Shown: one piece after another, positions 1-35,910 of the stretch | How the letters are laid out: each line of letters begins with the position of its first letter | Numbering within the stretch: position 1 is the stretch's first letter | Source: Chloroflexota bacterium | Lineage (GTDB): Bacteria; Chloroflexota; UBA6077; FW602-bin22; JAMCYS01 | DNA length: 35,910 nt | Assembly (NCBI GenBank): GCA_023473795.1 | Contig: JAMCYS010000056.1 | Coordinates: forward strand, 1-35,910 | Direction: 5' to 3' | Program-made: the position numbers and the translations under genes | The notes under the pieces: model-generated | The model's database searches: none | What the model was told of the DNA's origin: nothing | Seen by the model: the letters and a program-made list of their open reading frames with translations, nothing else

Positions 1-2
1 AG

Positions 3-434
3 GGCATTCTCTATTGCTGCCAGGCCGTGGCCCCGGCGCTGGAGAAGCAGCCCGGCGGCAAGATAGTCAACCTGGCCTCCATCGCCGCCAAGACGGCCGG
101 CACGGCCTTCGTCCACTACAACGCCAGCAAGGCCGCCGTCGTCGCCCTCACCCGCTGCCTGGCGGTGCACTTCGCCCCGTTTGCCGTAAATGTGAATTCA
201 GTCTGTCCGGGCATCGTCGACACTCGCATGTGGGAGTACCTGGACTACGAGCTAGGCGAGTCCCAGGGGCTGGCTAAGGGCGAGGCCCTGCGGCAGCGCG
301 TGGCTCGCGCCCTCGTCAACCGAGTCGAGAAACCCGAGGATGTCGCCGGCGCCGTCGCCTATCTTTGCTCGCCCGACGCCGACTACATCACCGGCCAGTC
401 GATCAACGTCTGTGGGGGGATGTACCTGCAATGA
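3..434 (+). CDS. SDR-family oxidoreductase, C-terminal part (cut by window edge)
   Basis: The reading frame is open from the first bases of the window, so the N-terminal Rossmann half (including TGxxxGIG) lies outside. The visible 143 codons show the classical short-chain dehydrogenase/reductase active site: serine in NLASIAAK, then the YNASK motif supplying catalytic Tyr and Lys, then CPGIVDTRMW after the active site and the usual C-terminal YITGQSINVCGG. Such enzymes use NAD(P)(H) to oxidise or reduce sugar, polyol or other alcohol groups in the cytoplasm. The substrate cannot be read from this fragment. The stop overlaps the start of the transaldolase-family gene (ATGA), so the two are translationally coupled, which points to sugar or polyol catabolism. 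The GTG at 27 is internal and not a real start. Confidence 0.9.
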   Translation, partial: GILYCCQAVAPALEKQPGGKIVNLASIAAKTAGTAFVHYNASKAAVVALTRCLAVHFAPFAVNVNSVCPGIVDTRMWEYLDYELGESQGLAKGEALRQRVARALVNRVEKPEDVAGAVAYLCSPDADYITGQSINVCGGMYLQ

Positions 435-1471
435 ACGGCGAATACTTCCATCGCGCCGCCGGCGGCACACGCTTGTGGATCAACAACCCCACCGGCGCCG
501 ACACCGTCAGGGCCCTGGCCGTGGGCGCCGTCGGCGCCACCACCAACCCCACCTACCCTGGCTTTCTGCTCGCGAACGAGCCGGATTTCCTACTACCGTT
601 GGTCGGCCGGGCCCTGCGTGAGACGCCCGACGACGACGCGGCCGCCGAGCGGGTCTACCAGTCGGCCGTGTGGCGCAACCGCGACCTTTTCCTGCCCCTC
701 TACCGGGAGAGCGACGGCCGGGCCGGCTTCGCCATCATCCAGGGCGATCCCCGCCAGGACTCCGACGTCAATCATATCATCGCCGAAGCCCTGCGCCACC
801 ACGCCCTGGGCGAGAACGTCATGGTCAAGCTGCCCGCCAACGTGGCCGGCGCCGCGGCGCTCCAGCAGCTCGTTCCCCAGGGCGTCCCCATCTGCGTCAC
901 CGAGGTCATGGGTGTGCCCCAGGCCGTCTACATCTGGGAAGCCTACCGCCGTGCCGCCAACGCCAGCGGTCGCCGGCCGCCCTTCGTCGTGGCCTTCATC
1001 GCCGCGCCGCTCGACCGCTACCTCGCCGCCTACGTCGAGCGTGAGAAGATCGCCATCGCCCCCCGGGTGCTGGCCCAGGCCAGCTTCCTGGTCGCTCGCG
1101 AGGGCTACCGCCTCTTCAAAGAGCGCGGCTACGACGGCGTCTGCCTCGTCGGCGGGGCTTCGACTCCCGCCTACTTCAGCGAGTTCGTCGGCGGGGAGAT
1201 GCACGTGACGATGAACTGGGCCGAGGTCCAGGCCCTCCTCGACGCCGATGGGCCCCTGGACCCGCGACTCTTCGCCCCGCCCGAGCCGGCCGTGCTGCGC
1301 GAGCTGAGCGAGAAGCTGCCCGATTTCCGCCGCTCCTACTACGAGGATGCCCTCTCGCCAGCGGAGTATCCGGGCTACGGCCCGCTCAACTTCTTCCGGG
1401 ACATGTTCGTCCAGGCCTACGGCAAGTTCGTGGCGGCGCTGGCGGCTCGCCGCACAGAACTACAGGCCTAA
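431..1471 (+). CDS. Transaldolase-family protein
   Basis: A 346-residue cytoplasmic protein resembling transaldolase/fructose-6-phosphate aldolase class I enzymes. LWINNPTGADTVRAL followed by GATTNPTYP near the N-terminus matches the family's beta-1 Asp/Asn region and TTNP motif. VMVKLPAN places the Schiff-base lysine at K133. A run near residue 240 (LVAREGYRLFKERGYDGV) fits a later barrel strand and helix. The length suits a transaldolase rather than the ~220-residue FSA type. The start at 431 is chosen because ATG overlaps the upstream TGA; upstream codons in this frame lie inside the SDR gene. Coupling to an SDR suggests a dedicated sugar or sugar-acid pathway. The exact substrate is unknown, and the family includes members that are not true transaldolases. 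Confidence 0.85.
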   Translation: MNGEYFHRAAGGTRLWINNPTGADTVRALAVGAVGATTNPTYPGFLLANEPDFLLPLVGRALRETPDDDAAAERVYQSAVWRNRDLFLPLYRESDGRAGFAIIQGDPRQDSDVNHIIAEALRHHALGENVMVKLPANVAGAAALQQLVPQGVPICVTEVMGVPQAVYIWEAYRRAANASGRRPPFVVAFIAAPLDRYLAAYVEREKIAIAPRVLAQASFLVAREGYRLFKERGYDGVCLVGGASTPAYFSEFVGGEMHVTMNWAEVQALLDADGPLDPRLFAPPEPAVLRELSEKLPDFRRSYYEDALSPAEYPGYGPLNFFRDMFVQAYGKFVAALAARRTELQA

Positions 1472-1487
1472 CTAACCATCGTCCGCT

Positions 1488-1530
1488 GGTCGGTGAGCCG
1501 CCGACAAGAGCGATCGGCGGCTCACCGACC
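1488..1530. terminator. Perfect 17-bp inverted repeat between convergent genes
   Basis: Arms 1488-1504 and 1514-1530 are perfect reverse complements around a 9-nt loop, 16 nt after the transaldolase stop. CAAGGATC (1530-1537) and GATCCTTG (1562-1569) form a second, wider pairing just downstream. There is no T-run on +. The site may be a bidirectional transcript end or a palindromic repeat. Confidence 0.55.
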
Positions 1531-1587
1531 AAGGATCTGCTGCTGATAGTCCCGCATAGTCGATCCTTGAGCCGCAATCTTCTCTCG

Positions 1588-1612
1588 AGCCCGCTTGAGC
1601 GGGCTTTGTTTC
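1588..1612 (+). terminator. Rho-independent terminator-like hairpin
   Basis: The palindrome AGCCCGCTTGAGCGGGCT (1588-1605) is followed by TTGTTT. It sits where the + strand SDR-transaldolase transcript meets the convergent minus-strand operon. Confidence 0.6.
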
Positions 1613-1615
1613 TTC

Positions 1616-1641
1616 AGCCCGGCGCTTCAGCGCTGGGCGGA
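1616..1641. repeat. REP-like palindrome, copy 1
   Basis: AGCCCGG, then an inverted pair around TTCAG, then GGGCGGA. The same frame (AGCCCGG...TTGAG...GGGCGGA) recurs at 16888-16914, so this is a dispersed intergenic palindrome rather than a gene-specific site. Confidence 0.5.
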
Positions 1642-1674
1642 GCTCCTTCTCCCAGAGGAATAAGGAGCCCCCGC

Positions 1675-1965
1675 CTACCCGCCGGACACCACCGGCAGAA
1701 TGGCCAGCGCATCCCCGTCTGCCAGCCCGGTTTCCAGACCATCGGCGAGGAAGATGTTGCGGTTGTTGACGAGGATGGCCACCTCGGTCGCGATGCGGCC
1801 GTCCGCGTCGTAGACGGCCCGCCCCCAGGCAGCGCCGTAGCGGCCGCCGAGCGCCTGCAGCGCCGCCGCCACCGTCGCGCCGGGCGCCAGCTCTATTTCG
1901 CTCGGCGCGTCGCCGGCCAGGTCTCTCGCCGCGCCGAGCAGGGTCAAGCGCACCCGCACCGGCAC
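1675..1965 (-). CDS. MoaD/ThiS-like sulfur-carrier protein
   Basis: A 96-residue ubiquitin-fold protein with the family signature: short beta-grasp pattern, the central VAILVNNRNI segment, DGDALAILPVVSGG, and a C-terminal Gly-Gly that ends exactly at the stop. The terminal glycine is the residue adenylylated and thiocarboxylated in MoaD during molybdopterin synthesis. The GTG start lies 2 bp after the stop of the AOR gene, so the two are co-transcribed and probably translationally coupled. AOR enzymes carry a tungsten bis-pterin cofactor, so a dedicated carrier for pterin dithiolene formation is the natural reading. ThiS or a pathway-specific carrier cannot be excluded without its E1-like partner, which is not in the window. 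Confidence 0.82.
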   Translation of the reverse strand: MPVRVRLTLLGAARDLAGDAPSEIELAPGATVAAALQALGGRYGAAWGRAVYDADGRIATEVAILVNNRNIFLADGLETGLADGDALAILPVVSGG

Positions 1966-1967
1966 AC

Positions 1968-3878
1968 CTAGCCTGCCGCCAGGGCCCCAGACGCGCGCAA
2001 GGCCTCGGCCACGTAGCCCAGATCCAGCGCCTGCAGCTTCTGCTCGCTCGGCACCCCGTCCTCGGTCCAGCCGCAGGCGGCGTAGAAATCATCCAGCAGG
2101 CGATCCTGGTCCTCCAGGCTGACGGTCTCGCCGGCCGAGCCGCCCTCCGGCAACCCCTCCCGGAACCGCGCCGGCAGCACGTCGTCCCGGCGGTCGCTGC
2201 CCTCGCGCACGTTCCAGGCGCGCGCCAGGTTGTTGGCCCGCTCGCCCATCGCCAGCACCTCGGCGGCGGTCAAGTCCTCCCAGCCGGTGATCGCCGCCAC
2301 GATCTCCACGACGGTGCTGAGCGTGAAGCGTCCCATCGCCGGTTCGATCACCTGCTGGCAGAGGCTGAGCGAGTTCAACGCCGTGTGCAGGTCGCAGGCC
2401 TTGCGCATCAACTCTCCTTTGCCCTCGACCGCGAGCCGGTCGAGCGGCGCCACGATGCCGGCCTCGGGCACCGCGTTGGGCCGCTCGAAGGACGTGTCGT
2501 GGGCCGCCTCCGTGTGGCAGGCCCCCCGCGGGCTGGCCGCGGTGTAGATCAAGGTCAGGCCCTTCTTGCCCCGCGGGTCGTGCAGCGCCAGCTCCAGCCC
2601 CCGCACGTGCATGGCGAACTCCGCCGAACCCTGGCCCACTCGCTGGGCGGCGGCGCGCACCCCCTCGGCCAGCAGGTCGCCACCGCCCTCGCGGCGGCCG
2701 ATCTGCTCCAGCAGCGCCAGCACGGCCCGCCCGTCGCCCCAGCGCGCTGCCACTCCCCCCAGGTCCTTGGCACTGAGGATGCCCTTCTCGTAGCACTCCA
2801 TCGCCCAGGCCACGACCACGCCGGCCGAGATGGTGTCGATGCCGTAGGCGTTGCACAGCTGGTTGGCGGCGTTAATCGCCACCAGGTCGTCGATCAGACA
2901 GAGGGAGCCAAAGGCCGCCACCGTCTCGTACTCCGCCCCGCCGTAGCGGCCGTCGATGGGCCCGTAGGGGCTGTCCTTCAGGTCGACCTGGCGGTGGTGG
3001 GGAATCGGACAGCCCTCGCAGCGGATGGTGCCCGTGAGGATGGTCCGCGCCAGGGCCTGGCCCGAGATCTTTTCCGCGCCGGCGAAGACGCCGCTCTGGA
3101 AGTTCTTGGTCGGCAGGATGCCCTGCGCCTGTAGCCCGGGGATGCCGCCGCTGGTGCCGTAGGTGGCCAGCTGCTGCGCGCCCGGGTTGGCGTGCCGGTC
3201 GCGGTTCATCCAGCGCGCCAACCCCTTCACCTTCTCCGGCTGGGCCACCGGCACCTCGCCCGTGCCCCGTGCCACGACCGCCTTGAGGTTCTTGGCTCCC
3301 ATCACGGCGCCCAGGCCTGTGCGCCCGGCCGCCTTGTGCTTGTCGCTGAGGATAGCGGCGTACTTCACCAGGCGCTCGCCCGCCGGGCCGATGCAGGCCA
3401 CCCAGGCCCGCTTGTCGCCGACCTCCTGCTTGAGGGCGTCGTCGGTCTCGCCCGTGGTCTTGCCCCACAGGTGCCCGGCGTCCCTGATTTCCGCCCGCCC
3501 GTCGTTGATCCAGAGATAGGCCGGCGTCTCCGCCTTGCCCCCCACGACGACGGCGTCGTAGCCCGCCTTCTTTAGCTCCCGGCCAAAGGAGCCGCTGCAG
3601 TTGGACTCGCCGAAGAGCCCGGTGAGCGGCGACTTGCCCAGGACGATGAAGCGGGTGTTGCCCGGAATCGCCGTCCCCGTGACCGGCCCGGTGGCGAAGA
3701 TCACATTGTTGTCCGGCCCCAGGGGATCGATCCCCGGCGCCAGCTCCTCGAACATTATCCTGGCGCCCAGGCCCCGCCCCCCCACGTAGGTGCGGGCCAC
3801 CGCGGCGTCCAGGGGCTCCTCCCGTAGCGTGCGCTTGCTCAGGTCAACGCGCAGTATCTTGCCGGCAAAACCGTACAC
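1968..3878 (-). CDS. Aldehyde ferredoxin oxidoreductase family (tungsten) enzyme
   Basis: A 636-residue AOR-family protein: N-terminal YGFAGKILRVDLS, then the pterin-binding domain with GRGLGARI, ATGPVTGTAIPG and SNCSGSFG. These enzymes oxidise aldehydes or related carbonyls with ferredoxin, using tungsten bis-pterin and one [4Fe-4S] cluster. GTG at 3878 is preferred over the longer 3896 start because AAGGAG (complement of 3885-3890) lies 6 nt upstream and the protein then begins like other AORs. The cluster motif is C287-x2-C290, but the position of the third cysteine is His294 (CEGCPIPHH); the distal cysteine is present as C507 (LSLCQQV). The gene sits directly downstream of sugar-transporter permeases and upstream of a MoaD-like gene. 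The substrate is unknown; the sugar context suggests a carbohydrate-derived aldehyde. Confidence 0.9.
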   Translation of the reverse strand: MYGFAGKILRVDLSKRTLREEPLDAAVARTYVGGRGLGARIMFEELAPGIDPLGPDNNVIFATGPVTGTAIPGNTRFIVLGKSPLTGLFGESNCSGSFGRELKKAGYDAVVVGGKAETPAYLWINDGRAEIRDAGHLWGKTTGETDDALKQEVGDKRAWVACIGPAGERLVKYAAILSDKHKAAGRTGLGAVMGAKNLKAVVARGTGEVPVAQPEKVKGLARWMNRDRHANPGAQQLATYGTSGGIPGLQAQGILPTKNFQSGVFAGAEKISGQALARTILTGTIRCEGCPIPHHRQVDLKDSPYGPIDGRYGGAEYETVAAFGSLCLIDDLVAINAANQLCNAYGIDTISAGVVVAWAMECYEKGILSAKDLGGVAARWGDGRAVLALLEQIGRREGGGDLLAEGVRAAAQRVGQGSAEFAMHVRGLELALHDPRGKKGLTLIYTAASPRGACHTEAAHDTSFERPNAVPEAGIVAPLDRLAVEGKGELMRKACDLHTALNSLSLCQQVIEPAMGRFTLSTVVEIVAAITGWEDLTAAEVLAMGERANNLARAWNVREGSDRRDDVLPARFREGLPEGGSAGETVSLEDQDRLLDDFYAACGWTEDGVPSEQKLQALDLGYVAEALRASGALAAG

Positions 3879-3941
3879 GACAGACTCCTTTGCCACTAGC
3901 GATGTTGTTTGGTTGTTATGAGAAAGAGCGTTTGTCTCGCC

Positions 3942-4805
3942 CTACTTCATCCCCGATAAAACTATCCCCTGCACGAAGTAGCGCTGCGCCAGCAGGAACA
4001 TAAGCAGCGCCGGCAGGAATAGAATGAGCGCCCCGCCGGCCATGTAGTTCCACTGCACCCACTGCTCCTGGTTGAAGAGAATCAACCCGAGCGGCAGCGT
4101 CTTCATTTCCAGCGTCGTGGTGATGATCAACGGCCAGAGGAAGTTGTTCCACTGGTAGATGAACGTGAACAGCCCGTCCGTCGCCAGCACCGGTTTGCAC
4201 TGGGGCAGGATAATGCGCCAGTAGATGCCGAACTCGCCGCAGCCGTCGGACCGCCCCGCCTCCAACAGCTCGTTGGGGATCGGCTGGATGAACTGCCGCA
4301 TCAGGAAGATGCCGTAACCGCTCATAATGAATGGCATGGTCAGCCCCTGATAGGTGTTCACCCAGCCCAGCTGTGCCGAAATGAGGTACAGCGGGATCAT
4401 GCGCACGAAGAACGGCAGGATCAGCGTGCTCACGATTGCCATGAAGAGGGGATCTCGCCCCCGGAACCGGTACTTGGCGAAGACGAAGCCGGCGAGCGAA
4501 TCGAAGAAGATGTGCGCCGCCGACACCGAACAGGCCACGATGAGGCTGTTGACGAGGAAGCGGCCAAACGGGGCGGAGTTCCACACCCGCACGTAGTTGG
4601 AGAACAGCAGCTCCTTGGGCACCAGTGGCGGCGGAAAGTGGAAAATCTCTTCCATGCTGGAGAGCGACAACGCCACCATATAATAGAATGGGAAGGCGGC
4701 GATAATGCCGACCACGATCAGCAACAGGTAGATCAGCCCGTCTTTGCCCAGTCGGGAGAACCTGACGCGGGCAGTTTTCGCGGGGAGCGCCAGTTCGGCC
4801 CGCAT
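3942..4805 (-). CDS. Carbohydrate ABC transporter permease (MalG/UgpE type)
   Basis: A 287-residue inner-membrane permease with about six hydrophobic helices, the first being LIYLLLIVVGIIAAFPFYYM. The cytoplasmic EAA loop that docks the ATPase is clear: EAGRSDGCGEFGIYWRIILP. The conserved C-terminal YFVQGIVLSGMK is typical of the MalG-like subunit of CUT1 sugar importers. The start at 4805 is chosen because it lies 1 bp past the stop of the partner permease (TGAGATG); a longer frame back to 4898 would lie inside that gene. It works with the 4807-5724 permease and the binding protein at 5898-7232. No ATPase is encoded nearby, so a shared MsmX-like ATPase elsewhere is likely. Confidence 0.92.
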   Translation of the reverse strand: MRAELALPAKTARVRFSRLGKDGLIYLLLIVVGIIAAFPFYYMVALSLSSMEEIFHFPPPLVPKELLFSNYVRVWNSAPFGRFLVNSLIVACSVSAAHIFFDSLAGFVFAKYRFRGRDPLFMAIVSTLILPFFVRMIPLYLISAQLGWVNTYQGLTMPFIMSGYGIFLMRQFIQPIPNELLEAGRSDGCGEFGIYWRIILPQCKPVLATDGLFTFIYQWNNFLWPLIITTTLEMKTLPLGLILFNQEQWVQWNYMAGGALILFLPALLMFLLAQRYFVQGIVLSGMK

Positions 4806-4806
4806 C

Positions 4807-5724
4807 TCAGTACTCCAACTCAGTTTGCCACCAACGGAAGAGTACGCCCGTGATGGCAAAGACGATGGCGAACATCGCGAAAGCAATCGCCGAGGCATAG
4901 CCCAGGTTCAGGTGCGTGAAGGCCACGTTGTAAATGTAGTAGGAGGCCAGGTTGGTAGCGTTGGCCGGGCCGCCGACGGTCATCACATACGGTTGGATGA
5001 AGGTTTCAGACATGTTGATGATCGTCATGATCAGCACGAAGAACGTCGTCGGTGCCAGCAGCGGCAGGGTGATGTTGCGGAAGACGGCGATGGCCCCCGC
5101 GCCGTCCACCTTGGCCGCATCGTAGAACTCGCCCGGAATGGCCTGGAGCCCCGCCAGGAAGAGCACCATGTTGTAGCCGGTGTTCCACCAGACGGTGACG
5201 ATGATGATCGCCAGCAGCGCCAGATCCGGGTCGTTCAGCCAGCCCACGGGCGGGATGCCGACCAGCGAGAGCAGGTAGTTGAGAATGCCCAGCTGCTTGT
5301 CATAAATAACCGACCAGACCAGGGCAATGATGACCATGGACGTCATGTAAGGAAAGAAGATGATCGCCCGGAAGGCGATGCGCAAACGCAACTTCCGGTT
5401 CAGCAGCAGAGCCAGCGCCAGACCGAAGACGATGCAGCTGCCGCCCGCGCCCAGCATGAACCAGAACGTTGTCAGCAGCGACTGGTGGAAGACCCTGTCG
5501 GTTAGCAGCCGGGCGTAGTTGTCCAGGCCGTTGAAGGCCCCGCCGCCCAGCGGGCCCACGCCCGCGAAGAAGGTCATCCCGAGGTCGGCCAGGATGGGCA
5601 GGGCGAAGAAGAGAAAGAAGTAGATCAGTGCCGGCGAGAGAAAGAGGTAGGCGATCCTCGCCTCCCGCCGGCCCCAGAAACCCTTCTTGGCCCGTGGTTG
5701 GATGGGAGAAGTGATGGCGCTCAA
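4807..5724 (-). CDS. Carbohydrate ABC transporter permease (MalF/UgpA type)
   Basis: A 305-residue integral membrane protein with six predicted helices; the first (AYLFLSPALIYFFLFFALPI) follows a basic cytoplasmic N-terminus. The EAA loop DAAKVDGAGAIAVFRNITLP is intact, and the WWNTGYNMVLFLAGLQ segment before it is typical of UgpA/MalF-like CUT1 permeases. It forms the heterodimeric channel with the product of the next gene, whose start follows one base after this stop. The sugar cannot be deduced. The gap to the upstream binding-protein gene holds a large inverted repeat that may reduce expression of the permeases relative to the binding protein. Confidence 0.92.
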   Translation of the reverse strand: MSAITSPIQPRAKKGFWGRREARIAYLFLSPALIYFFLFFALPILADLGMTFFAGVGPLGGGAFNGLDNYARLLTDRVFHQSLLTTFWFMLGAGGSCIVFGLALALLLNRKLRLRIAFRAIIFFPYMTSMVIIALVWSVIYDKQLGILNYLLSLVGIPPVGWLNDPDLALLAIIIVTVWWNTGYNMVLFLAGLQAIPGEFYDAAKVDGAGAIAVFRNITLPLLAPTTFFVLIMTIINMSETFIQPYVMTVGGPANATNLASYYIYNVAFTHLNLGYASAIAFAMFAIVFAITGVLFRWWQTELEY

Positions 5725-5776
5725 TGGTGGCCCTCCGTTAGCCGCTAGGGGTTAGCCGATATGTCCGTCCGCTACG

Positions 5777-5852
5777 GTAGGGGCCGGACTCCGTGCCGGC
5801 CCCGTGCTTGGGCAACCAACGGAGCGGGGCGGGCACGGAGTCCCGCCCCTAC
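5777..5852. repeat. 28-bp imperfect inverted repeat between binding-protein and permease genes
   Basis: Arms 5777-5804 and 5825-5852 pair at 26 of 28 positions around a 20-nt loop. Both outer ends read GTAGGGGC, the same motif that opens the palindrome at 13173. It may be a transcript-stabilising stem below the binding-protein gene, a common way to make more binding protein than permease, or a mobile palindromic repeat. Confidence 0.7.
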
Positions 5853-5897
5853 GAGTAGCGACGGGAGCAGCGCCCCGCCCACCCTCTGCCGTTCGCC

Positions 5898-7232
5898 CTA
5901 CTTGCTCAGCAGCTCGTTCGCCTGCTGCGTGTACTTCGTCAGGGCGTCCTTCGGCGTCATCTTGTTGAAGATGATGTTGTCGAACGTTTCCTGCCAGAGC
6001 GTGGTGTACACCTCGCCCTTGCCCGTGAGCCGGATGCCCGCGTTATAGTCCGCCGCATAGGCAGCGGCCTCGGCGAAGGGCTTGATCCACTCGTTGCCCT
6101 GCACGTCCGCGTGGCTCGCCCACGACTTGCGCGGCATAACCATGTCCGCCTCCTTGGTCACCTTTAGCTGCCACTCCAAGGAGACGAGCTTCTTCATGAA
6201 CTCCCAGGCCAGGTCCTTGTTCTTGGACTTGGCGGGAATAAGCAGGCCCATGCCGTAGGAGGTCGTCGCCTGCACCTTGCCCTTGGCCGGCGTCGCGATT
6301 CCCCACTTGAAACTGACGTTAGCGCCCTTGATCGGCTTGATGTCCCAGGGGCCGGAGGTGATCATTGCCACCTTGCCCGCCTTGAAGAGGTCGGGCGGGT
6401 TGTTGGAGCCCGTCTCCACCTTGGGCTCGGCGGCCACCTTTTGCTTCCAGATCATGTCCTGCTGAAACTGCAGGGCCTCGATGGCCTCCGGCGAGTCCGT
6501 GAGCACCTTCTTGCTCTTCGCGTCGTACCACTTGGCGCCGTTCTGGAAGTACCACATCCAGCCGAAGCGCTGCTGGTAGTGCTCCACGTAGCCCCAGACA
6601 TCCGTCGTGGTGCCCGTGCGCTTGGTCAGCTTCTGCGCCGCGTCCAGGAACTCCTGCCAGGTTGTCGGCGGTTTGGCGATGCCGGCGGCCTGGAACATGT
6701 CCTTGTTGTAGTAGAGGCACAGGTTGGTGTAGAACATCTGGAAGCCGTAGTGCACGCCATCCAGCATCTGCCTTTCGACTGCCGTGGCCTGGAAGTCGTC
6801 TGGATAGCCGATGGCCTTGCCGTCACGTTCCAGGTACTTCGTCAGCGGCTCCACGTAGCCCATTTTGGCCATTTCCTGGGTCATGAAGTCCTCTTCCACG
6901 AAGTCGGAGGGCGTGCCGGCGGCTGCCGTAGCCAGGAACTTGGTGCGGATCTCCGGCGGCTGCATATACTCGAACTGGACCTTGGCGTTGAACTCCTTCT
7001 CGAAGCTCGCCACCAACTCGTCGAGCGCCGTGTACTTGTGGGCCGAGTTCCAAAGCACGTTCAAGTTGCCGCTGGGCTTGGCCGCGGCGGGCGCCTGCGT
7101 CGCCGCTGGCTGCGCGGGCGTCTGCGCGCAGGCAGCCACCAGGGGTAGCGCCGCGGCCACGCCGGCCGCCGCCGTCAGGTCGCGGAGGAAGGCCCGTCTG
7201 CTGAGGGAACGAGAGCACCATTGGTTCGCCAT
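5898..7232 (-). CDS. Extracellular sugar-binding lipoprotein of ABC transporter
   Basis: A 444-residue family-1 solute-binding protein. The N-terminus has a twin-arginine-like stretch (SRRAFLRDL), a hydrophobic segment and a lipobox ending in Cys35 (LVAAC), then an Ala/Pro/Gln linker, so the mature protein is a membrane-anchored lipoprotein possibly exported by Tat. NLNVLWNSAHKYTALDELVASFEKEF and KVAMITSGPWDIKPI are typical of sugar-binding members. The ATG at 7232 is chosen because AGGAGGT lies 8 nt upstream; the frame continues to 7268 without a ribosome site. It delivers ligand to the permeases encoded downstream on the same strand. The ligand is unknown. Confidence 0.92.
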   Translation of the reverse strand: MANQWCSRSLSRRAFLRDLTAAAGVAAALPLVAACAQTPAQPAATQAPAAAKPSGNLNVLWNSAHKYTALDELVASFEKEFNAKVQFEYMQPPEIRTKFLATAAAGTPSDFVEEDFMTQEMAKMGYVEPLTKYLERDGKAIGYPDDFQATAVERQMLDGVHYGFQMFYTNLCLYYNKDMFQAAGIAKPPTTWQEFLDAAQKLTKRTGTTTDVWGYVEHYQQRFGWMWYFQNGAKWYDAKSKKVLTDSPEAIEALQFQQDMIWKQKVAAEPKVETGSNNPPDLFKAGKVAMITSGPWDIKPIKGANVSFKWGIATPAKGKVQATTSYGMGLLIPAKSKNKDLAWEFMKKLVSLEWQLKVTKEADMVMPRKSWASHADVQGNEWIKPFAEAAAYAADYNAGIRLTGKGEVYTTLWQETFDNIIFNKMTPKDALTKYTQQANELLSK

Positions 7233-7505
7233 CTGCTGTGACCTCCTACTTACTCCACCATGCCGCATTCGCCGGGCATCTAGCGTATTGCCAACCGCTA
7301 CGCGCAGACTCTAGCACACGATGCCCTAGGAATCAATGGCAGGCTGCCATGTCCGGTCGGCATGTCGCCGCCTCCACACCTCGCCTCTTCCCCAATCTCC
7401 ACCCTACCCACCCGACCAGGCCAAAGCCCCGCCATTTGCCGGGTGACAGCGCCCCTCGTTTCCCGTACACTCATTACGATATCTAGGCATGAAGGAGGTC
7501 CCGCG

Positions 7506-7958
7506 GTGCCCACGAAATCTATGGCCGATATCGAGGAGTTCTACCGCCAGAAGCGCCTGGCGGTGCTTGGCGTTTCCCGCAACGAGAAAGAGTACAGCCG
7601 CATGGTCTTCCGCTCTCTCAAGGAGCGCGGCTACGACGTCGTGCCGGTCAACCCCAATGCGACCGAGGTGGACGGCGTGAGCTGCTACGCCAGAGTTGGC
7701 GAAGTGACGCCCGCCGTGGACGGCGCCCTAGTGCTCTTGCCGGCGGGAGGGGCAAGCTTGGCCCTGCGCGAGTGCGCCCAGGCCGGTCTCAAGCGCATCT
7801 GGCTGCGCAACGACGTCGCGGGCGCCAAAGAGTTCTGCCGGCAGAACGGTGTCCAGCTCATCTCGGGCCACTGTCCGTTCATGTTCATGCCCAATACGCC
7901 GTCCTTTCACCAGTTCCACGCTTTCCTCAACAAACTGATCGGCAAGTACCCGAGCTAG
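7506..7958 (+). CDS. CoA-binding domain protein (YccU-like)
   Basis: A 150-residue single-domain protein with the CoA-binding Rossmann fold seen in succinyl-CoA synthetase alpha and stand-alone YccU-type proteins: RLAVLGVSRNEKEYSRMVFRS for the nucleotide loop, GYDVVPVNPNA for strand 2, then DGALVLLPA and KRIWLRNDV. A cysteine sits near the C-terminus in SGHCPFMFMPN, matching the conserved tail of the family. The start is GTG at 7506, with AAGGAGGT at 7492-7499 six bases upstream; the frame upstream of it is not needed. The gene is divergent from the sugar operon and probably monocistronic. The physiological role of this family is poorly defined; CoA binding is inferred from fold. Confidence 0.87.
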   Translation: MPTKSMADIEEFYRQKRLAVLGVSRNEKEYSRMVFRSLKERGYDVVPVNPNATEVDGVSCYARVGEVTPAVDGALVLLPAGGASLALRECAQAGLKRIWLRNDVAGAKEFCRQNGVQLISGHCPFMFMPNTPSFHQFHAFLNKLIGKYPS

Positions 7959-8059
7959 GGCCACTCCGGCGTGTCACATTTCCGGCGCTGCCTCGTTCAA
8001 CCCTGGCGAGACGATGGCCCGCGAACCATCGCCCGAATAGCCAGAGGAGGGCAATTAGC

Positions 8060-8185
8060 GTGAGGCAGCGAATCTTGCGTCTGTGGGCCACACTGGGCCC
8101 GGCCGTGTTCGTCTACGGTTGCCTTTGCGGGCAGGCTTGCCAAGACAACCTGTGGTTGTGGCACAACCCGCCATGGCTTCGGTAG
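8060..8185 (+). CDS. Unrecognised 41-residue Cys/Trp-rich small ORF
   Basis: A short reading frame begins at GTG 8060 behind AGAGGAGGG (8043-8051), an unusually good ribosome site, and ends at 8185. The peptide has a basic start (MRQRILRLW), a short hydrophobic stretch (GPAVFVYG), then CLCGQAC with three cysteines within five positions, and a tryptophan-rich end. That layout could be a tiny secreted or membrane peptide, a metal or cofactor ligand, or a leader peptide, but no family is recognised. A 30-bp palindrome follows 38 nt after the stop, consistent with a separate short transcript unit. Evidence is the ribosome site, composition and the terminator only. Confidence 0.45.
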   Translation: MRQRILRLWATLGPAVFVYGCLCGQACQDNLWLWHNPPWLR

Positions 8186-8223
8186 TTCCTGGGTAGGCCT
8201 CGGTCGAACCCGCTCCCACGCGA

Positions 8224-8253
8224 GCCGGCTGGCGGAAGCTTCCGCCAGCCGGC
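8224..8253. terminator. Perfect 30-bp palindrome followed by T-rich stretch
   Basis: Bases 8224-8253 are a perfect self-complement centred on AAGCTT, followed by CGATTCTTCTT. It is the strongest terminator-like structure in the window and separates the 41-residue ORF from the Lrp-type regulator. Confidence 0.65.
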
Positions 8254-8330
8254 CGATTCTTCTTAATCGCCCCAGCGCTTCGCCTCGCCGCCAAGTTCGC
8301 CGCAGCTAGTCCTAATTAGCTATACCTAGG

Positions 8331-8357
8331 TAGTACTGTCTAGTAGTCTAAGTACTA
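8331..8357. promoter_or_regulatory. Possible operator upstream of Lrp/AsnC gene
   Basis: TAGTACT (8331-8337) and its exact inverse AGTACTA (8351-8357) lie 20 bp centre to centre in an AT-rich island, 35 bp upstream of the -35 box. Spacing near two helical turns on one DNA face is what a dimeric or multimeric regulator such as Lrp could use. Autoregulation is inference. Confidence 0.35.
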
Positions 8358-8391
8358 TTTACACCAGCCGGGAAATGGCCCGTTGGGAGGA

Positions 8392-8420
8392 TTGACGCTT
8401 TTCGTACCGTAAGGTCTAAT
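8392..8420 (+). promoter_or_regulatory. Sigma70-type promoter for Lrp/AsnC gene
   Basis: TTGACG at 8392-8397, a 17-bp spacer, and TCTAAT at 8415-8420 match the -35/-10 consensus at five of six positions each, in a locally AT-rich stretch. Transcription would start about 8427, giving a short leader before the start at 8461. Confidence 0.65.
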
Positions 8421-8460
8421 AAATTACGATTCTCGTACTCCACAGGTGGGATTGCGACGG

Positions 8461-8967
8461 ATGACAGCAAGGGCGCTGGACTACCTAGATAGGAAGATCG
8501 TCGCTCTGGTCCAAGAGGACGGGCGCATCCCCAACCTCGCGATGGCCCGCCAGCTCGGGGTCACCGAGGGCACCGTCCGCAAGCGGCTCGAGCGCCTTAT
8601 TGCCGACGGCTTCGTCCGCGTCACCGCCGTCGCCGACCCCACGATGTTCGGCTACCACATCCACACCATGATCGGCATCCAGACCGACCCCGGGCGCGGC
8701 GCCGAAGCTGCCGCCAGTCTCTCCCTTATGCCCGAGGTCCTGGCCGTCTACCTTACCTCCGGCTCCTACGACCTCCTCGTGGAGGCGGTTCTACCCTCCA
8801 ACGAGGATTTTCTCTCTTTTCTCAACGACCGCTTGGGCGCCGTCGCCGGCGTCCGCCGGTCCGAGGCCTATCACGTCTTGAAGGTTCTGAAGCGCGCCCG
8901 TGATTGGCGATTGCCGGCCCATCCCGCCGAGTTCGCCCCGGGCATGGTGGCAAGCGAGAGAGCCTAG
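8461..8967 (+). CDS. Lrp/AsnC-family transcriptional regulator
   Basis: A 168-residue DNA-binding regulator. Residues about 5-60 form the winged helix-turn-helix (LDRKIVALVQEDGRIPNLAMARQ, then VTEGTVRKRLERLIADGFVR). The rest is the RAM ligand-binding and oligomerisation domain (HIHTMIGIQTDPGRG, VYLTSGSYDLLVEAVLPSNEDF). ATG 8461 is preferred over GTG 8446 by alignment with the start of the DNA-binding domain; neither has a strong ribosome site. It stands directly upstream of sat in the same direction, behind its own promoter, so it may control the sulfur cluster as well as itself. The effector is unknown; family members sense amino acids or other small molecules. Confidence 0.9.
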   Translation: MTARALDYLDRKIVALVQEDGRIPNLAMARQLGVTEGTVRKRLERLIADGFVRVTAVADPTMFGYHIHTMIGIQTDPGRGAEAAASLSLMPEVLAVYLTSGSYDLLVEAVLPSNEDFLSFLNDRLGAVAGVRRSEAYHVLKVLKRARDWRLPAHPAEFAPGMVASERA

Positions 8968-9108
8968 ACCGCTGCCGGCGGCCGGCTGCCAGCCGTCTGC
9001 CGGTTCTCAGGAGGTGATCGTCGGAACAACTATTTGGCGCTAAGCGTCCCCGGGCCTGGCTGGGCGGGCAGCCGCGCCCGTAACCTCAGCGATGAAATGG
9101 AGGAGAGT

Positions 9109-10341
9109 ATGGTCGACAATGCCCTGTCACCCCACGGCGGTAAGATCGTGGAACGGGTGGTGCCAACGCCAGCCGAGAAGCTGCGCGGCCTGACCCAGGT
9201 CCCCATCCGCGGGCCTCAGGCGCGCGAGTGTCTCGGCATCGCCTATGGCTTCTTCTCGCCCCTCGAGGGCTTCCTGACGGCCGCCGACGTCGACTCGGTC
9301 GTCAAGAACATGACCCTCGCCAGCGGCTACGTCTGGAGCATCCCCCTCGTCTTCGACCTGTCCGAGGGCCAGATCAAGGAGATGGGGATCAAAGAGGGCG
9401 GCAAGCTGCTCCTCACCTACCAGGACCAGCCGTTCGCCACGCTCGACGTCGAGGAGATCTTCTCCTACGACAAGGAGCTGATGGCCAAGAACGTCTACGG
9501 CACCACCGACCCCAAGCACCCGGGAGTCAAGCGCACTCAGGCCTACCAGGACAAGTTCGTTGGCGGCAAGGTCACGATCGTCAACCCGCCGGTGATCAAC
9601 CCGCCCTTCGACGGCTTCTGGTTCCCTCCCAAGGCCCAGCGCGAGCTCTTCGCCCAGCGCGGCTGGAAGAAGGTCGTCGCCCACCAGACGCGCAATGTGC
9701 CCCACGCCGGCCACGAGTGGCTGATGAAGGGCGCCTGGTTCGCGGCCAACGCCGACGCCATCTTGGTCAACCCCGTCATCGGCGAGAAGCGGCCCGGCGA
9801 CTACATCGACGAGGCCATCTTGCTCAGTCACGATATTCTGCGCAAGGCCGGCTATTTCCGCGAGGATATCCACACCACCTCGCTCCTGCTCTGGGACATG
9901 CGCTATGCCGGCCCGCGCGAGGCCGTATTCCACGCCATCGTGCGCAAGAACCTGGGCTGCACCCACCACATGTTCGGTCGTGACCACGCCGGCGTGGGCA
10001 CCTACTACGACACCTACGCCGCCCATCGCATCTTCAATGAACTGCCCGACCTGGGCATCTACCCGGTAAAGACGCTCGAGTGGTGGTACTGCCCGGTCTG
10101 CGCCGGCATCGCCTACGAGGAGCAGTGCGCGCACAAACAAGAGGCTCAACGCTTCAGCGGCAGCCTCATCCGCAGCATCATCGAGGACGGGGTCAAACCG
10201 CCGCGCCTCATCTTCCGCCCCGAGGTCTTCGACCTGGTCATGGAGAGCGCGGAGAAGTACGGCCACGGCTCGCCGTTCGTCAACGAGGCCTACCTGAAGC
10301 GGCCCGACCCGGTGATGACCATCCCGGCGATGCAGCTCTAG
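9109..10341 (+). CDS. sat: Sulfate adenylyltransferase (ATP sulfurylase)
   Basis: A 410-residue homo-oligomeric-type ATP sulfurylase interconverting ATP plus sulfate with APS plus pyrophosphate in the cytoplasm. The nucleotide-binding motif is QTRNVPHAGHE (193-203), matching QTRNPxHxxHE with Val inserted as in dissimilatory enzymes, and GRDHAG is at 290-295. CPVCAGIAYEEQC near residue 325 matches the zinc-binding cysteines of bacterial dissimilatory Sat. ATG 9109 follows GGAGGAGAG; the frame to 9034 lacks a ribosome site. It heads a run of the APS reductase and Qmo genes, so the role is dissimilatory rather than assimilatory. No APS kinase domain is present. Confidence 0.97.
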   Translation: MVDNALSPHGGKIVERVVPTPAEKLRGLTQVPIRGPQARECLGIAYGFFSPLEGFLTAADVDSVVKNMTLASGYVWSIPLVFDLSEGQIKEMGIKEGGKLLLTYQDQPFATLDVEEIFSYDKELMAKNVYGTTDPKHPGVKRTQAYQDKFVGGKVTIVNPPVINPPFDGFWFPPKAQRELFAQRGWKKVVAHQTRNVPHAGHEWLMKGAWFAANADAILVNPVIGEKRPGDYIDEAILLSHDILRKAGYFREDIHTTSLLLWDMRYAGPREAVFHAIVRKNLGCTHHMFGRDHAGVGTYYDTYAAHRIFNELPDLGIYPVKTLEWWYCPVCAGIAYEEQCAHKQEAQRFSGSLIRSIIEDGVKPPRLIFRPEVFDLVMESAEKYGHGSPFVNEAYLKRPDPVMTIPAMQL

Positions 10342-10372
10342 GCCGGCGCGAACGCGAGAGAAGGAGAGCGGC

Positions 10373-10684
10373 ATGAGCGAAGAAGTCTATCCGATCAACA
10401 TCTGGATCAACGAAGAGCGCTTCGAGAAGGTCAGAGTCGCTGGCCTGGCCGAGCTGACTAAGGATGTCTTGGCGGGTTTGAAGGTCATCCAGGTGCCCGC
10501 GTCGGTGGCCGAAAAGGATGCCCTGCTGTCCAAGTTCCCCAAGGCCAAATGCGACACCGCCACCACCAAGACCATCGAACTATTGCCCAGGGAGGTGAAG
10601 GACCAACTACTCGATCTGGCGCTCGAGCAGCGCAACGTCAACGTGGCCGGTTTGTTCTTGGAGAAGCTAGAGGCCAAGAAATAA
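10373..10684 (+). CDS. Unrecognised 103-aa protein between sat and aprB
   Basis: A small acidic/basic-mixed cytoplasmic protein with no signal or membrane segment. It starts at ATG 10373 behind AAGGAGAG and sits 31 bp after sat and 83 bp before aprB, co-directional with both. Visible pattern: a beta-like start (VYPINIWINEERFEKVRV), an LTKDVLAGLKVIQVPASV segment, one cysteine (KAKCDTATTKT), then an amphipathic helical tail (VKDQLLDLALEQRN). I do not recognise a named function. Position strictly between the two APS enzymes suggests an accessory or regulatory partner of sulfate activation or APS reduction. Confidence 0.8.
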   Translation: MSEEVYPINIWINEERFEKVRVAGLAELTKDVLAGLKVIQVPASVAEKDALLSKFPKAKCDTATTKTIELLPREVKDQLLDLALEQRNVNVAGLFLEKLEAKK

Positions 10685-10767
10685 GGCCCGACGCCGCGGG
10701 CAGCGCCGCCAAAGGTCACCGCTGGCCGCCGCGCCCGCCCGCAAAGTAAAGCGAGGAAGGGAGAGTA

Positions 10768-11220
10768 ATGCCAAGCTTCATCAACCCCGAAAAGTGCGAC
10801 GGCTGCAAGGCGCAGGACAAGACAGCCTGCCAGTACGTCTGCCCGAACGACCTGATGGTCTTGGACAAGGCAACGAACAAGGCCTACAATCAGGAGCCGG
10901 ACCTCTGCTGGGAGTGCTACTCCTGCGTCAAGATCTGCCCCACCCAGGCCATCGACGTCCGCGGCTACGCCGACTTCGTGCCCCTGGGCGGCAGCGTCAC
11001 CCCCCTGCGCGGCACGGACTCGATCATGTGGACGGTCCAGTTCCGCAACGGCAAGATCAAGCGCTTCAAGTTCCCCACCCGCACCAAGCCCGAAGGGGCC
11101 ATTCAGCCCTTCGCCGACATGCCGGAACCCACGCCTGAGGGACTCAAGGCGCAGGAGCTGGCTGGTGAGCCCAAGTGGCTCATGATCGAGAAGATGGCCA
11201 GGCTGGAGGATAAGGGCTAA
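10768..11220 (+). CDS. aprB: Adenylylsulfate reductase, beta subunit
   Basis: A 150-residue iron-sulfur subunit of dissimilatory APS reductase. Two [4Fe-4S] sets are visible: C-DG-C followed by TAC-QYV-CP, and C-WE-C-YS-C-VKI-CP. Together they form the electron wire from the quinone-linked Qmo complex to FAD in AprA. After the ferredoxin domain comes the beta-sheet/tail segment (GGSVTPLRGTDSIMWTVQFRNG) that wraps round AprA in known structures. The stop shares a base with the aprA start (TAATG), giving tight coupling. RBS GAAGGGAGAG precedes ATG 10768. Confidence 0.97.
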   Translation: MPSFINPEKCDGCKAQDKTACQYVCPNDLMVLDKATNKAYNQEPDLCWECYSCVKICPTQAIDVRGYADFVPLGGSVTPLRGTDSIMWTVQFRNGKIKRFKFPTRTKPEGAIQPFADMPEPTPEGLKAQELAGEPKWLMIEKMARLEDKG

Positions 11221-13079
11221 TGGAACCAACAGTCGAAGTCGTCAAGAGTGATGTCCTGGTCGTCGGCGGTGGCATGGCCGGTTGTGGCGCCGCTTACGAG
11301 GCCAAGTATTGGGGCAAGAACCTGAGAGTCGTCCTGGTCGAGAAGGCTGCTACCGAGCGCTCCGGCGCCGTGGCCCAGGGCCTCTCCGCCATCAACACCT
11401 ACCTCGGCCAGCGCTGGGGCGAGAAGACGCCGGAAGACTTCGTCCGCTACGTGCGCACCGACCTAATGGGCATCGTGCGTGAGGACCTCGTCTACGACGT
11501 CGCCCGCCACGTCGACTCCTCGGTGCACCTGTTCGAGGAGTGGGGCCTGCCGATCTGGAAGACCGACGAAGGCAAGTACGTCCGTGAGGGGCCCTGGCAG
11601 ATCATGATCAACGGCGAGTCCTACAAGCCCATCGTGGCCGAGGCCGCCAAGACCGCCATCGGGGCGGAGAACCTGTACGAGCGCGTCATCGTCACCCACC
11701 TGCTGAACGACCCCAACGACCCCGGCCGCGTCGCCGGCGCCGTCGGCTTCAGCGTGCGCGAGAACAAGTTCTACGTCTTCCAGGCCAAGTCGGTGATCGT
11801 CACCTGCGGCGGCGCTACGCTCCTCTTCCGCCCCCGCTCGGTCGGTGAGGGCCTGGGCCGCACCTGGTACGCCATCTTCGACACCGGCTCCACCTTCGCC
11901 ATGATGGCCCAGGTCGGCGCCGAGATGACCCAGATGGAGAACCGCTTCATCCCCTCGCGCTTCAAGGACGGCTACGGCCCCGTCGGTGCCTGGTTCCTGC
12001 TACTGAAGTCCACCGCCACCAACGCCTACGGCGAGAACTACATGGTGACCCAGGCCGACGAGCTGAAGAAGTACGAGCCCTACGGCTCGGCCAAGCCCAC
12101 GCCGACCCCGTTGCGCAATCACCTGATGCTCACCGACATCCTCGCCGGCAAGGGCCCCATCTATATGCGCACCGACGAGGCCCTGGCGCGTCTCTCCGGC
12201 GGCGACAAGAAGAAACTGCGCTCCCTGGAGAGCGAGGCCTGGGAGGACTTCCTGGACATGACGATCTCGCAGGCCGGGCTCTGGGCCGCCCAGAACATCG
12301 CCCCCGAGGAGCAGCCCTCCGAGATCACCCTGGCCGAGCCCTACATCATGGGCTCGCACTCCGGCTGCGCCGGCATGTGGGTCTCCGGTCCCGAGGACAT
12401 CGCCCCGCCGGAGTACTTCTGGGGCTACAACCGCATGACCACCGTCAAGGGCCTCTTCACGGCCGGTGACGGCGTCGGCGCCGCCCCCCACAAGTTCTCC
12501 TCCGGCTCCTTCACCGAGGGCCGCCTCGCCGCCAAGGCGGCGGTGCAGTACTGCGCCGACCACCCGGGCGAGATCGCCGTCGATCAGGACAAGGTCAACG
12601 CCCTTCAGGCCGAGATCTTCAAGCCGTTCGAGACGTTCGAGAAGAATCAGGGTGCCTCGACGACCCCGGAAATCAACCCCAAGTACCTTCTGCCCAAGGC
12701 TGGTTTGACCCGCCTGCAGAAGATCATGGACGACTACGCGGCCGGCTCCGGCACCTGGTACCGCACCAACGAGCCCATGCTCACCCGCGGCCTCGAGCTG
12801 CTGGGCGCCCTCAAGGAGGACCTCAACAACGCCATGGCCGCCCGCAACCTGCACGAACTGCTGCGTTGCTGGGAGCTGGTGCACCGCACCTGGACGGCCG
12901 AATCCCACGTCCGGCACATGCTGCACCGCAAGGAGACCCGCTGGCCGGGCTACTACTACCGCACCGATTTCCCGGACGTCGACGACGCCAATTGGCGCAA
13001 GTTCGTCAACTCCAAGTTCGATCCGGCCACCGGCGCCTGGGAGATGGGCACCAAGCCGTATCTCCAGTTGGTACCGTAG
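11220..13079 (+). CDS. aprA: Adenylylsulfate reductase, alpha subunit
   Basis: A 619-residue flavoprotein of the fumarate-reductase fold that reduces APS to sulfite and AMP. The N-terminal dinucleotide motif is VVGGGMAGCGAAYEA. ERSGAVAQGLSAINTYLG is the family signature for FAD and substrate approach. ENRFIPSRFKDGYGPVGAW and GSHSGCAGMWVSGPED contain the Arg and His of the active-site region. GLFTAGDGVGAAPHKFSSGSFTEGR is the C-terminal FAD-binding segment. The length is slightly short of the ~660 typical for Desulfobacterota enzymes but no domain is missing. Coupled to aprB by a 1-base overlap. Direction of catalysis (reduction or oxidation) cannot be proven by sequence; the neighbouring Qmo complex favours reduction. 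Confidence 0.97.
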   Translation: MEPTVEVVKSDVLVVGGGMAGCGAAYEAKYWGKNLRVVLVEKAATERSGAVAQGLSAINTYLGQRWGEKTPEDFVRYVRTDLMGIVREDLVYDVARHVDSSVHLFEEWGLPIWKTDEGKYVREGPWQIMINGESYKPIVAEAAKTAIGAENLYERVIVTHLLNDPNDPGRVAGAVGFSVRENKFYVFQAKSVIVTCGGATLLFRPRSVGEGLGRTWYAIFDTGSTFAMMAQVGAEMTQMENRFIPSRFKDGYGPVGAWFLLLKSTATNAYGENYMVTQADELKKYEPYGSAKPTPTPLRNHLMLTDILAGKGPIYMRTDEALARLSGGDKKKLRSLESEAWEDFLDMTISQAGLWAAQNIAPEEQPSEITLAEPYIMGSHSGCAGMWVSGPEDIAPPEYFWGYNRMTTVKGLFTAGDGVGAAPHKFSSGSFTEGRLAAKAAVQYCADHPGEIAVDQDKVNALQAEIFKPFETFEKNQGASTTPEINPKYLLPKAGLTRLQKIMDDYAAGSGTWYRTNEPMLTRGLELLGALKEDLNNAMAARNLHELLRCWELVHRTWTAESHVRHMLHRKETRWPGYYYRTDFPDVDDANWRKFVNSKFDPATGAWEMGTKPYLQLVP

Positions 13080-13099
13080 CAGGAGGCCTAACCCCCTGT

Positions 13100-13196
13100 C
13101 CCCCTTCCCCACTGGGGAAGGGGGAACGCCCCTCCTCCTGTCGGGGAGGGGCGCGGGTTGCTCCATTACATCGTAGGGGCGGGGCATGCCCCGCCC
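13100..13196. repeat. Cluster of GC-rich hairpins between aprA and qmoA
   Basis: Three stems in 97 bp: 13100-13110 with 13114-13124 (perfect, 3-nt loop), 13128-13135 with 13145-13152, and the 20-bp perfect palindrome GGGCGGGGCATGCCCCGCCC at 13177-13196. The remaining gap to qmoA (261 bp in all) shows no ORF with a ribosome site. The stems may act as a processing or attenuation zone, or are inserted palindromic repeats. Confidence 0.65.
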
Positions 13197-13340
13197 GCCT
13201 GATTTGGTCCCGGGACATGGGGGCGCACGGCGATTGGCCTCGTCCCCTACCCCCACCCTGCAAGGCGGGGGGTTATCAATCCCGCCGGCCAGGCGGGGGC
13301 ATCCAGAACACGCGCCTTTGGCGGCCGAAGGAGAGACGAC

Positions 13341-14600
13341 ATGGCTTCTGCCGACATTGTCGTGGTCGGAGGCGGTATGGCCGGCCTCAGTGCCGCCCTC
13401 GAGGCGGCCGAGTGCGGCTACTCCGTCGCCCTCCTCGAGAAGGAACCGTTCCTCGGGGGCCGAGTGATGCGCATGCATCGCTTTTTCCCCAAGCTCTGCC
13501 CGCCCACCTGCGGCCTGGAACTCTACTTCCGCCGCCTCAAGACCAACCCGCGCGTCCAGTACTACACCCAGGCGACGGTCCAGAACGTTCGTGGCGGCCG
13601 CGGGGCCTTCATGGTCGACGTGCTCCAGAGCCCCCGCTTCGTTGCCACCGACAAATGTACCGCCTGCGGCGAGTGCCTGGCCGTCTGCCCGGCCGAGCGT
13701 AGCGACGACTTCAACTACGGACTCGGCCGCACCAACGCCATCTACTTGCCCCACCAGATGGCGATGCCCAACAAGTACGCCATCGACTCCGCCGCCTGCC
13801 TTGGTCAGAGCTGCGCCAAGTGCGTCGCCGTCTGCCCCTACGGCGCCATCGACCTGGCCGAGAAGCCCCAGACGTTCGCCCTCGCGGCCAAGTCGATCGT
13901 CCTCGCCAGCGGCTGGCAGCCCTACGACGGCGACAATCTCGCCGAGTCCCTCGGCTACGGCCGCCTGCCGGGCGTGGTCAACAACGTCACCTTCGAGCGC
14001 CTGGCCGCGGGCGAGGGTCCCACGGGCGGCAAGCTGCTCCGCCCGGGCGACGGCAAGGAGATTCAGAGCATCGCCTTCGTCCAGTGCGCGGGCTCGCGCG
14101 ACGAGAACCATCTGCCCTACTGCTCGGCCGTTTGCTGCCTGGGCTCGCTCAAGCAAGCCACCTACGTGCGCGAACGAGTGCCGAGCGCGCAGGTGCACGT
14201 GTTCTTCATCGACGCCCGCTGCCCCGGCCGCTACGAGGACTTCTACCGCAAGGTGGCGGCCGACCCGCTGGTCAAGACCTGGCGCGGCAAGGTGGCCAAG
14301 GTGACGCGCGACGAGGGCACGGGCGCCCTCACCGTCGAGGCCGACGATTCGCTCACCGGCCACAAGACCCGCGCCACGGTCGACATGGTAGTGCTGGCCA
14401 CCGGCACCGACCCGGCGCCGGCCCGCCAGGCCCTGCCGGGCCTCGGCCTGGCCTTCGACGCCTTCGGCTTCGTGCTGCCCGACGGCCTGCCCGGCGTGCA
14501 CCCGGCCGGCGTGGCCAAGCACCCGATGGACGTCGCCCAGAGCGTGCGCGACGGCACCGGCGCCGCCCTGCGCGCCATCCAAGACGTGGTCGGGGGTTAG
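13341..14600 (+). CDS. qmoA: Quinone-interacting membrane-bound oxidoreductase, subunit A
   Basis: A 419-residue HdrA-like flavoprotein. It begins with VVVGGGMAGLSAALEAAECG for FAD; KLCPPTCGLELYFRR is the QmoA/HdrA cysteine pair. Ferredoxin-type clusters follow: C-TA-C-GE-C-LAV-CP, then ACLGQSCAKCVAVCPYGAIDL. FVQCAGSRDENHLPYCSAVCC is shared with QmoB downstream. With QmoB and QmoC it carries electrons between menaquinol and AprBA at the cytoplasmic face of the membrane. RBS GGAGAG sits before ATG 13341. It follows aprA across a 261-bp hairpin-rich gap and leads directly to qmoB with 3 bp between. Confidence 0.95.
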   Translation: MASADIVVVGGGMAGLSAALEAAECGYSVALLEKEPFLGGRVMRMHRFFPKLCPPTCGLELYFRRLKTNPRVQYYTQATVQNVRGGRGAFMVDVLQSPRFVATDKCTACGECLAVCPAERSDDFNYGLGRTNAIYLPHQMAMPNKYAIDSAACLGQSCAKCVAVCPYGAIDLAEKPQTFALAAKSIVLASGWQPYDGDNLAESLGYGRLPGVVNNVTFERLAAGEGPTGGKLLRPGDGKEIQSIAFVQCAGSRDENHLPYCSAVCCLGSLKQATYVRERVPSAQVHVFFIDARCPGRYEDFYRKVAADPLVKTWRGKVAKVTRDEGTGALTVEADDSLTGHKTRATVDMVVLATGTDPAPARQALPGLGLAFDAFGFVLPDGLPGVHPAGVAKHPMDVAQSVRDGTGAALRAIQDVVGG

Positions 14601-14603
14601 ATT

Positions 14604-16727
14604 ATGGCTGCCAACAAGGTGAGGCTCTACATCTGCACCGGCTGCGGCATCGGCGAAGCGCTCGACGCCGCGGCCCTGGGCGCGATTGCCGCCCAGGAAT
14701 ACGGCGCTCAGGTCGTCACCCATCCCCACCTTTGCGGGCCGGAGGGCGGCACCCTCATCCGCGAGGAGCGCGAACGCGAGGGCTGCCAGCGCCTCGCCAT
14801 CGCCGCTTGCTCCGGCCGCGTCAACGCCGAAGTCTTCACCCTCGACCAGACGCTGGTCGAGCGCATCAACCTGCGCGAGCAAGTCGCCTGGTGCCACGAG
14901 CCCGCCACGGAGGAGACGCAGGCCCTGGCCACCGATCAGGTCCGCATGGGTCTAGTCAAGCTCCAGAAGAGCGATTTCCCCGAGCCCGCCCCGGCCGTCT
15001 CTCAGGAGCGCGTGCTGGTGGTGGGCGGCGGCATTGCCGGCCTCACCGCCGCCCTGGAGGTGGCGAACGCCGGCCGCGAGGTCACGCTGCTGGAGCGCGA
15101 GCCGGTACTCGGCGGCTGGCTGGCCAATTTCGCCTACATCTCCCCCTCGACTCCGCCCTACCGCGAGCCCCAGGTGCCGCCTCTGGCCGAGAAGGTCAGG
15201 GCCGTCCAGGCTCACCCGCGCGTCCAGGTGCTGCTCGGTGCCGAAATCGAGAAGGCCGCTGGCGAGCCTGGCGCCTTCGCCGTCACCTACAAACAGAACG
15301 GCAATAGCGCCGAGCTGGGCGCGGCCGCCATCGTTCTCGCCACCGGCTGGGAACCATACGATGCCACCAAGCTGGGCCACCTAGGCTACGGCGTCTCGCC
15401 CAACGTCATCACCGGCGTCGAGCTGGAGGCCGAGCTGAAGAACGGCGGCGCTAGGCTGGTCAACGGCCGCGCCCCGGAAAGCGTGGTCTTCGTCCAGTGC
15501 GCCGGCTCGCGCGACGAGAACCACCTGCCCTACTGCTCCAGCGTCTGCTGCCAGGCCTCGCTCAAACAGGCGCTCCTCCTGCGCCAGCAGTTCCCTCAGG
15601 CTAACGTCTTCATCTTACATAAAGACATCCGCACTCCCGGCCAGTACGAGGAGTTCTACAAGCGCGTGCAGGAGGACCCCCAGATCTTCTTCCTGCGCGG
15701 CGAGGTAGCCTCGGTGGCACCAGACGGCGGCAATCTTCTGGTTTCGGCCACCGACACCCAGCTGGGCCGCTCGGTGGCCGTGCAGGCCGACCTGGTGGTC
15801 CTGGCCACCGGCATCGTGCCCCGGGCCGCGGCGACCCTCAACCTCGATTATCGCCAGGGGCCGGACGTGCCCTCCCAGCACTACTGCTTCGCCGACTCCA
15901 ACTTCATCTGTTGGCCCTACGAGACCCAGCGCACCGGCATCTTCGCCGCCGGCTGCGTGCGCGAGCCACAGTCGGTGGCCGGCTGCATCGAGGACGCCGC
16001 CGGCGCCGGTCTGCGCGCCGCCCAGGCGGTAACACTCATCAAGGAAGGCGCCGCCCTCCACCCGCGCGTGGGCGACCTGTACTACCCCACGTTCTTCCTC
16101 CAGCGCTGCACGCAGTGCAAGCGCTGCACGGAGGAGTGCCCCTTCGGCGCCCTCGACGAGGACGCCAAGGGCACGCCGCAGCTCAATGCCAACCGCTGCC
16201 GGCGCTGCGGCGTCTGCATGGGCGCCTGCCCCGAGCGGTTGGTTTCCTTCAAGAACTACAGCATCGATATCATTACCTCCATGATCAAGGCCATCGAGGT
16301 GCCGGAGGACGAGGACATTCAGCGCATCCTGGTCCTCGCCTGCGAGAACGACGCCTACCCGGCGCTCGACCTGGCCGGCGCGCGCCACAGCAAGTATTCT
16401 GCCGCCGTCCGCACCATTTCGCTGCGCTGCCTGGGCTCGACGAACGTCGTCTTCATCGCCGACGCCGTCTCCCGCGGCATCGACGGGGTGCTCCTGCTCG
16501 GCTGCAAGTACGGCGACGACTACCAGTGTCACTTCATCAAGGGCTCGGAGCTGGCCAGCAAGCGCATGGACAACGTCCGCGAGACCCTGGGGCGTCTGCG
16601 GGTCGAGCCGGAGCGCGTGCGCCTCGAACAAGTGACGATGGACGATTGGGATAGGCTGCCGCGCCTGCTCGACGACTTCGCCGCCGAGCTCGCGGACCTG
16701 GGGCCCAACCCCTACAAGGGGTTCTGA
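14604..16727 (+). CDS. qmoB: Quinone-interacting membrane-bound oxidoreductase, subunit B
   Basis: A 707-residue HdrA/MvhD-type protein. Residues about 1-125 form an N-terminal cysteine domain (YICTGCGIGEALD, HPHLCGPEGG). Residues about 135-480 are the flavin module (RVLVVGGGIAGLTAALEVANAG) with FVQCAGSRDENHLPYCSSVCC. Two [4Fe-4S] motifs follow (C-TQ-C-KR-C-TEE-CP and C-RR-C-GV-C-MGA-CP). The last ~150 residues are the MvhD-like domain (LVLACENDAYPALDLAG, VLLLGCKYGDDYQCHFIKGSE). This combination is diagnostic of QmoB. It lies between qmoA and, after a 202-bp hairpin-rich gap, qmoC. Confidence 0.95.
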   Translation: MAANKVRLYICTGCGIGEALDAAALGAIAAQEYGAQVVTHPHLCGPEGGTLIREEREREGCQRLAIAACSGRVNAEVFTLDQTLVERINLREQVAWCHEPATEETQALATDQVRMGLVKLQKSDFPEPAPAVSQERVLVVGGGIAGLTAALEVANAGREVTLLEREPVLGGWLANFAYISPSTPPYREPQVPPLAEKVRAVQAHPRVQVLLGAEIEKAAGEPGAFAVTYKQNGNSAELGAAAIVLATGWEPYDATKLGHLGYGVSPNVITGVELEAELKNGGARLVNGRAPESVVFVQCAGSRDENHLPYCSSVCCQASLKQALLLRQQFPQANVFILHKDIRTPGQYEEFYKRVQEDPQIFFLRGEVASVAPDGGNLLVSATDTQLGRSVAVQADLVVLATGIVPRAAATLNLDYRQGPDVPSQHYCFADSNFICWPYETQRTGIFAAGCVREPQSVAGCIEDAAGAGLRAAQAVTLIKEGAALHPRVGDLYYPTFFLQRCTQCKRCTEECPFGALDEDAKGTPQLNANRCRRCGVCMGACPERLVSFKNYSIDIITSMIKAIEVPEDEDIQRILVLACENDAYPALDLAGARHSKYSAAVRTISLRCLGSTNVVFIADAVSRGIDGVLLLGCKYGDDYQCHFIKGSELASKRMDNVRETLGRLRVEPERVRLEQVTMDDWDRLPRLLDDFAAELADLGPNPYKGF

Positions 16728-16750
16728 GCACCGTCTGGGAGAAACCTATC

Positions 16751-16801
16751 GCGCGGGGGCTGTCCCGCGTACTGGAACGGCAAGGCCACTGTAGCGCGGG
16801 G
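16751..16801. repeat. GC-rich inverted/direct repeat upstream of qmoC, unit 1
   Basis: A GCGCGGGGG...CCCGCG stem at 16751-16769 is followed by GTAGCGCGGGG at 16791-16801. That 11-mer recurs exactly as the left arm of the hairpin at 35764-35791. No ORF with a ribosome site is seen in the gap. Confidence 0.5.
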
Positions 16802-16887
16802 ACGCCTCCCTGATTGAGGGTGGCAACCCCCCGCGCTGCGAGGGGGAACGTTCTTCCGCAGCCCCCCGCGGGGCGCTTGGTAGACTT

Positions 16888-16914
16888 AGCCCGGGGCTTG
16901 AGCCCCAGGGCGGA
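16888..16914. repeat. REP-like palindrome, copy 2, upstream of qmoC
   Basis: AGCCCGG...CTTGAG...GGGCGGA has the same frame as 1616-1641. It ends 15 bp before the qmoC start and its stem could influence translation of qmoC. Confidence 0.5.
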
Positions 16915-16929
16915 ACCCGGAGGTCATTT

Positions 16930-18306
16930 ATGGCGGAGCCGGTCGAGGTCCTGAAACCCGATACCAAGTTCATCGCGGACGTGATCAAACTGGGCGGGCA
17001 GTCGGCCAAGAAGTGCTTCCAGTGCGGCACCTGCACCGTCACCTGCAACGTCTCCTACGCCCAGACGCACGACGAATCGTTCGCCCGGCGCCTGATGCTC
17101 TGGACAGCCTGGGGGCTCAAGGACAAGGCCCTGACCGACCCGGCCATCTGGGCCTGCTACCAGTGCCAGGACTGTTCCGCCAACTGCCCCCGCGGCGCCA
17201 AGCCGGGCGACGTCATCGGCGCCCTGCGCGCGCTCGCCATCGAGCGCTACGCCAGGCCCAGATTCCTCGCCCGCTGGTTCCGCGACCCCGTGTACCTGCC
17301 ACTGATCCTGGCCATACCGGCGGTGATCATCCTGGGGTTGCTCCTCGCCTTCAACGTGCAGGTTCCCTCTGGGCCGGTGGTCTACAAGCACTTCATCTCC
17401 GAGATCTACGTCGAGATCGCCGGCGTCATCGTGGCCGGCCTGGCGATCCTCGCGACCGCCTATGGGATGTTGCGCTTCACCTTGGAGACGCGCCTGCCAC
17501 AACCAGGGGCCGTCGACGGCCCCGGCGCCCTTGCCGCCGACCTGCCGGCCGAGCGCGAACTGCCCGCCACGATGGTCTCGACCCTGTCCGACGTGGCCAC
17601 CCACGCCGATTTCCGAGCCTGCCAGACGGAGACGACCCGCACCTGGGGCCACCTCATCACGATGTACGGTTTCCCCCTGCTGCTGATCGCCACGGCCCTG
17701 TCATTCCTCTACGGCCTCGTCGGCATCGACCAACAGAGCCGCTCGCTGCTCGATCCGATGAAGATCGCCGGCAATCTCGGCGGCCTGCTGGCTTTCGTCG
17801 GCGTCTGCCTGTTGATCTACAAGCGTTTCCAGGCCAAGCCCGCTAAATGGGGGGTGGGCACCTACTACGACTGGCTCCTGCTCTGGCTCATCTTCGCCAA
17901 CGTCTTTCTGGGCTTCGCCACCCAGTTCACCCGCCTCGCCGGTGGCGTGAACCTGGCCTACTGGCTCTACGTGGCCCACTTGACGGTCGTCTTTGCCACT
18001 TTCGTCTACCTGCCCTACGGCAAGCTGGCGCACCTGTACTACCGCCTGGCCGCCCTCGCCGCCCTGCGCCAGGGCAGCAAGACGGGCCCGGCCAGCGTCT
18101 TCATCGTCGTCATCGCCGGCGTCGCCGCCGTCCTCGCCGCCGCGGCCGTCCTGGTCGCGGTGCTGGCCGCCGTCGCCTGGGTCGCCCAGGCGTTGCCGAT
18201 GGGGTTGCTTGCTTTGCCAGAATCTGGAATCTCGCTCAACCTGTACTTGCCGGTAGCGAGCGTCAGCATCCCTTTTGGTTGTTGGTCGCCGTTGGCTTCG
18301 GTGTAG
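16930..18306 (+). CDS. qmoC: Quinone-interacting membrane-bound oxidoreductase, subunit C, running into a TauE N-terminus
   Basis: Residues 1-~105 are an HdrC-like ferredoxin domain (C29-x2-C32-x2-C35-x3-C39, then a second set in CYQCQDCSANCPRG). Residues ~115-385 are the HdrE-like membrane part with about six helices, including WGHLITMYGFPLLLIATALSF, that oxidises menaquinol at heme b. QmoC would be expected to end near LYYRLAALAALRQG. Here the frame continues about 70 residues: an Ala/Val-rich helix, then ISLNLYLPVASVSIPF, which is how TauE/SafE exporters begin. A short unrelated tail (GCWSPLASV) then reaches the TAG at 18304-18306. The tail change falls at 18270-18276, where a -1 shift enters the TauE frame. 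The QmoC assignment is secure. Whether the product is fused to TauE is open. Confidence 0.9.
   Translation: MAEPVEVLKPDTKFIADVIKLGGQSAKKCFQCGTCTVTCNVSYAQTHDESFARRLMLWTAWGLKDKALTDPAIWACYQCQDCSANCPRGAKPGDVIGALRALAIERYARPRFLARWFRDPVYLPLILAIPAVIILGLLLAFNVQVPSGPVVYKHFISEIYVEIAGVIVAGLAILATAYGMLRFTLETRLPQPGAVDGPGALAADLPAERELPATMVSTLSDVATHADFRACQTETTRTWGHLITMYGFPLLLIATALSFLYGLVGIDQQSRSLLDPMKIAGNLGGLLAFVGVCLLIYKRFQAKPAKWGVGTYYDWLLLWLIFANVFLGFATQFTRLAGGVNLAYWLYVAHLTVVFATFVYLPYGKLAHLYYRLAALAALRQGSKTGPASVFIVVIAGVAAVLAAAAVLVAVLAAVAWVAQALPMGLLALPESGISLNLYLPVASVSIPFGCWSPLASV
18270..18276 (+). promoter_or_regulatory. Candidate -1 frameshift heptamer joining qmoC and tauE frames
   Basis: In the qmoC frame the bases read C_CCT_TTT, the X_XXY_YYZ pattern of simultaneous-slippage sites. 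Slipping back one base gives CCC-TTT-TGG and continues seamlessly into the TauE frame. The only hairpin seen is GCCTG-CTCT-CAGGC at 18307-18320, about 30 nt downstream, which is farther than usual stimulators. A one-base assembly or genuine indel in this C3T4 run would give the same picture. Confidence 0.45.
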
Positions 18307-19223
18307 GCCTGCTCTCAGGCATGACCGGGGTCGGCGGCGGCTTCATAATGACGCCGCTACTAATGATGATCGGCGTGCCTTCGGCCGCCGCGGTGGGCAC
18401 CGATAACACCCAAATCGCGGGCACTGCTTCCTCGGGCGCCCTGGCTCACTGGCGGTTGGGCAACGTAGACGTCAAGCTGGGGCTCACTATCCTCGCGGGC
18501 TCTTTCATCGGCGGCACCATCGGCGTACAGATCGTCAGCGTGCTGCGCTCTCTGGGCAACTTCGATTTCTGGGTGCGCATAACCTACGTCGTGGTCCTGG
18601 GGACGGTGGGCTCCCTGATGCTGCGCGAAAGCGTGCAGACCTGGATCACCAGCTTCCGCTCCCGCACTATCGCCTCTCTGGTCGCCGAGGGCTATGAGGA
18701 GCTGCGGGGTAAGGTGCACGAGGTAAGCGCGCCGCCGGTGGCTCTGCCCGTCGGCCGGCTCACCGCTCACTGGCCCCTGCAGATGGAATTCAAGCGCGCC
18801 AAGATCCGCGCCTCGGCGCTGTTCCCCTTCGGCCTCGGTCTGGCGGTCGGCATTCTAGCCGCGATCATGGGGGTGGGCGGCGGCTTCATCATGGTACCGA
18901 CGATGATCTACATCCTCGGCGTGCCCACCCACGTGGCCGTGGGCACGGACCTCTTCCAGATGGTATTCACCGCCGCCAACCTGGGCTTCCAGCAGGCCGT
19001 GTTCAACCGCAACGTGGACGTGGTCCTGGCGGTCCTCCTCTTGGTGGGGGCGGCCGTCGGGGCCCAGGTCGGCGCCAGGCTGGGACAACGCCTGGCCGGC
19101 CACCAGCTGCGCACCTTCTTGGGCACGATCGTCCTCATCGTGATGGTGAAAATGCTGTTGGACATCGTACTGCCCCCCGGCAGCCTGATCGGCATCGCCA
19201 CGGGAGGCGGAGGAGGCCACTGA
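18270..19223 (+). CDS. Sulfite exporter TauE/SafE family permease (frame joined to qmoC)
   Basis: About 317 residues in this frame, with the two-repeat TauE/SafE fold: GVGGGFIMTPLLMMIGVP in the first half and GVGGGFIMVPTMIYILGVP in the second, plus GTDNTQIAGTASSGALAHWRLGNVDVKLG. The family exports sulfite, sulfoacetate or similar anions through the inner membrane. The natural N-terminus (NLYLPVASVSIPF) is in the qmoC frame upstream of 18270. In the present frame no ATG precedes the first helix and no ribosome site supports the tandem TTG codons after 18276. The frame itself is open from 17847, but upstream codons are Arg-rich shadow of qmoC. Stop overlaps the next start (TGATG). Next to the Apr/Qmo genes, sulfite export is likely. 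Confidence 0.85.
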   Translation, partial: PFWLLVAVGFGVGLLSGMTGVGGGFIMTPLLMMIGVPSAAAVGTDNTQIAGTASSGALAHWRLGNVDVKLGLTILAGSFIGGTIGVQIVSVLRSLGNFDFWVRITYVVVLGTVGSLMLRESVQTWITSFRSRTIASLVAEGYEELRGKVHEVSAPPVALPVGRLTAHWPLQMEFKRAKIRASALFPFGLGLAVGILAAIMGVGGGFIMVPTMIYILGVPTHVAVGTDLFQMVFTAANLGFQQAVFNRNVDVVLAVLLLVGAAVGAQVGARLGQRLAGHQLRTFLGTIVLIVMVKMLLDIVLPPGSLIGIATGGGGGH

Positions 19224-20068
19224 TGGGCAAGCTGCACCGCGCCTGCCTAGTGCTACTGCTCGCCCTGCTGCTGGCGCCGACGCTGCCCTGCTTTGGCCAG
19301 GCCCCCGGCGTCACCGTCTCGCCCCAGACCGTGCTGGTGGACGTGAACTTTGTCGGCGCCGACGTCGCCATTTCGGGCGTCGCCCCCGCCGGGGCCCAGG
19401 CCATCGTCAAGGTCACGGCCGCGCCCGTCACCGTCAAGCTGGCCAAGAAAGGCCCCGTCCTGGGCCTCTTCTGGATGACCACCGAGCAAGCCCTGGTCGA
19501 AGGGATGCCAGCCTACTTCGCCGTGTTCAGTTCCCAATCCGTGGATGGCCTTCTCAGCCCCGACGAGCAGGTGCGCCTGGCCCTGGACTCGAATTGCGTC
19601 GGCCTGATGAGCAATGCCCACGCCCAGGCCCCCTCGGGCAGCGCGGCGCTCACGCCCGCGGAGGCCCGGGTCTACGTCGAGAGCCTGCGCGACATGTACA
19701 TCAAGACCGCGAAGTACGTCCCCTGCCAGAGCTGCCACCGCAGTCAGGCCCAGGGCGGCGCACCTGGCGGCATGACAGGCACCGCTTCGGGAGGTTCGCT
19801 GGCCCTGGACGAGGGCCGCTGGCAGTTGCGGCTGCGCCTGCCGACGGATGCGCCGCTCGGGCAGTACCAGGTTACCGCCTATTACGTTCAGGCCGGCACG
19901 GTCGTCGACACGCGGGAAGCCAATTTCGACGTCCAGAAGACCGGTTTGGTGGCAATGCTGGGGTCTCTGGCGACCGATAGCGCCCCGGTCTACGCGGTTC
20001 TCTCGCTGGGCGTGGTGATGCTTGTGGGCCTGGGGATAGGCGCGGTTTTCCCCAAGGCGCGACATTGA
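19223..20068 (+). CDS. TIGR02186/Alph_Pro_TM-type membrane protein with CxxCH motif
   Basis: A 281-residue protein with a cleavable-looking signal (CLVLLLALLLAPTLPCFGQA), an extracytoplasmic beta-rich region (GVTVSPQTVLVDVNFVGADVAISGVAP) and a C-terminal anchor helix (AVLSLGVVMLVGLGIGAVF) ending in basic residues. This layout matches the TIGR02186 family that accompanies TauE/SafE genes. C168-Q-S-C171-H172 is a c-type heme attachment motif in the exported part, which I do not know as a family feature; it follows YIKTAKYVP and precedes a Gly-rich loop, so it may be an inserted heme site. The start overlaps the tauE stop, so the two are translationally coupled and probably form one export unit. 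Confidence 0.8.
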   Translation: MGKLHRACLVLLLALLLAPTLPCFGQAPGVTVSPQTVLVDVNFVGADVAISGVAPAGAQAIVKVTAAPVTVKLAKKGPVLGLFWMTTEQALVEGMPAYFAVFSSQSVDGLLSPDEQVRLALDSNCVGLMSNAHAQAPSGSAALTPAEARVYVESLRDMYIKTAKYVPCQSCHRSQAQGGAPGGMTGTASGGSLALDEGRWQLRLRLPTDAPLGQYQVTAYYVQAGTVVDTREANFDVQKTGLVAMLGSLATDSAPVYAVLSLGVVMLVGLGIGAVFPKARH

Positions 20069-20117
20069 GTCTTGCCGGCGACCGAACCGGTCGGCGCGAC
20101 CGCTAGGAGGACTGGTG

Positions 20118-20933
20118 GTGTTCAAAGATATCCTGGTCACGCTCTGCTGCAAGGGGCCGCGCGAGCCCGTTATGGAGCAAGCCATCGTCCTGGCTAAGCG
20201 GGACGGCGCCCAGCTCCTGGGACTCTGCGTGGTCGACGAAGATCAGCTGGCACCGCCGCCCGGCGCGGAGGGCATCGACCCTCAGGAGTGGCGCGAGTGC
20301 CTAGCGGCGGAGCTGTCTGCCGCCGGCCAGGGGCTGCTGGACGAGTTCATCGGCTACTGCACCAGGGAGGGCGTGCCAGTACAGACGAAACTGCTCGTCG
20401 GGCCCATCGCCGCCTGCATCTGCCGCCAGGCCAACTACGCCGACCTGGTGCTCCTGGGCCGCTACAACGACTTCATTCGCCGCCGCATGTTCGTCGGCTG
20501 TTCGCCTTTGGAGGGTACCGTACGCCAGGCCACCTGCCCGGTTATGGTTGCCGGCACGAGCGCCCGCCATCCCCGCCGGCTGCTCGTGGCCTACGACGGC
20601 AGCCCCAGCGCGCGCTCCGCCCTCAATTTGGCCACGCGCATCGCGCGGGAGTGGGATTGCTCGCTCTCTCTCGTCGCCGTCCAGGAAAAACAGGTAGGGC
20701 AGGCAGTGCTGGACGAGGCCAAAGCCCTGGCCGAGGCCGAGGGCGTCCCTGCCCGCTGTCTACTTGCCAAGGGCAACCCTCGCGCCGAGATCCTGCGCGT
20801 CGGTCGCGAGCAGCAAGCCGATGTCGTTCTCCTGGGCGCCTACTGCCATGGGCAGGCCCAGGAACTAATCTTCGGCGGCACCGTAGGCCAGGTCATTCAG
20901 GCTGCCGATTGTCCGGTCATCGTTTGTCGCTGA
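20118..20933 (+). CDS. Tandem-domain universal stress protein (UspA family)
   Basis: A cytoplasmic protein of about 271 residues with two Usp folds. The first starts VFKDILVTLCCKG and contains ADLVLLGRYNDF; the second starts RRLLVAYDGSPSARSALNLA and ends GGTVGQVIQAADCPVIVC. The second repeat has the cleaner ATP-loop pattern (GAYCHGQAQELIFGGTVGQV), while the first is more divergent. Two adjacent GTG codons can start it (20115 and 20118); 20118 is favoured because AGGAGG at 20105-20110 is then 7 nt away. It lies between the TauE-associated membrane protein and the first PEP-synthase-like gene. Its role is probably regulatory, sensing adenine nucleotides or stress. Confidence 0.9.
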   Translation: MFKDILVTLCCKGPREPVMEQAIVLAKRDGAQLLGLCVVDEDQLAPPPGAEGIDPQEWRECLAAELSAAGQGLLDEFIGYCTREGVPVQTKLLVGPIAACICRQANYADLVLLGRYNDFIRRRMFVGCSPLEGTVRQATCPVMVAGTSARHPRRLLVAYDGSPSARSALNLATRIAREWDCSLSLVAVQEKQVGQAVLDEAKALAEAEGVPARCLLAKGNPRAEILRVGREQQADVVLLGAYCHGQAQELIFGGTVGQVIQAADCPVIVCR

Positions 20934-21008
20934 GATTCTATAGCCCCGCTCCTCCCCCGGGGGACAGTCCCCACCGGGGAAGGGGCCGGCGGATCGGTGG
21001 GCTAAAGC

Positions 21009-23708
21009 GTGAGGTTCTTTTCCTTTCTGGGCAAAGGCGGCACGAACGGTTTGGCGAACAACCGCCGTGAGGGAGAAGTTGCGCTCTTGCGCGCCCGCGT
21101 CAGCTCCTTCCTCGATCTCCTGGCCGAGAACCGCACTGCCCACCGCCTGATCGCCGACTTGGAGGACAAGGCCGGCGGCGATTACGTCTTCGACCAGGCC
21201 TACTTGCGCCAGAGCGTGCAGGGCCTGCAGGACGCCGTCAATGCCATGCTCCAGCACCTCGACTCTCTGGCGCCCGGCAAGTATAGCCAGACGGCCGAAG
21301 TGGCCCACGCCCTCTTCTCGGATATTCACGGAGAGCTGGAACGCGCCTCGCCGCCCCGGCAGGATCTGACTTCGCCCATCAACTCCATCCGGGCCAGGCA
21401 CGAGGCTGCCGCTGGTCGCCGCCGCTTGCTCAGCGCCCTCCAGGCCGAGTCCCAACGCGGCTCGCTCCAGAACGCCGGCGATTTCGTCCTGCCATTTAGC
21501 CTCATCCGCGCCGAGCACAAGGACGCCGTGGGTGGCAAGAACTTGCGCTTGGCCCAGATGCTCAACGAGGTGGGGGTGCCCGTCCCTTGCGGTTTCGCCA
21601 TCACGGCCCGGGCCTATCTCTACTTCCTTTCTCACCACGCGCTCGGACCCCAAATCGTGGCCCGGCTCGGCCGCATCGACCCGCTCAGTCCCGGCGACGT
21701 GGCCGCCGTGAGCCGCGACCTGCAGGCGCTGATTCGCGCCCACGAGGTGCCCCGCGAGCTGAGCGACGCCATCGCCTCTAGTTACCGGCGCCTCTGCCGC
21801 GAACAGGCCTGGCACGGCGGCATCGTCCCCGCGTCCTCAGATCGCGAATGGCGCGGGGGCATCGTCCTCCGCTCCAGCGCCCTGCGCGAGGACAGCGCCG
21901 CCTCCTTCGCCGGGCAGTACGCCACGACCCTGAACGTGGCCGAGGAACACCTCGTCGACGAATACCGCGAGGTCATCGCCTCCAAATTCTCGACCCGCGC
22001 TATCTTCTACTTCCTCACCAAGGGCTTCCGGGAAGAGGACCTGGCCATGTCGGTGGCCTGCCAGATCCTAGTGCCGGCGGTCGCCAGCGGCGTCGTCTAC
22101 AGCGTCGACCCCTTGTCCCCGGAGTCCGGTTGCCTGGTCATCAACGCCGCCTGGGGGCTGGGCCAGCTCGTCGTCGAGGGCGGCGTCACTCCCGACGTCT
22201 ACTATCTGGACCGGCGCGACCTCCGCTTGGTCCGTTCCGAGGTAGCCTGCAAAGCGCGCCAGCTGGCGCCTGCGCCGGAAGGCGGCGTGCGCGAAGTAGA
22301 CGTGCCGGCCGAGAAGCAGTGCCTGCCCTCTCTCACCCCCGAACAGCTGCGCACCGTGGGCGACTACGCCCTGCGCTTGGAGAAGCACTTTGGCCGGCCG
22401 CAGGACATCGAGTGGGCGGTCGACCCCGATGGCAACCTGCAGGTCCTGCAGAGCCGCTCCCTGCGCGTCTTGCGGCGCACCGCTCCCATCTACAGGGAGC
22501 TGCCCCAGGTGGGCGGCCACGCCGTGCTCTTGAAGGAGGGCCGAGTCGCCTCTGCCGGCGCCGGCAGCGGGCCGGTCGTCGTCGTGCGTACGGACGAGGA
22601 CCTGCTTTCCTTCCCCGAGGGCGGCGTGCTGGTCGCCGCCCATCCGTCGCCCCAACTGGTCGTGGCGCTGCGGCGCGCCGCCGCCATCGTCTGCGATACC
22701 GGCGGCGTCGCCTCGCACCTGGCCACGCTGGCCCGCGAGTTCAAGGTCCCCGCCCTCATGGCCACGGTCCGGGCGACCGCCGTGTTGTCGCCGGGGCAGG
22801 TCGTCACGGTCGACACCGACCGCTGCTGCGTCTTCGCCGGCAAAGTAACCGACTTGCTGGCGGCCGAGCCAACTCTGGGCGACGACGGCGACCTGGACGA
22901 CAGCGAGATTCTGCAGCTCTTCCGCCGCCTGCTGCCGCGCATCGTGCCTTTGCGGTTGGTGGACCCGCAGCGCGCCAACTTCAGCGTGGCCAACTGTGAG
23001 TCGGTGCACGACCTCACCCGCTTCGTGCACCAGATGGCGATGAACGAGATGGTGTGCCTTGCCGAACGTCTTTCTGACGAGGGCTGGCAAGCCACCCGCC
23101 TGGAAGCGGATATACCCCTCGCCATCCAGGTGCTCGACGTCAGCGCCGAGACGCCGCGTGGGAGCAAGAGCCTGCGCCCCGAGCAGATCACCTCGCTGCC
23201 TCTACGTGAGTTCCTCCGGGGGCTGGCCGAGCGCCCCTGGCCGGGCCCTCGCAGCGTCAGCTTGGGCGGCTTCATGTCGGTCATGGCCATCCACGCCTCG
23301 GAGCCTCACCGCCTGGCGGAGCCTTGCCTGGTCATCGCCTCCGAGCGCTATATGAACTTCAGCGTCCGCACCGGCTACCACTACTCCACCGTGGAGGCGC
23401 TTTGCCCGGAGATGGGCGGCGTGGGCTTCGTGCGCTTCCATTTCCGCGGCGGGGGCGCCGCTGCCGAGTGTCGCGAGCGGCGCGAGCGCCTCCTGCACGA
23501 GCTCTTGGTCTGGTCTGGCTTCGCGGTCGACTGCGGCCCGGAGATGATCAGCGCCATCGCCGAGCATCTGACCGAGGCAGCCGTGCTCCGCCGAGTGCGC
23601 CTGCTGGCCTATCTCACGGTGTACACAAAACAACTGGACGTGTTGCTGACTGACGACGCCGTGACCTCCTGGTACATCGAGGAGTTCAAGAAGGGAGCGG
23701 AGGTCTAG
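21009..23708 (+). CDS. PEP-synthase-like protein lacking the PEP barrel, copy 1
   Basis: An 899-residue cytoplasmic protein. About 1-125 is a helical extension (FLDLLAENRTAHRLIADLED). About 158-485 is the PPDK_N ATP-grasp domain (GGKNLRLAQMLNEVGVPVP, LRSSALREDSAASFAGQYAT, DIEWAVDPDGNLQVLQSRS). About 500-615 is the phosphohistidine swivel domain with His570 in GGVASHLATLAREFKVPAL. The C-terminal ~275 residues are not the PEP/pyruvate TIM barrel of PpsA; they carry ERYMNFSVRTGYHYS and FRFHFRGGGA, shared with the protein at 31496-34102. Known chemistry of the first two domains is ATP-driven phosphorylation of a histidine; the acceptor is unknown. GTG start at 21009. It is followed at once by a histidine kinase gene. 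Confidence 0.88.
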   Translation: MRFFSFLGKGGTNGLANNRREGEVALLRARVSSFLDLLAENRTAHRLIADLEDKAGGDYVFDQAYLRQSVQGLQDAVNAMLQHLDSLAPGKYSQTAEVAHALFSDIHGELERASPPRQDLTSPINSIRARHEAAAGRRRLLSALQAESQRGSLQNAGDFVLPFSLIRAEHKDAVGGKNLRLAQMLNEVGVPVPCGFAITARAYLYFLSHHALGPQIVARLGRIDPLSPGDVAAVSRDLQALIRAHEVPRELSDAIASSYRRLCREQAWHGGIVPASSDREWRGGIVLRSSALREDSAASFAGQYATTLNVAEEHLVDEYREVIASKFSTRAIFYFLTKGFREEDLAMSVACQILVPAVASGVVYSVDPLSPESGCLVINAAWGLGQLVVEGGVTPDVYYLDRRDLRLVRSEVACKARQLAPAPEGGVREVDVPAEKQCLPSLTPEQLRTVGDYALRLEKHFGRPQDIEWAVDPDGNLQVLQSRSLRVLRRTAPIYRELPQVGGHAVLLKEGRVASAGAGSGPVVVVRTDEDLLSFPEGGVLVAAHPSPQLVVALRRAAAIVCDTGGVASHLATLAREFKVPALMATVRATAVLSPGQVVTVDTDRCCVFAGKVTDLLAAEPTLGDDGDLDDSEILQLFRRLLPRIVPLRLVDPQRANFSVANCESVHDLTRFVHQMAMNEMVCLAERLSDEGWQATRLEADIPLAIQVLDVSAETPRGSKSLRPEQITSLPLREFLRGLAERPWPGPRSVSLGGFMSVMAIHASEPHRLAEPCLVIASERYMNFSVRTGYHYSTVEALCPEMGGVGFVRFHFRGGGAAAECRERRERLLHELLVWSGFAVDCGPEMISAIAEHLTEAAVLRRVRLLAYLTVYTKQLDVLLTDDAVTSWYIEEFKKGAEV

Positions 23709-25963
<2,255 letters not shown>

Positions 25964-25967
<4 letters not shown>

Positions 25968-26548
25968 GCGCACACGACATCCTAGTGGTCGACGACGAAG
26001 TCAGTTTGCTGATTCTCTTGGAGCGCATCCTGGTAGAAAGGACCCCCTATTCGGTCAAGACGACGGCTTCTCCCTTAGAGGCCCTGCAGGAACTGGAGGT
26101 CAACGACTATCGTCTGGTGATCACCGACCTCAAGATGCCCGACATCGACGGCCTCGACCTCTTACAGCGGGTGAAGCAGCTCGACAAGGGCACGGAAGTC
26201 GTGATCATCACCGCCTTCGGCTCCGTGGAGACAGCCGTCGAGGCCATCAAGAACGGCGCCTACGACTACATTACCAAGCCGTTCCGCAAGGAGCAAATCC
26301 TCCTGGTGGTTGAGCGGGCGATCCAGTGGTACCGCCTCAAGGGCGAGCTGGCCGCGCTCGACAGCCGGCTATTCGCCCTGCCCTACGCCGAGGCTCTCGC
26401 GGCCTTCAAGAACGAATACGCCCGGCGCGCGCTGGCCCGGCACGAGGGGGAGCCCCAGGCGGCGGCACACGACTGCTGCCTTCCTGTGCAAACGCTGCTC
26501 TCCTACGCCGAAGGCGCCGGCCGTGGCCTAGCCATCGAGAAAGGGTGA
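25964..26548 (+). CDS. Response regulator: receiver plus degenerate Fis-like C-terminus
   Basis: A 194-residue protein. The receiver is complete: Asp10/Asp11, phospho-acceptor Asp55 (LVITDLKMPDIDG), Thr83 and Lys105 (YITKPF). After a short linker, LPYAEALAAFKNEYARRALARHEGE...AAAH resembles the Fis-type helix-turn-helix at the end of NtrC-type regulators, with no AAA+ sigma54 domain between. The recognition-helix part (CCLPVQTLLSYAEG) departs from the usual pattern, so DNA binding is not certain. The ATGA overlap with the kinase gene makes the pair a two-component system. The next gene (TauE/SafE) begins 3 bp downstream and is a probable co-transcribed partner. Confidence 0.9.
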
Positions 26549-26551
26549 GCC

Positions 26552-27676
26552 GTGTTTGACTTCCCCGTCGCCGGCATAGAGATTCCCTGGCTTCTCCTGG
26601 TCTTCACCGGCTTTACCGTGGGCGTGGTCGGCGGCTTCGTGGGCGTCGGCGGCGGCTACATGGTCACCCCCGCCCTCTGCGTCTTCGGCTTCCCCGGCTA
26701 CATGGCCTCCGGCATCGACCTCACCCACATCGCCGGCAAGGGGGTGATCGCCACCATCCGCCATCGCCAGCTCGGCAACATCGACTGGACCCTGGCGATG
26801 AGCATGATCGCGGGCACCATGTTCGGCGTCGAACTGGGCACCCGCGTCCTGGGCTTCTTCAAGGAGCAGGGCCTCTCCACCGTGGCCGTGCTCACCGCCT
26901 CCTTTGTGTTGATGACCGGCCTCTTCATTTATACTCAATATGAAACGCGCCAGGCCCAGCGTCAGACCGTCAAGATGGAACGCGAAGGTCGGGACATCGG
27001 CCGCGAGGTCGTGGCCTCCAATCTGCCCAGCGTCTTTCAAGCGGTGCCGCTTATGCCGATCATCCGCTGTCACACCGCTCGAGTCGTCGTCTCGATGTGG
27101 GTCATCGTGCTGGTGGGCATGAGCACCGGCCTGCTGGCGGGCTTCCTCGGCGTCGGCGGCGGCTTCATCCGCGTGCCGGCTTTGGTCTACCTCGTCGGCA
27201 CCTCCACCCACGTCGCCGTGGGCACCGACCTCGTGGAGATCGTCTTCTCCGGCTCCTACGGCGCCATGCGCCACGCGATGCACGGCAACGTCGACTTCCT
27301 GGCGGTGATGTTCATGCTCTGCGGGGCGGTGTTCGGGGCTCAGTTCGGCTCCATCGCCACCGCCTACGTGCGCGGCCCCGCCATTCGCTTCATCCTCAGC
27401 TACTCGCTCGCCCTGGCCGGGCTGGGGGCCTTTCTGCCCTTGTTCGACAAGCTGACCAGCTCGACGATTTGGCTCATCGGGGCCGTGGCCGTGACGCTGA
27501 CCCTCGGGCAGATGATCTTCCTTTGCGCCTACATACTCTCGCTCTTCGGCTTCGCCCTGCTGGCGCGCCGGGGGCGCTGGGTGCCCGCCTGGGCGATGCC
27601 CCTCTTGGTGAAACCTGGCAGTCACCTTGCCACGGCTCAGGCGCCGTCCCGGCTGGTGAAAGGGAGGGTTGTGTGA
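26552..27676 (+). CDS. Sulfite exporter TauE/SafE family permease, copy 2
   Basis: A 374-residue inner-membrane protein. The two inverted halves carry the signature loops GFVGVGGGYMVTPALCVFGFP and GFLGVGGGFIRVPALVYLVG, with GKGVIATIRHRQLGNIDW in the first half. A hydrophilic loop of about 60 residues (ETRQAQRQTVKMEREGRD) separates them. GTG 26552 starts 3 bp after the response regulator stop. It overlaps by GTGA a 36-residue membrane ORF. It is clearly paralogous to the permease at 27931-29067 and only distantly to the one beside qmoC. Substrate unproven; sulfite or another sulfur oxyanion is suggested by context. Confidence 0.92.
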   Translation: MFDFPVAGIEIPWLLLVFTGFTVGVVGGFVGVGGGYMVTPALCVFGFPGYMASGIDLTHIAGKGVIATIRHRQLGNIDWTLAMSMIAGTMFGVELGTRVLGFFKEQGLSTVAVLTASFVLMTGLFIYTQYETRQAQRQTVKMEREGRDIGREVVASNLPSVFQAVPLMPIIRCHTARVVVSMWVIVLVGMSTGLLAGFLGVGGGFIRVPALVYLVGTSTHVAVGTDLVEIVFSGSYGAMRHAMHGNVDFLAVMFMLCGAVFGAQFGSIATAYVRGPAIRFILSYSLALAGLGAFLPLFDKLTSSTIWLIGAVAVTLTLGQMIFLCAYILSLFGFALLARRGRWVPAWAMPLLVKPGSHLATAQAPSRLVKGRVV

Positions 27677-27783
27677 GACGGTTACTTGATCGCGAACTGG
27701 GCTTCTTCGTCGTCGTGGCGATAGTATCGATTATCTGCGCGCTGGCGCTGCTCGCCTTCGTCATTAGAGCCCAGATCTTCTAG
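27673..27783 (+). CDS. 36-residue single-helix membrane protein
   Basis: GTG 27673 overlaps the TauE stop (GTGA), with GGGAGGG at 27662-27668 upstream. The peptide is a short basic/acidic start (MRRLLDRELGFF) followed by one hydrophobic helix (VVVAIVSIICALALLAFVI) and a tiny tail. It resembles in size and layout the 40-residue ORF at 29839-29961 (both have GFF at the helix start). The overlap and ribosome site support translation. A role as a small subunit or stabiliser of the adjacent TauE permease is inferred; no named family is recognised. Confidence 0.65.
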   Translation: MRRLLDRELGFFVVVAIVSIICALALLAFVIRAQIF

Positions 27784-27930
27784 GTTCGGCTCACCCGGCC
27801 GGCCGGCCGCTCGCTGCGGCTGGGCCGGCGCTATCTTGGCCGCCCAGGCCCTTGGGGCATTTGCGGCGTGGGCGAGGTGCTTTCTGACGCCGCGCCGGGC
27901 AGCAATTCTGGGCGAGGGAGGAAAGGCTGG

Positions 27931-29067
27931 ATGTTTGAGTTCCTCATCGCGGGCATATCCACGCCCTGGGCTCTGCTGGTCTTCACCGGCTTCACCGTGG
28001 GCGTCGTCGGCGGCTTCATCGGCGTCGGCGGCGGCTATATGGTCACCCCCGCCCTGGTGGTCTTTGGCTTTCCCGGCCACATGGCAGCCGGCATCGACAT
28101 TACCCACATCGCCGGCAAGGGCGTCATCGCCAGCATCCGCCACCGCCAGCTCGGCAACATCGACTGGACGCTTGCCATGACGGTAGTCTCCGGTACCATG
28201 TTCGGCGTCGAAATGGGCGTGCGCATTCTCGACTACTTCAAGGAGCAGGGCCTCTCCACCGTCGCCGTGCTCACCGCCTCCTTCATCTTGATGACCGGTC
28301 TCTTCATCTATACCCAGTACGAGACCCGCTCCGCCGCGCGCCAGACGGCCAAGTTGGAGAGCGAGGGTCACGACATCGGCCGTGAGGTCGTGGCCACCGA
28401 CCTGCCGCGCCATCTGCAGCGAATCCCGCTCGCGCCCATCATCCGCCTGCGCACGGCCCGGGTGGTCATCTCCCTCTGGGTCATCGTCCTCGTGGGCATG
28501 TTCACCGGCACTCTCGCCGGCTTCTTGGGCGTCGGCGGCGGCTTCATAGCCGTGCCCGCGCTCGTCTACCTCATCGGCGCCACCACCCACGTCGCCGTGG
28601 GCAGCGACCTAGTGCAAATCATCTTCTCCGGCTCCTACGGCGCCCTTCGCCACACCATGGAGGGCAACGTCGACTTCCTGGCGGTGATGTTCATGCTCTG
28701 CGGGGCGGTGTTCGGCGCCCAGTTCGGCTCCATCGCCACCGCCTACGTGCGCGGCCCCGCCATTCGCTTCATCCTCAGCTACTCGCTCGCCCTGGCCGGG
28801 CTGGGGGCGCTCTTCCCGCTGATCAACCAGCTCACCGGCTCCAGCATCCCTCTCCTCTCGGCGTTGGCGGTGACGCTGACGCTGGGACAGATGATCTTTC
28901 TCTGCACGTACATCCTCTCTCTCTTGACGTTCGCGCTTCTGGCGCGACGCGGGCGTTGGGTGCCGATTTGGGCCTTGCCCTTCCTCGTGCGCTACCCGGT
29001 TGCCCGCTCGCGCCCGGTGCAGGCGGCCCAGGCCGTGCCAGTGCAGGAGGTCGGTGGAGAGAGATAG
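27931..29067 (+). CDS. Sulfite exporter TauE/SafE family permease, copy 3
   Basis: A 378-residue permease closely related to the one at 26552-27676: GFIGVGGGYMVTPALVVFGFP, GKGVIASIRHRQLGNIDW and GFLGVGGGFIAVPALVYLIG. ATG 27931 is chosen because GGGAGGAAAGG lies just upstream and the protein then starts like its paralogue (MFEFLIAGI); the frame extends to 27868 without support. Bases 28663-28808 match 27284-27429 at 144 of 146 positions although flanking DNA diverges. The C-terminus has an extra Pro/Ala/Gln tail. It heads a run of small membrane-protein genes. Confidence 0.92.
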   Translation: MFEFLIAGISTPWALLVFTGFTVGVVGGFIGVGGGYMVTPALVVFGFPGHMAAGIDITHIAGKGVIASIRHRQLGNIDWTLAMTVVSGTMFGVEMGVRILDYFKEQGLSTVAVLTASFILMTGLFIYTQYETRSAARQTAKLESEGHDIGREVVATDLPRHLQRIPLAPIIRLRTARVVISLWVIVLVGMFTGTLAGFLGVGGGFIAVPALVYLIGATTHVAVGSDLVQIIFSGSYGALRHTMEGNVDFLAVMFMLCGAVFGAQFGSIATAYVRGPAIRFILSYSLALAGLGALFPLINQLTGSSIPLLSALAVTLTLGQMIFLCTYILSLLTFALLARRGRWVPIWALPFLVRYPVARSRPVQAAQAVPVQEVGGER

Positions 29068-29189
29068 CGCCAGAGGCGGCGCCGGGACGTAGCCCTCGGC
29101 GGCAGAGTCGAGCGGCCTGCGCCGCTCCCCGGCCTTGCCCTAGGGCGAGGGGGTTCGGTTCTACTACTCGCAAGAACGGAGGCAAAGGG

Positions 29190-29747
29190 GTGAACCAGAA
29201 GCGCGCGGGGCAAGCCCTAATCAGGATGGCCTTCTGGGCAGTGGTCGCGGTGCTCGTCTTTAGCTTCGCCATCAACTCCTACCTTTCAGGGGAGATGACG
29301 CACTGGTACTACTACAAAGCCAGCACCAGCGGCTACGCCATCAACGACAATTCCTTCCTCGCGGCCACCAAAGACAAGCCGATCCTACTGCAGGTTGTCG
29401 CCGCCGACCAGATCGTGGGACAGCAGGCGGTCAAGGTCAGTAAAGGCGACCTGCTGCCCACGGGCGCCAACGGCGTCATCGCCGAGGCGGAGGTCCAGGA
29501 CGGCAAACGCGTTGCCCTCGAGGGCAGCAACCTCAAAGTGATGGTCCCAACCCAGATTAAGGAGCAGTCCGGCATCAAGTACTCTGACACCTACCGACAC
29601 AAGGGCATCGAGACCAACCCGCTCTCCGGGCCCTGGAACGTCGGCGTCGTGCTCTTGATGGGCCTGAGCCTGGGCATGCTCGCCCAGGCGTTCACCGACT
29701 TGTTCGGCCTCGAGTTCAAACCGACGGGCCAGACAAGGGCCCACTAG
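29190..29747 (+). CDS. Unrecognised 185-aa bitopic membrane protein
   Basis: An N-terminal helix (AFWAVVAVLVFSFAINSYLS) follows a short basic start, then about 110 mostly polar residues (MTHWYYYKASTSGYAIND, LLQVVAADQIVGQQAVKV), then a second helix (WNVGVVLLMGLSLGMLA) and a short tail (FTDLFGLEFKPTG). With the N-terminus inside, the middle part would face the extracytoplasmic side. GTG 29190 is preceded by GGAGG at 29178-29182; the longer frame from 28956 overlaps tauE and is not used. It lies between TauE copy 3 and a 40-residue membrane ORF, suggesting a subunit or partner of the transporter. No family name is recognised. Confidence 0.75.
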   Translation: MNQKRAGQALIRMAFWAVVAVLVFSFAINSYLSGEMTHWYYYKASTSGYAINDNSFLAATKDKPILLQVVAADQIVGQQAVKVSKGDLLPTGANGVIAEAEVQDGKRVALEGSNLKVMVPTQIKEQSGIKYSDTYRHKGIETNPLSGPWNVGVVLLMGLSLGMLAQAFTDLFGLEFKPTGQTRAH

Positions 29748-29838
29748 GGCGCCCACCGCGCTCGCCGTAGCCAAAGGGAAGTCTGACTGCGTTTGGAGGT
29801 CCGGCCGGGACGGCCTTAGGTATAGCGGAGGGAACGAC

Positions 29839-29961
29839 GTGAAGGCAATTCTCAACAGCCAGTGGGGCTTCTTCTTCCTCGTCTTGGCGCTCTCGCTGCT
29901 GGCGGCGGCCATCATCTGGGCGACGGTGCTCAACGGCAGGTTGACGGGAGGAATCGGATGA
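29839..29961 (+). CDS. 40-residue single-helix membrane protein
   Basis: GTG 29839 follows GGAGGGAA. The peptide starts MKAILNSQWGFFFLV and continues into one hydrophobic helix (LALSLLAAAIIWATVL) with a Gly-rich tail. It is similar in layout to the 36-residue ORF at 27673-27783. Its stop overlaps the next ATG (ATGA), so the two are translationally coupled, which strengthens the case that it is real. Function unknown; probably a small membrane subunit. Confidence 0.68.
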   Translation: MKAILNSQWGFFFLVLALSLLAAAIIWATVLNGRLTGGIG

Positions 29962-30161
29962 ACCTGATTGTGCAGGTAGCGGCCAACGTGGTCCTCTACG
30001 GGTTCTTCCTTTGGCAGGCCTACGAATCGCTCTTCGTGGAGCACGACTACTGGTTCGCCTTCGTGGTGCTCTTCGTCCTTTTCGTGGCGGTCGTGACCAG
30101 CCTGATCCCGGGCATCAGGGCGCCACGCACGTCGCCCGGCGCGTATCCATTTGAAGACTAA
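29958..30161 (+). CDS. 67-residue two-helix membrane protein
   Basis: ATG 29958 overlaps the stop of the 40-residue ORF, with GGGAGGAA at 29946-29953 upstream. Two hydrophobic segments (VQVAANVVLYGFFLWQAY and WFAFVVLFVLFVAVVTSLI) are joined by an acidic turn (EHDYW), ending in a polar tail (PRTSPGAYPFED). The longer frame from 29862 lies within the upstream ORF and is rejected. No family is recognised. It is part of the small membrane-protein string behind TauE copy 3. Confidence 0.7.
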   Translation: MNLIVQVAANVVLYGFFLWQAYESLFVEHDYWFAFVVLFVLFVAVVTSLIPGIRAPRTSPGAYPFED

Positions 30162-30849
30162 CAAGGTGCGCCCGGCCGGACCGTCCCTGGACGAGGCCCT
30201 CGACCCCCTGCTCTCCGAGCTGGAGGTGCTCGACGCGGCCCACGCCCTGGGCGACGTCAAGGACAAGCAGTACGAGCAGCGGAAGCAGGGACTGCTGGTG
30301 GAGATAGGCCTGGCTAAGGTCAAGGCCCGCCTGGCGCCGGGCGAGGAGGTCCTTGCCCAGCACCACTTCCAGCAGTCGCGCTTCCCCTTCACGGGCTTCG
30401 CCTTCCAGGACGCCGCCCAGGAGTCACTCAGCTTCTTTGCCACCGGTCGGCGTATCTTCCGCTGGCGATTCGTCGACCATCCCGACCGGCGGGCCTCGCT
30501 TCACGGCCGAGACCGCCTGGAGGCCCAGGATTACTCCCGCCTTCGGGCCGTCCTTCCCCGTCGTGAGTGGCGCTGGGGCGAGGCGGCGGCCGCCGTGGCG
30601 ACGATCCTCCTGGCGCTCGTCTTCTGGTCCTGGCTGGAGATCACCGGGCCGGTGCTCTTGCTGGTGGGCGCCGCCGGCCTGGGGCACGCGCTGTTCTGGC
30701 CCACCGGCTACTGGCTACTGGCCGGCACGGACCAGAGCCGCGCCTGGCGCGTCTACGCCGTGCGCAAGCGCAGCGCCCGGGCGCTCATCGGTGTCGTCAA
30801 AGCCGGAGTCGAGGGACCTAGCCTTGTTACGGCTGCGGAAGCGGACTGA
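30151..30849 (+). CDS. Unrecognised 232-aa protein with helical N-terminus and two membrane helices
   Basis: Residues 1-60 look like a helical, charged segment (LSELEVLDAAHALGDVKDKQYEQRK). A mixed region (VLAQHHFQQSRFPFTGFAF, FFATGRRIFRW) follows, then two membrane helices (about 147-185: AAVATILLALVFWSWL and GPVLLLVGAAGLGHALF). The start is TTG 30151, overlapping the preceding stop, or GTG 30166. The stop codon and last residues (EAD) come from an inverted copy of the downstream repeat at 30839, so the original C-terminus may have been altered. Function unknown. Confidence 0.68.
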   Translation: MKTNKVRPAGPSLDEALDPLLSELEVLDAAHALGDVKDKQYEQRKQGLLVEIGLAKVKARLAPGEEVLAQHHFQQSRFPFTGFAFQDAAQESLSFFATGRRIFRWRFVDHPDRRASLHGRDRLEAQDYSRLRAVLPRREWRWGEAAAAVATILLALVFWSWLEITGPVLLLVGAAGLGHALFWPTGYWLLAGTDQSRAWRVYAVRKRSARALIGVVKAGVEGPSLVTAAEAD

Positions 30850-30970
30850 AGTCCGCACTACGAACCTGGAGGCGCCCGTCGCTCGTAGTGCGGACTTCAG
30901 TCCGCTCGTCCTACTTCTCTGGCCGTCGCTCGTAGTGCGGACTTTAGTCCGCTCGTCCTACTTCTCTGGC
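30839..30970. repeat. 47-bp tandem direct repeat with an inverted outlying copy
   Basis: Units 30877-30923 and 30924-30970 differ at one base (CTTCAG versus CTTTAG). Each holds the hairpin GCGGACTTCAGTCCGC beside CTCGTAGT. An inverse copy of the hairpin part occupies about 30839-30864 and supplies the stop of the 232-aa ORF. It fills much of the 198-bp gap before the pseudo-receiver gene. Confidence 0.8.
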
Positions 30971-31047
30971 AGCAGCGCCATCAGTACGCCGGCCGACCGA
31001 GCGCCATCACCCCGCCCTGCCAGGCGGGAACTGAGGAGGTAAGCGCG

Positions 31048-31467
31048 ATGCCACGCCTCGCTAGCCACATCCTACTGTTCGGCGAGCGCCAGGCCCCCGT
31101 GGCCTCGCTGGCGGCCCTGCTCAAAGACGGCGAGCACGAGGTGGTCTCGGTTGCCGGCGAGGCCCCGGCCCGGCTAATTGAGGCGGCCGCCCGTGCCGAC
31201 GTCCTGATCGTCGCCGCCGAGGCCTGCGCCGACCGCTGCCTGGCCCAGCTCGCCGCCGTGCGTGCCGCTCAGCGCGACCTGCCGATCATCCTCATCGGCT
31301 GCGGCTGCCAGGTCGACGCCGCCGTGCGCGCCCTCAAACTGGGTATGGTAGATTACCTCAGCCGGCCGGTGAACCCCCGCAAGCTGCGGGAAAAAGTGGA
31401 CGACGCCATCGAGCGCCGCAACTGTTTGACCGAACTCGCCCAGTGGCGAACGCAGCAGCCTGGCTAA
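31048..31467 (+). CDS. Pseudo-receiver domain protein
   Basis: A 139-residue single domain with the CheY-like fold pattern (HILLFGERQAPVASLAALL, ADVLIVAAE, LPIILIGCG, AVRALKLGMVDYLSRPVNPRKL). Every phosphorylation residue is missing: the acidic pair is FGE, the acceptor position is Ala56 (DVLIVA), the switch Thr/Ser position is Gly84, and the conserved Lys is Arg106 (LSRP). So it cannot be phosphorylated in the normal way and is likely a protein-protein interaction or allosteric module. GAGGAGGT upstream supports ATG 31048. It stands 28 bp before the second PEP-synthase-like gene and is probably its partner. Confidence 0.83.
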   Translation: MPRLASHILLFGERQAPVASLAALLKDGEHEVVSVAGEAPARLIEAAARADVLIVAAEACADRCLAQLAAVRAAQRDLPIILIGCGCQVDAAVRALKLGMVDYLSRPVNPRKLREKVDDAIERRNCLTELAQWRTQQPG

Positions 31468-31495
31468 GGCAAACCGTGAGGGAAAGGGCACGACC

Positions 31496-34102
31496 GTGAA
31501 CGCGCCGCTAAACAAGGTTGGCCGCGCCTTCCTGAATTTCCTGGAGATCATCGGCCTGCGCGAGGAGCGGGGCGCCGAGAACGACCAGCTGCTCAGCCTC
31601 TTCAAACTGCGCTACCGCGAGTTCCGCGACTTGCTCAGCGCCAACAACGAGCTGCTGGAGGTCATCGCCGACCTGGAAACCCTCGCCCGCGGCGATAAGC
31701 CCTTTGGCCTCAACCTGCTGCGCAACAAGGCTATCGAGGCCTACGCCAGCACTCGCCGCATGGTGGAGAGCCTCCAGGTCATCTCCGACCAGCGCTACCC
31801 CGGCCTGCAGGACGCCCTGGCGGCCGTCGAGCCGCGCCTCGTCGCCCTTTTCGGCGACCGTGAGGCCTGCCTGGGCGACGAGTGGGTCCTGCCGATGGAC
31901 GAAGTCGATCGCTCCGACGCCGACTTCGTCGGCAACAAGATGGCTAACCTCTCCGAAATCCGCTCCCGGGCCGGCCTGCCCACCCCCGACGGCTTCTGCC
32001 TCACCACCGCCGCCTGCCGCCACTTCATCCAGGCCGCCGGCGTCCTCGACCTCATAGGCGAGCGTCTGGGCCTGGCCGAGCCTGACGATTTGGACGCCGC
32101 GGCCCAGGCCATCGCCGGCGCCGTCCACCGGGCCGCTGTTCCGGAGGACCTGGCCAACGCCCTTCTCGGCGCCTACGACTCGCTCGCGGACCGCCTTGGC
32201 GCCCCGCCCCGCGTGGCCCTGCGCTCCAGCTCCGCCAACGAGGACAGCGAGGCCTCCTTCGCCGGCCAGTACGCCACCGTGCTCGGCGTGCGCCGTGAAG
32301 GCCTCCTCGACGCCTACCGTCAGGTCGTGGCCAGCTTCTTTTCGCCCAAGGCCATCTTCTACCGGCGCCACCTGGGCCTGGACGACGAGGACATCGACAT
32401 GGGCGTGGGCTGCGTGGCCATGGTCGAGGCTCTGGCGGCCGGCGTGGCCTTCTCGCGCGATCCCGTGGACGCGGCCAGCGACCACGTCGTCATCCACGCC
32501 GTCTGGGGCCTGGGGGCTGCCCTGGCCGACGGGCGGGCCGACCCCGACGTCTACCTGGTGGAGCGCGGCGGCGCCCGGCCGGCCGTGGCGGTGCGCGTCG
32601 CCCACAAGACGGTCGAGCTAGTGCACGACGAAGCGAGCGGTACCAGAGAGGTGCCCGTGGCCGCCGCCTGCCAGGATGCCCCCTGCCTGGAAGATAGGGA
32701 GGCGCGTGCCCTCACCCGTCACGTCTTGGCCCTGGAGAAGCACTTCGGGCGCCCCCAGGACGTAGAGTGGGCTCTCGACCAGCAGCGCCGCCTTTACTTG
32801 CTGCAGTCGCGCCCCATGCGCCTGGTTTCCACCGGCGAGCCGGTGGAGGCCCCCCCCACAATCGACAAGGAGGTCCTCCTGGAGGGCGGCACCATCGCCT
32901 CGCCCGGCGTCGCCTGCGGCAAGGCCGTGCACCTGCGCCCCGGCGACGACCTCAGCAAGTTCCCTAGGGGGGGCATCCTCATCGCTCCCAGCTCCTCGCC
33001 GGACTTCGTCCAGCTCATGGATCGGGCCGCGGCCATCGTCACCGACGTGGGCAGCGCCATCGGCCACATGGCCTCCCTGGCGCGCGAATTTCACGTGCCC
33101 ACGATTCTGGCCACCAGGAACGCCACCAAGGTCATCCCCCCGGGAACCGAGGTCACGGTCGACGCCATCTGGGGGCGCGTCTACCGCGGACCGGTCTGGC
33201 AGCTGCTCACCGACGCCCCGGTGCTCGACGCCTTCATGAAAGGCATGCCCGTCTTCGAGGTACTGACCCACCTCAACGAACTCGTCGTGCCGCTCAACCT
33301 CACCAACCCCCGGGCCCCCGAGTTCGCGCCCGAAGCCTGTCGCACCCTGCACGACATCGCTCGTTTTGTCCACGAGCGTTCCTTCGCCGAGATGTTCGGC
33401 ACCGGCCTGCTCATCGACGACTTCCGCTCCAAGGCCGTCCTCCTCGACGTCTTTCTGCCTATCGATCTGTACATAATCGACCTGGGCGGTGGGCTGGAGA
33501 CGCCCCCCGGCGCCAAGAAGGTGAAGCGTGCCGCCGTCAAGTCCTACCCGCTCTCCCAGCTCATTGCCGGCATGCTGCACCCAGCCATCCCTCGCTACGG
33601 GCCCCGGGCCATCGACGCCAAGGGCTTCGCCAGTATGGTAATGCGCCAGGCCTTGCGCGACCCCTATCAAGACCAGACGATGCAGGACCCCAGCTACGCC
33701 ATCTGCTCCGACCGCTACCTCAACTACACGGCCCGCGTCGGCTACCACTTCAGCGCCCTCGACTGCTACTGCGGCCAGTCGGTGAGCAAGAACTACGTCA
33801 CCTTCCGCTTCCACGGCGGCGCCGCCGACCCTATCCGGCGGGCCCGGCGAGCGCGGGCCATCGCCGAAATCCTCTCTGCCCTCGGCTTCCAGGTCGACGT
33901 CAAGGCCGACCGGGTGGACGCGCGCATGACCAAACGCGAGCGGGAGGAGCTCGGGCGCACCCTGGAGATGATGGGGCGCCTGCTGCAGTTCACCCGCCAG
34001 ATGGACGTGGCCATGAGCTCCGACGCCACCGTACTCACTCTGCGCGACGCCTTCCTCAGCGGCAACTATGCCCTCGACCCCAGTTTCGGCAAAGAGGCGT
34101 AG
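31496..34102 (+). CDS. PEP-synthase-like protein lacking the PEP barrel, copy 2
   Basis: An 868-residue cytoplasmic protein with the same order as the one at 21009-23708. About 1-120 is a helical extension (FRDLLSANNELLEVIADLE). About 130-440 is the ATP-grasp PPDK_N domain (VGNKMANLSEIRSRAGLPTP, LRSSSANEDSEASFAGQYAT, DVEWALDQQRRLYLLQSRP). About 460-575 is the swivel domain with His524 in GSAIGHMASLAREFHVP. The C-terminal ~280 residues have SDRYLNYTARVGYHFSALD and NYVTFRFHGGAADP in place of the PEP barrel. GTG 31496 is the start. Relation to PpsA is clear by domain; the phospho-acceptor is not known. Alternatives include a rifampin-phosphotransferase-like use of ATP on a small molecule. Confidence 0.88.
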   Translation: MNAPLNKVGRAFLNFLEIIGLREERGAENDQLLSLFKLRYREFRDLLSANNELLEVIADLETLARGDKPFGLNLLRNKAIEAYASTRRMVESLQVISDQRYPGLQDALAAVEPRLVALFGDREACLGDEWVLPMDEVDRSDADFVGNKMANLSEIRSRAGLPTPDGFCLTTAACRHFIQAAGVLDLIGERLGLAEPDDLDAAAQAIAGAVHRAAVPEDLANALLGAYDSLADRLGAPPRVALRSSSANEDSEASFAGQYATVLGVRREGLLDAYRQVVASFFSPKAIFYRRHLGLDDEDIDMGVGCVAMVEALAAGVAFSRDPVDAASDHVVIHAVWGLGAALADGRADPDVYLVERGGARPAVAVRVAHKTVELVHDEASGTREVPVAAACQDAPCLEDREARALTRHVLALEKHFGRPQDVEWALDQQRRLYLLQSRPMRLVSTGEPVEAPPTIDKEVLLEGGTIASPGVACGKAVHLRPGDDLSKFPRGGILIAPSSSPDFVQLMDRAAAIVTDVGSAIGHMASLAREFHVPTILATRNATKVIPPGTEVTVDAIWGRVYRGPVWQLLTDAPVLDAFMKGMPVFEVLTHLNELVVPLNLTNPRAPEFAPEACRTLHDIARFVHERSFAEMFGTGLLIDDFRSKAVLLDVFLPIDLYIIDLGGGLETPPGAKKVKRAAVKSYPLSQLIAGMLHPAIPRYGPRAIDAKGFASMVMRQALRDPYQDQTMQDPSYAICSDRYLNYTARVGYHFSALDCYCGQSVSKNYVTFRFHGGAADPIRRARRARAIAEILSALGFQVDVKADRVDARMTKREREELGRTLEMMGRLLQFTRQMDVAMSSDATVLTLRDAFLSGNYALDPSFGKEA

Positions 34103-34151
34103 CCCCCGGCGCCGCTTCAACTGTCGCCTCGCCAAGCAATAGGCGCTACTC

Positions 34152-34179
34152 TTGCCCGCGAATTAGTCATATTTAGCTA
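34152..34179 (+). promoter_or_regulatory. Weak promoter-like stretch upstream of second binding protein
   Basis: TTGCCC (34152-34157) and TAGCTA (34174-34179), 16 bp apart, lie in the only AT-rich island of this gap. The match at -10 is poor, so this is a location rather than a firm call. Confidence 0.3.
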
Positions 34180-34210
34180 TTGTAGGGGCTAGGAAGTTAT
34201 GCGAATATGC

Positions 34211-34228
34211 GGTTGAACCGGTTCAACC
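34211..34228. promoter_or_regulatory. 18-bp perfect palindrome, LacI/GalR-like operator
   Basis: GGTTGAACCGGTTCAACC is self-complementary with a central CCGG, as in operators of LacI/GalR-family repressors that control sugar uptake. It lies about 35 bp downstream of the AT-rich promoter-like stretch and 78 bp upstream of the binding-protein start. The regulator itself is not in the window. Confidence 0.5.
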
Positions 34229-34305
34229 GGAGTGGTTCTTTTGGTGGACGGAAGGCGAGCCCGGTCGCACGACCGCGGCATCTTGGAAGGGAGGACAACC
34301 CTAGC

Positions 34306-35700
34306 GTGTCAGCGAAACAGAGCATCCGTAGACTGACTAGGCGTGACTTCGTCAAGCTGGGAACCACGGCCCTAACCTTCTCGCTTGTTTCCGCCTGCGC
34401 CCCTGCCGTGCCGGCCCCGGCCAGCCCGGCCCCCGCCCAAGGGGGCGCGCAGCCGCCCGCTCAGAAGGGCGGCGCCAAGATCTCCATCGCCATCAATCAG
34501 TCGCCCTGGTTGCCTGGGTTCCAGCGGCTGGCCGAGCTCTACGAGAAGCAGACGGCCAACAAGATCGAGCTGAACGTATTCCCCTTCGCCGGCCTGCTCG
34601 AGAAGACGATGAACGCTGCCGTGGCGGGCAGCAAAGAGTTCGACATCGTCAACATGAACGAGTATTGGTACGGCACCTTCTATGCTGGGGGCTACATTAC
34701 TCCCATCAAGGAGATCGACCCCACCTACAAGCCCGATCCCCAGATCATCGAGTACGGCTACTGCACCCGTTGGGACCCCGCCAAGAAGTACTCTTCCAAG
34801 GACGGCGAGCTCTATGGCGTGCCGATCAACGGCAACATCCAGATCTACTACTACCGCAAGGACATCTTCGACAAGATCGGCATGAAGGAGCCTCAGACCT
34901 TCGACGACGTCATCGCCGCTGCCCAGAAGGGAGGCAATCCTTCCGCCAGCTTCTACGGCTACTGCAACCGCGCCCACAAGGAGGGCATCTGGTGGGATAT
35001 CCTGCCCTTCTTCCGCGGCTTCGGCGGCAATATCTTCCTCAACGAGCCCGAGGACTACACCGTTGCCTGCAACAGCCCAGAGTGCCTCAAGGGCCTCAAC
35101 CTCTACCTCGAACTGGCCAAGTACGCCCCGCCCAACGTGGCGGATATGTCGCAGGCCGAGCAGATCGCCCTCTTCACTTCCGACAAGCTCCTGCAGACGA
35201 TAATGGTCTGTGCCGCGTTCCCCGATATGGACAACGTGGAGAAGTCGAAGATCGTCGACAAGGTGGAGTACACGGTGGTGCCCAAGCCCGCGGGCGGCAA
35301 GAACGCGCCGGCGATGGGCATCTGGGTAATGGGTGTGCCCAAGGCGATCGACACGTCGCAGAAGAAGTACGCTTTAGACTTCCTCAAGTGGGCCACTACC
35401 AAGGAGGCGCAGCTCGAGTACCAGAAATTCGGCGCCATTCCCGTGCGCCAGGACGTCTATGAGTCCGAACTGGCCAACGACAGGAAGTACCGCTACATGA
35501 AGGCGATGGCCAAGAGCACGCCCTTCATCTCGCCCTCGCCACGCATGGCCGAGGCGCCCAAGGTCCAGGAGGCCATGTCGCTTCGTCTCAACCAGGCGGT
35601 GATCGGCCAGCTGAAACCCCAGGAGGCCCTGGACACACTGGCTGACGACATCTACAAGATAGTCTCGGCCGCCGGCTACAAGACGGGCAAAATCAAGTAA
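34306..35700 (+). CDS. Second extracellular sugar-binding lipoprotein
   Basis: A 464-residue family-1 solute-binding protein. The leader has RRLTRRDFVKLG (twin-arginine-like), a hydrophobic stretch and a lipobox ending in Cys31 (LVSAC), then an Ala/Pro-rich linker. The body fits sugar-binding members: FQRLAELYEKQTANKIELNVFPFAG, DIVNMNEYWYGTFYAGGYI, GVPINGNIQIYYYRKDIFDK and AMGIWVMGVPKAID. GTG 34306 is preferred because GGAAGGGAGG lies 11 nt upstream and the leader then begins correctly; the ATG at 34207 lies in the operator. It is distinct from the protein at 5898-7232. Permeases probably follow beyond the window. Confidence 0.9.
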   Translation: MSAKQSIRRLTRRDFVKLGTTALTFSLVSACAPAVPAPASPAPAQGGAQPPAQKGGAKISIAINQSPWLPGFQRLAELYEKQTANKIELNVFPFAGLLEKTMNAAVAGSKEFDIVNMNEYWYGTFYAGGYITPIKEIDPTYKPDPQIIEYGYCTRWDPAKKYSSKDGELYGVPINGNIQIYYYRKDIFDKIGMKEPQTFDDVIAAAQKGGNPSASFYGYCNRAHKEGIWWDILPFFRGFGGNIFLNEPEDYTVACNSPECLKGLNLYLELAKYAPPNVADMSQAEQIALFTSDKLLQTIMVCAAFPDMDNVEKSKIVDKVEYTVVPKPAGGKNAPAMGIWVMGVPKAIDTSQKKYALDFLKWATTKEAQLEYQKFGAIPVRQDVYESELANDRKYRYMKAMAKSTPFISPSPRMAEAPKVQEAMSLRLNQAVIGQLKPQEALDTLADDIYKIVSAAGYKTGKIK

Positions 35701-35763
35701 GGGCACCGCGGCGCAACGCAATTGACTCTTGACGACTTGCTCGGGTGACCGCCGCTTGCGGTT

Positions 35764-35791
35764 GTAGCGCGGGGGATAAGCCCCGCGCTAC
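35764..35791. terminator. Hairpin after the second binding-protein gene
   Basis: GTAGCGCGGGG and CCCCGCGCTAC are perfect 11-bp arms around a 6-nt loop, 64 bp after the stop. The left arm matches 16791-16801 exactly, so it may be a dispersed repeat as well as a terminator or mRNA 3' stabiliser. The rest of the terminal gap (35701-35910) shows no ORF I can support. Confidence 0.55.
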
Positions 35792-35910
35792 GGCCCTGGG
35801 CACCATCACCACGGCAAGACATCGATAGTCATCGTGGTTGCGCGATAGGCCTGCCCGATCTCCCCACTGTCGAGTTGGGCGTTCCCGCCCCAGTCCCCAA
35901 CCCGATCCTA

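Follow-up and report, generated by a model that had tools for sequence, protein, structure and literature searches.

The window analyzed here is one whole contig (C84), 35,910 nucleotides long, of a 4.44-Mb genome that comprises 170 contigs and is 95.9% complete. It carries an operon with the gene order sat, aprB, aprA, qmoA and qmoB (two HdrA-like genes), qmoC, tauE, a PF09608 (Alph_Pro_TM) gene and a last gene that, judged by eye, is universal stress protein-like. With sat, aprB, aprA and the two HdrA-like genes directly upstream, qmoC lies in the apr-qmo operon context, and the established role of QmoC proteins is the transfer of electrons between AprBA-QmoAB and the quinone pool. The qmoC gene (16930-18306, plus strand), recognized as an open reading frame with a profile match, has 458 codons in what we call the 0 frame and closes with TAG at 18304-18306. 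As in the QmoC family (NF038018), its product scores above the NCBIfam cut-off (324.9 against 300 bits, in a match that covers residues 10-377 only), has both 4Fe-4S motifs with their invariant Cys columns and is modelled with six transmembrane (TM) helices. The body of tauE (18276-19223, plus strand) follows in the -1 frame, with 315 codons and a stop; from 18276 it encodes a complete PF01925 domain (E 2.5e-48, profile positions 1-237 of 237), free of gaps against its homologs and free of decay. The PF09608 gene (19223-20068, plus strand) overlaps the tauE stop, is intact, and is a conserved 3' neighbour of tauE in other genomes.

The literature describes those TauE-family proteins that have been studied as exporters of sulfite or organosulfonates (PMC5840216). 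A search by sequence found no relative of this TauE with a solved structure, and a fold search gave weak matches only, the best to BacA at E 0.04. Two more TauE-family genes, in tandem (26552-27676 and 27868-29067) and sharing about 35% identity with the TauE at 18276, bring the number on the contig to three. The genome also has a dsrA above its family cut-off, with a second dsr-like match beside it (L197 and L198; G000:C110), on another contig far from apr-qmo; because of this dsrA, the sulfur pathway could run in either direction. That just two of the 29 members of the class carry a QmoC above the cut-off suggests that qmoC was acquired by horizontal transfer.

The qmoC-tauE junction

The qmoC frame stays free of stops past the last conserved QmoC residues (about 377-389). 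The core (residues 1 to about 389) is followed by an extra TM helix (about 387-421), a linker with the TauE N-terminus, and a nine-residue tail before the TAG, so that the frame ends in a hydrophobic segment, then PESGISLNLYLPVASVSIPF, then GCWSPLASV. In the AlphaFold2 model of QmoC (the QmoC and TauE parts were modelled as separate proteins) the six TM helices are succeeded by a single long helix, residues 387-421, predicted with moderate confidence. The linker (18097-18236, plus strand), made up of the added hydrophobic helix and a PESGIS-type loop, contains neither a stop codon nor a separate tauE start with a ribosome-binding site, and a dicodon model trained on this genome prefers frame 0 from 18097 to 18270 (+18.3, against -23.8 and -43.0 for the other frames) and the -1 frame after the junction. 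About 45 QmoC homologs lack the linker TM helix; their tails are hydrophilic and end 0-46 residues past the matched core. The protein thus differs from its family in having a seventh TM helix and a frame open into TauE, whereas the homologs end shortly after the core.

The conserved TauE N-terminus, LNLYLPVASVSIPF, is encoded at 18237-18275 (plus strand) in the qmoC frame. TauE homologs, about 50% identical, start M-x-[LM]-YLPIA-LTSVN-ILVPVGLG..VGLLSG, and the qmoC frame reads LYLPVASVSI; one TauE homolog (L162) has an in-frame TAA in the matched stretch. The usual position of the start Met is CTC here, so that TauE is without its normal start codon, and qmoC is without a stop before TauE. The spacing from the A of YLP(I/V)A to LLSG is the same in the joined product as in the homologs, and on this homology the TauE N-terminus is really encoded in the qmoC frame, with no residue lost at the join; a coincidental match was rejected because the spacing is exact. 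The frame change is confined to a few codons, from GCG (18256-18258) to TGG (18276-18278), and the heptamer C_CCT_TTT lies inside this interval. A -1 slip at the heptamer joins ...SIPF to WLLVAVGFG... and gives a product of 449 + 315 = 764 residues, with the stretch SVSIPFWLLVAVGFG across the junction. The two frames, the absence of a qmoC stop and of a tauE start, and the homology-exact join can all be read from the nucleotides themselves. The preliminary description had a stop-free qmoC running into the TauE N-terminus, the rest of TauE at -1, the switch on C_CCT_TTT and a product of 764 residues; the open reading frames, the homolog spacing and the PF01925 match bear this out.

No tauE was found beside qmoC in the sequence adjoining QmoC in 60 relatives, 400 genomes of the phylum, the whole class of 29 and 80 further loci, some of them on contigs that end early. 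TauE homologs from the 400 phylum genomes and from 46 QmoC-bearing genomes have their own start codons. Moreover, a scan of viral contigs gave no match, and in the literature, searched for QmoC together with TauE or frameshifting, no description of such an arrangement turned up. A tauE about 50% identical to ours and followed by a PF09608-like gene recurs as a pair in QmoC-bearing genomes (L154, L156, L158, L160, L161 and L170). There, however, tauE has its own start codon and stands apart from qmoC, whereas the pair lies directly behind qmoC in the present genome.

Slippery heptamer and RNA stem

The heptamer C_CCT_TTT (18270-18276, plus strand) sits at the frame switch in the qmoC register: the 0-frame codons are ATC CCT TTT GGT, and the C at 18270 with CCT TTT makes up X_XXY_YYZ. 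In a systematic study in E. coli, H_HH.U_UU.Y, a pattern that C_CCU_UUU fits, ranked among the most efficient motifs, and C_CC.U_UU.U is one of those that the authors list as underrepresented and able to slip with no stimulator (PMC4066793). In-frame heptamers of any kind occupy 187 of the 92,536 predicted codon positions examined, those of the efficient class 10. Simulated removal of a single base placed an in-frame heptamer of any kind at the break 2-5% of the time, rising to about 10% where the run had six or more bases; a heptamer of the efficient class resulted in about 0.2% of the simulations. By eye, no Shine-Dalgarno-like stimulator was seen in the 30 nt upstream of the heptamer; such a stimulator is optional for -1 frameshifting.

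An uninterrupted 19-bp RNA stem (18284-18342, plus strand), the putative stimulator, starts 7 nt 3' of the heptamer, within the usual spacing of 5-9 nt (PMC5009743). Of its pairs, 12 are Watson-Crick and 7 G-U, and its loop holds another small hairpin. The predicted stability is -42.2 kcal/mol, with z between -4.1 and -5.2 for the two stretches that lie closest to the stem; when 220 nt of context are folded, the pair probability is 0.76 for the outermost pair and above 0.93 for the inner pairs sampled. Synonymous codon shuffling produced equal stability in 1 of 2000 sequences for a 64-nt stretch and 2 of 2000 for a 79-nt stretch, and genomic coding windows matched it in 1 of 2374 cases when GC content was matched and in 1.3% of all windows. 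Only one other uninterrupted stem of at least 19 pairs occurs in 286 kb of sense coding sequence, a count that omits the 18284-18342 stem itself because a 14-nt gap in the segmentation takes in its first base. No such stem was found at this position in any of 21 tauE homologs, which include both paralogs on the contig; together with the synonymous shuffles, these homologs led us to reject the stem as a mere by-product of the conserved TGVGGGF coding motif.

The 7 G-U pairs interrupt the stem in DNA and on the antisense strand, and the folds predicted there are weaker; this asymmetry points to the sense RNA, although the DNA is nonetheless more structured than shuffled sequences. Strength alone is no proof, because equally stable windows occur elsewhere in the contig, many of them between genes; it is the position of the stem and its absence from the homologs that carry weight. 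Very stable intergenic stems lie at 13089-13164, 16777-16850, 1487-1531 and 30840-30906, two of them within the operon, in the aprA/qmoA and qmoB/qmoC gaps, and are possible terminators, attenuators or processing sites. Heptamer and stem, like the two frames, are features of the sequence as it stands.

Explanations of the frame change

The efficient heptamer in register, with a rare stem at the right spacing, moves the balance to programmed -1 frameshifting, which would yield both QmoC and a QmoC-TauE fusion. On this sequence evidence we give it a little better than an even chance, and no more than that, since such cases usually turn on conservation and no relative with the same pair was found. 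The slippage that the preliminary description proposed has gained a stem at 7 nt that is specific to this tauE copy and a published efficiency for its class of heptamer.

Of the other explanations, the one that survives best, though we consider it unlikely, is that the assembly lost one base in the C3T4 run and that the true gene reads through qmoC and tauE in a single frame with no stop, its 764 codons invariably yielding a single fused protein. Of the paired runs in the stretch where the junction can lie, this one is the longest, as indel errors favour; one added base would join the frames exactly, the linker codes in the qmoC frame, and published surveys put isolated frame breaks down mostly to errors or indels (4010 clusters of pseudogenes, compared with 146 of recoding; PMC3711429). 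However, the C3T4 run is short, the genome has few broken genes, and both an efficient heptamer, left by about 0.2% of simulated deletions, and a rare, well-spaced stem would have to be coincidences. The background of broken genes was taken from a frame-tracking model run over 323 kb, of which 287 kb were sampled outside the contig, and consisted of ordinary gene overlaps with very few candidate breaks. Because there are so few, the assembly is not indel-rich, even if it may hold some tens of indels across the whole genome, and a noisy assembly was rejected as the cause. The one clear broken gene in the 287 kb is a gutted class V aminotransferase-like gene (L192, about 95541-96200 of G000:C62, minus strand), which is decayed: its middle is gone and its frame changes. 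The earlier fallback claim, that even with a missing base the underlying gene is a stop-free qmoC-tauE fusion, is supported, since the linker codes in the qmoC frame, where it adds a TM helix absent from about 45 QmoC homologs.

Translational coupling is improbable. QmoC would end at 18306 and TauE would start at a TTG at 18279 or 18282 (25 or 22 nt before the stop), the stem being melted by ribosomes that finish qmoC. TTG codons of the tauE frame do overlap the end of qmoC, a stem immediately 3' of this start would tie initiation to qmoC translation, and coupling commonly causes apparent frame transitions, notably in transporters (PMC3711429). But no Shine-Dalgarno-like sequence is present, and such a start would cost TauE its conserved YLPVA N-terminus, which the qmoC frame retains at the exact spacing. 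Least probable, and more doubtful still than coupling, is a real, recent one-base deletion that broke tauE in this strain, leaving TauE lost or supplied by leaky slippage at an unprogrammed site: an otherwise intact tauE is what a very recent break predicts and the genome holds at least one decayed gene, but tauE has no other lesion, the PF09608 gene 3' of it is intact, and heptamer and stem would again both be coincidences.

Proposed recoding and known systems

Under programmed frameshifting, qmoC and tauE would be one recoded gene. Ribosomes translating qmoC would reach C_CCU_UUU with the 19-bp RNA stem 7 nt ahead. Those that do not shift would add nine more residues and stop at 18306, producing a 458-residue QmoC with an extra C-terminal TM helix; some would slip by -1, the Pro-tRNA re-pairing from CCU to CCC and the Phe-tRNA from UUU to UUU, and read on through TauE to give the 764-residue QmoC-TauE fusion. 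The slippage itself, its efficiency, and the stability and role of the fusion are what we infer from these features. In alphaviruses, an upstream TM helix that inserts into the membrane promotes -1 slippage (PMC8682741). The added TM helix of QmoC lies about 30-60 residues before the slip site and, by analogy, a contribution of the nascent chain to slippage is possible.

The charges of the loops place the C-terminus of QmoC inside, and those of TauE fit an N-terminus outside if its broken first helix pair is re-entrant (the fold resemblance to BacA is weak). With one end inside and the other outside, the one added TM helix between them would give the fusion the right topology. The share of QmoC that carries TauE would place the exporter at the Qmo complex, and the role of the fusion might be to fix how much of a putative anion exporter accompanies the quinone-side subunit in that complex. 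As a tentative proposal, for which we put the chances appreciably below even, -1 frameshifting set by the stem, and perhaps helped by membrane insertion of the TM helix, fuses a fixed share of QmoC to an anion exporter and so ties a quinone-linked sulfur complex to transport. That APS reduction is thereby coupled to export of its product is speculation. If the proposal is true, this is a new use of recoding, with an electron-transfer membrane subunit joined to a transporter, and a physical link at a set ratio between the Qmo complex and anion traffic; if merely one base is missing, a 764-residue QmoC-TauE fusion is still an architecture found nowhere else in the searches made.

In bacteria, the known cases of programmed frameshifting come mainly from mobile elements and a few cellular genes such as dnaX. 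The qmoC-tauE junction resembles dnaX, the IS3-family transposases and copA in its X_XXY_YYZ heptamer, of a class measured as efficient, and in a strong stem at 5-9 nt; it differs from them in that no Shine-Dalgarno stimulator was seen and in that the site is known from one genome. The known cellular cases produce a shortened protein or one enzyme in two forms, whereas slippage here would join a respiratory membrane subunit to a transporter.
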